Shown here piece by piece: positions 1-64,000 of a stretch of DNA of 64,000 bases. The stretch lies in contig NZ_QOHF01000022.1 in NCBI RefSeq assembly GCF_003319115.1, forward strand, positions 17,743 to 81,742, written 5' to 3'. The translations under genes were made by a program, and so were the position numbers. The notes beneath the pieces were generated by a model. That model made no database searches, had not been told where the DNA came from, and was given only the letters and a program-made list of their open reading frames with translations. Source of the stretch: Geodermatophilus sp. TF02-6 (GTDB lineage Bacteria; Actinomycetota; Actinomycetes; Mycobacteriales; Geodermatophilaceae). Every line of letters starts with the position of its first letter. The stretch's first letter is position 1.

Positions 1-765
1 CGCGCTCTGCTCGACGAGAGCCGCACCCCGGGCTGGGTGCCGGGCGAGGAGCAGGCCGACAGGCCCCCACCGGACGACGACCACGACGCCGAGCCGCCGG
101 ACGTGGCACTGCCCTCGGGCATCGGTCGGCACCGGGCCCCGGGCAGTGCGGTGCGGGTCGACCCCGGGCGCCGCGGTGCGTGGTCGCTGTGGGTGGTCGG
201 CCTGCTCGCCGCCCTGCTGGTCGCCGCCGCCACCTGGTCCGACCGGCCACAGGTGGAGCCGGCCCCGGTCCGGCCGGCCGAGCCGACGGCGTCCGCGCCG
301 GGCACCCCCGCCACGCCCTCGGTCGGGGTCGCGGCCGACTCCGCGTCGACCGTGGTGGTCTCGGTGGTCGGGCTCGTCACCCGGCCCGGGCTGGTCACCC
401 TCCCCGAGGGAGCCCGGGTCGCCGACGCGGTCGCGGCCGCTGGCGGGCTGCTGCCGGAGGCCGATCCGGCCTCGGTCAACCTCGCCGCGGTGGTGACCGA
501 CGGGCAGCAGGTCACGGTGGGTGTGCCGGGAGCGGCCGCGGCCGGTGCCGCTCCCTCCGGTGGGGGTGGCTCGGGGCTGGTGGACCTCAACACGGCGACC
601 GTCGCCGACCTCGACGCGCTGCCCGGCATCGGCCCCGTGCTCGCCCAGCGGATCGTCGACCACCGCGAGCAGCACGGGCGGTTCACGGCCGTCGAGCAGC
701 TGGACGACGTCCCCGGCATCGGCCCGGCCATCTACGCCGAGCTCGCCGAGCTGGTGACCGTGTGA
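1..765 (+). CDS. comEA: Competence protein ComEA (helix-hairpin-helix), 5' end outside window
   Basis: This is a membrane-anchored DNA-binding protein of the competence/DNA-uptake system. The frame is open from base 1 and a GTG exists at 37, so the true start may lie upstream. One hydrophobic segment follows the arginine-rich stretch (about bases 180-230). A SLBB-like domain follows (VVSVVGLVTRPGLVTLPEG), then a Gly/Ala linker and a C-terminal pair of helix-hairpin-helix motifs (LNTATVADLDALPGIGPVLA and VPGIGPAIYAELAEL). This order is standard for ComEA. The stop overlaps the comEC start as GTGA, which indicates translational coupling. Family assignment is firm; only the N-terminus is uncertain. 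Confidence 0.9.
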   Translation, partial: RALLDESRTPGWVPGEEQADRPPPDDDHDAEPPDVALPSGIGRHRAPGSAVRVDPGRRGAWSLWVVGLLAALLVAAATWSDRPQVEPAPVRPAEPTASAPGTPATPSVGVAADSASTVVVSVVGLVTRPGLVTLPEGARVADAVAAAGGLLPEADPASVNLAAVVTDGQQVTVGVPGAAAAGAAPSGGGGSGLVDLNTATVADLDALPGIGPVLAQRIVDHREQHGRFTAVEQLDDVPGIGPAIYAELAELVTV

Positions 766-3700
766 GCGAGCTCACCGGTCGGCACAGCAGCGCGGTGCAC
801 GCGGCCGAGGAGCGCCGGCGAGGAGGACGCGGAAGCGCTCCGCCCGGTCGCTGGACGTGGGTGGACCTGCGGCTGGCCCCCGTCGCCGCGGCCGTGTGGG
901 CCGGCACCCTGGTGGCACCGCTCCTGCCGGTCCCGGTGCTGGCCGGGGTCGCACCGGCTGCCGCCGCGGCCGCGGTCGCGGTGTCCCGGCGCGGCCGCTC
1001 GGCGGCGGCCGTGGTGCTCCTGGGGGTCCTCGCCGCGGTCGCGGTGACCGCGGCGACGGCCGCGGTGCGGACGGCGGCACGGGAGGCGTCCCCGCTGGCC
1101 GAGGTGGCCGGGGACCGGAGGACGGTCGTCGTGGAGCTCGACCTGGACAGCGACCCACGGCCGGTGAACGGCGTCGGCACGCCGCGGGTGGTCGCCGAGG
1201 CCACGGTGACCGGGCTGGACGAGGGCGCGATCCGGACCCGGCTGGACGACGCGGTCGTGCTCTTCGCGCCCGCGGAGGAGTGGCGCGGCCTGCTGCCGGG
1301 ACAGTCGGTGCGGGTCAGGGCGGCGGTGTCCCCGGCCGACGGGGGCGACGGGTTGGTGGCCCGCCTCTCGGTGCGGGGTCCGCCGACGCTCCTGGGTGAG
1401 CCGCCGTGGGTGCAGCGGGTCGCCGGTGGTCTGCGGCACGCGTTGAGCGACGCCGCCGTGCGGGTGCTCGGCCCGCGGGTCGGCGGTCTCCTCCCCGGAC
1501 TGGTCGTGGGCGACACGGGGGCGATGGACCCCGTCCTCGTCGAGGACTTCCGCCGGGCCGGGCTGGCCCACCTCACGGCCGTGTCCGGCGCCAACGTGGC
1601 GGTGGTGCTCACCGGCGTCCTGGCGCCGCTGCGCCGTCGCGCGGTCGACCGGCGGGTGCAGGCCCTGGTGGCGCTCGTGGCGCTGGCCGGTTTCGTCGTG
1701 CTGGCCCGGCCCAGCGCCAGCGTGGTCCGGGCCGCGATGATGGGCGCGGTGACGCTGCTGGCCCTGGCCACCGGCCGGCCACGGGCGGCCCTGCCCGCGC
1801 TCGGCGGCGCCGTGGCGGTGCTGCTGCTCGTCGACCCCGGCCTGGCGCGTGACGCCGGCTTCGCCCTGTCGGTCACCGCGACCGCCGCCATCGTGCTGCT
1901 GGCACCTGGCTGGTCCCGTCGCCTGCGCGACCGGCGCTGGCCGCCGGTCCTGGCCGACGCGGTGGCGGTCGCCGCGGCCGCCGGCATCGCCACCGCGCCG
2001 CTCGTGGCCGGGCTCTCCGGGCTGGTCAGCCCGGTGTCGCTGCCGGCCAACCTGCTGGCCGCCCCGGCCGTCCCCGCGGCGACCGTGCTGGGGTTGCTGG
2101 CCGCACCGGCGGCGGTGCTGCCGCCGCTCGGTGACGCGCTGGTGTGGCTGGCCGGCTGGCCGGTCCGCTGGCTGGTGCTCGTGGCCGAGCGCGCCGCGGC
2201 GCTGCCCGACGGCGCGACCGGCTGGCCGGCCGGGACGCGCGGCGCCGTGCTCCTGACCCTGCTGGTGCTGGCCGTCGGCTGGCTGCTGTGGCGCTTTCCC
2301 CGGGCCCGGCCGCTGGCGCTGGCGGCGCTCGTCGGCGTCGTGGTGCTGGGCTGGCCGATCCGGCAGGTCACCCGCGGCTGGCCGCCGGACCGCACCGTCC
2401 TCGTCGCCTGCGACGTCGGCCAGGGCGACGCCCTGGTGGTGCCCACCGCGCCGGGTGAGGCAGTGCTGGTCGACACGGGGCCCGACGTCGGCGCGGTCGA
2501 CCGGTGCCTGGACCGGCTCGGGATCGACACGCTCCCGCTGGTCCTCCTCACCCACCTCGACGCCGACCACGCCGGAGGGCTCGCCGGAGCTCTGTCGGGG
2601 CGCGCGGTCGGCGCCCTCGCCACGGGGACGCTGTCACCGGCCGAGGACCGGGCGGATCGGCTGGACGACGCCGCGCGCCGGGCAGGTGCCCAGCGGACCG
2701 TGCTCGTCCCCGGGGACCGCCGCACCGTGGGCGGTGCGACGGTCGAGGTGCTCGCACCGGCGCCGGAGGCCGCCACCGCGGCGGCGGAGGCCAACGACCT
2801 GTCCCTGGTCGTCCGCGTGACCCAGCGCGGCGTCCGGGTGCTGCTGACCGGGGACCTGGGCGCCGAGGCCGAGGCGCGCCTCCTCACCCGGGGCGTCGAC
2901 CTGCGGACGGACGTGCTCAAGGTGCCGCACCACGGCAGCGCGGACGCCGACCCCGACTTCCTCGCCGCCACCGGGGCGCGCGTGGCGCTGCTGTCGGTCG
3001 GTGTGGACAACCCTTACGGGCACCCGACCGCGCAGGCGCTGTCCTGGCTGGCGCAGGCGGGCATGCGGGTGCACCGCACCGACCGGGAGGGCGACCTGGC
3101 CGTGGCCGGTGACGGCGGCGCCTGGGGGGTGGCCGGACGCGGCCGCGAGGCGTCCGGGACGGCGATCGGCCCGGCCCCCGGCGACCGGCGCGGCGCCGGC
3201 CGGGCTCTCGGCAGGTCGGCCGGCGTGCGCGGCGACGGCACCGGGACCGGTGACCCGCCCGTGCCCGGCCCGCTCCGCTCGGGTGGACCGCAGTGTCGGC
3301 CCCGCGTGGCACCATGCCGGTGTGACCGCCGCGCCTCCCGCACCGACCTCACGCCTGCGCGCCGTGGTCGGGGAGGAGGAGCTTCTGCGCGCGCGGGCCG
3401 TGGCCGCGGTGCGCGCCGCGGTGCTCGACCGCCACCCCGACGCCGAGCTGCACGAGCTGCCGGCGCTGGGGCTCCCGGTCGGCGAGCTCGCCGACGTCCT
3501 CGCGCCCTCGCTGTTCGACGCCCACCGGCTCGTCGTCGTCACGGGGGTGCACGAGGCCGCCGGCGCGCTGGTGGAGGCGCTCACCGCCTACGCGCGGGAC
3601 CCCGACCCCGACCTGACGCTCGTCGTCGTCCACCACGGAGGAAGACGCAACGAGGCCCTGCTCAAGTCGTTCACCGCCGCCGGTGCGGCCGTCGACGACT

Positions 3701-4484
3701 GCCCGAGGGTCACCTCGGTGGGGGACCGGATCGCCTTCGTGCGCAACGAGGTCCGCGCCGCCGGCGGGCGGATCACCCCCGACGCCGCGTCGGCGCTGGT
3801 GGAGGCCGTCGGTGCCGACCTGCGGCAGCTGTCCTCGGCCGCCGGACAGCTGGTCTCCGACGTCGGTGGCACCGTCGACGCCGACGCGGTCGCCCGCTTC
3901 CACCGCGGTCAGGCCGAGGTCACCGGGTTCAGCGTCGCCGAGCGGGTCCTGGTCGGCGACCGGCAGGGGGCGCTGGAGACGCTGCGCTGGGCCCTGCAGC
4001 GCGGCGTGGCCCACGTCCTGGTCGCCGACGCCATCGCCGACGGCGTCCGGACCGCCGCGCGGGTGTCCTCGGTGCGCAGCAGCAACCCCGGCGACCTCGC
4101 CCGGACCCTGAAGATGCCGCCCTGGAAGGTCAAGAAGGCGCAGGCGCAGGCCCGGGGCTGGAGCATCGACGGTCTGCAGCAGGCGATCGGCGTGGCGGCC
4201 GAGCTGAACGCCGACGTCAAGGGCGCGGCGGCCAGCGCCGACTACGCGCTCGAGCAGGCGATCCGGCGGATCGTGGCCATCCGTCGGGAGAGCGGTCGGG
4301 GCATCCGCGGCTGACGCCCACTCGCCGCACCGGGTCGAGCCCGAGTGCGAGGCACGAGAGCCCCCGTCCCGCAGGGGGAGAGGGGCTCTCTGCGAGAACC
4401 CGGCAGGGGTGTGTCAGCTGGAGAGGCCGGCCATCCGCTTGGCCATGCCGGACTTGCGGTTGGCGGCCTGGTTCTTGTGGATGA
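762..4484 (+). CDS. comEC: ComEC/Rec2 DNA-uptake channel; conserved part ends near 3160 but the frame has no stop until 4484
   Basis: ComEC forms the inner-membrane channel for transforming DNA. After several hydrophobic segments comes the competence domain ([15 protein letters not shown]), more membrane helices, and a C-terminal metallo-beta-lactamase-like domain with [11 protein letters not shown] and the HLDADHAGG metal motif. Similarity to the family ends around [19 protein letters not shown] (about base 3150). The same frame then runs on as Arg/Gly/Pro-rich shadow sequence straight through holA to 4484. That tail is very unlikely to be functional; a lost stop codon, a small indel or a sequence error near 3150-3320 is the simplest explanation. 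The GTG start overlaps the comEA stop. Confidence 0.82.
3322..4314 (+). CDS. holA: DNA polymerase III subunit delta
   Basis: The product is 330 aa, the clamp-loader delta subunit that opens the sliding clamp. The start is taken at GTG 3322, giving [20 protein letters not shown], a typical beginning with the GEEELL element. The C-terminal part ([20 protein letters not shown], then [15 protein letters not shown]) matches the helical collar region of actinobacterial HolA. It lies just upstream of rpsT on the opposite strand, the same neighbourhood as in Mycobacterium. The formal comEC frame overlaps it completely, but codon pattern and homology favour holA here. Confidence 0.9.
   Translation: MTAAPPAPTSRLRAVVGEEELLRARAVAAVRAAVLDRHPDAELHELPALGLPVGELADVLAPSLFDAHRLVVVTGVHEAAGALVEALTAYARDPDPDLTLVVVHHGGRRNEALLKSFTAAGAAVDDCPRVTSVGDRIAFVRNEVRAAGGRITPDAASALVEAVGADLRQLSSAAGQLVSDVGGTVDADAVARFHRGQAEVTGFSVAERVLVGDRQGALETLRWALQRGVAHVLVADAIADGVRTAARVSSVRSSNPGDLARTLKMPPWKVKKAQAQARGWSIDGLQQAIGVAAELNADVKGAAASADYALEQAIRRIVAIRRESGRGIRG
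4356..4390. terminator. Hairpin terminator between converging holA and rpsT
   Basis: GAGAGCCCC at 4356-4364 is perfectly complementary to GGGGCTCTC at 4382-4390. It sits between the 3' ends of two converging genes and could stop transcription from both sides. No clear U-tract is visible, as is common at this G+C. Confidence 0.6.
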
Positions 4485-4680
4485 TGCCCTTGCTGGCGGC
4501 CTTGTCCAGCGCCTTGGTGGCGTTCGCGAGGGCGGCGGTCGCGGCCGCGGCGTCCCCGGCGTCGGCGGCCTCACGGAACCGCCGGACGGCGGTCTTCAGG
4601 GCGGACTTGACGGCGACGTTGCGCTGACGCCGCTTCTCGTTCGTCTTGATCCGCTTCATCTGGGACTTGATGTTCGCCAC
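4414..4680 (-). CDS. rpsT: 30S ribosomal protein S20
   Basis: This is an 88-aa, lysine/arginine-rich small-subunit protein that binds 16S rRNA. The start is GTG at 4680, giving the diagnostic N-terminus [20 protein letters not shown]. The C-terminal [19 protein letters not shown] is the conserved S20 signature. A CGAGG Shine-Dalgarno-like stretch precedes the start. The longer frame upstream on this strand is an antisense shadow of lepA. Confidence 0.96.
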
Positions 4681-4857
4681 GCGTGAGCCTCGGGTGTCTC
4701 TCAGGGATGCGTCTGACCGTGCGTCCGGACGGCGTGCGCCTGCGGACCGGTCTGCCAAGATACCAGCGCCGGTCGGCCGCCCCCAACCCGCGGGTCCCCC
4801 GCACGGTCCCGGCCGCTCACTGGACGACGCGCCGAGCCGTGGGACGATGGGAGCACT

Positions 4858-6696
4858 GTGACGACTCCCGCCTGCACCGACCCGGCCCGCATCCGGAACT
4901 TCTGCATCATCGCCCACATCGACCACGGCAAGTCGACGCTGGCCGACCGGATGCTCGAGGTGACCGGGGTCATCGAAGCACGGCAGATGCGTGCGCAGTA
5001 CCTCGACCGGATGGACATCGAGCGCGAGCGGGGCATCACCATCAAGGCGCAGAACGTGCGCCTGCCGTGGACGCCGACGACGGGCGAGCACGCCGGCGCC
5101 GCGCACGTGCTGCACATGATCGACACCCCCGGTCACGTCGACTTCACCTACGAGGTGTCCCGCTCGCTGGCCGCCTGCGAGGGTGCGGTCCTGCTCGTCG
5201 ACGCCGCCCAGGGCATCGAGGCGCAGACCCTGGCCAACCTCTACCTGGCCCTGGAGAACGACCTCACGATCATCCCGGTGCTCAACAAGATCGACCTGCC
5301 GGCGGCCCAACCGGAGCGGTACGCCGCAGAGCTGGCGCACATCATCGGTTGCGACCCCTCCGACGTGCTGCGGGTCAGCGGCAAGACCGGCGAGGGCGTA
5401 CCCGAGCTGCTCGACGCGATCGTCGACCAGATCCCCGCGCCGACCGGCGACGCCGACGCCCCGGCCCGGGCGATGATCTTCGACAGCGTCTACGACATCT
5501 ACCGCGGCGTGATCACCTACGTCCGCGTCGTGGACGGCCGGATCGCCGCCCGTGAGCGGATCAGGATGATGTCCACCGGCGCCACCCACGAGCTGCTCGA
5601 GATCGGGGTCATCTCGCCGGAGCCCAAGCCGGTCGCCTCGCTCGGCGTGGGCGAGGTCGGTTACCTGATCACCGGGGTGAAGGACGTCCGCCAGTCCCGG
5701 GTGGGCGACACGGTCACCCTGCAGAACGACCCGGCGAGCGAGCCGCTCGGCGGGTACCAGGACCCCAAGCCGATGGTCTACTCCGGCCTCTACCCGATCG
5801 ACGGCAGCGAGTACGGCCTGCTGCGGGAGTCGCTGGACAAGCTCGCCCTCAACGACGCCGCGCTGGTGTACGAGCCGGAGACCTCCGCCGCGCTCGGGTT
5901 CGGCTTCCGGGTCGGCTTCCTCGGCCTGCTGCACCTGGAGATCGTCCGCGAGCGGCTGGAGCGCGAGGCCGGCATCAGCCTGATCTCCACCGCGCCGAAC
6001 GTCGTCTACCGGGTGGTGATGGAGGACGGCACCGAGCACCGGGTCACCAACCCCAGCGACTGGCCCAGCGGCAAGATCGACACGGTCTTCGAGCCGATCG
6101 TCAGCGCCACGATCATCGCGCCCAGCGACTACACCGGCACGATCATGGAGCTCTGCCAGAACCGCCGCGGCTCGCTGACCGGCATGGACTACCTGTCCGA
6201 GTCGCGCGTCGAGCTGCGCTACACGCTGCCCCTGGGCGAGATCATCTTCGACTTCTTCGACGCGTTGAAGTCGCGTACCCGCGGCTACGCCTCCCTCGAC
6301 TACGCCGAGGCCGGCGAGCAGGAGGCGCAGCTGGTCAAGGTGGACATCCTGCTGCAGGGCGAGCCGGTCGACGCGTTCAGCGCGATCGTGCACAAGGACA
6401 AGGCCTACAGCTACGGCGTGATGATGGCCGGCAAGCTGCGCGAGCTCATCCCGCGCCAACAGTTCGAGGTGCCCATCCAGGCCGCGGTCGGTTCCCGGGT
6501 CATCGCCCGCGAGACCATCCGCGCCATCCGCAAGGACGTCCTCGCCAAGTGCTACGGCGGTGACATCACCCGCAAGCGCAAGCTGCTGGAGAAGCAGAAG
6601 GAGGGCAAGAAGCGGATGAAGATGGTCGGCCGGGTCGAGGTGCCGCAGGAGGCCTTCGTCGCCGCGCTGTCCAACTCCGAGCCCGCGAAGAAGTGA
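4858..6696 (+). CDS. lepA: Elongation factor 4 (LepA), translational GTPase
   Basis: The product is 612 aa, the usual EF-4 length. LepA is a ribosome-associated GTPase that acts on stalled or mistranslocated ribosomes and in 30S biogenesis. Visible are the G1 loop AHIDHGKST (residues 19-27), the switch-I element [18 protein letters not shown] (G3), NKIDLP (G4), and the LepA-specific C-terminus ending in a lysine-rich stretch ([13 protein letters not shown]). The start is GTG at 4858. It is a stand-alone gene, divergent from rpsT. Confidence 0.97.
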
Positions 6697-7043
6697 GCTC
6701 GGGCCGGATCGACGCCGTCTGCGTCTCCGGTCCCGACAGGAGGACGCCGACTGGTGGGCCGCCGAGCCCGGCCGCGACCTGCTATGCGCGTGGCGCCAGC
6801 GGGGCGTAGCGGCGGGTGCTCGAGACCGGGGACGTCGGCGCCGGCGACCCGGTCGAGGTCGGGCACCGCCCTGACCACGGCATCCCTGCTCACGGCGTCA
6901 CCGTCGGGTCGGCCTTCCGCGCCTGTCCGACGCACGAGGACCGACCGTTCGAGCTCGCGCTGGCGGTGGCGCACCTCCCGCTGCGGACCCGGGCGAAGGT
7001 CACCGCCGGCATCGAGGAGCGGCTCGCAGCGGCCCAGGGCTGA
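6693..7043 (+). pseudogene. Remnant of a MOSC-domain (YiiM-like) protein
   Basis: A GTG at 6693 overlaps the lepA stop and opens a frame reading [19 protein letters not shown], like the start of YiiM-type MOSC proteins. The frame hits TAG at 6807. In the same frame after the stop, [19 protein letters not shown] (from 6816) is the typical MOSC C-terminal part. The central MOSC core that should lie between is missing, so an internal deletion plus nonsense codon has destroyed the gene. The C-terminal piece alone (75 codons) is still open to the TGA at 7043. MOSC proteins bind molybdenum cofactor or related sulfur carriers; nothing here should be active. Confidence 0.6.
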
Positions 7044-7056
7044 CGGCGTCCGGCGC

Positions 7057-7467
7057 TCAGTGCAGCCACGGCGCGAAGGACAGTCCCACCACCAGCCCCT
7101 CCGGCGACTGCAGCCGGGCGACCGTCTGGCCCCACGGCTCGGTCCGCGCCCCGTGCAGGAGCCGGTGCCCGGCGGCCTCCAGTTCGGCCGCGCCGTCGGC
7201 CACCGCGGCCCCGTCGGCGAGCTCGAACTCGATGCTGGCCTGCGGCACCGGGTGGTCGGCCGGCCAGGTGGGCCTCCCGAAGCAGGCGGCCGCGGCCTCG
7301 GCGAGCGGCCACACACCGAAGTGCTTGCTGCCACCGATGTGCTCGCTTGCGAAGTACTCGCCCCCGATGCGCTCCAGTGGCAGCCCGAGGGCGTCCAGGT
7401 AGAGCCGCCGACTCTGCACCGGATCGGGCGCGATGACGCTCGTGCTGGCGACGAAGAGGATCTCCAC
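7057..7467 (-). CDS. VOC-superfamily (glyoxalase/bleomycin-resistance-like) protein
   Basis: This 136-aa protein has the paired beta-alpha-beta-beta-beta fold pattern of the vicinal oxygen chelate family. SRRLYLDALGLPLERIGGEYF is the typical first-module helix and turn, IEFELADGAAVADGAAELEAAG the second-module start, and the protein ends QSPEGLVVGLSFAPWLH. Substrate cannot be inferred. It is a stand-alone gene, convergent with the MOSC remnant. Confidence 0.75.
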   Translation of the reverse strand: MEILFVASTSVIAPDPVQSRRLYLDALGLPLERIGGEYFASEHIGGSKHFGVWPLAEAAAACFGRPTWPADHPVPQASIEFELADGAAVADGAAELEAAGHRLLHGARTEPWGQTVARLQSPEGLVVGLSFAPWLH

Positions 7468-7496
7468 TCCGGCACCGTCCCACCCGAGGGTGACAG

Positions 7497-7590
7497 GTTG
7501 GCCCTTCTGCAGGGCCCCGTCCCGGGTCCCGGCCTGAGCCTGCGAAGGCTGGGGAGGACGGGGTCCTTCTCCGGTGGGGGCAGGGGGTCT
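7497..7590. repeat. Copy of the dispersed GGACGGGG intergenic repeat
   Basis: This is a G+C-rich stretch with GCCCCGTCC and GGAGGACGGGGTCCTT arms around GAGCCTGCGA. It lies just downstream of the ClpN-domain gene. The same arms recur at about 21.8, 22.4, 25.9, 31.4, 34.1, 42.5 and 49.2 kb. Confidence 0.6.
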
Positions 7591-8130
7591 TCAGCCGCCC
7601 AGTGCCGCCCTGAGCTCCGCGCGCAGGACCTGCGGGTCGATGCCGCGGTCGTGCAGCACCTTCACGGCCAGGCCCTCGCCCTCACGGATGACGCCGAGCG
7701 CGATGTGCCCGTCGGTGATGCTCCGCGACCCCATGGCCAGGGCCTCCCGCAGCGACAGCTCGACCGCCTTCTTGGCCCCCGGTGTGAACGGGATGTGCCC
7801 GTCCGTGCGCCGCCCCCGGCGTCCGGGTGCGTCCAGCGCGCCGGGACCGAAGGTGGCCTCGACCGAGCTGCGGACGGCGTCGAGGTCGATGCCGAGCACC
7901 TGCAGCGCGTCGGCGTCCAGCTCCTCCCCGCCTGCGGCGGCGACCACCGCCGCGGCGACGCCGTCCCGGGTCAGCCCGTGCCGGGCGAGGACCCCCGCCG
8001 CGACGCCGTCCTGGTCGAGCAGCCCGAGCAGCAGGTGCTCGGTGCCGATGCGCTCCGAGCCCAGCCGGCGGGCCTCCTGCTGGGCGCTCACCACGGTCGC
8101 GCGCGCCTCGGACGTGAAGCGTTCGAACAT
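7591..8130 (-). CDS. Clp N-terminal domain protein (stand-alone ClpN repeats)
   Basis: The product is 179 aa, starting at ATG 8130 with a GGAGGGA Shine-Dalgarno element 7 bases upstream. It contains two Clp-N repeats: ERFTSEARATVVSAQQEARR with RIGTEHLLLGLL in the first, and FTPGAKKAVELSLREALAMG with ITDGHIALGVI in the second. No AAA+ ATPase module follows, so it resembles ClpS/ClpC1-N-like adaptor domains rather than a chaperone. It starts 2 bases after the stop of the HTH gene, so the two form one operon. An adaptor or sensor role is inferred only. Confidence 0.85.
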   Translation of the reverse strand: MFERFTSEARATVVSAQQEARRLGSERIGTEHLLLGLLDQDGVAAGVLARHGLTRDGVAAAVVAAAGGEELDADALQVLGIDLDAVRSSVEATFGPGALDAPGRRGRRTDGHIPFTPGAKKAVELSLREALAMGSRSITDGHIALGVIREGEGLAVKVLHDRGIDPQVLRAELRAALGG

Positions 8131-8132
8131 CG

Positions 8133-8366
8133 TCAGTCCCTCCGCCGGAGCGGCCCGCGGCCGCCTGCGTACTTCTTGTGCACCGCCTGCCGGGTGACGC
8201 CGAGCAGCTGGGCGATCTGCTCCCAGGTCCATCCCTCGTCGCGCGCGTTCTCCACCTGCAGGGCCTCCAGTCGCTCGACCAGCGCCCGGAGCGCGCGGAC
8301 CGCCTTCAGCCCGACCGCGGGGTCCCGGCTGCTGGCGGCGGAGGCCACCTGTGCTGTGTCAGCCAT
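8133..8366 (-). CDS. Small helix-turn-helix regulator paired with ClpN protein
   Basis: This 77-aa protein has a sigma-like helix-turn-helix at residues 46-66 (WTWEQIAQLLGVTRQAVHKKY) preceded by an alpha-helical Leu/Ala region. The start is set at ATG 8366; the reading frame is open 12 codons further upstream, but those codons lie in the promoter. A -35 TTGACA and a -10 TAAGTT spaced 17 bp place the transcription start at or next to the ATG, suggesting a leaderless mRNA. Half-sites overlapping the promoter suggest autoregulation. Such small HTH/ClpN pairs are common in actinobacteria. Confidence 0.8.
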   Translation of the reverse strand: MADTAQVASAASSRDPAVGLKAVRALRALVERLEALQVENARDEGWTWEQIAQLLGVTRQAVHKKYAGGRGPLRRRD

Positions 8367-8367
8367 A

Positions 8368-8416
8368 GCTGTCAACTTAGGTTGCTCTCGCCCGGCTGTC
8401 AACCCAATTTGACAGC
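8368..8416 (-). promoter_or_regulatory. Promoter and three-half-site operator of the HTH-ClpN operon
   Basis: GCTGTCAA occurs at 8368-8375 and 8395-8402 as direct repeats 27 bp apart, and its inverse TTGACAGC at 8409-8416. The last two form a palindrome with a 6-bp centre. Read on the minus strand, TTGACA (8402-8397) and TAAGTT (8379-8374) form a -35/-10 pair with a 17-bp spacer, so the half-sites overlap and flank the promoter. Confidence 0.6.
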
Positions 8417-8425
8417 GAAGGAGGC

Positions 8426-8590
8426 TCAGCCCGCCCCGTGCACCTCGTAGTGGGTCACGGTGACCTCGCGGTCGACCAGGTGGCGGGCGTCCTCGGGGGA
8501 GAAGACGGCGGCGGTGACGTCGTCGCCGGCGAACTGTCGGACGGCGCCGAGCGACGTCCAGAAGCTGAGGGTGACGACCTCGGTGCTCAC
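8426..8590 (-). pseudogene. C-terminal fragment of an antibiotic-biosynthesis-monooxygenase-like protein
   Basis: The 54-codon frame reads VVTLSFWTSLGAVRQFAGDD and then FSPEDARHL and VTVTHYEV. This is the C-terminal half of the roughly 95-aa ABM/heme-degrading-like fold. The N-terminal half is absent: the frame begins at GTG 8590, 2 bases after the ybaK stop. Either a truncated remnant or a minimal protein is possible; I favour remnant. Confidence 0.5.
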
Positions 8591-8592
8591 AG

Positions 8593-9210
8593 TCAGGCCA
8601 CGGCGGCCTCGTCGCCGCCGGTCAGCCGCAGCAGGTCGGCGTAGCTGAGGCAGAACATCGTGTGGTGGTTCCCGCCGCCGGCCCAGAGCAGCGGGTGCCG
8701 GGCGAGGTCGACGTCGACCACGGTGCGCAGCGGTGCCGGGTGCCCGACCGGGGCCACCCCGCCGACCTCCTGGCCGGTGGCGGCGGTGACGAGCGCGGAG
8801 CTCGCCGGCCGCACCCGCCGCGCGCCGACCAGTTCCGCCACCTTGCCGGTGTCCACGCGGTGGGCGCCGCTGGCCAGCACGAGCAGCGGCGCCCCGTCGG
8901 CGTCGAAGACCAGGCTGTTGGCGATGGCGCCCACGTCGCAGCCGAGGGCCACCGCGGCAGCCGCCGCGGTCGGCACCGGCTCGGCGAAGCGGCGCACCTC
9001 GGTGTCGACCCCCGCGGCGCGCAACGCGGCCACCACCCGGTCGACGGCGGTCGTCGTGCTGCCCGGTCCGCCCCCGCGGGGCGCCGCGCTCCCCGCGCCG
9101 GCGTCCCGACCGCCCGCGCGGCCGGCCCGTTCCTCGCTCGTCCCTCGCTGCGACGCTCCCTCCCCGTCGGCGGCCGCCTCGCTGCGAGGCTTCCGCCCCT
9201 GACCGCTCAC
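8593..9210 (-). CDS. YbaK/EbsC-type aminoacyl-tRNA deacylase
   Basis: The YbaK domain (about 150 aa) starts near VDRVVAALRAAGVDTEVRRF and includes GCDVGAIANSLVF, the typical KSLVF-type position with N replacing K, then the VGGVAPVGHP loop of the family. It probably clears mischarged aminoacyl-tRNA. The GTG at 9210 overlaps the stop of the oxidoreductase upstream and gives 205 aa with a low-complexity Ser/Glu/Arg/Gly N-terminal extension of about 50 residues. An internal GTG at 9036 would give a near-standard 148-aa protein, and I cannot decide between them. Confidence 0.75.
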   Translation of the reverse strand: MSGQGRKPRSEAAADGEGASQRGTSEERAGRAGGRDAGAGSAAPRGGGPGSTTTAVDRVVAALRAAGVDTEVRRFAEPVPTAAAAAVALGCDVGAIANSLVFDADGAPLLVLASGAHRVDTGKVAELVGARRVRPASSALVTAATGQEVGGVAPVGHPAPLRTVVDVDLARHPLLWAGGGNHHTMFCLSYADLLRLTGGDEAAVA

Positions 9211-10172
9211 AGCGTGAAGACGATCTTCCCGGCGGTCCGGCCCTCCACCATCCTCGCGAAGCCCTCCTGAGCCTGCGCCAACGGCAGCTCGACGTCGATG
9301 ACCGGGCGGACGCCGGTCACCGCGCACATGCGCACCAGTGACTCGAGTTCGTCCCGGGTGCCCATCGTCGACCCGATCACCGACAGCTGGGTGAAGAAGA
9401 CCCGGTTGAGCTCGGCCCCGGGGTTGAAGCCGGTGGTGGCGCCGGAGGTCACGATGACGCCGCCGGGTCTGAGGGACTTGACGCTGTGGCTCCACGTCGC
9501 CTGGCCGACGGTCTCCATGACGCCGTCCACCCGCTCGGGCAGCCGGGCACCGGTCTCGAACGCCTGCTCGGCGCCCAGCGCCAGCGCCGCCTGCCGCTTG
9601 TCCTCGCTGCGGCCGGTCACCCACACCCGGTAGCCGGCGGCGCGGCCCAGCACGATCAGCGCGGTGGCGACACCGCCGCTGGCGCCCTGCACCAGCACGG
9701 TCTGCCCAGGTCGCAGCCCGGACTTGACGAACAGCATCCGGTAGGCGGTCAGCCACGCGGTGGGCAGGCAGGCGGCCTCGGCGAAGGTCAGCTCGGCCGG
9801 CTTGGGCAGCAGGTTGCGGCGGGGGACGGCGACCCGCTCGGCCATCGTCCCCTGGTGCAGCTCGGAGAACAGGGTCCGCTTCGGGTCGAGCGTCTCGTCG
9901 CCGGTCCACCCGGGGCTGGCGACGACGCCGTGCACGACGACCTCGTTGCCGTCCTCGTCGAGCCCGGCGGCGTCGGTGCCCAGGATCATCGGCATCCGCT
10001 CGGCCGGCAGGCCGACGCCGCGCAGGCTGAACAGGTCGTGGTGGTTGAGCGAGGCGGCCCGCACCTGCACCGTCGTCCAGCCGTCGGGGACCTCCGGCGC
10101 GGGGCGCTCACCGACCTCCAGCACGGAGAGCGGGTCCTCGGGGGCGGGCCTGGCGACGAAGACGGCGAGCAT
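9207..10172 (-). CDS. Zinc-binding dehydrogenase family (quinone oxidoreductase-like, MDR)
   Basis: This 321-aa medium-chain dehydrogenase/reductase has the N-terminal GroES-like domain (VRAASLNHHDLFSLRGVG, then ILGTDAAGLDEDG) and the NAD(P)-binding motif VLVQGASGGVATALIVLG. Structural zinc cysteines are not evident, as in quinone-oxidoreductase-like members. The start is ATG 10172. The stop overlaps the possible ybaK start, so the two are likely co-transcribed. The substrate is unknown. Confidence 0.85.
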   Translation of the reverse strand: MLAVFVARPAPEDPLSVLEVGERPAPEVPDGWTTVQVRAASLNHHDLFSLRGVGLPAERMPMILGTDAAGLDEDGNEVVVHGVVASPGWTGDETLDPKRTLFSELHQGTMAERVAVPRRNLLPKPAELTFAEAACLPTAWLTAYRMLFVKSGLRPGQTVLVQGASGGVATALIVLGRAAGYRVWVTGRSEDKRQAALALGAEQAFETGARLPERVDGVMETVGQATWSHSVKSLRPGGVIVTSGATTGFNPGAELNRVFFTQLSVIGSTMGTRDELESLVRMCAVTGVRPVIDVELPLAQAQEGFARMVEGRTAGKIVFTL

Positions 10173-10258
10173 GCCCGGACCGTAACGGAGGCTCCGCGCA
10201 CCTGCGACGCGCTCGGAGCCCAGGGACCGCTGGAGCCCCCGGTGCCGCCGACGGTCGC

Positions 10259-10333
10259 CGTGGTGGGCGATGGCGTGGTGGTCGATGGCGTGGTGGTCGA
10301 TGGCGTGGTGGTCGATGGCGTGGTGGGCGATGG
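10259..10333 (+). repeat. 15-bp tandem repeat, five copies
   Basis: The unit CGTGGTGGTCGATGG is repeated five times, the first and last copies with one change (GGGCG for GGTCG). It lies between two divergent genes, just upstream of the membrane-protein gene. One frame would read SMAWW repeats, but this is not believable as coding sequence. Confidence 0.85.
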
Positions 10334-10371
10334 CGGGAGCACCGCCGGGCAGGACCGCTAGCGTCAGGGAG

Positions 10372-11454
10372 GTGCCGTGGCTGCGCAGTGCACGGGCGCG
10401 TGTCGGAGCGCCGACCCTCGTGCTGGGCGTCCTGCTGGCAGCCGTGGTCGTCGAGGCCGTCCACGAGTTGACCGCTGGTCCCGACCGGCTCGTCAACGAC
10501 TGGCTGCACGACACCGTCATCCTCGTGGCGGCGGTCATGTGCGCCGCGGGAGCCGCGCGCCATGCCCGTGACCGACGGGCCTGGACGCTCTTGGCCGCGG
10601 CCGTGTTCTGCGTGTGGGTCGGGGAGGCGCTCTGGGGGCTGCTGGGGCTGAGCAGCGACCGGGTCGTCCCGTACCCCAACGCGACCGACGTCTTCTCCCT
10701 GGCCTGCTACCCGCTGTTCATGTCCGGCCTCGTCCTGCTGGTGCGGGCTCGCGTGGCACGCATCGAGTGGCACCGGTGGCTGGACGGGTTCGTCATGGTC
10801 CTCATCGTGGCCACCCCGATGGTGGCGCTGGTCGTCCAACCCGTCCTCCGGAACGCCCCGCCCGACCCCCTCGGGCAGGTCGTGACGTTGAGCTACCCGC
10901 TCAGTGACCTGCTCCTCCTCGGCGCCCTGCTCGGGGCGCTCCCGCTGATGAACTGGCGGGTGGACGCGAGCTGGTCCTGGCTCGGCCTGGGGTTGGTCTG
11001 CCTGACCGTGGGCGACGCCGTGTACTCGGTCGCCGCCGTCGAGGCCAGGTACCACGAGGGGCCCTACGACTTCCTCTGGAGCGCCGCCTCCGTGGCGATC
11101 GCCGTGGCGGCCTGGCGTCCGGCGGTCGAGTTCGACCCGGGCGCGCAGATCGTCGGGTGGTCGGCGGTCGTCCTGCCGCTCGGGGCACAGGTCTTCGCGG
11201 TGGCCACCCAGGTGTACGCCTACTTCTACGAGCTGCCGCGACTCGAGCGGCTCCTGACCATCGCGGTCCTGGGCATCGGGATCGCCCAGATCATCGCCTC
11301 CCGTCCGCGCGCGCCCGACACGGTCCCGACGCCGTCGTCCGCAACACCCGCGGACGGACGGGGAGCCTGGCCCGGCGACCTGCCGCTGGTGCGGCCCGAC
11401 CGAGCCGGGACCCGGTTCCCGCCGGGACACGGCAGCGACCCCCCGGGGCGGTGA
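10372..11454 (+). CDS. Multi-spanning membrane protein resembling the sensor half of GGDEF proteins
   Basis: From GTG 10372 the product is 360 aa. An AGGGAGG motif lies directly before it, closer than usual; the same frame is open upstream through the tandem repeat. There are about nine hydrophobic segments. The stretch PYPNATDVFSLACYPLFMSG is like the conserved loop of the N-terminal membrane domain found in many actinobacterial diguanylate cyclases. No GGDEF or EAL domain follows; the protein ends in a Pro/Arg/Gly-rich tail of about 65 residues. Function is unknown; an orphan sensory domain is my inference. Confidence 0.7.
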   Translation: MPWLRSARARVGAPTLVLGVLLAAVVVEAVHELTAGPDRLVNDWLHDTVILVAAVMCAAGAARHARDRRAWTLLAAAVFCVWVGEALWGLLGLSSDRVVPYPNATDVFSLACYPLFMSGLVLLVRARVARIEWHRWLDGFVMVLIVATPMVALVVQPVLRNAPPDPLGQVVTLSYPLSDLLLLGALLGALPLMNWRVDASWSWLGLGLVCLTVGDAVYSVAAVEARYHEGPYDFLWSAASVAIAVAAWRPAVEFDPGAQIVGWSAVVLPLGAQVFAVATQVYAYFYELPRLERLLTIAVLGIGIAQIIASRPRAPDTVPTPSSATPADGRGAWPGDLPLVRPDRAGTRFPPGHGSDPPGR

Positions 11455-11482
11455 TCGCCGGTCCGCGGTGCTCCCGAGGCGG

Positions 11483-12490
<1,008 letters not shown>

Positions 12491-12513
12491 GACTCCACCG
12501 TAGGCTGACCGGC

Positions 12514-12609
12514 GGAGGCGTCAGGGCGCCTGGTGGCCCCCGCGGCCTCTAAAGCCGACGTGGCCGAGCAGCTCGGTCAGGCGGGTTCGATTCCCGTCCG
12601 CCTCCGCCA
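12514..12609 (+). tRNA. selC: Selenocysteine tRNA with anticodon CUA (reads UAG)
   Basis: This 96-nt gene encodes its own GCCA 3' end. The acceptor GGAGGCG (12514-12520) pairs with CGCCTCC. A long variable arm folds as CCGAGC-A-GCTCGG, and the T arm is GCGGG-TTCGATT-CCCGT. The seven-base anticodon loop CTCTAAA (12547-12553) has U33 and then CTA at 12549-12551, so the anticodon is CUA, where the canonical bacterial loop CTTCAAA has UCA. Length, long variable arm and neighbours selD, selA and selB identify it as tRNA-Sec. The anticodon reads UAG, matching in-frame TAG codons in the next two genes. Confidence 0.94.
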
Positions 12610-12682
12610 GCCGGCCGTCCGGCCGGGGTCGACCGCCCCGGCCGGACGCCCAGGACAGCGACGTCCCGAGGAGGCACCGACG

Positions 12683-13291
12683 GTGGCACGCATCCCGCTG
12701 ATCTCCGGCGACGACCCGGACGCCGACCCGAAGGCCCGTGAGCTGCTGGCGATGGTGCGCCAGAACCGCGGGCGCGAGGTGAACGTCTACCGCGGGATCG
12801 CCAACCACCCCGAGATCCTCGAGGCGGTGCTCCACCTGGGGCAGGTGGCCTACTTCGGCAACAGCCTCGACCCGGTGCAGCGGGAGCTGGCCTACTACAC
12901 CTCCGCCGTCACGAACGAGTGCTTCTACTAGACGCCGACCCACGTGGTGCTCGGTCGGAGCGCCGGGATCAGCGACGAGCAGATGGCGCACGTCCTCGAC
13001 GACCCGCTGCCCGCGGGGCTGTTCACCCCCGGCCAGGAGGCGATCGTCGTCTTCTGCCGGAAGTCCACCCTGATGCAGCCCATCGACGACGCCACGTGGA
13101 CGGCGCTGACCGAGCACTTCACCACCCGGCAGATCATGGAGATCACCTTCACCTGCGGGCTGAACCAGATGATCAGCCGCTTCCACGCCGCCGTCCGCAC
13201 CGACGTGGACACGCAGACGATGGACCAGCTGGGCGCCTCGTGCCCGGTCCGGCTGCCCTCGCTCCCCGCCGAGGGGCCGACCGAGGGGTGA
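12683..13291 (+). CDS. Carboxymuconolactone decarboxylase/AhpD-like selenoprotein with in-frame UAG (Sec83)
   Basis: The frame starts at GTG 12683 after a GAGGAGG ribosome site and runs to TGA 13291, interrupted only by TAG at 12929-12931. Reading TAG as selenocysteine gives a 202-aa CMD-family protein with NECFYU-TPTH. Cys80 and Sec83 form a CxxU redox pair, followed by His87, exactly where AhpD-like proteins have CxxCxxxH. Sequence on both sides is conserved family sequence (ARELLAMVRQNRGREVNVYR before; GRSAGISDEQMAHVLDDPL after), with no frame change. A hairpin with a GGTC loop begins 14 nt after the TAG. Standard gene callers will split it at the UAG. It is probably a peroxidase or thiol-redox enzyme. 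Confidence 0.9.
12946..12964 (+). promoter_or_regulatory. SECIS-like hairpin for the UAG at 12929
   Basis: GGTGCTC (12946-12952) pairs with GAGCGCC (12958-12964) in seven base pairs, one of them G-U, closing a loop GGTCG. The loop begins 21 nt after the UAG. Position and the GGUC apical loop parallel the bacterial SECIS of E. coli fdhF, which SelB recognises. Confidence 0.75.
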
Positions 13292-13430
13292 AGCGGCCGA
13301 GAGGACGGTGGCCCACAACCGGATGGCGCGCTACCGTCGTTGTTCGGGATGTGGCCTGTCCCACGTCCCGGGCCAGGCGGCGTCCGGGCAGGTGAGTCGA
13401 CGGCGCCGCTCCCGAGCCCAGGGGGCTCAC

Positions 13431-14574
13431 ATGACCGCACCGCCGGCGGTCGGCACCGTCCACGTCGTCGACCCCTCGCCGCTGAACTGGTTGTTCATCA
13501 CCTGGAACACCATGGAGGAGCCGATCCGCATCGACGAGGCCGGCCGCACCGTGTACGCGCTGGCCGAGTCCTCGCAGTGGCTCGACGACCGGACCCTGGA
13601 GCTGAAGCTGCGGCGCGGGGTCCGCTTCCAGGACGGCGAGCACTGCACCGCGCACAGCATCAAGCAGAACTTCGACGAGATGCAGCGCTGGGCCGCCCCG
13701 CACCCGCCGGGCACCTGGCTGAACTTCCCGGCGCCGGAGTCGACCGCCGAGGTGGTCGACGAGCACACCGTGCGCTTCTCCCTGCCCGGCCCCGACGGGC
13801 TGGCCATGGGCGAGTTCCGCGGCTTCCACATCGCCAGCTCGGCGTTCTGGAACGGCAAGGACGCCCCCGGCTTCGGCTACGAGGAGTTCGGCTCCGGTGA
13901 GGGCCACTGGTAGGTGATCGACGAGCCGGGCCCGTGGGGCACCGGTCCGTTCACCCTGGTCCAGGGTGCCTCCTCGATCACCACCCGCCTGGCGGTCATG
14001 AGCGCCGCCCCGTTCCGGGCGACCTCGATCGTCGACAGCGAGCAGCGCGACCCGCAGGTCGTGCTGGAGGCCAACCTCGACCACTGGAACCGCGCCGCCC
14101 GCGGTCCGCGGATCGAGCGCGCCGTCTTCCGCAACGACCTGACCCCCGACGAGGCGCTGCGGCTGGTCTGCGACACCGAGGGCGAGGTCGACATCGTCAC
14201 CGAGGTCTCCCCGGCCGACGCCCGGCGCGTGCTGGACTCCGCGCACGCCCGGCTGGTCGTCTGCGACGCCAACCGCGTGCTGGTGGGCATCGTCAACCGC
14301 GGCAGCGACGCGCCGCCGGACGACGTCGCGGATCGACCGGCACGTGCACGAGCAGGCGCTCGCGCTGTTCGTCTGCGCGCCCCAGGCGCTGTACGCGGTC
14401 AACGAGCACGTGTCGTTCACCCCGTACAAGACCACCTTCGAGCTCGCCGAGGTCACCGTCGACGAGCAGCACTGGTCGGTCACCGGCGGCGGGGCCGAGC
14501 TCGGCGACCGGACCCGGGTCCGGTCGACGAGCGGCAAGCCCACCTTCACGCAGGCCTCGGGCAACGCCTGCTGA
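13431..14574 (+). pseudogene. Solute-binding protein of a peptide-type ABC transporter with in-frame UAG (Sec161), disrupted by a later internal deletion
   Basis: ATG 13431 follows an AGGGGG ribosome site. The product resembles family 5 extracellular solute-binding proteins (LWNTMEEPIRI-type N-terminus, then LKLRRGVRFQDGEHCTAHS). TAG at 13911-13913 interrupts conserved sequence: SGEGHW-TAG-VIDEPGPWGTGPFTLV, with family sequence continuing in the same frame, so selenocysteine is likely here. Further on, the frame jumps near 14330: after NRGSDAPPDDV the C-terminal part RHVHEQALALFVCAPQALYA continues in the next frame, and over 100 residues of the usual 500-aa family length are missing. The deletion removes the central ligand-binding part, so the present allele is probably dead. 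No signal peptide or lipobox is obvious. Confidence 0.7.
13952..13968 (+). promoter_or_regulatory. Candidate SECIS-like hairpin for the UAG at 13911
   Basis: CACCCT (13952-13957) pairs perfectly with AGGGTG (13963-13968) around a GGTCC loop, echoing the GGTCG loop of the previous gene. The loop starts 44 nt after the UAG, further than usual. Another GGTC at 13944 lies in a weaker fold at 30 nt, and a strong GC hairpin (13925-13946) has a GTG loop. Confidence 0.4.
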
Positions 14575-14632
14575 CCGGGCGGCGGGGGCAGTCCGCCACC
14601 GGGCCGCCCCCGCCGCCCTAGGCTCGGCGCCG

Positions 14633-15943
14633 ATGAGAGCCGATCCGCGGCGGCGCGTGCCGCGCACCGACACGCTGCTCGCCGACCCCGAGCTGGCCGC
14701 GGCCTCGGCGCGGCTGGGCCGGGAGCTGGTCAAGACCGCCGTCGCGCAGGTGCAGCAGCGCATCCGGGACGGCGCGCTCGCGCCCGCCGACGCCGTGCCC
14801 GCCGTCCTCTCCGGCCTGTCCGCGACGGCGAGCAGCCTGCGGCCGGTGCTCAACGCCACCGGCGTCCTCGTGCACACCAACCTGGGCCGCGCGCCGCTGT
14901 CGCCGGCCGCGCTCGAGGCGGTCGTCGCCGCTGGCGCCACCACCGACGTCGAGCTGGACCTGGTCACCGGCCGCCGCGGACCGCGCGGGGAGGCGGCGAT
15001 CGCCGCGCTGCTGACCGCCGTCCCCGCGGCCGAGGCGGCGCTCGTGGTCAACAACTGCGCCGCCGCCCTCGCGCTGACGGCGACCGCGCTCGGCGGGGAG
15101 CTGGTCATCGCCCGCGGCGAGCTGGTGGAGATCGGCGACGGGTTCCGCATCCCCGAGCTGCTGGAGGCCACCGGCGCCCGGCTGCGCGAGGTCGGGACGA
15201 CCAACCGGGTGACCCTCGCCGACTACCGCGCCGCCCTGTCCGAGCAGACCGGCGCGGTGCTCAAGGTGCACCCGTCGAACTTCGTCGTCCGCGGGTTCAC
15301 CCGGTCCGTGCCGGTGGCCGAGCTCGCCGCCGGGCTGGCCGGCAGCGGCGTCCCGCTGGTCGCCGACGTCGGGTCGGGGCTGCTGCGCCCGCACCCGGTG
15401 CTGCCCGACGAGCCAGACCTGCAGACCACCCTCGCCGACGGCGCCGACCTGGTGCTGGCCAGCGGCGACAAGCTGCTGGGCGGGCCGCAGGCCGGGCTGG
15501 TGCTCGGCCGCGCCGAGCTGGCGCAGCGGCTGCGCCGGCACCCGCTCTACCGCGCCTTCCGCGTCGACAAGACCACCCTGGCCGCGCTGGAGGCCACGCT
15601 GCGCGGACCGCTGCCGCCGGTGCAGCAGATGCTCGCCGCCGACGTCGCCGGGCTGCGCCGCCGCGCCCGGGGGCTGGCCGCCCGGCTGGCCGCCGCCGGC
15701 CTGGACGCGGTGGCGGTGGACTCCGAGGCGCGGGTCGGCGGGGGAGGGGCGCCCGAGCACCCGCTGCCCAGCGCCGCCGTCTCGCTGCCCGCGGAGTTCG
15801 CCGCGCCGCTGCGCGCCGGCACACCGCCGGTGGTCGGGTACCTGGCCGGCGACCGCACCCTGCTCGACCTGCGCAGCCTGCGCACCGAGGACGACGAGGC
15901 GCTGGCCGCCGCGGTGCTGGAGGTGGCGATCCGGTGCCGGTGA
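14633..15943 (+). CDS. selA: L-seryl-tRNA(Sec) selenium transferase
   Basis: This 436-aa PLP enzyme converts Ser-tRNA-Sec to Sec-tRNA-Sec using selenophosphate. The N-terminal [15 protein letters not shown] is typical, followed by [17 protein letters not shown] and the PLP-lysine motif [14 protein letters not shown] with Lys280. It sits between the UAG-containing genes and selB in the same direction. The ATG at 14633 is the first good start. It is complete and apparently intact, so the selenocysteine pathway should be functional even though one target gene is broken. Confidence 0.96.
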
Positions 15944-15955
15944 CCCCCGACGGCA

Positions 15956-16005
15956 TGGACGTGACGGCGTGGACGTGACGGCGTGGACGTGACGGCGTGG
16001 ACGTG
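15956..16005 (+). repeat. 14-bp tandem repeat covering the selB start
   Basis: Three full copies and one partial copy of TGGACGTGACGGCG lie between the selA stop and selB. The final partial copy contains the selB start GTGGACGTGATC. The period is not a multiple of three, and earlier copies offer GTG starts that run into TGA in frame. Confidence 0.9.
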
Positions 16006-17742
16006 ATCGCCACCGCCGGCCACGTCGACCACGGCAAGTCGACGCTGGTCCGGGCGCTCACCGGCATGGAGCCCGACCGGTGGGAGGAGGAGCGCCGCCG
16101 CGGGCTGACCATCGACCTGGGCTTCGCCTGGACGACGCTGCCCTCGGGCCGCCGGCTGGCGGTCGTCGACGTCCCCGGGCACGAGCGGTTCGTCGGCAAC
16201 ATGCTCGCCGGCGTCGGCTCGGTGCCCGCCGCGCTGGTCGTGGTGGCGGCGGACGACGGCTGGTCGGCGCAGACCGCCGAGCACGTCGCCGTCCTCGACG
16301 CCCTCGGGGTGCGCTCCGCGCTGCTGGCGGTGACCAAGGCCGACCTCGCCGACCCGGCGCCGGTGCTGGCCGACGTCCGGGCGCGGCTGGCGGGGACCTC
16401 GATGGGGGAGGTGCCCGGCGTGGCGGTCAGCGCCGCCACCGGAGCCGGCGTGCCCGACGTCGTCGCGGCGCTGGAAGCGGTGCTCGCGGGGCTGCCGGCC
16501 CCCGACCGCGAGGCGCCGGTGCGGCTGTGGATCGACCGGGCCTTCCCGATCAAGGGCGCCGGCACCGTGGTCACCGGCACCCTCGCCGCCGGGCGCGTCG
16601 CCCCCGGCGACCGGCTGCAGCTCGGCGACCGCGAGGTCGGCGTCCGCGGCGTGCAGTCGCTGGGCCGACCGGTGCAGCGGGCCGAGGCCACCGCGCGGGT
16701 GGCGCTGAACCTGCGTGGCACCGCGGTGGAGGAGCTGGCCCGCGGCGACGCGCTGCTCACCCCGGGCGCGTTCCGCTCCACCGCCGACCTCGACGTGACC
16801 CTCGACCGGCAGCCCGAGGAGCGCCTGCCGGCCGAGGCGGTCGTGCACGTCGGCTCGGCCGCGGTGGGCGCCCGGCTGCGGCCCCTGGAGGGGACGGCGG
16901 TGCGGCTGCGGCTGGTCACGCCGCTGCCGCTGCGGGTCGGCGACCGCCTGCTGCTGCGCGACCCCGGCGCCCGGCGGGTGCTCGGCGCCGACGTCCGCGA
17001 CGTCGACCCGCCGGAACTGCGCCGCCGTGGAGCGGCCCGCCGGCGCGGCGCCGAGCTGGCCGGGCAGCCCGCGGGCGCGGCCGGCGCCGCCGCCGACCTG
17101 GCCCGGCGCCGCGTGGTCCGGGCCGCGGACTTCGCCGCGATGGGATGGCCGGTCCCCGAGGGCGCGACCGCCGTCGGGCCGTGGCTGCTCGCCCCCGGGC
17201 TGGTCGACGAGCTGGCCGCCGCGCTGCCGGACGTGGTGACCCGCTACCGGCGGCTGCGGCCGCTGGAGGCCGGCCCGCCGGTCGCCGTCGTCCAGCGGGC
17301 CCTGGACCTGCCCGGCCCCGAGCTGGTCCCCGCCGTCGTCCGTCCGCCGCTGGCGCTGCGCGAGGGTCGGGTGGCCGCGGCGACCGCGGGGCTGCCGCCG
17401 GCCGTGCAGCGGGCGGTCGACGACCTCCGCGCCCGCCTGGCGGCCGACCCGTTCGCCGCGCCGGAGGCGCCGGACCTGGCCGCCGCCGGCCTGGGCCCGC
17501 GGGAGCTGGCCGCCGCCGTCCGCGACGGTCAGCTGGTCAAGGTCGCCGACGGGGTGTACCTGGCGCCCGGGGTGGAGCAGGTCGCGCGCGAGCGGCTGAC
17601 CGGGCTGGCCGCGCCGTTCACCCTCAGCCAGGCCCGCTCGGCGTGGAGGACCACCCGGCGGGTGGCCGTGCCGCTCATGGAGCGGCTCGACGCCCGCGGG
17701 ATCACCGAGCGGCTGCCGGACAACACCCGCCGACTGCGCTAG
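15997..17742 (+). CDS. selB: Selenocysteine-specific elongation factor
   Basis: The 581-aa SelB carries Sec-tRNA to the ribosome and binds the SECIS. The GTPase domain opens [16 protein letters not shown] (G1 at residues 7-16), with DVPGHERF (58-65) as G3 and TKADLAD as G4. EF-Tu-like domains II and III follow, then a C-terminal winged-helix array (ending around [17 protein letters not shown]) for SECIS binding. The length is close to the 614 aa of the E. coli protein. The GTG start lies within the 14-bp repeat array. Notably the gene itself ends with TAG, the codon presumed to mean selenocysteine, but no GGTC-loop hairpin follows it. Confidence 0.95.
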
Positions 17743-17766
17743 TCCGCGCGACCAGACACGTTGTCG

Positions 17767-18195
17767 TCAGCCGGCCGGCGGGACGACGGTGCAGACCTCG
17801 CATCTCGTCGGTGCCCCAGAACGTCCGATGCGGGCGTCGGTGGTGAGCACCGTGTCCCCGTGGCGCTCGGCCGCGGCGACGTAGACGGCATCGGCGTACC
17901 TCAGCGATCCCCGGGAGAGTTCCCAGGCCCGATGCACATCGACCCACGGCGTGGCCTCGATGCCGATGCCCAACGCCGCCGCATCCAGGAGGGTCTGCGG
18001 CACGTCCTCAGGCCGCAGAGGGTGACCGGGGCGACGGGCCGCCGTCCACAGGCCGGACAGGACCTCGACCGCGAAGTGTCCTGGGGCGGTGAGCTCCTCG
18101 GCGGCCGGGAGGGCGGCGAGGGCGTCGCGAGCCGCCGTTCCGAGCGGTCCCGGATCCGCGGCGGCGTCGATGACCAACGACGCATCGACGATCAC
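17767..18195 (-). CDS. vapC: VapC-type PIN-domain ribonuclease toxin
   Basis: This 142-aa PIN-domain protein carries the acidic quartet: Asp4 in MIVDASLVID, Glu44 in FAVEVLSGLW, the Asp of LRYADAVYVAAAE and the Asp of VLTTDARIG. VapC toxins cleave RNA and are held inactive by the cognate VapB. Its start overlaps the stop of the upstream antitoxin gene as ATGA, as usual for the module. Confidence 0.93.
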   Translation of the reverse strand: MIVDASLVIDAAADPGPLGTAARDALAALPAAEELTAPGHFAVEVLSGLWTAARRPGHPLRPEDVPQTLLDAAALGIGIEATPWVDVHRAWELSRGSLRYADAVYVAAAERHGDTVLTTDARIGRSGAPTRCEVCTVVPPAG

Positions 18196-18467
18196 GGAGC
18201 AGCGTGGTCGCTCAGCCGGTCGCCACGTTCGGCATGGGCGGTGTCGATGGCGTCCAGCACCGCCTCGCGCTCGCCGGCTGGTACCGCCGGGCGACCCTCG
18301 AGGCGCTCAGCCATCCGGACCAGGGCCTCCCTGCGGCGCAGGTGGGCAGCTCGTGCGTGAACGGCGTCCCGGAGGAGAGCCTGCAGGGAGACGCCCTGTG
18401 CGGCAGCCGCCGACCGGATCAGCTCGAGGTCGTCCGGGTCGACGTCCCGGATCAGCACGTTGGGCAC
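18192..18467 (-). CDS. vapB: VapB/FitA-type ribbon-helix-helix antitoxin
   Basis: This 91-aa protein begins MPNVLIRDVDPDDLELIRSA and AQGVSLQALLRDAVH, a ribbon-helix-helix DNA-binding domain with FitA-like features. The C-terminal half is the toxin-binding part. The GTG start at 18467 lies about five bases after a TATCAT -10-like element, so a leaderless transcript is plausible. Two direct repeats just upstream are likely its operator. It is co-transcribed with vapC. Confidence 0.9.
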   Translation of the reverse strand: MPNVLIRDVDPDDLELIRSAAAAQGVSLQALLRDAVHARAAHLRRREALVRMAERLEGRPAVPAGEREAVLDAIDTAHAERGDRLSDHAAP

Positions 18468-18473
18468 GCGTCA

Positions 18474-18493
18474 TGATAGCACTTCTGATAGCA
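18474..18493 (-). promoter_or_regulatory. Likely vapBC operator: direct repeat TGATAGCA
   Basis: TGATAGCA occurs at 18474-18481 and 18486-18493, 12 bp apart. The downstream copy overlaps a TATCAT -10-like element on the minus strand directly before vapB. RHH antitoxins commonly bind such sites to autorepress. Confidence 0.5.
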
Positions 18494-18590
18494 GGCTCTG
18501 CCGGCGCTCGGACGGTCGCCGCCGCGAGGGGCCCGGCATAGGGTGCCAGCACCCCGCTCACGGGGCCGCCGATCCGGGAAGGGGTGCTGC

Positions 18591-19547
18591 ATGACCGACG
18601 GTACGAGCACCACGGGCAGCCGGAGGACCGCCGGCGCTGCCTCCGGCAGGACGCGGGCGGCCGCCGCGGCGGCCACCGAGGACCGGGCGCGGACCGTCCG
18701 GCCCGAGCAGGTGGTGGTCGACGAGCCGCCGCCGGAGCCGGACTACCCGCGCTACCGGGTCGAGCCCGGCACCGGCGTCCGGCTGGCCGAGGTCGACCCC
18801 GACGAGTCCGAGCACTACCAGAAGAAGAAGCAGGTCGTCCCGGAGCTGGAGAAGCAGCGCAAGCGCATCGCGGACCTGCAGGCCCGTCTCTACGGAGAGA
18901 ACCGCCGGAGCATGCTGCTCGTGCTGCAGGCGATGGACACCGGCGGCAAGGACGGCACCATCAAGCACGTCTTCCAGGGCGTGAACCCGCAGGGCTGCCA
19001 GGTCTGGTCGTTCAAGGCGCCCAGCGCCGAGGAGTCCGGCCACGACTTCCTGTGGCGCTACCACCAGCGGGTCCCGCCGCGGGGCATGATCCACATCTTC
19101 AACCGCTCGCACTACGAGGACGTGCTCGTGGTGCGGGTCAAGGGGCTGGTGCCGGAGGAGGTCTGGCGACCCCGCTACGAGGTCATCAACCAGTTCGAGC
19201 ACGCCCTCGCCCTCAGCGGCGTGACCGTGCTCAAGTTCTACCTGCACATCTCCAAGGAGGAGCAGAAGCGCCGCCTGGAGAGCCGCCTGGCCGACCCGGA
19301 CAAGCGGTGGAAGTTCTCCGCCAACGACCTGCGCGAACGCCGGTCCTGGGACGACTACATGGCCGCGTTCGAGGAGGCGATCACCAACACCTCGACCGAC
19401 GTCGCACCGTGGTACGTCGTCCCGGCCGACAACAAGTGGTACCGCAACCTGGTGATCGCGCGGACCATCGCCGACACGCTGGAGGCGATGGACCCGCAGT
19501 TCCCCGCCCCCGAGGCCGGCCTCGACCAGGTGGTCGTCGAGGACTGA
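18591..19547 (+). CDS. ppk2: Polyphosphate kinase 2 family protein
   Basis: This 318-aa PPK2 enzyme transfers phosphate between polyphosphate and nucleotides. The Walker-A-like MDTGGKDGT is at residues 115-123, followed by VFQGVNPQGCQVWSFKAPS, WRYHQRVPPRGMIHIFNRSH (lid and Walker B region) and the C-terminal SANDLRERRSWDDYMAAFEE. The first 50 residues are a low-complexity Ala/Arg/Thr tail. The start is ATG 18591 after an AAGGGG site; an upstream in-frame start at 18543 adds 16 residues without support. Direction (NMP, NDP or AMP) cannot be told. Confidence 0.92.
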   Translation: MTDGTSTTGSRRTAGAASGRTRAAAAAATEDRARTVRPEQVVVDEPPPEPDYPRYRVEPGTGVRLAEVDPDESEHYQKKKQVVPELEKQRKRIADLQARLYGENRRSMLLVLQAMDTGGKDGTIKHVFQGVNPQGCQVWSFKAPSAEESGHDFLWRYHQRVPPRGMIHIFNRSHYEDVLVVRVKGLVPEEVWRPRYEVINQFEHALALSGVTVLKFYLHISKEEQKRRLESRLADPDKRWKFSANDLRERRSWDDYMAAFEEAITNTSTDVAPWYVVPADNKWYRNLVIARTIADTLEAMDPQFPAPEAGLDQVVVED

Positions 19548-19653
19548 GCCCCCGCGGGTCAGCCGCTACCGGCCTCGCGGAGCACGCACGCCCGCTCGTC
19601 GACGGCGTCCGGAGCTCGGGGCAGGTGATCGCGGGCTACGTGCGGTGACCTCG

Positions 19654-19699
19654 GGACGCTCGTGCTCTGCCCACCACCGTGGGCAGAGCACGAGCGTCC
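19654..19699. repeat. 46-bp palindrome, copy 1
   Basis: Two perfect 21-bp arms beginning GGACGCTCGTGCTCTG surround a 4-base loop CACC. A nearly identical copy lies at 34528-34573. It is located between the 3' ends of ppk2 and the converging enoyl-CoA hydratase gene, so it may act as a bidirectional terminator or be a miniature repeat. Confidence 0.9.
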
Positions 19700-19706
19700 G
19701 CGGACC

Positions 19707-20486
19707 TCAGTCGGCCGCGGGCACCCAGCGGGCGGGGCGCTTCTCGCGGAACGCGGCGATGCCCTCCTGCCCCTCGTCGGAGGCGAAGAAGCGGGCGGAG
19801 AGGTCGAGCAGGTCGTCGAACGAGCCGCGCAGGCCGCCGGCGCGCAGCAGCCGCTTGGTCTCGGCCAGCGCCGCGGGCGCACCGGCCGCGAGCGCGCCGA
19901 CCTGGGCGGCGACGGCGGCGTCCACCTCGTCGTCGGACACGCAGCGGTCGACCAGCCCACCGGCCGCCGCGGCGGCCGCGTCGAACACCTCGCCGGTGAG
20001 CATCAGCCGGTGCGCCGCGTGCGGCAGCATCCGCGGCAGGACGACGGCGGAGATCACCGCCGGCACGATGCCCAGGCGCACCTCGGAGAAGGCGAACGTC
20101 GCCGACGTCCCGGCGACGACCACGTCGCAGGCCGCCGCCAGCCCCACTCCGCCGGCCCGCGCCGGCCCGCGGACGACGGCGACGATGGGCTTGGGCGAGC
20201 GCCAGACGGTCTCCAGGATCGCGGGGAACTCGCGCACCCCCTGGTCCCCGGCCGCACCCCCGGCCGCCTCGGACAGGTCCATGCCCGCGCAGAAGACCCG
20301 CCCGGTGTGGTCGAGCACGACCACCCGCACCGCGTCGTCGGCCAGCGCGTGGGCGAGCGCGGCCCGCAGCTGCGCGCGCATCACCCGGGACAGCGCGTTG
20401 CGGTTGGCGGGGGAGTCCAGCGTGAGGGTGGCGACCCCGCGGGAGACCGAGACCTGCAGCACCTGGTCGGACGTCACGCCCCGCAT
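19707..20486 (-). CDS. Enoyl-CoA hydratase/isomerase family protein
   Basis: This 259-aa crotonase-fold protein has TLDSPANRNALSRVMRAQL at the N-terminus, FCAGMDLSEAAGG as the first oxyanion-hole loop, and ARAGGVGLAAACDVVVAG as the second. The substrate is probably an acyl-CoA of fatty-acid or amino-acid catabolism, not resolvable. The start is ATG 20486; a GTG at 20477 is an alternative. It is divergent from hemW with about 40 bp between them. Confidence 0.88.
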   Translation of the reverse strand: MRGVTSDQVLQVSVSRGVATLTLDSPANRNALSRVMRAQLRAALAHALADDAVRVVVLDHTGRVFCAGMDLSEAAGGAAGDQGVREFPAILETVWRSPKPIVAVVRGPARAGGVGLAAACDVVVAGTSATFAFSEVRLGIVPAVISAVVLPRMLPHAAHRLMLTGEVFDAAAAAAGGLVDRCVSDDEVDAAVAAQVGALAAGAPAALAETKRLLRAGGLRGSFDDLLDLSARFFASDEGQEGIAAFREKRPARWVPAAD

Positions 20487-20525
20487 CCTGCCGGGGGCGG
20501 GACGGGGAGAGCACACTGGGAGCGG

Positions 20526-21746
20526 ATGACCACCGCCCTGCCGCTGCTGGAGACCCCGGGCCGGTCCCTGGAGCTGCCCGACCGCGCCCGCGAGGGCCTG
20601 GCCACCACGCCGTTCGGGCTCTACGTGCACGTGCCCTTCTGCGCGACCCGCTGCGGCTACTGCGACTTCAACACCTACACCGCCGACGAGCTGGGCCCCG
20701 GCGCCAGCCGCGCCGAGTACGCCGGCACCGCGATCGCCGAGCTGCACCGGGCCGCCGCGACCCTCGGCCCCGACCTGCCGACGGTCGCCACCGTCTTCGT
20801 CGGCGGCGGCACCCCGACGCTGCTGCCCGCCGAGGACCTCGCCGCCGTGCTGGCGACCATCCGCGACCTGTTCCCGGTCGCCGCCGACGTCGAGGTCACC
20901 ACCGAGGCCAACCCGGAGACCGTGACGCCGGCCGTCCTGGCCCGGCTGCGGGAGGCCGGCTTCACCCGGATCAGCCTGGGCATGCAGTCCGCGGCCGAGC
21001 ACGTGCTCGCCGTCCTCGACCGCCGGCACACCCCCGGCCGCGCCGTCGAGGCGGCGCGGGAGGCGCACGGGGCCGGCTTCGCGCACGTCAACCTCGACCT
21101 GATCTACGGGACGCCGGGGGAGACCGACGCCGACTGGGCCGCCTCCCTCGGCGCCGTCCTCGACGCCCCCGTCGACCACGTGAGCGCCTACGCCCTCATC
21201 GTCGAGGAGGGCACCCGGCTGGCCCGCCGGATACACCGCGGCGAGCTGCCGATGCCCGACGACGACGTCCTCGCCGACCGCTACGAGCAGGCCGACGCCA
21301 CCCTCCGCGCGGCCGGCTTCGAGTGGTACGAGGTGTCGAACTGGGCGCGGGGCGAGGCCGCCCGGTGCCGGCACAACGAGCTGTACTGGACCGGCGCCAA
21401 CTGGTGGGGCGTCGGCCCGGGCGCGCACAGCCACGTCGGCGGGCTGCGCTGGTGGAACGTCAAGCACCCGGCCGCCCACGCCGGCCGGCTGCTGCGTGGG
21501 GAGAGCCCGGCGCAGGACGCCGAGCTCCTCGACGACGCCGACCGCGCGCTGGAGACGGTCATGCTCGGCCTGCGGCTGCGCGAGGGGCTGCCGCTGACGG
21601 CGCTGTCGGCCGCCGGCCGGGCCCGCGCCGCGGAGGCCGTGGTCCGCGGGCTGCTCGAGCCGGGCGCCCACGCGGCCGGCCGGGCCGTGCTCACCGACCG
21701 CGGGCGGCTGCTGGCCGACGCCGTCGTCCGGGAGCTGACCGGGTGA
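20526..21746 (+). CDS. hemW: Radical SAM heme chaperone HemW
   Basis: This 406-aa protein carries the radical SAM motif CATRCGYC (Cys39, Cys43, Cys46) that ligates a 4Fe-4S cluster, then VFVGGGTPTLLP and ISLGMQSAAEHVL typical of the HemN/HemW family. The HemN C-terminal domain ends at VRELTG. Lacking HemN-specific N-terminal sequence, it is best called HemW, which inserts heme into proteins such as respiratory cytochromes. A GGAG element overlaps the region before ATG 20526. Confidence 0.93.
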   Translation: MTTALPLLETPGRSLELPDRAREGLATTPFGLYVHVPFCATRCGYCDFNTYTADELGPGASRAEYAGTAIAELHRAAATLGPDLPTVATVFVGGGTPTLLPAEDLAAVLATIRDLFPVAADVEVTTEANPETVTPAVLARLREAGFTRISLGMQSAAEHVLAVLDRRHTPGRAVEAAREAHGAGFAHVNLDLIYGTPGETDADWAASLGAVLDAPVDHVSAYALIVEEGTRLARRIHRGELPMPDDDVLADRYEQADATLRAAGFEWYEVSNWARGEAARCRHNELYWTGANWWGVGPGAHSHVGGLRWWNVKHPAAHAGRLLRGESPAQDAELLDDADRALETVMLGLRLREGLPLTALSAAGRARAAEAVVRGLLEPGAHAAGRAVLTDRGRLLADAVVRELTG

Positions 21747-21860
21747 GGACCCCCTGCCCCCCACCCCTCGCAGGCTCGGCAGCCAGGCCCCGTCCAGAGG
21801 CTCGCCGCGAGCCTGCGAGTGGTGAGGAGGACGGGGCCCTTCTGCCTGCAGGGGACCGGC
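21747..21860. repeat. Copy of the dispersed GGACGGGG intergenic repeat, after hemW
   Basis: This carries AGGACCCCCTGCC and CCTCGCAGGCTCGG followed by GGCCCCGTCC, then GAGCCTGCGAGTGGTGAGG and AGGACGGGGCCC. The arms can fold into a long hairpin directly downstream of the hemW stop. Confidence 0.65.
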
Positions 21861-21933
21861 GGAGCGGGTCCCCGCCCCCGCCGAGACCGTGCAGTTCCTG
21901 CCTGACGACGTCGCGGTCACCCGCGCGACCTGC

Positions 21934-22320
21934 TCACGGCCCGCGGGACCGGTGAGCGCCGTGCCGATCAGTCCGGCCCGGCGGGACGAGGCCGTCGAGG
22001 TCGAGCACGCGGACGTGGATGACGGTGCGCTGCTGCAGCGCGGCCCGCAGAGCCCGGTGCAGGCCGTCCTCGAGGTAGAGCTCGCCGTGCCACTGGACGG
22101 CGTGGGGGAACAGGTCGCCGTAGAAGGTCGAGTCGTCGGCCAGCAGGGTGTCCAGCGCCAGCTCGCGCCGGGTGGTGGTCAGGGTGTCTAGCCGGATCTG
22201 CCGCGGCGGGATCATCGCCCAGTCCCGCGTCGACAGACCGTGGTCGGGATAGGGCCGGCCGTTCCGGACCGCTTTGAAGATCAGCGCCTCGACCTCCGCC
22301 CGCACGAGCCCCGTGGGCAC
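21934..22320 (-). CDS. Conserved hypothetical protein with ParB/sulfiredoxin-like pattern
   Basis: The product is 128 aa. The core [39 protein letters not shown] and [19 protein letters not shown] looks like a conserved actinobacterial family. [12 protein letters not shown] followed by [11 protein letters not shown] recalls the DGHHR motif of ParB/sulfiredoxin folds; that link is my inference. It is divergent from hrcA across about 280 bp that hold a repeat copy and the CIRCE element. Function is unknown. Confidence 0.75.
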
Positions 22321-22367
22321 CGAACTCCTCCGCCGAGCCTATCGACCCCGCGCCGCGCCCCGGCGGC

Positions 22368-22472
22368 CCCGTCCAGAGGCTCGCCGCGAGCGTGCGAGCG
22401 GTCGGACGGCCTCGGTTCAGGGGCCCGCCGCGAGCCTGCGAGTGGTGGGGGGAACCGAGGTCCTTCCAGGGG
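22368..22472. repeat. Copy of the dispersed intergenic repeat, upstream of hrcA
   Basis: GGCCCCGTCC with GCTCGCCGCGAGCGTGCGAG and a second GCCGCGAGCCTGCGAGTGG block lie between the divergent 21934-22320 and hrcA genes. This copy is rearranged: the CGGTTC and GAACCG arms replace the usual CCCCGTCC/GGACGGGG closing arms. Confidence 0.5.
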
Positions 22473-22490
22473 TCCGTCAAGTATGCTGAT

Positions 22491-22517
22491 CTGGCACTCC
22501 GTCCGTGCGAGTGCCAG
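22491..22517 (+). promoter_or_regulatory. CIRCE operator upstream of hrcA-dnaJ
   Basis: CTGGCACTC, nine bases, GAGTGCCAG: a perfect inverted repeat matching the CIRCE consensus (TTAGCACTC-N9-GAGTGCTAA) apart from the outer AT pairs changed to GC. HrcA binds CIRCE to repress heat-shock genes, so hrcA-dnaJ should be autoregulated. A TATGCT -10-like element precedes it at 22482. Confidence 0.92.
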
Positions 22518-22599
22518 CGTCGGCGGGCGCCGGCCCCGGGCGCCGCGGCCTCCCGCGGGGGGTCGCACGACGCGTCGACCGGTACGGGGAGGTGTCACC

Positions 22600-23622
22600 G
22601 TGGCGCACGACGACCGCCGCCTGCAGGTCCTGCGGGCGATCGTGCAGGACTACGTCTCGACCAACGACCCGGTGGGCAGCAAGGCCCTCGCCGAGCGGCA
22701 CGACCTCGGCGTCTCGCCGGCCACGATCCGCAACGACATGGCCGTGCTCGAGGAGCTGGGCTACATCACCCAGCCGCACACCAGCGCCGGGCGGGTGCCC
22801 ACCGACAAGGGCTACCGGCTCTTCGTCGACCGGCTGTCGGCGATCAAGCCGCTCTCGGTCGCCGAGCGCCGGGCGATCGAGCGCTTCCTCGACGGCGCCC
22901 TCGACCTGCACGACGTCCTCAACCGCACGGTGCGGCTGCTCGCCCAGCTCACCCATCAGGTCGCCGTCGTGCAGTACCCGACGCTGTCGCGCAGCGCGGT
23001 GCGCCACCTCGAGGTCGTCCAGGTGGCCAGCTCCCGGCTGCTGCTGGTGCTGATCACCGACACCGGCCGGGTCGAGCAGCGGCTGATCGACTGCCCGGTC
23101 GACGTCGACCGGGACGACGTCGCCGAGCTGCGGGCGCTGCTGAACACCGCGTTCGGCGGCGCGCAGCTGGCCGACGCCGCCAGCAAGGTGCCCGACCTGC
23201 TGGACACCGCGCCGCCGCACCTGCGGTCCCTGGTCGCCGCGGTCGGCGCGGCCCTGGTCGAGACGCTGGTCGAGCCGGGAGAGGACCGCCTGGTCGTCGG
23301 CGGGACGGCGAACCTGGCGCGGGAGGCGATGCAGTTCCCCGGCAGCCTGCGCCCGCTGCTGGAGGCGCTGGAAGAACAGGTCGTCGTCCTGCGGTTGATC
23401 AGCGAGGTGGACACCGGCGGTGCCGTGCTCGTGCGCATCGGCGAGGAGAACGCGCACGAGGCGCTCTCCGGGGCGTCGGTGGTCTCCGTGGGCTACGGCT
23501 CCGGTGAGCGCGCGCTCGGGGGGCTCGGCATCGTGGGCCCCACCCGCATGGACTACCCGACGAACATGGCCGCGGTGCGCGCCGTGGCCCGCTACGTCGG
23601 CCAGATCCTGGCCGAGAGCTGA
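22600..23622 (+). CDS. hrcA: Heat-inducible transcription repressor HrcA
   Basis: This 340-aa repressor has an N-terminal winged helix ([53 protein letters not shown]), the classic HrcA start. It ends [20 protein letters not shown], also typical. The GTG start at 22600 is preceded by GGGGAGG. The CIRCE element 83 bp upstream is its expected binding site. dnaJ follows after 16 bp. Confidence 0.97.
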
Positions 23623-23638
23623 GGGCTGAGACATCTCG

Positions 23639-24766
23639 ATGGCAACCGACTACTACGGCGTGCTGGGCCTGACCCGCGGGGCCAGCGACTCCGACATCAA
23701 GAAGGCCTACCGGCGGCTGGCCCGGGACCTGCACCCCGACGTCAACCCCGACCCGGAGGCCAAGGAGCGCTTCCAGGAGGTCAGCCGCGCCTACCAGGCG
23801 CTGACCGACCCGGACAAACGCCGCATCGTCGACCTCGGCGGCGACCCGTTCGACACCGCCGCCGGCGCCGGGGCGGGCAGTCCGTTCGGCGGAACCGGCT
23901 TCGGCGGGCTCGGCGACATCATGGACGCCTTCTTCGGCGGCGGGGCGACCACCCGGGGCCCGCGCAGCCGCGTCCGCCCCGGCGGGGACGCGCTCATCCG
24001 CATCGACCTCGACCTCGACGAGACGGTGTTCGGCGCCACCAAGGACATCACCGTCGACACCGCCGTCCTCTGCGACGTGTGCGTCGGCGGCGGCGCCGCG
24101 CCCGGTACGCACGCGACCACCTGCACCACCTGCTCGGGTCGCGGCGAGGTGCAGAGCGTGCAGCGCTCGTTCCTCGGCCAGGTCGTCTCCACCCGCACCT
24201 GCCCCACCTGTGGCGGCACCGGCGAGGTGATCCCCGAGCCGTGCCCGAAGTGCGGCGGCGACGGGCGGGTCCGGGCCCGGCGCACCATCCCGGTCAAGGT
24301 GCCCGCCGGGGTCGAGGACGGCATGCGGATCCGGCTCACCGGCCACGGCGAGGTCGGTCCCGGGGGCGGACCGGCCGGCGACCTGTACGTGGAGATCGCC
24401 GAGCGGCCGCACCCGGTCTTCACCCGCGACGGGGAGGACCTGCACTGCCGGGTCTCCCTGCCGATGACCGCCGCCGCGCTCGGCACCACCCTCACCCTGG
24501 AGACCCTCGACGGCCAGGAGGAGGAGGTCGACGTCCGGCCCGGGACGCAGTCGGGCAGCGTGCTCACCCTGCGGGCCAAGGGCGCGCCGCGGCTGCGGGC
24601 CACCGGGCGCGGCAACCTGCTGGTGCACGTGGAGGTGGAGACGCCGACCCGGCTGGACGCCGAGCAGGAGAAGCTGCTGCGCGAGCTGGCGGCGCTGCGC
24701 GGAGAGGACCGCCCGGGCTCCTCCTCCGAGGGGCAGGGCGGGCTCTTCTCCCGGTTGTTCAAGTGA
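23639..24766 (+). CDS. dnaJ: Chaperone protein DnaJ (DnaJ2 type)
   Basis: This 375-aa co-chaperone of DnaK has a J domain with HPD at residues 32-34, a Gly/Phe-rich linker ([14 protein letters not shown]), four zinc-finger repeats CxxCxGxG ([32 protein letters not shown]) and the C-terminal substrate-binding beta domains. It is in an operon with hrcA, as in other actinobacteria where this second DnaJ copy accompanies hrcA. The first zinc repeat has Val before its Gly, a small departure from consensus. Confidence 0.97.
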
Positions 24767-24779
24767 GCTGGTCGTCGCG

Positions 24780-25547
24780 GTGAGCACCGTCCCGACCGAC
24801 GCCCGGGTGCCCGAGCTCTACGGGGCGCCGCTGTTCCTCCTCGACGAGCTCCCCGACACCGCGCAGCTGCTGGTCGCCGGCGCCGAGGGCCGGCACGCCG
24901 TCGACGTGCTGCGGCTGGCCGCGGGCGAGCGGGTGCGGGTCGGGGACGGCCGCGGCACCGTGGCCGAGGGCGAGGTGGCCACGGCCGGCCCCGAGGGGCT
25001 GCGGGTGCGGGTCTCCGCCCGGTACGAGGTGCCGCCGCCGGCGCTGGAGCTGGTGCTGGTGCAGGCGCTGCCCAAGGGCGAGCGCGGGCCGCTGGCGGTG
25101 GAGCTGGCCACCGAGCTCGGCGTCGACCGCATCGTGCCCTGGGCGGCGTCCCGCTGCGTGACCCGCTGGCGGGAGGACCGCGTCGCCAAGGGGCTGGCCA
25201 GGTGGCGGGCCGCGGCCCGGGCGGCCAGCAAGCAGTCCCGCCGTCCCCGCGTGCCCGAGGTCACCGACGTGATGACCACCCGCCAGGTCTGCGGCGCCCT
25301 GGCCGACGTCGACCTGGCGCTGGTGCTGCACGAGCAGGCCCGCCACCCGCTGGCCCGGCTCGACCTGCCCGCCCAGGGCACGGTCGCCGTCGTCGTGGGC
25401 CCCGAGGGCGGGCTCACCGACGGCGAGGTGGTGGCCCTCTCCGCCGCCGGCGCCCGCCCGGTGCGCCTGGGCCCGGAGGTGCTGCGCACCTCGACCGCCG
25501 GCGCCGCCGCGCTGGCCGCCCTCTCCGCCCGCACCCGCTGGCGGTGA
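24780..25547 (+). CDS. rsmE: 16S rRNA (uracil1498-N3)-methyltransferase
   Basis: This 255-aa SPOUT methyltransferase has an N-terminal PUA-like part (GRHAVDVLRLAAGERVRVGD), then LVQALPKGERGPLAVELATE, and the C-terminal knot VVGPEGGLTDGEV and RLGPEVLRTSTAGAAALA that binds SAM. The start is GTG 24780, 13 bp after dnaJ, so it likely belongs to the hrcA-dnaJ operon, matching the order in mycobacteria. Confidence 0.95.
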   Translation: MSTVPTDARVPELYGAPLFLLDELPDTAQLLVAGAEGRHAVDVLRLAAGERVRVGDGRGTVAEGEVATAGPEGLRVRVSARYEVPPPALELVLVQALPKGERGPLAVELATELGVDRIVPWAASRCVTRWREDRVAKGLARWRAAARAASKQSRRPRVPEVTDVMTTRQVCGALADVDLALVLHEQARHPLARLDLPAQGTVAVVVGPEGGLTDGEVVALSAAGARPVRLGPEVLRTSTAGAAALAALSARTRWR

Positions 25548-25552
25548 CACTG

Positions 25553-25687
25553 TGACATCGTCGTCCTACCGGACGACACCGCGGCGGCGAGCGCGACGCC
25601 GGCGCCGGCCAGGAGGGTGCGGCGGGAGAACGCGGGGAGGGGCTGGGTCCGGAGGCCACCCGACCGGGCGGCGCGACGGGTGGCCAC
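25553..25687 (-). pseudogene. Orphan N-terminal fragment with Tat signal peptide
   Basis: Read on the minus strand from GTG 25687, the frame gives ATRRAARSGGL, then FSRRTLLAGAGVALAAAVSS, a convincing twin-arginine signal peptide with RR and a hydrophobic core. The frame runs directly into antisense rsmE sequence with no mature protein. A Tat-exported protein was probably cut at the rsmE 3' end by deletion or rearrangement. Chance similarity cannot be excluded. Confidence 0.4.
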
Positions 25688-25809
25688 TACGTCCTCGAGC
25701 GGGGGGAGGGGACGGGCACGGGACACCTCCGGGACGGGGGACGGGTCCGGGCCATCCTGGCCCAGGCTCGGCCCCCTCGCAGGGGCCCGCCGCCGGCCCT
25801 CCTGCAGGG

Positions 25810-25930
25810 CCCCCGGCCCCGTCCAGGGCACCGCCCTGAGCTCGCGAAGGGTGGGGAGGACGGGGTCCTTTCCGGTGAGGAGCAGGAGGGTCCTTCTCCG
25901 GTGGGGGGCGAGGGGGTCCTTCTCCTAGGG
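25810..25930. repeat. Copy of the dispersed intergenic repeat, before the HIT gene
   Basis: GGCCCCGTCC, then GAGCTCGCGAAGGGTGGGGAG and GGACGGGGTCCTTT, are followed by two further decayed GGGTCCTTCTCCGG blocks. The remaining sequence between the Tat fragment and this copy shows nothing recognisable. Confidence 0.6.
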
Positions 25931-25939
25931 TCGGCTCCC

Positions 25940-26299
25940 GTGACTGACTGCCTGTTCTGCCGGATGGTGGCCGGCGAGGTGCCGGCCACCGTCGTCCACG
26001 AGACCGACCGGACGCTGGCCTTCCGCGACATCAACCCCCAGGCGCCCACGCACGTCCTCGTCGTCCCCAAGCAGCACCACCCGACGGTGGCCGCCCTGGC
26101 CGAGGCCGACCCCGACCTGCTGGCCGCCGTCGTCCGGGCCGCCGCCGCGGTGGCGGTCCAGGAGGGGCTGGCGACCGAGGACGGCGTGGAGCCTGGCTAC
26201 CGCGTCGTCACCAACACCGGCCCGCAGGCGGGGCAGTCGGTGCCGCACGTGCACCTGCACGTCCTGGGCGGCCGCGACCTGACCTGGCCGCCCGGCTGA
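25940..26299 (+). CDS. HIT-family (HINT-like) nucleotide hydrolase
   Basis: This 119-aa protein begins MTDCLFCRMVAGEVPATVVH and ends with the histidine triad HVHLHVLGGRDLTWPPG. FRDINPQAPTHVLVVPKQH is also typical. Such HINT-like proteins hydrolyse nucleoside phosphoramidates or adenylated compounds. The GTG at 25940 is chosen over the upstream in-frame start because the family begins there. Confidence 0.93.
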   Translation: MTDCLFCRMVAGEVPATVVHETDRTLAFRDINPQAPTHVLVVPKQHHPTVAALAEADPDLLAAVVRAAAAVAVQEGLATEDGVEPGYRVVTNTGPQAGQSVPHVHLHVLGGRDLTWPPG

Positions 26300-26311
26300 G
26301 CGCAGGACCGC

Positions 26312-26779
26312 TCAGCGCCGGTTGCGCCGGGCGATCGTCGCGCTCAGCACGGCGGCGAACGACGTCCACGCCGCGTAGGGCAGCAGCGCGGCACCCGACC
26401 AGCGGTCCCGCGCCCAGGACCGGCGGGCGAGGTCGGCCGTCGAGGCAGCCAGGAGCACGGCCTCCGCGGTGGCCAGCGCCGGCCGCCGGGCACGGAAGAA
26501 CAGCCAGCTCCAGCCGGCGTTGAGCACCAGGTTGGCGAGGAAGGCCCGCAAGTAGCGGTCGCTGCCCGGCCCGGGCACGGAGAGGGCGCGGCCGCCGGCG
26601 AGGGCGAGCAGCGCGTACAGCGTCGTCCAGACCGGGCCGAATACGGCTCCCGGCGGCTGCCACGCCGGCTTGTCGAGCTGTCGGTACCAGCGGCTGCCGA
26701 CCGCGGTGCCGACCCCGCCGACGACGGCGGTGGCGGTCACGGCGGCCGAGGTCAGGACGTAGGGGGAACGGTGGGTCAC
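26312..26779 (-). CDS. tspO: TspO/MBR family membrane protein
   Basis: This 155-aa protein has five predicted transmembrane segments. WYRQLDKPAWQPPGAVFGPVW is the family signature (tryptophan-rich ligand pocket), followed by NLVLNAGWSWLFF. TspO proteins bind porphyrins or related tetrapyrroles and take part in oxidative or light stress responses. The start is GTG 26779. Confidence 0.92.
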   Translation of the reverse strand: MTHRSPYVLTSAAVTATAVVGGVGTAVGSRWYRQLDKPAWQPPGAVFGPVWTTLYALLALAGGRALSVPGPGSDRYLRAFLANLVLNAGWSWLFFRARRPALATAEAVLLAASTADLARRSWARDRWSGAALLPYAAWTSFAAVLSATIARRNRR

Positions 26780-26851
26780 GAGCCCGTCCTACCCGGATCC
26801 GGCGCCGCCACCGCCTGTCCCGCGCCGGCGCCCACCTGCCAGGCTGCCGCC

Positions 26852-27670
26852 ATGACCGAGACCGCGCCCGTGCGCATCGAGCGGGACGGCGACGTCGCCG
26901 TCGTCGTCCTCGACAACCCGCCGCTGAACCTCTTCGACGCCGCCGTGTTCGACGCGGTCGAGGCGGTCGCGGACAAGCTGGTCGCGCTCACCGATCCGGG
27001 GAACGCCGAGCGTGCGCGGGCGGTCCTGGTCGAGGCGCGCGGCAGGGTCGTCTCCGGCGGGGTCGACGTGACCGTCTTCCGCGACATCGCCGAGGGCCCG
27101 GAGCCGACCGAGCGCGGTGCGCAGCTGTGGCGACGGCTGCTGCGGATCGCGCAGACGTTCGAGGACCTGCCGGTGCCCACCGTCTTCGCCGCACACGGGC
27201 TCACCCTCACCGCCGCCTTCGAGCTGGCCCTGGCCTGCGACGTCCTGCTCGCCTCGGAGAGGGCGTCGTTCGGCCTGGTGGAGATCGTCGTCGGGCTGAC
27301 CCCGTCGATGGGCGGGCCGCAGCGGCTGGCCGAGCGGGCCGGCCCCGCCCGGGCCAAGGAGCTCGTCTTCACCGGCGAGCGCTACCCCGCGGCGGTGCTC
27401 GAGCGGTGGGACGTCGTCAACCGGGTGCTGCCCGACGAGGGCTTCGCCGAGGCCGCCCGCGCGTACGCCCGCCGGGTCGCGGTCGGCCCCACGGTGGCGC
27501 ACGCGGCCACCAAGCGGCTGGTGACCACCGCCGTCCGGCAGGGCGCGCGGGCCGCCGACGACCTGGTGCCCGACGTCTCCGGTGCCCTCTTCGCCACCGA
27601 GGACCTGCGCGGGGCGGTGGCGTCGTTCCTCGCCGACGGACCGGGGAAGGCCACCTACGCGGGACGGTGA
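26852..27670 (+). CDS. Enoyl-CoA hydratase/isomerase family protein
   Basis: This 272-aa crotonase-fold protein includes LDNPPLNLFDAAVFDAVEA, GRVVSGGVDVTVF in the first oxyanion-hole region, AAHGLTLTAAFELALACDVL and the conserved SFGLVEIVVGLTPSMGGPQR. The first loop reads SGGVD where classical members have AGAD, so the acyl-CoA reaction may differ. The start is ATG 26852; an upstream in-frame GTG would add 27 residues overlapping tspO. Confidence 0.85.
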   Translation: MTETAPVRIERDGDVAVVVLDNPPLNLFDAAVFDAVEAVADKLVALTDPGNAERARAVLVEARGRVVSGGVDVTVFRDIAEGPEPTERGAQLWRRLLRIAQTFEDLPVPTVFAAHGLTLTAAFELALACDVLLASERASFGLVEIVVGLTPSMGGPQRLAERAGPARAKELVFTGERYPAAVLERWDVVNRVLPDEGFAEAARAYARRVAVGPTVAHAATKRLVTTAVRQGARAADDLVPDVSGALFATEDLRGAVASFLADGPGKATYAGR

Positions 27671-27761
27671 GGACCGTTGCGGACGGCGGTTCGCGGGGTC
27701 TGGCACGGGTAGACTCGACCGGTCCGCATCTGTCGTAGCAGGAAGGCAGGGTCGAGGGTTC

Positions 27762-28919
<1,158 letters not shown>

Positions 28920-28924
28920 CCGGC

Positions 28925-29518
28925 ATGCCCGTCGAGGTCGCCAACGAGTCCGAGATCGCCGTCGACGAGTCCTCGCTGGCCGCGGTCTGCACCTACGTGC
29001 TCGCCGAGCTGGGCGTCAACCCGATGGCCGAGCTCTCGGTGCTGTGCGTCGATCCGGACTACATGAGCACCCTGCACGAGCGCTGGATGGGGGAGAAGGG
29101 GCCGACCGACGTCCTGGCCTTCCCCATGGACGAGCTCGACACCGGCCGTCCCGACGAGCCCGACCCGGGGCCGGCGCTGCTCGGTGACGTCGTCCTCTGC
29201 CCCTCGGTCGCCGTCCGCCAGGCCCGGGCCGCCGGCCACACGATGGACGACGAGCTGGTCCTGCTCGCCACCCACGGCGTGCTCCACCTGCTCGGCTACG
29301 ACCACATGGAGCCCGAGGAGGAGAAGGAGATGTTCGGCCTCCAGTCGAAGCTGATCGGGGGCTGGCGCTCCGCGCCGCGCGCCCCGATGACGGGCCACCC
29401 CCTCGGTGACGGAGCCCCCGATGGCGGAGCTCCCGGTGACGGAGCTCCCGGTGACGGAGCTCCCGGTGGCGGAGCCCCCGATGGCGGAGCCCTCGAGCGG
29501 GGGCCGGTCCAGCGATGA
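28925..29518 (+). CDS. ybeY: Endoribonuclease YbeY with repeat-encoded C-terminal tail
   Basis: This metalloenzyme of rRNA maturation and ribosome quality control has the zinc motif [12 protein letters not shown] with His117, His121 and His127, and [20 protein letters not shown] upstream, as in YbeY. The conserved domain ends near residue 150. The rest of the 197 residues is a [10 protein letters not shown] tail encoded by six copies of a 15-bp repeat (29405-29494). The stop overlaps the next start (ATGA). Confidence 0.95.
29405..29494 (+). repeat. 15-bp tandem repeat, six copies, inside ybeY
   Basis: Copies of GGTGACGGAGCTCCC and close variants (GATGGCGGAGCTCCC) encode GDGAP or DGGAP in the extreme C-terminus of YbeY. 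The unit length keeps the frame, so copy-number change only lengthens or shortens the tail. Confidence 0.9.
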
Positions 29519-31044
29519 CCTCCGGCGAGATCACCCTGCTGGTGATCGCCGTCTGCCTCATCCCGCTCGCCGGCCTGTTCGGCGCCATGGACGCGGCGCT
29601 GCAGCGCGTCTCCAAGGCCCGCGTCGACGAGATGCGCCGGGACGGCGCCAAGCGGGCCGGCGTGCTCTCCGACGTCGTCGCCGAGCGGGCCCGGCACGTG
29701 GCCCTGCTGCTCCTGCTGCGGATCGCCTGCGAGATGGTCGCCGCGGTGCTGGTCACCGTCGTCCTCTACCGGCTGTGGGGCGGCGGCTGGCAGACGGTGC
29801 TCACCGCGGCCGGCGTGATGACCGTGGTCAGCTACGTGCTCGTCGGCGTCGGCCCGCGCACCCTGGGCCGCCAGCACGCCTACGGCACCGCCCTGGCCGG
29901 TGCCGGCGTCGTCCGGCTGCTCGGCCGGGTGCTCGGGCCGGTGGCCACGCTGCTCATCCTGGTCGGCAACATGATCACCCCCGGCCGGGGCTTCCGCGAC
30001 GGCCCGTTCTCCTCCGAGGTGGAGCTGCGCGAGCTGGTCGACATGGCCGAGGAGCGCGGCGTCGTCGAGTCCGGCGAGCGCAACATGATCCACTCGGTGT
30101 TCGAGCTCGGCGACACCATCGCCCGCGAGGTCATGGTGCCGCGCACCGACGTGGTCTGGATCGAGCGCACCAAGACCGTCCGCCAGGCCCTCGCGCTGGC
30201 CATGCGCAGCGGGTTCAGCCGCGTCCCGGTCATCGGCGAGAACGTCGACGACGTCGTCGGGGTCGTCTACCTCAAGGACCTCATCCGCCGCACCCTGGGC
30301 GGTCAGGACACCAAGCAGATGCGGGTCGAGGAGCTCATGCGCCCGCCGACGTTCGTGCCGGAGTCCAAGCCGGTCGACGAGCTGCTGCGGGACATGCAGG
30401 CCCAGCGCATCCACATCGCGATCGTGGTCGACGAGTACGGCGGCTTCGCCGGGCTGGTGACGATCGAGGACATCCTCGAGGAGATCGTCGGCGAGATCGC
30501 CGACGAGCACGACCGCTTCCAGCGGCCGCCGGTCGAACACCTGGCCGACGGCTCGGTGCGGATCACCGCGCGGCTGCCGGTCGAGGACCTGGCCGAGCTG
30601 TTCGGCGTGGAGCTGCCCCGGGACGACGACGTCGAGACCGTCGGCGGGCTGCTGGCCCGCGAGCTGGGCCGGGTGCCGATCGAGGGCTCGCAAACCGAGG
30701 TCACCGGCCTGCGGCTGGTCGCCGAGAGCACCGGCGGCCGGCGCAACCGGATCGACACCCTCCTGGTCTGCCGGGTGGAGGAGCCGGCCGAGCCGGAGGG
30801 CGAGGAGGCGTCCACCTCCGGGGCTCGTGCCTCCGGGGCTCGTGCCTCCGGGGCCGCTGTGTCCGGGGCCGCTGTGTCCGGTGCCACCGCCTCCGGGGCC
30901 GCCGCGTCCGGGGCCACCGCCTCCGGGGCCGCTGTGTCCGGGGCCACCGCCTCCGGGGCCGCTGTGTCCGGGGCCGCCGTGTCCGGGGCCAGCGCCTCCG
31001 GGGCCGACCGCGTCGAGGAGCCGGCCGGCGCCGTGGAAGGCTGA
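29515..31044 (+). CDS. CNNM/CorC-family (hemolysin C-like) membrane protein
   Basis: This 509-aa protein has an N-terminal DUF21/CNNM membrane domain with about four helices. A paired CBS module follows ([20 protein letters not shown] and [40 protein letters not shown] and [20 protein letters not shown]). A CorC/HlyC C-terminal domain comes next ([20 protein letters not shown]), then about 75 residues of SGAxA repeats ending in EPAGAVEG. Members are linked to Mg2+/Co2+ efflux or resistance. It sits between ybeY and era as in Mycobacterium. Confidence 0.92.
30814..31008 (+). repeat. 15-bp tandem repeat, 13 copies, in the CNNM gene
   Basis: Units such as GCCTCCGGGGCCGCT and GTGTCCGGGGCCACC repeat 13 times in frame and encode [10 protein letters not shown]-type pentapeptides at the cytoplasmic C-terminus. 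Copies differ at the first and last codons, producing several alternating subtypes. Confidence 0.92.
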
Positions 31045-31050
31045 CCCGTC

Positions 31051-31383
31051 GTGGACGACGTGCAGCCCGAGGACGCCAAGCTCGTCACCCTCGCCCGCTC
31101 CGCGCGCGGCCGCACCAGGGCACCCGAGGGGGCCGCCGTCCGGGACACCGACGGCCGCACCTACGTCGCCGCCACCGTGTCGCTGCCGTCGCTGCAGCTC
31201 TCCGCCCTGCAGGCCGCCGTCGCCGCCGCCGTCTCCAGCGGGGTCGAGGGCCTGGAGGCCGCGGCCGTCGTGTCGGCGGCCGACGCGGTCGAGGAGGACG
31301 GGCTGGCCGCCGTCCACGACCTCACCCCGTCGGCGCCGGTGCTGCTCGCCGGCCCCGACGGCGCCGTCCGCGCCCGGGCCTGA
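31051..31383 (+). CDS. Cytidine deaminase-like protein lacking the zinc motifs
   Basis: This 110-aa protein resembles cytidine deaminases at [30 protein letters not shown] and [18 protein letters not shown]. The catalytic C/H-A-E motif is replaced (QLSALQAA), and no PCxxC follows, so zinc-dependent deamination is not expected. Mycobacterial genomes have a similar gene at this position between CNNM and era, which argues the degenerate form is conserved. Its role is unknown. Confidence 0.8.
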
Positions 31384-31560
31384 GCAAGGACCCCGTCCTG
31401 CCCACCCTTCGTAAGAGGACCCCCTGCCCCCCACCATGGAAGGACCCCGTCCCTCTCATCCCTCGCAAGCTCGGGATGAGCCTCCGGACGGGGCCGGCGG
31501 CGGGACCCTGCAGGGGGCCAGCGGGCCCGGGACGGGGCCGCAGCGGGACCCTGCGGGGGC
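31384..31560. repeat. Copies of the dispersed intergenic repeat between cda-like gene and era
   Basis: There are at least two partial units: AAGGACCCCGTCC with GCCCACCCTTCG, then AAGGACCCCGTCCC and CCCTCGCAAGCTCGG closing with CGGACGGGGCC, plus a trailing GGGACGGGGCC. No gene is visible in these 230 bases before era. Confidence 0.65.
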
Positions 31561-31613
31561 CGTGCTCGGTCGGGTGCACGAGGGTGTCGGAGCGCGATGG
31601 GACACTGGACGCC

Positions 31614-32528
31614 GTGAGCACGCCGGACCAGCCGTACCGCAGCGGCTTCGCCTGTCTGGTGGGCCGTCCCAACGCCGGCAAGACCACGCTCACCAACGCG
31701 ATGGTCGGCGACAAGGTCGGCATCGTGAGCAACCGCCCGCAGACCACCCGACACGCCATCCGCGGCGTCGTCTCCCGGCCCGGCGGGCAGCTGGTGCTCG
31801 TCGACACCCCCGGCCTGCACAAGCCGAGGAGCCTGCTGGGCCGTCGGCTCAACGACGTCGTCCGCGACACCCTGGCCGACGTCGACGTCGTCGTCCTCTG
31901 CGTGCCCGCCGACCAGCCGGTCGGCTCCGGCGACCGGTTCATCGCCCGGCAGCTGCGCGCGGTGAGTGCACCGAAGGTCGTCGTCGTCACCAAGACCGAC
32001 GCCGCGTCGAAGAAGCAGGTCGCCGAGCAGCTGGTCGCCGCCAGCGAGCTCGTGGACGCCGCCGAGGTGGTGCCGGTCAGCGCGGTCTCCGGCGACCAGG
32101 TCGACCTGCTGGAGGACCTGCTCATCCGGCTGCTGCCCGAGGGTCCACCGCTGTACCCGGAGGAGCAGACCACCGACGAGGACGTCGAGCGGCAGATCGC
32201 CGAGCTCGTCCGCGAGGCCGCCCTGGAGAAGGTGTTCCAGGAGGTGCCGCACTCCCTCGCCGTCACCGTCGAGGAGATGATCCGGCGCCCCGACCCCAAG
32301 CGCCCCGGAGCCGAGCTGGTCGAGGTGCACGCGCTGCTGCACTGCGAGCGCCCCAGCCAGAAGCCGATGCTGCTCGGCCGCGGCGGGCACGTCGTCAAGC
32401 AGATCGGCACCGAGGCCAGGCAGGGCATCGAGGCGCTGCTCGGCGCCCGCGTCCACCTCGACCTGCACGTCACGGTGCTCGGCGAGTGGCAGGACGACCC
32501 CAAGAAGCTCAACCGGCTGGGGTACTGA
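31614..32528 (+). CDS. era: GTPase Era
   Basis: This 304-aa GTPase is required for 30S assembly. G1 is GRPNAGKTT (residues 17-25), followed by [22 protein letters not shown] (G3) and TKTD (G4). The C-terminal KH domain includes [20 protein letters not shown]. It ends LNRLGY, a common Era end. The start is GTG 31614; recO follows with no gap. Confidence 0.97.
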
Positions 32529-33314
32529 GTGAGCACCACGCCGAGGTCCCTGTACCGCGACGAGGGCGTCGTCCTGCGCACCCAGAAGCTGGGGGAGGCC
32601 GACCGGATCGTCACGGTGCTCACCCGCCGGCACGGCAAGGTGCGGGCGGTGGCCAAGGGCGTGCGCCGCACCAAGAGCAAGTTCGGCGCCCGCCTGGAGC
32701 CGTTCAGCCACGTCGACCTGCAGCTCTACACCGGCCGCAACCTCGACATCGTCAGCCAGGCCGAGTCGATCCGCTCCTACGGCCCCCCGATCGTCGGCGA
32801 CTACCCGGCCTACACCGCCGGCAGCGCGGTGCTGGAGACCGCCGACCGGCTGACCGCCGAGGAGAGGGAGCCCTCGCTGCGGCTGTTCCTGCTGGTCGTC
32901 GGCGCGCTGCGGGCGCTGGCCGAGCGGGCCCACCCGGCCGGCCTGGTGCTCGACGCCTTCCTGCTGCGCGCCATGTCGGTGGCCGGGTGGGAGCCGGCGC
33001 TGTCCGCCTGCGCCCGGTGCGGCGAGGAGGGCTCCCACCGGCACTTCTCGGTGCCCGCCGGCGGGATGGTGTGCCCGGCCTGCCGCCCGCCCGGCTCGGC
33101 GACGCCCGGCCCGGTCACCGTCGAGCTGCTCGACGCCCTGCTCACCGGCGACTGGGCGCGCGCCGAGGCCAGCCAGGCCGGCACCCGCCGCGAGGGCAGC
33201 GGGCTGGTGGCCGCCCTGCTGCAGTGGCACCTCGAGCGCGGCCTGCGCTCGCTGCCGCTCGTCGACCGCGCCGACTCCCCGGTCCCCCGCCCGGAAGCGA
33301 GCCTGCGCCCGTGA
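32529..33314 (+). CDS. recO: DNA repair protein RecO
   Basis: This 261-aa recombination mediator acts in the RecF pathway. The N-terminal OB fold includes [20 protein letters not shown] and [11 protein letters not shown], a helical core follows, and a zinc-binding pair CARCGEE and CPACRPP. The GTG start directly follows the era stop, and the recO stop overlaps the uppS start, so the three are translationally coupled. Confidence 0.95.
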
Positions 33315-34090
33315 GGCGTGAGGTCGTGCACCGTGCGGTGAAGGCCCCGAACCCGCACCCCTCGGGCGCCCGGCCGCCGCAGCTGCCGGTCGACCGGATC
33401 CCCCGCCACGTGGCGATCGTCATGGACGGCAACGGCCGCTGGGCCAGGCAGCGCGGGCTGCCGCGCACGGCGGGGCACGAGGCGGGGGAGTCCTCGCTGT
33501 TCGACTGCGTCGAGGGCGCCATCGAGCTCGGCGTGAAGGCGATCAGCGCCTATGCGTTCTCCACCGAGAACTGGCGGCGCAGCCCCGAGGAGGTCCGCTT
33601 CCTCATGGGCTTCAACCGCGACGTGATCCGCCGCCGCCGCGACGAGATGCGCGAGCTCGGCGTGCGGGTGCGCTGGGCCGGCCGCCGTCCCCGGCTGTGG
33701 CGCAGCGTGGTCAAGGAGCTCGAGGTCGCCGAGGAGCTCACCCGGGACAACGACGTCCTGACGCTGACCATGTGCGTCAACTACGGCGGCCGCGCCGAGA
33801 TCGCCGACGCCGCGGCCGCCATCGCCCGCGAGGCCGCCGCCGGTCGGCTCGACCCGGGCAAGGTCGACGAGGCGACCGTCGCCCGCTTCCTCGACGAGCC
33901 GGACATGCCCGACGTCGACCTGTTCGTGCGCAGCTCGGGGGAGAACCGCACCAGCAACTTCCTGCTGTGGCAGTCGGCCTACGCCGAGTTCGTCTTCCTC
34001 GACACCCTGTGGCCGGACTTCGACCGCCGGCACCTGTGGGCCGCCTGCGAGGAGTACGCCTCGCGGCAGCGCCGCTTCGGCAGCGCCTGA
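33311..34090 (+). CDS. uppS: Isoprenyl (polyprenyl) diphosphate synthase, cis type
   Basis: This 259-aa cis-prenyltransferase makes the undecaprenyl or decaprenyl lipid carrier for cell-wall synthesis. [20 protein letters not shown] has catalytic Asp39. [16 protein letters not shown] and [17 protein letters not shown] near the C-terminus are family signatures. The GTG start overlaps the recO stop. The chain length made cannot be predicted. Confidence 0.95.
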
Positions 34091-34200
34091 AGGACCCCGT
34101 CCTCCCCACCCCTCGCACGCTCGGCAGAAGGACCCCCTCCTGCCCACCCCTCGCACGCTCGGGGTGGTACCCGGGAGGGGGCCACGGGACGGGGCCGGAC
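34091..34200. repeat. Copies of the dispersed intergenic repeat after uppS
   Basis: AAGGACCCCGTCC-TCCCCACCCCTCGCACGCTCGG and then AAGGACCCCCTCC-TGCCCACCCCTCGCACGCTCGG form a tandem pair, closed by GGGAGGGGGCC and GGGACGGGGCC. The 3' arms can pair with either unit, giving a branched hairpin right after the uppS stop. Confidence 0.7.
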
Positions 34201-34218
34201 CGAGGAAGGGGTCTGATC

Positions 34219-34515
34219 GTGTTCGCTGTCACCCGGCTGCGGGTGCCCGAGGCCGAGGCGGGCGGTCTGGCCGCCGACGTCTCGGCGCTGCTGGCGGTGT
34301 TGGCGGCACGGCCCGGTTTCCGGGACGGCGAGCTCGGCCGCTGCGCCGACGACCCCGAGCTGTGGGCGCTGATGACCCGCTGGGACGGCGTCGGCGCGTA
34401 CCGCCGGGCACTGTCGGCCGCCGAGGTGAAGATCGCCGGGGCACCGGTGTGGGTGCACGCCCTGGACGAGCCGGGGGTCTACCTGCCGGACACCGATGCG
34501 GGGCGACCCGGCTGA
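34219..34515 (+). CDS. Antibiotic-biosynthesis-monooxygenase-like (ABM) small protein
   Basis: This 98-aa protein starts at GTG 34219 after an AGGAAGGGG site. [40 protein letters not shown] and [20 protein letters not shown] follow the ABM ferredoxin-like fold order (beta-alpha-beta-beta-alpha-beta). It lies between uppS and glyS and has no obvious partner. Its substrate or heme binding is unknown. Confidence 0.78.
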
Positions 34516-34527
34516 CCCGTGTTCCGC

Positions 34528-34573
34528 GGACGCTCGTGCTCTGCCCACCACGGTGGGCAGAGCACGAGCGTCG
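34528..34573. repeat. 46-bp palindrome, copy 2
   Basis: This is the same palindrome as at 19654-19699, with loop CACG instead of CACC and the last base changed (GTCG for GTCC). It sits 13 bases after the stop of the ABM-like gene and before glyS. Confidence 0.9.
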
Positions 34574-34676
34574 GCCAGGGAGGTCCCGCCCTCCGGCCGC
34601 CGTCCTGCGGGGCCGGTCGCGGCAACTACCGTGGACGGGTCAACCGCCGACCGCCAGCCGGATGGAGCCCCTCGCC

Positions 34677-36080
<1,404 letters not shown>

Positions 36081-37087
36081 CCGGGCCGGTCGCCGGCGTC
36101 CCCCAGCAGCTCGACGGCGGCGGCGAGCACGTCGTCGACCGGCACCTCCGCCACCAGCGACGCGTCGTGGCCGCACCGTTCGCGGCGCTCGTCGGCGCCG
36201 CAGACCGGGCAGGTGGTCGGCGCGGAGACGGCGACGCGGTGGCGCCACCTGGCGAGCGGGCCGGCGCCCCGCAGGTTGCGCTCCAGGTAGACGCCGACCG
36301 TCGCCGCGCCGACGGCCTCGGCGAGGTGCCGCGGGCCCGAGTCGTTGCCGACGACGACGCGGCAGCGCGCCAGGACCCCGGCCAGCGCGCCGAGGGTCAC
36401 GCGGTCGACGAGCTCCTCCGGCGGCGTGCTCACGGTGGCGCGGATGGCGGCGGCCGCCCCCCGGTCGTCGGGGCCGGCCCCGACGAGGACCACCCGTGCG
36501 CCCCGCCGGGTCAGCTCGCCGGCGACCGCGGTGAAGCACTCCGCGGGCCAGCGGCGGCGCGGATCGGTCGCGCCCGGGTTGATCGCCACCAGCGGCCGCG
36601 GATCCGGGGTCAGGACGGCGTCGGCGGCCGCCGCGTCCGCGGCCGTCACGGCCAGCTGCGGCGCGACGACCGCCGGGACGGCGCCGACCAGGCCGACCAC
36701 CTCCAGGCAGCGGAACACCTCGTGCTGGTCACCCGCGTAGGGCAGGTCGCGGTCGAGCGCCGGGGCGTCGACGTCGCGTGCGCCGGCGGTCAGGCGGGCG
36801 CCCGTTGGCCCGCAGGACCGCGATCCGCTCGACGTCGGGCACCAGGGAGCCGGCCGGTTCGCCCGGCACGGCGGTCGTTCCCGGCACGGATCGCCTCCTG
36901 TCCTGTCCCTCGGTCCCGGCCGGTCGGGCGCCACGCGCCGGGCGCCGACGGGGTCGCCGAGCACCTCTGCCCGGGCCGGGCCGCGCCCATGCCTCGACCT
37001 CCGGCCCGCGCACCCATGACGACTGTCACCGGGCAGTCGTGATGCTCGGTCGAGGGACGGGCGGCGCGGCTCGGCCAGCCTCGTGGC

Positions 37088-38074
37088 ATGGAACTCGCCG
37101 CCCCGCCCCAGCCGGTGCACCCGCCCGCACCGGGCGTCCGCTCTCCCGTCCCCGCCGTCGCCCTGCGCGGGGTGAGCAAGCACTTCGGCGCCGTCACCGC
37201 CGTCGACGGGCTCGACCTCACCATCGAGCCGGGGGAGATCGTGGCCTTCCTCGGCCCCAACGGCGCCGGCAAGACGACGACGATCGACATGGTCCTGGGC
37301 CTGTCCCGGCCCGACGCCGGCACCGTCGAGGTGTACGGCACGGCGCCGCGGACCGCCGTCGCCCACGGCCTCGTCGCCGCGGTGATGCAGACCGGCGGCC
37401 TGCTCAAGGACCTCACCGTCCGCGAGACCGCCCAGCTGACCGCCGCGCTGTTCGCGCACAGCCGTCCGGTCGACGAGGTCCTCGAGCGCGCCGGCATCGC
37501 CGAGATCGCCGACCGGCGGGTCGGCAAGTGCTCGGGCGGCCAGCAGCAGCGGCTGCGCTTCGCCATGGCCCTGCTGCCCGAGCCGTCGCTGCTCGTGCTC
37601 GACGAGCCCACCACCGGCATGGACGTCGAGGGTCGGCGTGAGTTCTGGAGCGCGATCCGCGCCGACGCCGAGCGCGGCCGCACGGTGCTCTTCGCGACCC
37701 ACTACCTGGAGGAGGCCGACGCCTACGCCGACCGGGTCGTCCTGGTCAGCCGCGGCCGGGTGGTCGCCGACGGCACCTCGGCGGAGATCCGCGCCCGGTC
37801 CACCGGGCGGCGGGTCAGCGCCACCTGGGAGGGCATCACCACGGCCGAGGCGGTCGCGCTGCGCGCCCTGCCCGCCGTCGAGGACGTCGAGCTGCGCGGC
37901 GACACCGTCCTGGTCACCACGGGGGACTCCGACGCCGTCGCCCGCCATCTGCTCACCGCCACCCCGGCCCACGACCTGCAGATCACCGCCCGCGGGCTGG
38001 AGGACGCCTTCCTCGCCCTCACCACCTCTGTGCCGGCCACCCACCCCACCGCCCCGACAGGAGAGACCCGATGA
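37088..38074 (+). CDS. ABC transporter ATP-binding protein (exporter type)
   Basis: This 328-aa protein has Walker A GPNGAGKT (residues 56-63), Q-loop VMQTGGLLKDLTV, signature CSGGQQQR, Walker B LLVLDEPTTGMD and switch His in ATHYLEEADAYADRV. The C-terminal part after residue 240 is DrrA-like. It pairs with the permease that starts 4 bases before its stop (ATGA). The two-component system downstream probably controls it. The substrate is unknown; drugs, lipids or stress compounds are typical for the group. Confidence 0.92.
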   Translation: MELAAPPQPVHPPAPGVRSPVPAVALRGVSKHFGAVTAVDGLDLTIEPGEIVAFLGPNGAGKTTTIDMVLGLSRPDAGTVEVYGTAPRTAVAHGLVAAVMQTGGLLKDLTVRETAQLTAALFAHSRPVDEVLERAGIAEIADRRVGKCSGGQQQRLRFAMALLPEPSLLVLDEPTTGMDVEGRREFWSAIRADAERGRTVLFATHYLEEADAYADRVVLVSRGRVVADGTSAEIRARSTGRRVSATWEGITTAEAVALRALPAVEDVELRGDTVLVTTGDSDAVARHLLTATPAHDLQITARGLEDAFLALTTSVPATHPTAPTGETR

Positions 38075-38862
38075 CCGCCGCCGTCCGCACCGTCCCCGAG
38101 CGCGCCGTCCCCCCGCTGGGCGGCTTCTCCACCACCTTCCTGCGGCTGGAGATCCGCCGCCTGCTGCGCAACCGCCGGACCATGGTCTTCACGCTGGTCA
38201 TGCCGCCCGCCTTCTACCTGCTCTTCGGCGGGCTGAGCGACAGCTACCAGCACCAGTCCGCCGGCCACGGCAACGTGTCGGCGTACCTGATGCTCAGCTT
38301 CGCCGTGTACGGCGCGATGATCGCCAACACCAGCGCCGGCGCGTCGGTGGCCGTGGAACGGGCCCAGGGCTGGTCGCGCCAGCTGCGGCTGACGCCGCTC
38401 GACCCGGTCGCCTACACCGCCACGAAGGTCATCACGGCCATGGTCGTCGGGGCGGCCAGCGTGGCGATCGTCTTCGTCGTCGGCGGGCTCGGCGGCGCGC
38501 ACATGCCGACCTCGGCCTGGATCACCGGCGGCCTCGTCGCCTGGCTCGGCGCCGTCGTCTTCGCCGCGTTCGGCCTGTTCATGGGCTACCTGCTGCCGTC
38601 GGAGAACGTCATGCAGCTGCTGGGGCCGGCCCTCGCCCTGCTGGCCCTGATGGGCGGGCTGTTCGTGCCGCTCGACGCGCTGAGCTCCACTCTGCGGACC
38701 CTCGCCTCGTACACCCCCGCCTACGGCGTGGGCGAGCTCGCCCGGGCCGGCCTCCTCGGCGACGGGATCGACCTCGGGGCCATCGCGAACGTCGTGGTCT
38801 GGACGGCGTTCTTCGCCGCCGGTGCGGTGTGGCGGTTCCGCCGCGACACCGCGCGGGTCTGA
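38071..38862 (+). CDS. ABC-2 type transporter permease
   Basis: This 263-aa membrane protein has about six transmembrane segments. FLRLEIRRLLRNRRTMVFTL and the VERAQGWSRQLRLTPLDPVA cytoplasmic loop are typical of DrrB/ABC-2 permeases. It overlaps the ATP-binding gene by four bases and so forms one exporter with it. Confidence 0.92.
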   Translation: MTAAVRTVPERAVPPLGGFSTTFLRLEIRRLLRNRRTMVFTLVMPPAFYLLFGGLSDSYQHQSAGHGNVSAYLMLSFAVYGAMIANTSAGASVAVERAQGWSRQLRLTPLDPVAYTATKVITAMVVGAASVAIVFVVGGLGGAHMPTSAWITGGLVAWLGAVVFAAFGLFMGYLLPSENVMQLLGPALALLALMGGLFVPLDALSSTLRTLASYTPAYGVGELARAGLLGDGIDLGAIANVVVWTAFFAAGAVWRFRRDTARV

Positions 38863-38894
38863 CGGTGCCCGGGACCGGGGCCACACTGCTCGAC

Positions 38895-40088
38895 GTGACT
38901 CCGTCGTCAGCAGGGACCCCGGCCGGCGGGGGAGAGCAGCGCCCGGCGCGGGAGGAGCAGGGCCCCGCGCCGGGCCGCTTCGCGTGGTTGTTCGCCGCCG
39001 TCTGGCTGGTCTACCTGATCTCACCGCTGCGCCGCGCCTGGACCGCGGCGGCGACCCCGCTGCCGCTGCGGGTGCTCGCGGTGGCCGCGCTGGTCGGCTT
39101 CGCCGCCGGCTTCTGCTGGTTCTTCGCCTGGTTCCGCCGGCGGCGGCTGGTCGGTGCGCCGCCGGCGCCGACCGCCGTCTGGCGGGTGCTGGGCGCCGGG
39201 CTGCTGCTCCTGGTCCTGGCCGCGTCCGGTGCCGGCGAGGAGAGCCTCGCCGGGCTGGTGTACATCGGGGTGGCGGCGGTGATGACCCTCCCGCTGCGCC
39301 AGTCGGCCGTCGTGGTCGCGGGCGTGGTGGCGCTGATCACGGTCTTGCCGCGGGTCGTGCCCGGGTGGACCCCGCAAGACGGGGTCGTCCCCGGGCTGCT
39401 GCTCGGCTGCCTCGCCGCGTTCGGCGTCGGCCAGGTGATCACGCGCAACGCCGAGCTGCTGCGCGCGCGGGAGCAGTTGGTCGACCTCGCCGTCACCCGG
39501 GAGCGGGCCCGGCTGGCGCGCGACGTGCACGACATCCTGGGCCACTCGCTCACCGTCATCACGGTGAAGACCGAGCTGGCCGGCCGGCTGCTGGAGGCGG
39601 CTCCGGGGAGCCCGGCGCTCGACCGGGTCCGGGCCGAGGTCGCCGACGTCGAGCGGCTGGCCCGCGAGGCGCTGGCCGACGTCCGGGCCACCGCGTCGGG
39701 CATGCGCTCGGTCTCGCTCACGGGGGAGCTGGCGGCGGCACGGCGGGCCCTCGACGCGGCCGGCATCGCGGCCGACCTGCCCTCCGCCGTGGACGTCGTC
39801 CCAGCCCGGCACCGTGAGCTGTTCGCCTGGACGCTGCGGGAGGGCGTCACCAACGTCGTCCGCCACTCCGGCGCCCGGCGCTGCACGGTGCGGCTGACCG
39901 CCGACTGCGTCGAGGTGCGCGACGACGGCCGCGGCCACGACAGCACCGGGGACGACGGCAGCGGGCTGGCCGGCCTGCGAAGCCGTGCCCAGGCGGCCGG
40001 CGCCCGGGTGGAGACCGGCCGGTCGCCCGAGGGCGGCTTCCTGCTGCGGGTGGTGGCCGAACCGGCCGCGGTGGGGAGCTCCGCGTGA
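38895..40088 (+). CDS. Sensor histidine kinase (NarL/DesK-type)
   Basis: This 397-aa kinase has five or so transmembrane helices, then the HisKA_3 box RERARLARDVHDILGHSLTV with the phospho-accepting His, and an HATPase_c end (LREGVTNVVRHSGAR, VRDDGRGHD, GLAGLRSRAQAAGARV). The arrangement with an ABC-2 exporter upstream and a LuxR-type regulator downstream resembles DesK/DesR modules that sense membrane state. An in-frame GTG at 38865 is an alternative start. Confidence 0.92.
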   Translation: MTPSSAGTPAGGGEQRPAREEQGPAPGRFAWLFAAVWLVYLISPLRRAWTAAATPLPLRVLAVAALVGFAAGFCWFFAWFRRRRLVGAPPAPTAVWRVLGAGLLLLVLAASGAGEESLAGLVYIGVAAVMTLPLRQSAVVVAGVVALITVLPRVVPGWTPQDGVVPGLLLGCLAAFGVGQVITRNAELLRAREQLVDLAVTRERARLARDVHDILGHSLTVITVKTELAGRLLEAAPGSPALDRVRAEVADVERLAREALADVRATASGMRSVSLTGELAAARRALDAAGIAADLPSAVDVVPARHRELFAWTLREGVTNVVRHSGARRCTVRLTADCVEVRDDGRGHDSTGDDGSGLAGLRSRAQAAGARVETGRSPEGGFLLRVVAEPAAVGSSA

Positions 40089-40693
40089 TCCGGCTGCTGC
40101 TCGCCGACGACCAGGCGCTGGTCCGCGGCGCCCTCGCCGCGCTGCTGGACCTGGAGGGCGACCTGCAGGTCGTCGCCGAGGTCTCCCGCGGGGACGAGGT
40201 GGTGTCCGCCGCGGTGCAGAACGCCGTCGACGTCGCACTGCTCGACGTCGAGATGCCCGGGGCGGACGGGATCGTCGCCACCGCGGCCCTGCGCTCGGCG
40301 CGGCCCTCGTGCCGGGTGCTGATCGTCACCACCTTCGGCCGGCCCGGGTACCTGCGCCGGGCCATGGAGGCCGGCGCCAGCGGCTTCGTCGTCAAGGACA
40401 CCCCCGCACGGCAGCTGGCCGAGGCGGTCCGCCGGGTGCACGCCGGGCTGCGCGTCCTCGACCCGGGGCTGGCCGAGGAGTCCCTGGTGTCCGGGGCCTC
40501 GCCGCTGACCGCGCGGGAGACCGAGGTGCTGCGGGCCGCCCGCGGCGGGGACACCGTCGCCGACGTGGCCGCGACGCTGCACCTGTCGGAGGGCACGGTG
40601 CGCAACCACCTGTCGGCGGCGATCGGCAAGACCGGCGCCCGCAACCGCGCCGAGGCCGTGCGGCTCGCCGAGGACCGCGGCTGGCTGCTGTGA
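40085..40693 (+). CDS. LuxR-type response regulator (NarL/DesR family)
   Basis: This 202-aa regulator has a receiver domain with Asp8, Asp9 and phospho-acceptor Asp54 (LLDVEMPG), the Lys of FVVKDTP, and a LuxR helix-turn-helix (LTARETEVLRAARGGDTVAD, LSEGTVRNHLSAAIGKTG). The ATG overlaps the kinase stop (4 bases). It likely regulates the preceding ABC exporter genes. Confidence 0.95.
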   Translation: MIRLLLADDQALVRGALAALLDLEGDLQVVAEVSRGDEVVSAAVQNAVDVALLDVEMPGADGIVATAALRSARPSCRVLIVTTFGRPGYLRRAMEAGASGFVVKDTPARQLAEAVRRVHAGLRVLDPGLAEESLVSGASPLTARETEVLRAARGGDTVADVAATLHLSEGTVRNHLSAAIGKTGARNRAEAVRLAEDRGWLL

Positions 40694-40708
40694 CATGGCG
40701 ACCCTCCG

Positions 40709-40844
40709 GGTCGCACCGCGGCCACGTGCCGTTCCCGGCCTGCGTGGAGCCGCTGCGGCCGCTTCCCTCCTCGGGGACCCTCCGGGCCCCGCTCGTCGGT
40801 CGCACCGCGGCCACGTGCCGTTCCGGCCTGCGTGGAGCCGCTGC
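40709..40844 (+). repeat. Direct repeat of about 47 bp, two copies 89 bp apart
   Basis: GGTCGCACCGCGGCCACGTG onwards to GAGCCGCTGC occurs at 40709-40756 and again at 40798-40844, differing by a single C in CCGTTCCC versus CCGTTCC. A short GACCCTCCGGG block also precedes each. This fills most of the gap between the response regulator and dusB. Confidence 0.85.
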
Positions 40845-40900
40845 CCGTGCCCCCTCGGGAGGCCTCCGGTCCCCGTGACGAGTCCACCTACCCTGGTACC

Positions 40901-42058
40901 GTGACGATCGCAGCCGAGCCCGAGACGGCGGTCGCGCCGCTGCGGCTCGGGTCGCTGACGGTCGAGCCCGCGGTGGTGCTGGCGCCGATGGCCGGCATCA
41001 CCAACCCGGCGTTCCGCACGCTGTGCCGCGAGTTCGGCGCCGGCCTCTACGTCTGCGAGATGATCACCACGCGGGCGCTGGTGGAGCGCAACGAGAAGAC
41101 GCTGCAGATGGTCCGCGCCACCCCCGACGAGACCGACGCCTTCTCCGTGCAGCTCTACGGCGTCGACCCGGCCACCGTCGGCCGCGCGGTGCAGATGCTG
41201 GTCGACGAGGGTGTCGCCGGTACCCGCCCGGCGCACGTCGACCTCAACTTCGGCTGCCCGGTGCCCAAGGTGACCCGCAAGGGCGGCGGCTCGGCGCTGC
41301 CCTGGCGGCGGGTGCTGTTCCGGGACATCGTGCGGGCCGCCGTCCGGGCGGCGCGCGACGTGCCGGTCACCGTCAAGACCCGCATCGGCATCGACGCCGA
41401 CCACGTCACCTACGCCGACGCCGGCCGGATCGCCCAGGACGAGGGCGCGGCGGCGATCACCCTGCACGGGCGCACCGCCGACCAGCTGTACTCCGGCGTC
41501 GCCGACTGGGCGCCGATCGCCCGGTTGGTCGAGACCGTCGACATCCCGGTGCTGGGCAACGGCGACGTCTGGGAGGCCGACGACGCGCTGCGCATGGTCG
41601 CCGAGACCGGGTGCGCCGGCGTCGTCGTCGGCCGCGGCTGCCTGGGCCGGCCGTGGCTGTTCGGCGACCTGGCCGCGGCCTTCGCCGGGAGGACGCAGCG
41701 GGCGCTGCCGACGCTGCGCGAGGTCGCCGCGGTCATGCACCGGCACGCGACCCTGCTGGCGGCCGAGCAGGGCGAGCGGCACGGCTGCACCGACTTCCGC
41801 AAGCACGTCGCCTGGTACCTCAAGGGGTTCTCGGTCGGCTCCGACGTCCGTCGGGCGCTGGCGGTGGTCGACTCCCTCGACGAGCTGGCCGAGCTGCTGG
41901 CCGGCATCCCCGACCAGCCCTACCCGACGGCGGTGCTCGGCGGTCCGCGCGGGCGGACCAGCCCGCCGCGGCCGGTGGCCCTGCCCGAGGGCTGGCTGGC
42001 CGACCGCGACGACCCCCGGCCGCCGGCCGGGGCCGAGCTGCTGGTGAGCGGCGGATGA
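40901..42058 (+). CDS. dusB: tRNA-dihydrouridine synthase
   Basis: This 385-aa FMN enzyme reduces uridine in tRNA. VVLAPMAGITNPAFRTLCRE binds FMN, LNFGCPVPKVTRKGGGSAL carries catalytic Cys119, and TLHGRTADQLYSGVADW, VLGNGDVWEADDALRM and GVVVGRGCLGRPWLF are Dus signatures. The start is GTG 40901. The stop overlaps the next gene (ATGA). Confidence 0.95.
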   Translation: MTIAAEPETAVAPLRLGSLTVEPAVVLAPMAGITNPAFRTLCREFGAGLYVCEMITTRALVERNEKTLQMVRATPDETDAFSVQLYGVDPATVGRAVQMLVDEGVAGTRPAHVDLNFGCPVPKVTRKGGGSALPWRRVLFRDIVRAAVRAARDVPVTVKTRIGIDADHVTYADAGRIAQDEGAAAITLHGRTADQLYSGVADWAPIARLVETVDIPVLGNGDVWEADDALRMVAETGCAGVVVGRGCLGRPWLFGDLAAAFAGRTQRALPTLREVAAVMHRHATLLAAEQGERHGCTDFRKHVAWYLKGFSVGSDVRRALAVVDSLDELAELLAGIPDQPYPTAVLGGPRGRTSPPRPVALPEGWLADRDDPRPPAGAELLVSGG

Positions 42059-42501
42059 GCACCGGCCCGTACCTCTACGACGACGGCCCGGAGCCGCTGC
42101 ACACCGGCACCCCGCGGCCGGCCCGGGCGCTGATCCTGGCCGTGCTCGGCGGGACGGTCGCCGTCGCCGTCGGCATGGCCGTCGGGCTGCCGCTGGTCAA
42201 GGGCACGGCCGACGAGCAGGCGCGGGAGGTCTCCGGCGTCTTCCTCGCCGCGCTGGCCCAGGACGACGCGGAGACCGCCTACGGCCTGCTCTGCGCCGAC
42301 GAGCGCGCCCGCCTCGCGCCGCAGTCGGTGGCCGCCGCGTACGCCCCCGGCGGCACCGGAGAGGTCACCGGCGCCACCGCCGGCGAGGTGGACGGCGAGC
42401 CGGTGCAGCGGGTCCGGGTGCGCTGGAGCGACGGCAGCACCTCCACCCTGACCGTGGTCAGCGCGGACGGCGCCCGCGTCTGCGGCACCACGCCCGGCTG
42501 A
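42055..42501 (+). CDS. Small membrane-anchored protein of unknown function (DUF4878-like)
   Basis: This 148-aa protein has one transmembrane helix (ALILAVLGGTVAVAVGMAVG), then an extracytoplasmic domain beginning VSGVFLAALAQDDAETAYGL, which resembles the fold of DUF4878/lumazine-binding-like domains seen in actinobacterial anchored proteins. It is coupled to dusB by a four-base overlap. No function is known. Confidence 0.75.
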   Translation: MSTGPYLYDDGPEPLHTGTPRPARALILAVLGGTVAVAVGMAVGLPLVKGTADEQAREVSGVFLAALAQDDAETAYGLLCADERARLAPQSVAAAYAPGGTGEVTGATAGEVDGEPVQRVRVRWSDGSTSTLTVVSADGARVCGTTPG

Positions 42502-42503
42502 AC

Positions 42504-42612
42504 AAGGACCCCCTGCCCCCACCACTCGCAGGCTCGGCAGCCAGGCCCCCTCCCAGGCCCCGCCCCGAGTGTGCGAGGGGTGGGGAGGAGGGGGTCCTTC
42601 TACCTGCAGGGG
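42504..42612. repeat. Copy of the dispersed intergenic repeat, before ppdK
   Basis: AAGGACCCCCTGCC and CACTCGCAGGCTCGG, then GGCCCCGCCCCGAGTGTGCGAG and GGTGGGGAGGAGGGGGTCCTT: the two halves form a long imperfect hairpin just after the preceding gene. The remaining 180 bases before ppdK show no gene. Confidence 0.7.
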
Positions 42613-42792
42613 GCCATCGTCCGACGGTCTGGCGCATCCTCGCCAGTTGGGACACCATCGCCCCCTGAGGCTCGAGCGGACGTATCAGACGTCTACCCAC
42701 GACGGTGCTGAGCCCGCCGGGGCCGCGCTCGCCGGGGACCGTCCGGTACCGGCGGCGCAGCGGCGGCCGGCGGATGGGCGCGGAGGTGCACG

Positions 42793-45501
<2,709 letters not shown>

Positions 45502-45568
45502 CCCCTGCCGTGGGACCCGCCGTCCCCAGGGGCCTCGAACCGACAGCGCAGCGTGGTACCCATGACGC

Positions 45569-46198
45569 GTGGGGGTGCGCGTCGGGGCTCTGCTGGGCCG
45601 CATGGTGGGCGCCCTCGCGCTGAGCTTCGTCCTGCTGGTCGGCTCCACCGCGACGGCGATCTGGTGGACGGCGCGGCAGGACGCGCGTCCCGCCTCCGAC
45701 GCGATCGTCGTGCTGGGGTCGGCGCAGTACAACGGCGTCCCGTCGTCGATCTTCGAGGCCCGGCTCGAGCACGCCCGGGCGCTGTACGAGGACGGCGTCG
45801 CGCCGGTGGTGGTCACTGTCGGCGGCAAGGCGACCGGCGACCAGTTCACCGAGGCCGAGGCCGGTCGCGACTACCTCGCCGACGGGGGCGTGCCCGCCGA
45901 CGCGCTGCTGCCGGTCGAGGAGGGGGTGGACACGCTGGAGAGCATGCGGGCGGTCGCCGCGGTCTTCGACGAGCGCGGCTGGACCACCGCCGTCCTGGTG
46001 ACCGACCCGTGGCACGCTCTGCGGGCCGAGCGGATGGCCGAGGACGCCGGCATCGTCGCCGACAGCTCGCCGACCCGGCAGGGCCCGGCGGTGCAGACCC
46101 GCGTCACGCAGTTCCGCTACATCCTCCGCGAGACTGCGGCCTACCTGCTCTACCGCGCGACCGGCGAGAGCGTCGCCGGTGCGCCCGGGATCGGCTGA
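45569..46198 (+). CDS. YdcF/SanA (DUF218) family protein
   Basis: This 209-aa protein has an N-terminal transmembrane helix (MVGALALSFVLLVGSTATAI) and the DUF218 core SDAIVVLGSAQYNGVPSSIF, VVVTVGGKATGDQF, then LESMRAVAAVFDERGW and VTDPWHALRAERMAEDAG. Members affect cell-envelope integrity (SanA) but the reaction is unresolved. The start is GTG 45569. Confidence 0.88.
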   Translation: MGVRVGALLGRMVGALALSFVLLVGSTATAIWWTARQDARPASDAIVVLGSAQYNGVPSSIFEARLEHARALYEDGVAPVVVTVGGKATGDQFTEAEAGRDYLADGGVPADALLPVEEGVDTLESMRAVAAVFDERGWTTAVLVTDPWHALRAERMAEDAGIVADSSPTRQGPAVQTRVTQFRYILRETAAYLLYRATGESVAGAPGIG

Positions 46199-46207
46199 GG
46201 AGGACCC

Positions 46208-46741
46208 GTGCTGGAACTGGGCCCCGTGCTCGAGTTGGGCAGAGCCGGCTCGGCCGGCGTCGGCAAGGGCGTGCTGCCCGTGCTGCGCGACGGCGCCGTG
46301 GTGGCCACCGTCCGCGCCGCGACCTGGAGGGAGGCGGCCACGGCCGTCGTCGCCGACCGCGAGTGGGTGTTCGCCAAGGCCAGGCGGGAGATCGCCGGTC
46401 GGTGGGCGGCCGACCCGGAGGGGACGGCGCGGCTGCGCGCCCGGCAGACCTCGTGGTGGAAGGGCACCTGGTCGGTCGACCTCGAGGGCAGGCAGCTGAC
46501 GGCGACCCGGCCGTCGGTGTGGCGCAGCGGGCTGCGCTACGCCGACGGGGGACAGCAGGTCGCCACCGGGGGGACCACGGGGACCTGGTCACCGCTGCCC
46601 ACGCTCACCGCCGCAGAGGCGCTGCCCCTGCACCAGCAGGTCTTCCTGCTGTGGCTGCAGCTCGTGGTCGCCCGGCGGGACCAGGCGGTGTGGGGAGCCG
46701 TGATCGCCGGTGGAGCTGCCGGGGCAGCGGGGAGCAGCTGA
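46208..46741 (+). CDS. Hypothetical protein upstream of dnaG
   Basis: This 177-aa protein has no family I recognise. It starts at GTG 46208 after GAGGAG, has a basic Trp-rich middle ([37 protein letters not shown]) and a hydrophobic C-terminal half ([17 protein letters not shown]). The beta-rich pattern and WR motifs recall tubby/LURP-one-like scaffolds, but this is speculative. The stop overlaps the dnaG ATG by one base. Confidence 0.7.
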
Positions 46742-48624
46742 TGGCCGGACGGGGACGCATCCGCGCCGCGGACATCGCGCTGGTCCGCGAGCGCAGCAAG
46801 ATCGACGAGGTCGTCGGCGAGCACCTGCAGCTCAAGCGCGCCGGCGGCGGCAGCCTCAAGGGGCTGTGCCCCTTCCACGACGAGAAGTCGCCGTCCTTCC
46901 ACGTCACTCCTGCGCGCAACCTCTGGCACTGCTTCGGGTGCGGGGCTGGTGGCGACGTCATCTCCTTCGTCCAGCAGATCGACCACCTGTCGTTCACCGA
47001 GGCGGTCGAGCTGCTGGCCGGGCGGGCGAACGTGGAGCTGCACTACGAGGACGACGGCGGCCGGCCGACCGGCGCCCCCGACCGCGCGCAGGCCGGGCAG
47101 CGGGCCCGGCTGGTCGCGGCCAACACCGCGGCGGCGGCCTTCTACGCCGAACAGCTGGGTACCCCGGAGGCGGTGCCGGCCCGGCAGTTCCTCGCCGACC
47201 GCGGCTTCGACCGGCAGGTGGCCCTCGACTTCGGCTGCGGCTTCGCCCCCGCCGGCTGGGACGCGCTGACCCGGCACCTGCGCGGTCGCGGCTACACCCC
47301 GGCCGAACTGGTCACCGCGGGGCTGGCCAAGGAGTCCTCGCGGGGGTCGCTGATCGACCGGTTCCACCGCCGGCTGGTCTGGCCGATTCGGGACATCACC
47401 GGCGACGTCATCGGCTTCGGCGCCCGCAAGCTCGCCGACGACGACCCCGGGCCGAAGTACCTCAACACCCCCGAGACGCCGCTGTACAAGAAGAGCTCGG
47501 TGCTCTACGGCGTGGAGCGGGCCAAGCGGGACATCGCCCGCCGGCACCAGGCCGTCGTCGTCGAGGGCTACACCGACGTCATGGCCTGCCACCTGGCCGG
47601 GGTGACCACCGCGGTGGCCTCGTGCGGGACCGCGTTCGGCCCCGAGCACATCGGCGTGCTGCGCCGGCTGCTCATGGACCAGGACGAGTTCCGCGGCGAG
47701 GTCGTCTACACCTTCGACGGGGACGCCGCCGGCCAGGCCGCCGCACGCAAGGTGTTCGAGGAGGACCAGCGCTTCGTCGGGCAGACCTTCGTCGCGGTCG
47801 AGCCCGACGGCCGCGACCCGTGCGAGCTGCGCCAGGCGCACGGGGACGCCGCGGTCCGCGACCTCGTGGCCCGGCGGACGCCGCTGATCGCGTTCGTGCT
47901 GAGGACGACGCTGGCCGGCTACGACCTGGACACCGTCGAGGGGCGGGTGGCCGCGCTGGACAGGACCGTCCCGCTGGTCGCCCAGATCAAGGACCACGCG
48001 CTGCGCCCGGCCTACGCCCGGCAGCTGGCCGGGCTGATCGGCAACACCGACGAGGCCGAGGTGCTCGAGCGGGTGCGCCGGCTGACGGGGGAGGGGGCCG
48101 CACCCCCGCGGTCCCGGGTCCGCACCCCGAAGCGCTCGCCGGACGAGATCGCGGTCGCCGTCGAGCGGGAGGCGGTCAAGGCGGCGCTGCAGGTGCCCGA
48201 GCTCGCCGGGCCGTCGTTCGACGCCGTCCCGGTCGAGGCCTACACCGACCCGGACCTCGCGGCGGTCGCCGCCGCCGTCACCGCGGCCGGGGGAGCAGCG
48301 GCCACCCGGGTCACCGGCGCGGCGTGGCTGGACGAGATCGCGGCGCACTGCGCCAGCGACAGCGCCCGGGCGCAGCTGACCGCGCTGGCCGTGGAGCCGC
48401 TGCGCTCGGCCGGCGAGGCCGACGCAGCCTACGTCGGCGTGCAGTTGGCCCGGCTGGAGGAGATGCACACCGTCCGCCGGGTGGCCGAGCTCAAGGGCCG
48501 GCTGCAGCGGATGAACCCCGTGGAGGCCGGGGACGAGTACATGAGGGCGTTCGGCCAGCTGGTGGCGCTCGAGCAGCAGGCGATCTCGCTGCGCAAGCGG
48601 GCGACGGGCGGGCTGGGGGAGTGA
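46741..48624 (+). CDS. dnaG: DNA primase
   Basis: This 627-aa primase makes RNA primers for replication. The N-terminal zinc finger has Cys43, His46, Cys64 and Cys67 ([17 protein letters not shown] and [13 protein letters not shown]). The TOPRIM core includes [16 protein letters not shown] and [15 protein letters not shown], and the C-terminal helicase-binding domain ends the protein. The ATG overlaps the previous stop; the stop overlaps the next GTG. Confidence 0.97.
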
Positions 48625-49202
48625 GCGTCGTCGACCGGCTGCGGCGGCGGTTCACCCGGCCGCCGGAGGTGGTCCGCGCAGTGGTGCTCGCCTCGCCCGA
48701 CCCGGACGAGCGGGTGCTCGCCTGGGGCGTGCTGGTGCGGGACGAGGGGTGGCTGGTCGCGACCTCCCACGGGCTGCGCCGGGTGCCGGCCGACCTGCCG
48801 CTGCCCGCGGCCGGTGAGGTCGGCGTCCTGCCGTGGCACGAGGTCGCCTCGGCCCGGTGGACGGCGACCGGGGACGGCGGCGGCCGGTTCGAGGTGACCG
48901 CGCTGACCGAGGTCGAGCCGGGGGTGCAGGCGCGGCTGCCGGTCGAGCGGCACGCGCTGCGCGACGCGGGTGACCTGCCGGCCGTCGTCCGCCGTCGGGT
49001 GGACCAGACGGTGGTGGCCAGCCGGCGCTCTCCCCTGCCCGGGCGGGGCGGGGTGCTGCTGGTGGCGCGCCGGGTGCCCGGCCAGGCCGAGCGGGAGTGG
49101 ACGGTCGTCTTCGACGACGACACCGACCGCTCCGACCCGGTCGCGCGCGAGGTCGCCCGGCAGAAGCTCGCCGAGGCGGTCGCAGCGGACCAGCCGGTTT
49201 GA
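48621..49202 (+). CDS. Hypothetical protein coupled to dnaG
   Basis: This 193-aa protein overlaps the dnaG stop (GTGA). VLASPDPDERVLAWGVLVRD, then TSHGLRRVPADLPLPAAGEV and GVLPWHEVASARW read as a beta-rich, PH-like family often found next to dnaG in actinobacteria; I see this as a recurring neighbour but cannot assign a function. No signal peptide or membrane helix. Confidence 0.75.
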   Translation: MSVVDRLRRRFTRPPEVVRAVVLASPDPDERVLAWGVLVRDEGWLVATSHGLRRVPADLPLPAAGEVGVLPWHEVASARWTATGDGGGRFEVTALTEVEPGVQARLPVERHALRDAGDLPAVVRRRVDQTVVASRRSPLPGRGGVLLVARRVPGQAEREWTVVFDDDTDRSDPVAREVARQKLAEAVAADQPV

Positions 49203-49310
49203 GCAAGGCCCCCCTGCCCACCGCTTGCAAGCTCGCGGCCCCGTCCAGAGGCTCGCCCCGAGCTTGCGAGGGGTGAGGAGGACGGGGTCCTTGTGCTGCA
49301 GGGGGCCTGC
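49203..49310. repeat. Copy of the dispersed intergenic repeat downstream of the dnaG operon
   Basis: CAAGGCCCCCCTGCCCACCG and CTTGCAAGCTCGCGGCCCCGTCC, then GAGCTTGCGAGGGGTGAGGA and GGACGGGGTCCTTG: the halves are complementary in order and can fold into a long hairpin between converging genes. Confidence 0.75.
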
Positions 49311-49323
49311 CGCGGCTGTTCGG

Positions 49324-49641
49324 TCAGAGACCGCCGGTGGTGTCCGGCGGCGGCACGGTGCCCGACGTCGGGACGGTGTTCGTGGTGGTGCTCGCCGGGG
49401 GGACGGTCACCGGCCGGGGTGCCGAGGTCGTGCGGTCGGAGGTGTCCCGGCCCATCCGCGCCTTCACCGAGTTGACCACCGCGTCGGCCCGAGCCTGTGC
49501 CATGCCGGCCACGCTCTGCAGCTGCGGGTTGTCCTTGGCGTTCTCCCAGGCGCGCTGGATCTGCTCGTAGCGCTCCCTGCCCGCCTTCGCACCGAGCACG
49601 TACCCGGCACCGAAGCCGGCGAGGAAGGACAGCTTCGCCAC
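49324..49641 (-). CDS. Small glycine-zipper membrane protein (YtxH-like)
   Basis: This 105-aa protein starts at GTG 49641 with GGAGG 5 bases upstream. The N-terminus VAKLSFLAGFGAGYVLGAKAGRERYEQ is a glycine-zipper membrane segment common in actinobacterial YtxH-like proteins, followed by a charged helix and a Thr/Pro-rich tail. Its role is unknown; envelope or stress association is typical for the group. Confidence 0.8.
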   Translation of the reverse strand: MAKLSFLAGFGAGYVLGAKAGRERYEQIQRAWENAKDNPQLQSVAGMAQARADAVVNSVKARMGRDTSDRTTSAPRPVTVPPASTTTNTVPTSGTVPPPDTTGGL

Positions 49642-49780
49642 AGGGACCTCCAGGTGGGACGAAGGACAGGAGTGATCACGGTAACCGCTCGGATGGGGTG
49701 GGCGCGACGCGAAGGCCCCCGCCGCAGACACGTCGACGGCGTGGGGTACCCTCGTCACGGCGCGCGGGTCACCCCGCCGG

Positions 49781-49853
49781 TCCCCCGTAGCTCAATTGGC
49801 AGAGCATGCGACTGTTAATCGCAGGGTTATTGGTTCGAGTCCAATCGGGGGAG
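49781..49853 (+). tRNA. tRNA-Asn (anticodon GTT)
   Basis: The 73-nt cloverleaf has acceptor TCCCCCG pairing with CGGGGGA, anticodon stem TGCGA/TCGCA around CTGTTAA (anticodon GTT), and T arm ATTGG-TTCGAGT-CCAAT. The discriminator is G and no CCA is encoded. Base composition drops downstream, marking a possible insertion site. Confidence 0.96.
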
Positions 49854-50223
49854 CGTAAACCCGCAGGTCGCAGCCTTGCTGGGCAGTCTTGGGACCTTAG
49901 CGGTCCTGACTGTGTGCCAGCGTTGTGCACCAGCGGCTTCAGCGCTACGTGAATCGCATGGTCGCCGGCGCGGCCGGCTCGGTGAGATGTCGGAGTCGGT
50001 TAAGCGTGCGGACTCGGCCCGCCTGGAGCGGCGAGCTGATGCCGCCCCACTGTTGGTTGCACGCTCAACATTCCGTGCCTTCGGAATCCGGAGCTCTCCG
50101 CCGGGCCAGGTGTTGCGCCGACTGTGGGTCTGTCCATTCGTGGGCCGGCGTCCGAACGCCCGGATGAAGGGGTGTCCGCGCCGCGGCTGATCGACGTGGT
50201 CGGTCAACCCGCCGGTGACCGGG
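49854..50223. other. Lower-G+C stretch after tRNA-Asn without a convincing gene
   Basis: Open frames on both strands exist but look like random translation, and one overlaps the tRNA itself. G+C is visibly lower than in flanking core genes. It probably belongs to the decayed island that begins at tRNA-Asn. No integrase remnant or repeat of the tRNA 3' end was found within the window. Confidence 0.5.
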
Positions 50224-50637
50224 CTATGGCAGCAGGGTGAAGGCGCCGACGTGGCGGGGCCGAACGACGGTGAAGTGGCGTCGATCTAGGGTCGCGATGG
50301 TGTCGATTTCCAAGCGTTCGGCCAGCGCGATGATGGATGCGTCGGTAGCGCCCAGTGGCATGTCGAGGTAACGGCGGGTCAGCTCGGCAGTCCGGATCAG
50401 GTCTGGGCGGCTTAGCTCGGCGAGGTGAAGGTCTCCGGCGGCCAGGTCCTCGAGGAACCGGGCCTCGGCGTCCGGGCTTCCCTTGGTCTGCAGCAGGTAG
50501 GCGGTCTCGGCGATGACGGTGGCGGGGACGAGACGCTCGTTGGCCGGGACCGAGCGCAGGAGCCGGGCGCAGGCGACGTGATCGTCGTCATCGGCACGTG
50601 CCGCTCCGACCAGAACGCCGGTGTCGAAGAGGATCAC
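50224..50637 (-). CDS. vapC: VapC-type PIN-domain toxin (second copy)
   Basis: This 137-aa PIN protein begins MILFDTGVLVGAARADDDDH (Asp5). It has the Glu in VPATVIAETAYLLQ, the Asp in PLGATDASIIALAERL and DTIATLDRRHF. The start is GTG 50637, directly abutting the antitoxin stop. Its own stop is TAG, as is that of its antitoxin gene. It lies within the accessory island after tRNA-Asn. Confidence 0.9.
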   Translation of the reverse strand: MILFDTGVLVGAARADDDDHVACARLLRSVPANERLVPATVIAETAYLLQTKGSPDAEARFLEDLAAGDLHLAELSRPDLIRTAELTRRYLDMPLGATDASIIALAERLEIDTIATLDRRHFTVVRPRHVGAFTLLP

Positions 50638-50889
50638 CTACTCGCCGAAACCGGCCAGGTAAGCATCGGTGTTGCGCGCCATGTCCCGGGGACCGCCCTT
50701 GACCGACCCGATGAAGCTGAGTTCCTCGCACCGCGGCCGCTCGGGCGCGGGCTGGACCTCGCCGGTCGGCGCGGGACTGTGAATCAGACGGAAACGCTCG
50801 CCGGGCGTTACGCCATGGCGACGGAGCTCGGCCAGCAGCTCGGCTTCGTCGTCAGGAACGGTGAAGTCCCACCCGTCAGTGGTACTCAT
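50638..50889 (-). CDS. Antitoxin of the second PIN toxin
   Basis: This 83-aa acidic protein (MSTTDGWDFTVPDDEAELLA, then LRRHGVTPGERFRLIHSP) is followed by a proline-rich C-terminal half. It has AbrB- or VapB-like size and position, ending in TAG that touches the toxin GTG. ATG 50889 is preferred to a TTG at 50895. A TAGACT -10-like element ends about six bases upstream, again compatible with a leaderless mRNA. Confidence 0.8.
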   Translation of the reverse strand: MSTTDGWDFTVPDDEAELLAELRRHGVTPGERFRLIHSPAPTGEVQPAPERPRCEELSFIGSVKGGPRDMARNTDAYLAGFGE

Positions 50890-51089
50890 GATCAAAGTCT
50901 AACGGCCCAGTGTTCGAGCGCACGAGGACGATCATCACTTCCATCGCCGCCATCCAGCCGGCGATGCTTGACCAGCGGCCAGAGCGGGTCGCACCTCCGC
51001 CGCAACCGTGGACCCTCCCGGACCCGGGACAGATCGCGGTGATACACCAAGGCGTCCCGCCTGCTGGGGCAGGCGGCAACAGGTTGCCG

Positions 51090-52556
51090 GCGCCGACGCG
51101 CTCTCGGGTCGGCTTCGCGACGTCGCGGCTGACGCATGGGCGCCGCACGTGCTGCTCATCGCTCCGCACGCGGCGCAGGTCAGCGCCGGGCTGGCCGAGT
51201 CGCTGACCGCGGTCCAGCAGCAGCCGGCTCGGGGCGCGGTCGCGGTGGTGCTGGCCGGCGACGACATCGACCAGGCCGACGACCTCCGGTGGCGGCTGAC
51301 CATCGATGACGCCGGGGGTCCTGCGCATCCCTGCACTGGGACTGGAGCTGTGTGCCCAGCAGCTTCCTGCTGAGGAGGCCGCGCAGCTGGCTCAAGTCCT
51401 CGCCCTGGCGTCTGTCACCGAAGACCGAGCCGTCCCGCGGGCCCACGGAAGCCAGCCGTGGGACGCCCACGCCGATGCCTGCGGTGGCCTCCGAGTCGAC
51501 CCACTCGGCGCCGCGCGGCGGGAGCTACCGGACTCCGCCGCGGCTGAAGACCCGTCGCCGGACCTGGCAGGGTCAGCTCCCCTCGATGACCAGCTCGGTA
51601 CTGCCGCTGCCCGCGCAGGCTTACCTGGAGCAGGCAGCGACCACCGAGCGCGACCTACACGTGCTGGCTCCGGCAATCGACGACCGCATCCGTCGCGAGG
51701 TGCAGAGCGCAGACCCCGGCCTGGACGCCGACCTCGCCGACTGGGCCGACCCGTCCTGCCCACGTCCGAAGTTGACTCTGCTCGGTCCGGTCCAGGTGCG
51801 CGCTCAGGGCTCCCTGCCGCAGCGCAATCCGTGACGGCAGTTCTACACCGAGATCGTCGCCTACCTGGCGACCCGGCCGGGCGGGGTGACCAGCGAGCGC
51901 TACGCCACCGCCATCTGGCCCAACGAACCCGACGTCGTCGGCAAGACCAAGGTGCGCCAGTCCATCGCCGTCGTGCGAGCGTGGCTCGGCACCGATCCGG
52001 ACACCGGCGCCGACTACCTGCCCTCCGGGCTCACCGCCGCGGCGGCCGGGCGGTACCGCATCGACGGCATCCTCGTGGACGCCGAGGTCTTCCGCCGGCT
52101 GCGGGTCCGAGGCCTGGCCCGCGGAGCCGACGGCATGGCGGACCTGTGCGCGGCGCTCGACCTGGTCACTGGCCGTCCGTCGACCTGCCCGCCCCGCGTC
52201 AGGGCGCTGCCGGCGGCTACGGCTGGCTGATCGACGAGGACGCCCGGCTGGACCTCGAGTACGCCGCGATGATCGTCGACGTCGCCCACACCGTCGTCAC
52301 CCACTACCTCGGCGTCGGACGGCCTTAGCTTGCCGAGGCCGCTGCCCAGGTGGCCCTGAAGGCCGGCAGCTACGAAGACGTGCCGCTGCTCGACCTGGTC
52401 GCTGCCTGCGACGCCCAGACAAGCGAACTAGGGCTGACGCCTACGTCGCCCGCATCCTGGCCAACCACGACGCCGGGGTGGAAGAAGATCTGCCCCAGGA
52501 CGGCGGAGATCCTCTTCCGACGACAGTGGACCCGATCGAGCGGGGGCGCACCTGCT
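51090..52556 (+). pseudogene. Decayed large regulator-like gene with a BTAD/SARP-type C-terminal domain
   Basis: Collinear pieces of one protein appear in changing frames. LRDVAADAWAPHVLLIAPHA (from about 51110) is followed by LRIPALGLELCAQQLPAEEA in another frame, then PKLTLLGPVQVRAQG, TGA at 51832, and YTEIVAYLATRPGGVTSERY, KTKVRQSIAVVRAWLG and ILVDAEVFRRLRVRGLARGA. A frameshift near 52190 leads to GGYGWLIDEDARLDLEYAAM, TAG at 52326, and KAGSYEDVPLLDLVAACDAQ, with a last shift to YVARILANHDAGVEEDLP. The LLGPV and tetratricopeptide-like end resemble bacterial transcriptional-activator domains (SARP/LysM-BTAD proteins) carried on actinobacterial mobile elements. At least four lesions make it dead. 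Confidence 0.65.
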
Positions 52557-52567
52557 GATGCAGGCGG

Positions 52568-53563
52568 TCAGTGGCTCTGCAACTGGCCCCGCTGGGAGAG
52601 CACGAACAGCAGGCCCATCGACGGGACGACGAGCGCCAGCGCCACGGCGGCCACCACGGTGAGTGCCGCCAGGGTCGGTGTCGGGGCCGCGGTGTCGGCG
52701 ATCGTCAGGTGCGTGCCGAGCAGGTACGGGTACTGGGCGACACCCCAGCCGGCGATGATCGCCGCCACCGCGGCGACGGCGAGCGCCTGCAGCAGCCGCG
52801 GGGCCGCTCGGCCGATCAGCGCGACCGAGGCGAGCCCGGACAGGGCCGAGACGATCACCAGGGGCAGCCCTCGGTGCAGCAGCTCGTCGAACAGCCGGGG
52901 GGAGTCCGCGTGCAGCACCGCGATGCCGGCGAGCGCGACGGCGCCGGTGCCGACCGCGGCGCCGAGGGCCCGGTGGCGAAACCACCGCTCCAGGTCGGCC
53001 TGGTCCCGGCGTCGCGCCTCTGCGGTGAGGAAGACGGCCGCGACGAAGGCGCAGGTGAGCACCGCCAGCACGCCGCCGAGCAGCGAGGTCGGGTTGACCC
53101 AACTGCGCAGCCCGTCTCCGTTCCCGCCGGTGGGGACGCGGCCGGAGGCGATGCCGCCGGCGACCGTGCCGAGGAAGAACGGGGTGAGCACCGACGAGGC
53201 GGCAAACGCAGCACCGGTGAACCGCTGCTGGTCGGTGCGCACCATGACCTTGCGGAATGCGAAGCCCGAGCCGCGCAGCACGATGCCCAGCGCCGCGAGG
53301 CCGAGCGGGACGTAGAGCGTCGTCATGATCGCCGCGAACGCCGTCGGGAAGGCCGTCCACAGCATCACGAGCACGAAGATGAGCCAGACGTGGTTGGCCT
53401 CCCACACCGGCGCAAGCGTCTCGTCGATCAGGTGCCGCGGCCGCCGTCCGCGCTCGGCGCCGCCGGCGGTCAGGTCCCAGAAGCCGGCGCCGAAGTCGGC
53501 GCCGCCGAGCACCGCGTACGCGAGCACGCCGACGAACAGCACGACGGCCGCGAAGGTGCTCAT
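52568..53563 (-). CDS. cydB: Cytochrome bd ubiquinol oxidase subunit II
   Basis: This 331-aa, eight- to nine-helix membrane protein includes LGGADFGAGFWDLTAGGAER, NHVWLIFVLVMLWTAFPTAF and LRGSGFAFRKV, the CydB signatures. With CydA it forms the high-affinity quinol oxidase that reduces oxygen without proton pumping. Its ATG overlaps the cydA stop (ATGA). No cydCD exporter genes lie next to it in this window. Confidence 0.95.
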   Translation of the reverse strand: MSTFAAVVLFVGVLAYAVLGGADFGAGFWDLTAGGAERGRRPRHLIDETLAPVWEANHVWLIFVLVMLWTAFPTAFAAIMTTLYVPLGLAALGIVLRGSGFAFRKVMVRTDQQRFTGAAFAASSVLTPFFLGTVAGGIASGRVPTGGNGDGLRSWVNPTSLLGGVLAVLTCAFVAAVFLTAEARRRDQADLERWFRHRALGAAVGTGAVALAGIAVLHADSPRLFDELLHRGLPLVIVSALSGLASVALIGRAAPRLLQALAVAAVAAIIAGWGVAQYPYLLGTHLTIADTAAPTPTLAALTVVAAVALALVVPSMGLLFVLSQRGQLQSH

Positions 53564-55002
53564 CTCCCGGGCTCCGCGGCCGCGGTCTCTCGGGCGCGGG
53601 ACGGCCCGTAGGGCACGTCGCCGTCCGGCTCCGCCCCGGGTTCCTCGTCGGCCCGCCGCCAGCGGCGGCGCAGGAGGCCCAGGGCGACGAAGCTGCCGTA
53701 GGTGACCGCCGCATAGAGGGCGAGGGTGGCGGCGAAAAACAGCCAGACGTTGCCGGAGGTGGTGACGGCGTCGCGGGTGAGCAGGTAGCCGACGACCGTC
53801 CACGGCTGGCGGCCCACCTCGGTGACGATCCACCCGCACTCGAGCGCCACGATCGCGGCGACGCCGGAGACCGCGGTGCAGCGCAGGAACCACCGGCCCG
53901 TCGGGACGCCGCGGTGCCGCCGCGCGGCGACGGCGAACCAGATCGAGAGGGCCAGCAGCGCGAAGCCGATGCCGACCATGATCTGGAAGGACCAGTGCAC
54001 GAGCGTGATCAGGTGGTCGGGCGGCCGCAGCTCGGGCGGGATCGCGTCGAGGCCCTGAATGCGGGTGCTCGGACTGAAGCCGGACAGCAGTGAGGCCCCG
54101 TTGGGGATGTCGAGGCCGAAGCGGACCGTGCCGTCGACGTACACCCCGAGCAGGGTCTCGGGCACGTGGGTGCTCGTCGTGGGGACCGTCTCGATCGCGG
54201 CGAACTTGGCCGGCTCGTTCTGGTAGACCTCGCGGGCCGCGACGTCGCCCACGAAGATCTGCACCGGTGTCACGATCGCCGCGACGGTGAGGGGGATGGC
54301 CAGCCCGAGCCGGTGCCGCCGGTCGTTGCGGCCGCGGAGGATGCCGACCGCGTAGACGCCGGCGACGGTGAATCCGGCGATCATGTAGGCGGCGAGGAGC
54401 ATGTGGAGGGCTTCGTACCAGAAGGCGCCGTTGAAGATGACGCCCAGCGGGCGGACGTCGACGACCTCGCCGTCGCGCAGTGTGAAGCCGGCGGGCTGGT
54501 TCATCCAGCCGTTGGCGGCGACGACCGACAGGGTGCCGCCGATGCCGGTCAGTGGCACCGGGATGCCGGTCCAGAAGTGCGCCCAGGGGCGCATGCGGTC
54601 CCAGCCGTAGATGTAGATGGCCACGAAGATGGCCTCGAGGAAGAAGAACAGCCCCTCGATCGCGAACGGGATGCCGAACGCGGCGCCGTAGCGGCCCATC
54701 AGCCGCGGCCACAGCAGCCCGAGCTCGAACGAGAGCACGGTGCCCGACACCGCGCCGACGGCGAAGAGGACAGCGGAGACCTGCGACCAGCGGCGGGCCA
54801 GCACCAGGGCCTGCCCGTCGCCGCGTCGCAGGCCGCGCCAGTTGGCGATGAGCATGAGGAACGTGAAGGCCACGCCGAAGGGGACCAGGATGATGTGGAA
54901 CCCGAGCGTGAACGCCATCTGCTCGCGCGCCGGCAGCAGCTGTGAGGGGTCACCCGCCGCCGCGAGCAGCTGTCCGCCGACCGGGTGCAGCAGATCCGGC
55001 AC
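53560..55002 (-). CDS. cydA: Cytochrome bd ubiquinol oxidase subunit I
   Basis: This 480-aa subunit carries the hemes. LLPAREQMAFTLGFHIILVPF holds the heme b595 His region, FAIEGLFFFLEAIFVAIYIY and GWMNQPAGFTLRDGEVVD are conserved, the Q-loop region follows, and GRQPWTVVGYLLTRDAVTT is the GRQPW motif. The GTG at 55002 is chosen because a hydrophobic, family-like N-terminus begins about there; the frame stays open further upstream without homology. Operon with cydB. Confidence 0.93.
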   Translation of the reverse strand: MPDLLHPVGGQLLAAAGDPSQLLPAREQMAFTLGFHIILVPFGVAFTFLMLIANWRGLRRGDGQALVLARRWSQVSAVLFAVGAVSGTVLSFELGLLWPRLMGRYGAAFGIPFAIEGLFFFLEAIFVAIYIYGWDRMRPWAHFWTGIPVPLTGIGGTLSVVAANGWMNQPAGFTLRDGEVVDVRPLGVIFNGAFWYEALHMLLAAYMIAGFTVAGVYAVGILRGRNDRRHRLGLAIPLTVAAIVTPVQIFVGDVAAREVYQNEPAKFAAIETVPTTSTHVPETLLGVYVDGTVRFGLDIPNGASLLSGFSPSTRIQGLDAIPPELRPPDHLITLVHWSFQIMVGIGFALLALSIWFAVAARRHRGVPTGRWFLRCTAVSGVAAIVALECGWIVTEVGRQPWTVVGYLLTRDAVTTSGNVWLFFAATLALYAAVTYGSFVALGLLRRRWRRADEEPGAEPDGDVPYGPSRARETAAAEPGR

Positions 55003-55223
55003 CTCCCCAGCCTGCTCCTGCCGATCCGCCGCCGCACCCCTTTTCGAAGCTTGCCGTGAATCGCCGGCCTCGCCATCACCGCCATCTTGTGCAGCGGCGG
55101 CAGATCTGCCGCCGCTGCATGCGGCGGACTTCGGCTCCGAGACGCACGTGGCACGGGGCGGATCCGTCATCGCGCGGGAGCGCGTACGGCAGGCGTTCCG
55201 CGCAGGCCCGCGAGCACCGGCCA

Positions 55224-55477
55224 TGTCACGTGCACACGCTGTCGTGCTGCTCGTCGCGCCGGGATGTGACGTCGACCGAGCGGCCGAGGGGTGGCGTCGC
55301 TGGCACGAGCGCACCGGGTCCGCGCAGCTCTACGGGGCGGTCAGCGCCCTTCCTCACGACGCGGGCCTGGTGGTGCGTGTCGCCGCCCACGACGGGCAGC
55401 TCCTCCGTGGGGCCGTCGCCGAGGCGCTCCCCCTGCTCCGCGCATCGGCCGTGTCGGGGCGTGGATCGCCGAGCTGA
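55224..55477 (+). pseudogene. Fragment resembling the C-terminus of urease accessory protein UreD
   Basis: The frame gives SRAHAVVLLVAPGCDVDRAA, then AVSALPHDAGLVVRVAAHDG and LLRGAVAEALPLLRASAVSG. The LP-DAGLVVR-LR pattern recalls the end of UreD. Nothing upstream or downstream encodes the rest of UreD or a urease. Treated as a remnant with low confidence. The other bases between cydA and the hairpin at 55531 show no gene. Confidence 0.3.
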
Positions 55478-55530
55478 GTGCGCGATGTCCGATGCCCACG
55501 AGCTGCCCGATCGCAGAGACCACGTCCTCC

Positions 55531-55580
55531 CGCCGGTGGGCGTCCCTACCGCCGGACGGCGGCAGGGACGCCCACCGGCG
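55531..55580. terminator. Strong hairpin downstream of the PepSY gene
   Basis: Two 23-base arms beginning CGCCGGTGGGCGTCCCT and ending GGGACGCCCACCGGCG enclose a GGAC loop, with one internal mismatch. It ends 10 bases after the stop of the minus-strand PepSY gene and probably terminates its mRNA. Confidence 0.75.
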
Positions 55581-55590
55581 CTCGATCAGA

Positions 55591-56049
55591 TCAGTCGTCG
55601 TCCTGGTGGTCCTCTTCGGCGCCGTTCTGCTGGTTGGTGTCCTTCTGCCGGGCGTCGTCCTCGGTCTCGGTCTCGGTCTTGAGAATGTGCGCGTCGCCGG
55701 CGTCGACGACCGCCTCGTGCAGGGACCCGTCGGCACCCAGGACCTCCACCGTCCAGACGACGGACCCGTCGTCGGCCTCGAGCTCGGCCTCGACGGCCTT
55801 TCCACCGTGGACCGACCTGACCGCAGCCTCGGCCGCGTGCGTCATGTCCACGGCGGCGAGCTCCGCCAGCTTCTGCTGCTCGGCGGCGTCGTTCTCGGGC
55901 AGCGCCGACTCGTCCACCGACACGGTGCCCGGGCGGGTGGAGCCGCCGGCCTTCTCATCACCGCCCGCGGCGGCGGCGACCCCGCCGGCCACGGCCAGTA
56001 CGGCGCCGGCCCCGGCGGTGACGACGGCGATCCGCTTCCCGATGCGCAT
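55591..56049 (-). CDS. PepSY-domain protein with N-terminal signal sequence
   Basis: This 152-aa protein starts at ATG 56049 after a GAGGAGG site. MRIGKRIAVVTAGAGAVLAVAGGVAAAAGG is a signal/anchor, followed by one PepSY repeat (THAAEAAVRSVHGGKAVEAE, GSVVWTVEVLGADGSLHE AVVDAGDAHIL) and a highly acidic Gln/Glu/Asp tail. PepSY proteins are often targets of, or modulators for, two-component systems. It is divergent from the OmpR-type regulator and shares its control region. Confidence 0.88.
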   Translation of the reverse strand: MRIGKRIAVVTAGAGAVLAVAGGVAAAAGGDEKAGGSTRPGTVSVDESALPENDAAEQQKLAELAAVDMTHAAEAAVRSVHGGKAVEAELEADDGSVVWTVEVLGADGSLHEAVVDAGDAHILKTETETEDDARQKDTNQQNGAEEDHQDDD

Positions 56050-56111
56050 GAAAATCCTCCTCGACGGGCCCGGCCGGATGCCGGCCCTCGCCAACGACGG
56101 TGCGCCGGCCG

Positions 56112-56164
56112 GATGAGGGGTCGATGAGACGGGGCTGAGTGCCGCTCTCATCGTCGCCTCATCG
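56112..56164. promoter_or_regulatory. Paired 11-bp-spaced direct repeats between PepSY and the response regulator gene
   Basis: GATGAG occurs at 56112 and 56123 (11 bp apart), and its complement CTCATC at 56147 and 56158 (11 bp apart). The two pairs face each other. Direct repeats at one helical turn are the usual binding site of OmpR/PhoB-type regulators, so this is likely the operator for the divergent PepSY gene and the regulator itself. Confidence 0.7.
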
Positions 56165-56184
56165 CCGGGCGTCACCCTCGGACC

Positions 56185-56868
56185 ATGCGGATCCTGGTCG
56201 TGGAGGACCACGGCAACATGCGCGACGTGCTGGTACGCGGCCTGACCGAGGCCGGGCACGCGGTCGACGCGGTCGCCGACGGGCCCGTCGGGCTGGCCCG
56301 GGCGGTGACCGGCGCCTACGACGCGGTCGTGCTCGACGTGATGCTGCCCGGCATGGACGGCTTCGCGGTGTGCCGGGGGCTGCGCGACCGCGAGGTGTGG
56401 ACTCCGGTGCTCATGCTGACCGCCCGGGACGCCGTACCCGACCGGGTGCACGGGCTGGACTGCGGCGCCGACGACTACCTGGTCAAGCCGTTCGCCTTCA
56501 CCGAGCTGGTCGGCCGGCTGCGCGCCCTGCAGCGCCGGGGTGCGCCGCCCCGCCCGGCCGTGCTGTGCTGCGGACCGCTCGCCCTGGACCCGGCGGCCCG
56601 ATCCGTCCGGTGCCGCGGCGAGGACGTCGAGCTCTCGCCGCGCGAGTTCGCCCTGCTGGAGTTCCTGCTGCGCCATCCCGGGCACGTGCTCTCCCGCGCC
56701 CAGATCCTCGAGCACGTGTGGGGCCACGCCTACGACGGGCAGTCCAACGTGGTCGACGTCTACGTGAAGTACCTGCGCGACAAGATCGACCGGCGGTTCT
56801 CCCTCGACCTGGTCCAGACCGTCCGCGGCGCGGGCTACCGGATCGCGTGCGCCGGACCCCGAGAGTGA
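56185..56868 (+). CDS. OmpR/PhoB-family response regulator
   Basis: This 227-aa regulator has a receiver domain with Glu7, Asp8 and phospho-acceptor Asp51 (VVLDVMLPGMDGF), LTARDA and the Lys of YLVKPF, followed by a winged-helix domain (LSPREFALLEFLLRHPGHVL, SNVVDVYVKYLRDKIDR, VQTVRGAGYRI). The ATG lies about 20 bases after the CTCATC repeats. The stop overlaps the kinase GTG. Confidence 0.96.
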   Translation: MRILVVEDHGNMRDVLVRGLTEAGHAVDAVADGPVGLARAVTGAYDAVVLDVMLPGMDGFAVCRGLRDREVWTPVLMLTARDAVPDRVHGLDCGADDYLVKPFAFTELVGRLRALQRRGAPPRPAVLCCGPLALDPAARSVRCRGEDVELSPREFALLEFLLRHPGHVLSRAQILEHVWGHAYDGQSNVVDVYVKYLRDKIDRRFSLDLVQTVRGAGYRIACAGPRE

Positions 56869-58253
56869 CGCCGGTGTCCCGGCTGCCGATCAGCGTGCGG
56901 CTGGCCGCGCTCACGGCCGCGTCGCTGGCCCTCCTGCTGGCGCTGGTCGGCGTCGCCGTGCACCAGCAGCTGGGCACGGCGCTGCGGGACGGTGTCGACC
57001 ATCGCTTGGCGGCCCTGGCCAGAGCTCTGCCCGGCGGGGTGACCGCCGACGAGCGCGGCGGCGAAGCCGGGTACGAGGACGAGTTGGTGCAGATCGTCGA
57101 CGCGCGCGACCGCGTGGTGAGCTCGACCGGGGACAGCGCGACCGACCGTCCCCTGCTCGGACCGGCGGACCTGGAGCGGGCCCGGTCCGGCGAGGCCGTC
57201 TTCCGCACGGTCACCGACGACGAGGGGGACGAGCTCCTCCGAACACTGGCCGTGGCCTCCGGTGACGAGGGTCAGGTCGCCGTCCTCGCCGCCGACCTCG
57301 AGGAGGTGGACGACGCGCGGGCGGCGCTGGTCGCCGGCTACCTCCCGGCGGCCGGCCTGGCCACTCTGCTCGCGGGCCTGCTCGGCTACGGCATCGCCCG
57401 CCGCGGGCTCGCCCCGGTTCGGCGGGCGACCGACGAGGCCCTGGTCATCAGCGCGGCCGACCTGTCCCGGCGGCTGTCCCCGCCGGCGCGCCTGGACGAG
57501 GTCGGCCGGCTCGTGCGCACCCTCAACGGGATGCTCGACCGGCTGGCCGCCGGCGTCGCCAGGGAACGGGCGTTCACCGCGGACTCCAGCCACGAGCTGC
57601 GCACCCCGCTGGCGATCCTGACCGCCGAGGTGGAACTGGTCCGGGACCGCGTGACCGACCCCGCCGTGCGAGCCGCTCTGGACACGGCGCTGGCAGAGGC
57701 CGGTCGCATATCCGGGCTCGTCGACGACCTCCTCGTGCTGGCCCGAACCGACGCCGGACACCTCGAGACCTCCCGTCCGCTGGATCTCGACGAGCTCGTC
57801 GGACGGGTGGTCGGCCGGTTCACCAGGCTCGCGGCACGACGGGGTGCCCAGTTGCGCAGCAGCGGGGCGGCCGTGGTCCGCGGCGACCCCGCCGCCGTGG
57901 AGCGCGCAGTCTCGAACCTCGTCGGCAACGCGCTGCGCCACACCCCGGACGGTGGCACGGTCACCGTCAACGTGCAGGCCACCGGGCCTGCGAGCGCCGA
58001 GGTCGTCGTCCGCGACACTGGGCCCGGTGTCCCTCCCGACCGGCTCGCCGGTCTCTTCGACCGGTTCAGCCGGGTGGACGACGCGCGCCACGAACGCGGC
58101 GGTGCCGGGCTGGGACTGGCCATCGTCGCCGCCGTGGCGGCCGCACACGGCGGCTGGGCCACCGCCGCCAACGACCCCTCCGGCGGACTCGTCGTCACGC
58201 TCGGGCTGGGCGCGACGGATCAGCCCCCGCTGCGGCACGCAGAACGCCGGTGA
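56865..58253 (+). CDS. Sensor histidine kinase (HAMP-HisKA)
   Basis: This 462-aa kinase has a signal-anchor helix (LAALTAASLALLLALVGVAV), an extracytoplasmic sensor of about 120 residues, a second helix (AAGLATLLAGLLGYGIA), HAMP, an H-box FTADSSHELRTPLAILTAEV and HATPase_c motifs (NLVGNALRHTPDGG, VVRDTGPGVPP, GGAGLGLAIVAAVAAAHGG). The sensor region faces outside, like the PepSY protein next door. The start is GTG 56865, coupled to the regulator. Confidence 0.95.
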   Translation: MTPVSRLPISVRLAALTAASLALLLALVGVAVHQQLGTALRDGVDHRLAALARALPGGVTADERGGEAGYEDELVQIVDARDRVVSSTGDSATDRPLLGPADLERARSGEAVFRTVTDDEGDELLRTLAVASGDEGQVAVLAADLEEVDDARAALVAGYLPAAGLATLLAGLLGYGIARRGLAPVRRATDEALVISAADLSRRLSPPARLDEVGRLVRTLNGMLDRLAAGVARERAFTADSSHELRTPLAILTAEVELVRDRVTDPAVRAALDTALAEAGRISGLVDDLLVLARTDAGHLETSRPLDLDELVGRVVGRFTRLAARRGAQLRSSGAAVVRGDPAAVERAVSNLVGNALRHTPDGGTVTVNVQATGPASAEVVVRDTGPGVPPDRLAGLFDRFSRVDDARHERGGAGLGLAIVAAVAAAHGGWATAANDPSGGLVVTLGLGATDQPPLRHAERR

Positions 58254-58675
58254 ACTCCTCGGCCCGACGAGAACGGTCCGTCCCGCCGGCAGGTTCAGGC
58301 CGTCCGGTGCGCTATGGCGCTGTTCCTGATGCTCAGGCCCTCGCGGCTGCCACGGTCGCGGCGCGCTGCCACTCCAGGATGCCGCCGCCGCGGGTGACGT
58401 AGATCTGGAGGCGGTCCACGGCGCTGGTGGCGCACATCCGTCGGAAGTGGGCCAGGTCGTAGCCGTACTCCCCGGCGGCTCGCCCTGGCCGGGTGCGGCG
58501 GCGGAAGACCCCGGCCCCGGCCGGCCCGCCGAGGCGACTGCAACGTCGTGATTGGTGGGGCTGATCTGCCCGATCGCGTCTGCGGTGCTGCTCGCGCCCA
58601 GCGTCACCTCGCTGGCTCTGCTCTCCCTCGAGCCCGACCTGTTGGCTGCGGGACCCGCTGGGTAGGCCGCGAGGT
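58254..58675. other. Gap with possible minus-strand gene fragment
   Basis: On the minus strand about bases 58333-58510 read RAAGEYGYDLAHFRRMCATS followed by AVDRLQIYVTRGGGILEWQR, which looks like real protein sequence but has no identifiable start or family. It may be the 3' end of a decayed gene. The remaining sequence before the quinone reductase start shows nothing. Confidence 0.35.
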
Positions 58676-59670
58676 ATGCCCTCGCTCCCGACCACCATGC
58701 GCGCTGCCTACGTCGACGAGCTCGGCCCGGCGGAGAACATCCGGCTCGGCACTCTCGCGCTTCCAGGAACGGGTCCCACCGACGTGCTGGTCGCGGTGGA
58801 CGCGGTGGTGGTCAACCCGGTCGACACGCTTGTCCGATCGGGCGCCTGTCCCACCCCGACCCCGTTCCCGTTCGTGATCGGCCGGGATCTCGTGGGGACC
58901 GTGGTGGTCGCGGGGGAGGGGACGACCGGGTTCGCCGCCGGCCAGCGGGTGTGGGCCAACAGCCTGGGCCACGGCGGGTGGCAGGGCGCCTTCGCCGAGT
59001 ACGCCGGCGTGGCCGCCGACCGGCTCTACCATCTCCCCGACGGGGTCGATCCGCTGCGCGCGGTCGCGGTGGCCCACCCGGCGGCGACCGCGTTCCTGGG
59101 ACTGTTCCGGCACGGACGCCTGCGGATGGGGGAGACCGTCTACGTCGGCGGCGGTGCCGGCAACGTCGGCACCGCGGTGATCCAGCTCGCCACCGTGGCG
59201 GGTGCCCGGGTGGTGGCCAGCGCACGGGGGAGGACGTCGAACGCTGCCGGATGGCCGGGGCGCAGGAGGTGGTCGACTACCGTGACCCGGACGTGGGGGA
59301 CGGCATCCGGTCGGCGGTCCCGGACGGCGTGGACCTCTACTGGGACACCTCCGGGCACTCCGATCCTGGCGCGGCGCTCGCGGTGCTCGCTCACGGCGGC
59401 CGGATCGTGCTGTCGGCGGGGATGCAGGCACACCCGGAGCTGCCCGTGGGCGCCACCTACACCCGGGACGCAACCCTGGTCGGGTTCGCCATCAGCAACG
59501 CCACCGTCGATGACCTGGCCGAGGCCGCCGGGGCGATCAACCAGCGGCTCGCCGACGGCACCCTGACCACCAGGATCAGCGACGTTCTGCCGCTGGACCG
59601 CGCAGGCGAGGCGCACGGACGTCTCGAGCGCGGTACGACGTCGGGCACCCGGCTGGTGCTGCGGCCGTAG
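58676..59670 (+). pseudogene. NADPH:quinone reductase-like protein with a single-base frameshift
   Basis: The first part from ATG 58676 gives MRAAYVDELGPAENIRLGTL, VVNPVDTLVRSGACP and VYVGGGAGNVGTAVIQLATV (NADPH site). At about 59225, in a run of five Gs (CACGGGGGAGG), the frame changes; the rest (VDYRDPDVGDGIRSAVPDG, SAGMQAHPELPVGATY, ISDVLPLDRAGEAHGRLERG) continues one frame over to TAG 59670. One extra G would restore a full-length MDR protein of about 331 aa. A recent mutation or a sequencing error are equally possible. Confidence 0.75.
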
Positions 59671-59797
59671 CGCGTCGGCACTTCGCCGTGCGGAGGCTCG
59701 TCCCGTCGTCCCCGCTGCCGTCCTGGACGTCCGCGCCGCACGAGCGGTTCAGGAACGTCGGCATGCGCTGGGCGGTGCCGGACTCGACGACCGCTGG

Positions 59798-60817
59798 TCA
59801 CCGACCGAGCAGGCGGACGCCGAGGTAGGCCACGGTGCCGACCAGCAGCCAGGACCCCAGGCCGAGCAGCAGGGACCGGCCGCCGGTGCGGGCCAGCGTC
59901 GGCAGGTGGATCCCGGTGCCCAGACCGACCAGTGCGGCGGTGAGCAGCACGTGCTGCGCGAGACCGGCGGCGTCCAGGGCGGCGGCGGGGATCACCCCGG
60001 TACTGGTGACCGCGACGGCGGTCAGGAACCCGGCGACGAACAGCGGCACCGGCGGGGGCCGGTGCCCGCCCGGGGTCGCCGGGCCGCCGCGGCGGCGGGC
60101 GGCCAGTGACACGCCGGCGACCAGCGGGGCCAACAGCACCACCCGCGCCAGCTTGACGACGACGGCGGTGGTCAGGGCTCCGGGCACCCGGCTCGCCGTG
60201 GCGACGGTCTGGCCGACGTCGTGCACGCTGGCGCCCACCCACGCGCCGAAGCCCGGCACGTCGAGCCCCAGCGGCGCCCGCAGCAGCGGCAGGACCACGA
60301 TGGCCAGGCTTCCGCAGAGGGTCACCAGCGCGATGGCGGTCCCGGTGTCCTCCTCGTCGGCGTCGGTGACCGGGCGCATCGCGGCCACCGCGGAGACGCC
60401 GCAGATGGAGAAGCCGGTGGCGATCAGCAGCCGCCGCGCCGGGGAGACGCCCAGCGCCCGGCCGAGCAGGCGGGTTCCGGCGAACGTGATGCCGACGGTT
60501 GCCAGCACGACGGCCAGGCCGCCGGCGCCCAGGTGCAGCAGCTGCGGCAGGGACAGCTGCAGCCCGAGCAGGACGACGGCCACCCGCAGCAACCGCGAGC
60601 CGGCCAGGTGCGTGCCCGGCCGCAGGGCCGGGCGGTGCCACCCCGCGTTGACCAGCAGCGCACCGAGGACGACGGCCGCCGTCGACGGGCCCACCGCCGG
60701 GACGACGGCCGCGACGGCGAACGCGACGGCGGTGGTGCCCCCCACCACCGCCAGGCCGGGCAGCAGCGCGCGGACCCGCGACCATGTCGTCGCTCGTCGG
60801 ACATCGAGGTCGGCCAT
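59798..60817 (-). CDS. YeiH/UPF0324-family putative sulfate/sulfonate-related exporter
   Basis: This 339-aa membrane protein has about ten helices. GLQLSLPQLLHLGAGGLAV and TGFSICGVSAVAAMRPVTDA, and GAWVGASVHDVGQTVATASR are the YeiH family signatures. It is divergent from a LysR regulator, the common arrangement for this family. The start is ATG 60817. The substrate is not established. Confidence 0.9.
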   Translation of the reverse strand: MADLDVRRATTWSRVRALLPGLAVVGGTTAVAFAVAAVVPAVGPSTAAVVLGALLVNAGWHRPALRPGTHLAGSRLLRVAVVLLGLQLSLPQLLHLGAGGLAVVLATVGITFAGTRLLGRALGVSPARRLLIATGFSICGVSAVAAMRPVTDADEEDTGTAIALVTLCGSLAIVVLPLLRAPLGLDVPGFGAWVGASVHDVGQTVATASRVPGALTTAVVVKLARVVLLAPLVAGVSLAARRRGGPATPGGHRPPPVPLFVAGFLTAVAVTSTGVIPAAALDAAGLAQHVLLTAALVGLGTGIHLPTLARTGGRSLLLGLGSWLLVGTVAYLGVRLLGR

Positions 60818-60860
60818 GCCTCGACCCTGCTCCCGTGCGGGCGCACCCGGTAGCCGGCCG

Positions 60861-60882
60861 CTCCTTGTACGGTGACAAGGAG
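60861..60882. promoter_or_regulatory. Inverted repeat in the LysR/YeiH intergenic region
   Basis: CTCCTTGT-ACGGTG-ACAAGGAG is a perfect 8-bp dyad with a 6-bp centre containing a T-N-A core of the type bound by LysR regulators. It lies between the divergent starts, 20 bases before the LysR ATG, and probably controls both genes. Confidence 0.65.
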
Positions 60883-60902
60883 TGTTTGTGACAGGAGGCG
60901 TC

Positions 60903-61856
60903 ATGCTCAGCGCGCGGGTGCCGGGTCTGGCCGATCTGGAGATGCTGCTGGCCGTGGCACGCACCGGCAGCCTCAGCGCCGCTGCCACCGAGGTCGGCGT
61001 CACCCAGCAGGCGCTGTCGCTGCGGGTGCGCAGCATGGAGACGCGCATCGGGGTGTCGCTGCTGCTCCGCACGCCCCGCGGATCCTCCCTCACCGCCGCG
61101 GGTGTGGTGACCGCGCAGTGGGCGGTCAAGGTCCTCGACGCCGCGGCCGAGCTGGATGCCGGGATCGCCGCGCTGCGCAGCGATCAGCAGGCCCACCTCC
61201 GGGTCGCGGCCAGCCTGACCGTCGCCGAGCACCTGGTTCCCGGGTGGCTGGTCGCGCTGGCCGCACGGCAGAGGGCCGTCGGGAAGGTGCCCAGCGCGGC
61301 CGAGCTGGAGGCGACCAACAGCGACACCGTCGTCCGGCGGCTGCTCGACGGCGCCGCCGATGTCGGCTTCGTGGAGGGCCCACGGGCACCGGCCGGGCTG
61401 CGCTCGCGCGTCGTCGGTACCGACCGGCTGCTCGTCGTGGTGCCGCTCGGCCACCCGTGGGCCCGACGTCGGACGCCGGTCGACGTCGCCCAGCTGGCCG
61501 GCACTCCCCTGGTCAGCCGGGAGGTCGGCTCGGGTACCCGACAGGCCTTCGAGCACGCCGTTGCCGCGCAGCTGGCCGGCGACGTCCCGCTCGCGCCCCC
61601 GGCCCTGGAGCTGTCGAACGCCGCTGCGGTCCGGGCGGCGATCATCGCCGGAGCGGGGCCGGGCGCGCTGTCCTCGCTGGCCGTCGCCGACGACCTTGCG
61701 CTGGGCCGGCTGCGGACGGTCGACGTCCCCGGGCTGGACCTGCGCCGGCAACTGCGCGCGGTGTGGCTCGGGCCGCCGGTCCCGCCGGCCGGCGCCGTTC
61801 GCGATCTCGTCGCGGTCGCAGCAGGCCAGCGCCGGACCAGAACCAGCGACGGCTGA
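60903..61856 (+). CDS. LysR-family transcriptional regulator
   Basis: This 317-aa protein has an N-terminal winged HTH (LEMLLAVARTGSLSAAATEV, VTQQALSLRVRSMETRIG) and a periplasmic-binding-protein-like effector domain (HLRVAASLTVAEHLVPGWLV, VGFVEGPRAPAGL, PLGHPWARRRTPVDVAQLAG). ATG 60903 follows an AGGAGG site; an upstream in-frame GTG/ATG adds seven residues. It likely controls the divergent YeiH gene. Confidence 0.93.
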   Translation: MLSARVPGLADLEMLLAVARTGSLSAAATEVGVTQQALSLRVRSMETRIGVSLLLRTPRGSSLTAAGVVTAQWAVKVLDAAAELDAGIAALRSDQQAHLRVAASLTVAEHLVPGWLVALAARQRAVGKVPSAAELEATNSDTVVRRLLDGAADVGFVEGPRAPAGLRSRVVGTDRLLVVVPLGHPWARRRTPVDVAQLAGTPLVSREVGSGTRQAFEHAVAAQLAGDVPLAPPALELSNAAAVRAAIIAGAGPGALSSLAVADDLALGRLRTVDVPGLDLRRQLRAVWLGPPVPPAGAVRDLVAVAAGQRRTRTSDG

Positions 61857-62284
61857 ACGCCCCGTCATGCCGGTCCGGCCGGCGGGCTGCGCGTTCGGTC
61901 GTCCGGTTCGGTGGCCGCCATCGGCACGGTGATCCCGTGCCGGAGCCGCGGTGGCGGTCGATGGCCGGCGGGACGACGCTGCAGATCTCGCACCACCTCC
62001 GCCACCATCCAGGACGCCACACAATTCGGCTCCTGAATGTCGTTCCGCGAGGGCTGTCGGGTGCCTCCAGCTCGTTCATCGCATCGACGAAGAGCTGGTG
62101 CGGCCTTTCCTCGTGGCGAACTGCGGGACCTCCAGGGTCGGCAGCTCGCCGTGGCGCAGGAACCCGACAACCAGCGGGGGCGTGGTGCGACGCTCGGCGC
62201 GAACCTGGCCATGGTGGCGAGGCAGCGGCCCGCGTGGCGGCCACCTCGGCCTCGGAGCGGATGGCCCGGACGCCGACGGATGGT
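61857..62284. other. Degenerate stretch between LysR and reductase genes
   Basis: No intact reading frame. The minus strand has short protein-like pieces in different frames (PHQLFVDAMNELEAPDSPRG; RFAPSVAPRPRWLSG), consistent with a mutated gene, but no family can be named. Confidence 0.3.
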
Positions 62285-63244
62285 CTAGATGTCCAGCACC
62301 AGTCGTGGTCCGCGACAACGTGAGACACAGATCATCATGGAGTTGCCGGCCTGTTGCTCCTCGGGCGAGAGCAGCGAATCGCGGTGATCGGGAACACCGT
62401 CGAGAACCTTGGTCTCGCAGGTTCCGCAGATTCCTTCCTCGCAGGAGGTCGCCGGGTACACGCCGACGCTCTCCAGGGCCCGCACGACCGTCGTACCCAC
62501 CGGAACGCGCACCCGTACGCCCGACCCGGCGGCCTCGACCTCGAACTCGTGGTCGCTGTCCTCCATCTCCGCGGCCGGCGCGACCGGGCGGAACCGCTCG
62601 ATGTGCAGCGATCCAGGTGGCCAGGAGGCCATGGCGTCGGAGACGGCCCCGATCAGGCGCTCCGGACCGCAGCAGTAGACCAGTGCGCCGGGCACCGGCG
62701 TCGCCAGAAGATCGACGAGCGGCAACAGCCCGTGCTCCGCCTCGGGATGCAGCGTGACCTTGCCCTCGTGCCCCCGCAGTTCCTCGACGAACGCCATCGA
62801 CTCCCGGCAGCGCCCGCCGTAGAGCAGAGTCCAGTCGGCTCCCCGGCGCTCCGCCTCACGGACCATCGCCAAGATGGGAGTGATGCCGATGCCACCGGCG
62901 ATGAAGACATAGCGCTGAGCGTCGCCGAGGGCGAAGTTGTTGCGCGGCCCGCACGCCTCGAGGACCATGCCGGCTCGGAGCCGGTCGTGTACCGCGGCGG
63001 AGCCGCCCCGGCCGTCCGGCTCGCGCAGCACGCCGAGTCGCCAGGTCCGTCGATCGTCCAGGCTGCCGCACAACGAGTACTGCCGGACCAGTCCTCCGGG
63101 CAGCGTCAGGTCGATGTGGGCGCCGGGAGTCCAGGCCGGAAGCTCCGCTCCGTCGGCGTTCTCGAGCAGGACGGACAGGACGCCGTCTGCCTCCCAGCGC
63201 AGTTGACGGACAAGCAGGCGCAGGTCCGTGTCCTCGTTCGCCAT
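62285..63244 (-). CDS. Oxidoreductase of the PDR/VanB family (FMN/NADH, plant-type 2Fe-2S)
   Basis: This 319-aa phthalate-dioxygenase-reductase-like protein has an FMN domain (WTPGAHIDLTLPGGLVRQYS), an NADH domain (YVFIAGGIGITPILAMVREA, LVYCCGPERLI) and a C-terminal 2Fe-2S domain (ATSCEEGICGTCETKVLDG and a later cysteine in CVSRCRGPRL). It supplies electrons to a Rieske oxygenase. The stop is TAG. The partial Rieske-like gene at the window edge, transcribed first, is its likely partner. Confidence 0.94.
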   Translation of the reverse strand: MANEDTDLRLLVRQLRWEADGVLSVLLENADGAELPAWTPGAHIDLTLPGGLVRQYSLCGSLDDRRTWRLGVLREPDGRGGSAAVHDRLRAGMVLEACGPRNNFALGDAQRYVFIAGGIGITPILAMVREAERRGADWTLLYGGRCRESMAFVEELRGHEGKVTLHPEAEHGLLPLVDLLATPVPGALVYCCGPERLIGAVSDAMASWPPGSLHIERFRPVAPAAEMEDSDHEFEVEAAGSGVRVRVPVGTTVVRALESVGVYPATSCEEGICGTCETKVLDGVPDHRDSLLSPEEQQAGNSMMICVSRCRGPRLVLDI

Positions 63245-63352
63245 CTCCAGCTCCCGTTCCGGTCGTCGGCCGGCCGCCGGTCTCGCACGGCGGCCGGCCG
63301 GGTCATGTCCGCCGTACTCGCGCGCCGGGGCGGCGGGCTGCGGCGGAGGCTG

Positions 63353-63817
63353 TCAGGGGACCCAGCGGAGCGGATCCCGGCCGGTGGGGCGAAGCCGGAT
63401 GACCGAGGCCTCGCCACTGCCGGAGGCGGTGAGGACGAGGTGTTCGGACTCCTCGCCCTCGACGACGAAGACGTCGCCCGGTTCCAGCCACCGGTGCCAG
63501 GGACCGGAGGCGTCCTGGACGAGGTGCTGACCCTTGACGGCGACCACGACGAGTTCCTCACCCGGCTCGCGCAGCAGGTCCCGTTCGCCGGGCTCGCGGA
63601 CGACGCTGTGGTCCGCGACCACGTGCTGGGGGTCGGCCTCGACGTGCACCTGCCACGGCTCGTTCCCGACACGCCGGATCGACCAGCGCCAGTCGTCACC
63701 CCGGCCCTCGGTGTCCGGACAGGCGGCGAGCACCTGGCCCGACCGTCCGCCGTCCTCGCCGGATTCCGGGGCAGCGACCTCTGTATTCAGCGCTGCCTCC
63801 CGAACGAGAAGCCACAT
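63353..63817 (-). CDS. Cupin-like protein
   Basis: This 154-aa protein has a double-psi pattern of cupins: WRWSIRRVGNEPWQVHVE, DLLREPGEELVVVAVKGQHL, HRWLEPGDVFVVEGEESEHL, SGEASVIRLRP. HutD-like proteins share the DWRWS start. It lies between the Rieske-type gene and the reductase, 2 bases after the former's stop; a gap of 108 bases separates it from the reductase. The role may be binding of an aromatic compound or a regulatory function; unproven. Confidence 0.7.
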   Translation of the reverse strand: MWLLVREAALNTEVAAPESGEDGGRSGQVLAACPDTEGRGDDWRWSIRRVGNEPWQVHVEADPQHVVADHSVVREPGERDLLREPGEELVVVAVKGQHLVQDASGPWHRWLEPGDVFVVEGEESEHLVLTASGSGEASVIRLRPTGRDPLRWVP

Positions 63818-63819
63818 CG

Positions 63820-64000
63820 TCAGCCTCGGGTGGGGGTGGTCAGGGCGGGTGTGGTTGCCCGGCCGGTCGAACCGGTGTCGGTGGTCTCGGCGGCGAGCAG
63901 TTGCTGCATGAGTCGGCGGGCCTTGGCCACGCCGCCGTCCTGGGCGATGAGCACGTCGTGCTCGCCGGCCGGGCGGGTGTCCATGCCGATCTGCTGCAGC
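63820..64000 (-). CDS. C-terminal end of a Rieske-type ring-hydroxylating oxygenase (partial)
   Basis: The frame enters from beyond the window and ends with TGA at 63820. LQQIGMDTRPAGEHDVLIAQ then GGVAKARRLMQQLLAAE resembles the C-terminus of VanA/phthalate-type oxygenase alpha subunits, where QDxxxxRARR is common. With the VanB-like reductase downstream this would form a monooxygenase or dioxygenase. Confidence is limited because only 59 codons are visible. Confidence 0.6.
   Translation of the reverse strand, partial: LQQIGMDTRPAGEHDVLIAQDGGVAKARRLMQQLLAAETTDTGSTGRATTPALTTPTRG

What the first reader, a model, noticed from the sequence alone, without database searches (positions are those of the whole stretch)
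12514..12609. Selenocysteine tRNA with CUA anticodon, predicting UAG as the Sec codon
The tRNA-Sec loop reads CTCTAAA, so the anticodon is CUA rather than UCA. All other features (96 nt, long variable arm, selD/selA/selB neighbours) fit tRNA-Sec. This is a natural variation of the genetic code. UAG-programmed selenoprotein synthesis has been reported for Geodermatophilus and Blastococcus (Mukai, Soell and colleagues, 2016), and this window fits that description.
Basis: partly seen in the sequence, partly recalled or inferred. Interest (0 to 1): 0.96.

Follow-up and report, generated by a model that had tools for sequence, protein, structure and literature searches.

The report
Bacterial selenocysteine tRNA rewired to UAG
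A soil bacterium's selenocysteine tRNA carries the anticodon CUA and is therefore predicted to read the stop codon UAG as selenocysteine; this kind of tRNA was already known, but two neighbouring genes, whose internal stop codon matches the tRNA's anticodon in every intact relative we compared, are likely further selenoproteins, one of them from a family we did not find described.

Summary
ARAGORN and Rfam place a tRNA-Sec at 12514-12609 with anticodon CUA (12549-12551), between selD and selA-selB; no UCA tRNA-Sec was found in this genome. CUA tRNA-Sec in Geodermatophilaceae is already in print (PMC5330540, citing Mukai 2016).

Added here: (1) a census: of 112 family genomes 108 have a tRNA-Sec, CUA in 101 (one also holds a UCA copy), UCA alone in 7. 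(2) A second fixed change: anticodon-stem pair 31-39 is C-G in 102 of 102 CUA tRNAs, U-A in 44 of 45 UCA tRNAs. (3) Two genes beside selC, each with one in-frame UAG: an AhpD-fold CxxU protein and an orphan SBP_bac_5 protein. Their counted orthologs carry UAG in CUA genomes (24 of 24) and UGA in UCA genomes (15 of 15); one broken copy with UAA was left out. The first has a compensated GGUC-loop hairpin behind the codon. The second is a deleted remnant in this window but open elsewhere in the genome; it matches no selenoprotein model of NCBIfam, is not in a 119-family inventory, and recurs with UGA beside selB in Methylobacterium.

Selenium incorporation itself is inferred.

The parts
12514..12609 (+). 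selC, tRNA-Sec, 96 nt with CCA
   Evidence: ARAGORN; Rfam RF01852 65.3 bits
12549..12551 (+). anticodon CUA (positions 34-36)
   Evidence: ARAGORN anticodon position; sequence
12546..12554 (+). anticodon loop with its closing pair C31-G39 (12546 with 12554), the pair that is U-A in UCA tRNA-Sec
   Evidence: 102 of 102 CUA tRNAs C-G, 44 of 45 UCA tRNAs U-A, 1 G-U
11483..12490 (-). selD, selenophosphate synthetase (Cys form)
   Evidence: TIGR00476 379.6 bits, cut-off 125; sequence
12683..13291 (+). predicted selenoprotein, CMD/AhpD fold, 202 aa, motif CFYU
   Evidence: PF02627 46.3 bits; one in-frame TAG in 9 of 9 close family orthologs, TGA in 10 of 10 Pseudonocardiaceae orthologs
12929..12931 (+). 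predicted Sec codon UAG of the CMD gene
12946..12964 (+). predicted SECIS hairpin, 7 bp, apical loop GGUC(G) at 12953-12957
   Evidence: 7 of 7 pairs in 18 of 19 orthologs, 6 of 7 in one; more stable than synonymous shuffles in 16 of 19 (window chosen after folding)
13431..14571 (+). remnant of an SBP_bac_5 gene (residues 1-300 and 482-566 of the full-length ortholog P0008; about 181 codons lost, frame changed at 14327-14332)
13911..13913 (+). in-frame UAG at the predicted Sec site of the SBP remnant (GEGHW-U-VIDEPGPW)
14633..15943 (+). selA, Sec synthase
   Evidence: TIGR00474 419.8 bits, cut-off 267.9
16003..17742 (+). selB, Sec-specific elongation factor; ends in UAG used as a stop
   Evidence: TIGR00475 270.4 bits, cut-off 242.25; SelB-wing_3 at 537-575 of 579 aa

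Best explanation
This is a tRNA-Sec gene with the anticodon CUA, which likely delivers selenocysteine to those in-frame UAG codons that are followed by a predicted SECIS hairpin, while UAG elsewhere likely stays a stop. Steps inferred from the known bacterial pathway: SerRS charges the tRNA with serine, SelA (with selenophosphate from SelD) converts it to Sec-tRNA, and SelB carries it to a UAG that has a SelB-binding hairpin just downstream, in competition with RF1. None of these partners is thought to need the anticodon (recalled), so an anticodon change moves the Sec codon in one step, and the selenoprotein genes must follow. Shown here: the genes did follow. Two selenoprotein-like families that sit beside selC carry UAG where the genome's tRNA-Sec is CUA and UGA where it is UCA. 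The CMD protein has Sec at the second position of the CxxC motif of the AhpD fold, so a peroxide- or disulfide-reducing role is likely. The SBP protein has no signal peptide by eye and no permease was seen beside it, so a cytoplasmic role rather than import is likely.
For: tRNA; no UCA tRNA-Sec seen in this genome. Codon follows anticodon: CMD 9 TAG genes in 9 CUA genomes and 10 TGA genes in 9 UCA genomes; SBP 15 TAG genes in 12 CUA genomes and 5 TGA genes in 5 UCA genomes (anticodons); Fisher 4e-11 without correction for kinship; at least 2 codon changes on each of the two gene trees. Synteny: selC-SBP-selA-selB in G073 with UCA and UGA. GGUC hairpin: codon GGT at the loop in 19 of 19 CMD genes against 16 of 425 Gly codons in the window's training ORFs; compensated pairs. 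The Sec column aligns with the second Cys of CxxC in 2ouw; the model matches AhpD/CMD structures.
Against: No proteome or selenium data. The SBP hairpin is not more stable than synonymous shuffles in 19 of 20 genes (window 6-39), and the longer CMD window (0-45) is so in only 2 of 19. The window's own SBP copy is broken. A UAG formate dehydrogenase, reported by others, was not found by my two searches. One family copy (G074) has UAA at the site; it has three stops and was left out. A codon-bias scan alone is not specific: 3 TAG and 4 TGA/TAA candidates in the window. Two distant CMD proteins show Trp at the Sec column.
Confidence: 0.93

Rival explanations
1. A tRNA-Pyl: the CUA tRNA inserts pyrrolysine at UAG.
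For: ARAGORN's label, which follows from the anticodon.
Against: RF01852 tRNA-Sec matches over its full length; selD, selA and selB are the neighbours; the sequence is nearly that of UCA tRNA-Sec of sister genera; orthologs at the same column use UGA in UCA genomes. PylS was not searched for.
Confidence: 0.01
2. The internal UAGs are nonsense mutations in decaying genes, and the tRNA is irrelevant to them.
For: The window's SBP copy has a deletion and a frame change; the copies in G048 and G104 (C115) are also interrupted.
Against: One stop at one fixed column in 39 of 39 counted genes, type set by the anticodon; the CMD reading frame is open on both sides and conserved; compensated hairpin behind the codon; independent codon changes on both trees.
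Confidence: 0.03
3. UAG is reassigned to Sec genome-wide rather than by context.
For: UAG is the minority terminator: 6 of 57 gene calls in the window, 35 of 298 larger calls over all stretches, Sec sites included.
Against: selB itself ends in UAG at the end of its last domain. RF1 was not searched for.
Confidence: 0.02

Closest known systems
CUA tRNA-Sec / UAG-Sec code of Geodermatophilaceae (Mukai et al. 2016, not held; described in PMC5330540, passages read)
   Same: Same family of bacteria, same anticodon, UGSC-motif selenoproteins with UAG (two in this genome).
   Different: The passages name formate dehydrogenase, UGSC and AhpC; the CMD and SBP genes, the UCA sister genera and the C31-G39 pair are not in the passages I saw. 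The 2016 paper itself I could not read.
CMD-like and AhpD-like CxxU selenoproteins (PF02627, TIGR01926, NF041238; Table 1 of PMC13188914)
   Same: AhpD fold, CxxU, even the CFYUT motif of NF041238 (20.8 bits, below its cut-off of 175).
   Different: Sec codon is UAG here; below the cut-off of every NCBIfam model matched.
SaoB and SaoX, Sec-containing ABC substrate-binding proteins; BtuF-like selenoprotein (Table 1 of PMC13188914)
   Same: A substrate-binding-protein fold with Sec.
   Different: Different families: P0008 and P0007 match no Sao model at E <= 0.01; motif GEGHWU-IDxPGPW; no signal peptide by eye.
NikA/DppA-type SBP_bac_5 proteins (PF00496; solved structures such as 8upi, 4wed, 1zlq)
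   Same: Pfam domain and sequence similarity over both lobes.
   Different: In-frame Sec codon, C-terminal GNAC in one clade, no permease genes seen next to the copies examined.

Membership tests
bacterial tRNA-Sec (RF01852) | covariance-model match over the curated cut-off | tested here: met
   65.3 bits against 47, positions 1-91
bacterial tRNA-Sec (RF01852) | linkage to selA, selB, selD | tested here: met
bacterial tRNA-Sec (RF01852) | charged by SerRS and converted by SelA | not testable with these tools
   needs biochemistry
UAG-programmed Sec code | CUA anticodon and no UCA tRNA-Sec in the genome | tested here: met
   one sub-cut-off match (31.8 bits) was not read
UAG-programmed Sec code | selenoprotein genes with UAG at the Sec site | tested here: met
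   CMD and SBP, UGSC two genes
UAG-programmed Sec code | Sec-UAG formate dehydrogenase, as reported for the family | tested here: not met
   no formate dehydrogenase match at E <= 1e-120 or 1e-150 in this genome; not a requirement
bacterial SECIS | SelB-type hairpin 16-37 nt behind the codon, conserved | tested here: met
   CMD: GGUC loop 22-25 nt behind UAG, compensated; distance range recalled
bacterial SECIS | the same for the SBP gene | tested here: inconclusive
   hairpins present but not beyond synonymous shuffles in 19 of 20 (window 6-39); a second hairpin is in 11 of 20
AhpD-like CxxU selenoprotein | AhpD fold and CxxC aligned with CxxU | tested here: met
   PF02627, Foldseek, 2ouw alignment
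AhpD_rel_CFYUT (NF041238) | score over the curated cut-off | tested here: not met
   20.8 of 175 bits
SBP_bac_5 transporter component | signal peptide and neighbouring permease | tested here: not met
   no signal peptide by eye (no predictor run); neighbours of the copies examined are ADH, MRJP-like, hydrolase, DsbA-like or sel genes; not every neighbour was identified
SaoB / SaoX selenoproteins | NCBIfam match | tested here: not met

The most novel reading that the evidence does not exclude
The GEGHWU protein is an undescribed selenoprotein family, a cytoplasmic Sec-bearing SBP fold found in Actinomycetota and Alphaproteobacteria and cut in two at its Sec codon in the 120 best database entries; and Geodermatophilaceae moved their Sec code from UGA to UAG by a coupled change of the tRNA (anticodon plus pair 31-39), after which at least two selenoprotein families rewrote their Sec codons to match, giving a natural before-and-after record of a codon switch.
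Probability: 0.8. Interest if true: 0.75.

Novelty: new member of a known kind. Interest (0 to 1): 0.62.

Why it matters
The UAG-Sec code is known, but how a Sec code moves from one stop codon to another is not. Here sister genera on either side of the switch keep the same genes, in one case in the same order (selC-SBP-selA-selB), with UGA on one side and UAG on the other, and the tRNA shows a second fixed change besides the anticodon. That makes the switch testable piece by piece. The SBP family, if confirmed, adds a selenoprotein that gene finders split at its Sec codon, as the 120 best database matches are.

Tried and rejected
tRNA-Pyl: rejected (Rfam match, sel neighbours). UAA as a third code in genus g7: rejected, since that SBP copy (G074) has three stops and the genome's tRNA-Sec is UCA. 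More selenoproteins in other selC-selA gaps: of 146 loci tested 17 had a gap over 200 bases and 12 showed no selA; 7 gap regions without CMD or SBP hits were read and no UAG-split gene was seen. UAG formate dehydrogenase: not found. AlphaFold of the SBP protein: mean pLDDT 51.6, not used. SBP in wider samples: 1 of 394 genomes of the class (this one; only 3 candidates per genome scored) and 0 of 35 named genomes. TAG at 52326: coding-like on both sides, in a frame with other stops, not pursued.

Wrong-frame translations that were discarded. The SelA tree labelled 11 of 37 'UCA' rows by default because no tRNA lay in their locus, and my filter dropped L328 and L329.

Full report
The tRNA. ARAGORN and Rfam agree on 12514-12609. 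The anticodon loop CTCTAAA gives CUA at 12549-12551. selD lies upstream on the other strand, selA and selB downstream. Rfam finds no other tRNA-Sec in the genome among the 8 of 9 matches that could be read; the ninth scored 31.8 bits, below the cut-off. The SelA tree puts the window among Geodermatophilus and Blastococcus.

What is known. PMC5330540 (passages) reports three Geodermatophilaceae genomes with CUA tRNA-Sec, cites Mukai et al. 2016 for the discovery, and names formate dehydrogenase, UGSC and AhpC as selenoproteins. The 2016 paper is not held, so I cannot say whether it shows any of what follows. In this genome two of three UGSC genes have UAG at the site and one has no stop. I did not find a UAG formate dehydrogenase with my queries; three UCA genomes of genus g7 have UGA in theirs.

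Census. Of 112 genomes of the family, 108 have a tRNA-Sec match at E <= 1e-9. All 110 tRNAs were read: 102 CUA in 101 genomes and 8 UCA, of which 7 are in genomes of the genera g5, g6 and g7 and one is a second copy in G058. Other Actinomycetota: 37 of 48 loci showed a tRNA-Sec, all 37 UCA. On the SelA tree the 46 CUA rows form one side of a branch (100/100), in keeping with one origin; the 37 'UCA' rows include 11 labelled by default. The g7 rows do not fall next to the CUA clade but near Saccharopolyspora (94/72), so the sel genes of g7 may have another history.

A second change in the tRNA. The pair that closes the anticodon stem (31-39) is C-G in 102 of 102 CUA tRNAs. In 45 UCA tRNAs it is U-A in 44 and G-U in one, whose loop is also odd. 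A role in decoding is a guess; it was not tested.

Two genes beside selC. The CMD gene (12683-13291) has one in-frame TAG at 12929 and the motif CFYU. In the family search (28 rows) nine rows are 51-100% identical and all nine have TAG at that column. The other 19 rows are 24-36% identical; at the aligned place 13 read GAG and 5 TGC, one was not aligned; they were not counted. In Pseudonocardiaceae 9 of 297 genomes have 10 orthologs, all with TGA there, and all 9 have UCA tRNA-Sec; in two, CMD follows selC directly (coordinates).

The SBP gene (13431-14571) has TAG at 13911. In the family search (19 rows) 15 genes have TAG, G073 has TGA, G074 TAA, and 2 rows do not reach the site. G073 has a UCA tRNA-Sec and the order selC-SBP-selA-selB. 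G074 has three stops and was dropped. In Pseudonocardiaceae 4 of 297 genomes have it, all with TGA, all UCA; one of these matches is partial. In Methylobacterium radiotolerans plasmid pNYY1_1 a 40% identical homolog has TGA at the same place and lies directly before selB; no tRNA-Sec was found in the 13 kb fetched.

Taken together 24 of 24 genes in CUA genomes have TAG and 15 of 15 in UCA genomes have TGA. Related genes are not independent, so the Fisher value of 4e-11 overstates the case; the trees need at least two codon changes in each family, and each one goes with the anticodon.

SECIS. In the CMD genes a 7-bp hairpin with GGUC at its tip lies 15-33 nt behind the codon. All 7 pairs stand in 18 of 19 genes (6 in one), with both sides changed at pairs 2, 3 and 6; my script took the better of two registers. 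The loop Gly codon is GGT in 19 of 19, although GGT is 16 of 425 Gly codons in ten window ORFs used as background. The hairpin is more stable than synonymous shuffles in 16 of 19 (p <= 0.05); that window was chosen after folding, and a longer one (0-45) gives 2 of 19. For SBP the first hairpin gives 1 of 20, a second one 11 of 20, the whole stretch 1 of 20. So the SECIS is supported for CMD and open for SBP.

What the proteins may do. The CMD model (pLDDT 83.6) matches AhpD and CMD structures (best 3lvy, E 4e-6, TM 0.60 by query), and Sec aligns with the second Cys of CxxC in 2ouw. The second Cys is the peroxide-attacking one in AhpD (recalled). SBP is PF00496, starts at its first domain strand without a signal peptide (by eye), and in this genome's second copy (G000 C13, one UAG, otherwise open) lies between a zinc alcohol dehydrogenase and an MRJP/SGL-like gene. 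Of the 120 best database proteins out of 915 matches, 117 begin at the residues right after the Sec codon, 116 end in GNAC, and none is full length; their DNA was not seen.

Not described? P0008 and P0007 match only sub-cut-off transporter models in NCBIfam. Table 1 of PMC13188914 (119 families; section 7 parts 1 and 2 read) lists no PF00496 selenoprotein. Paper searches gave none. Subscription papers are not covered.

The window's own SBP copy lacks residues 301-481 and changes frame, so it is a remnant. UAG stays a stop in part: selB ends in it.

Noticed in passing
Contaminant or mobile element.
   Followed up: partly
L168 (G074): An SBP copy with UAA at the Sec site and two further stops, in a genome with UCA tRNA-Sec.
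   Followed up: partly
L166, L172, L174, L176: The second SBP clade recurs next to a zinc alcohol dehydrogenase, an MRJP/SGL-like protein and a hemerythrin-alpha/beta-hydrolase fusion, in varying sets, perhaps one pathway.
   Followed up: no
window 10258-10340 and 15950-16005: Short tandem repeats, the second (units like GGCGTGGACGTGAC) running up to the selB start.
   Followed up: no
window 52326: A TAG with coding-like codon use on both sides.
   Followed up: no
P0138, P0148: Two distant CMD proteins show Trp at the Sec column; this could be a UGA translated as Trp by the source.
   Followed up: no
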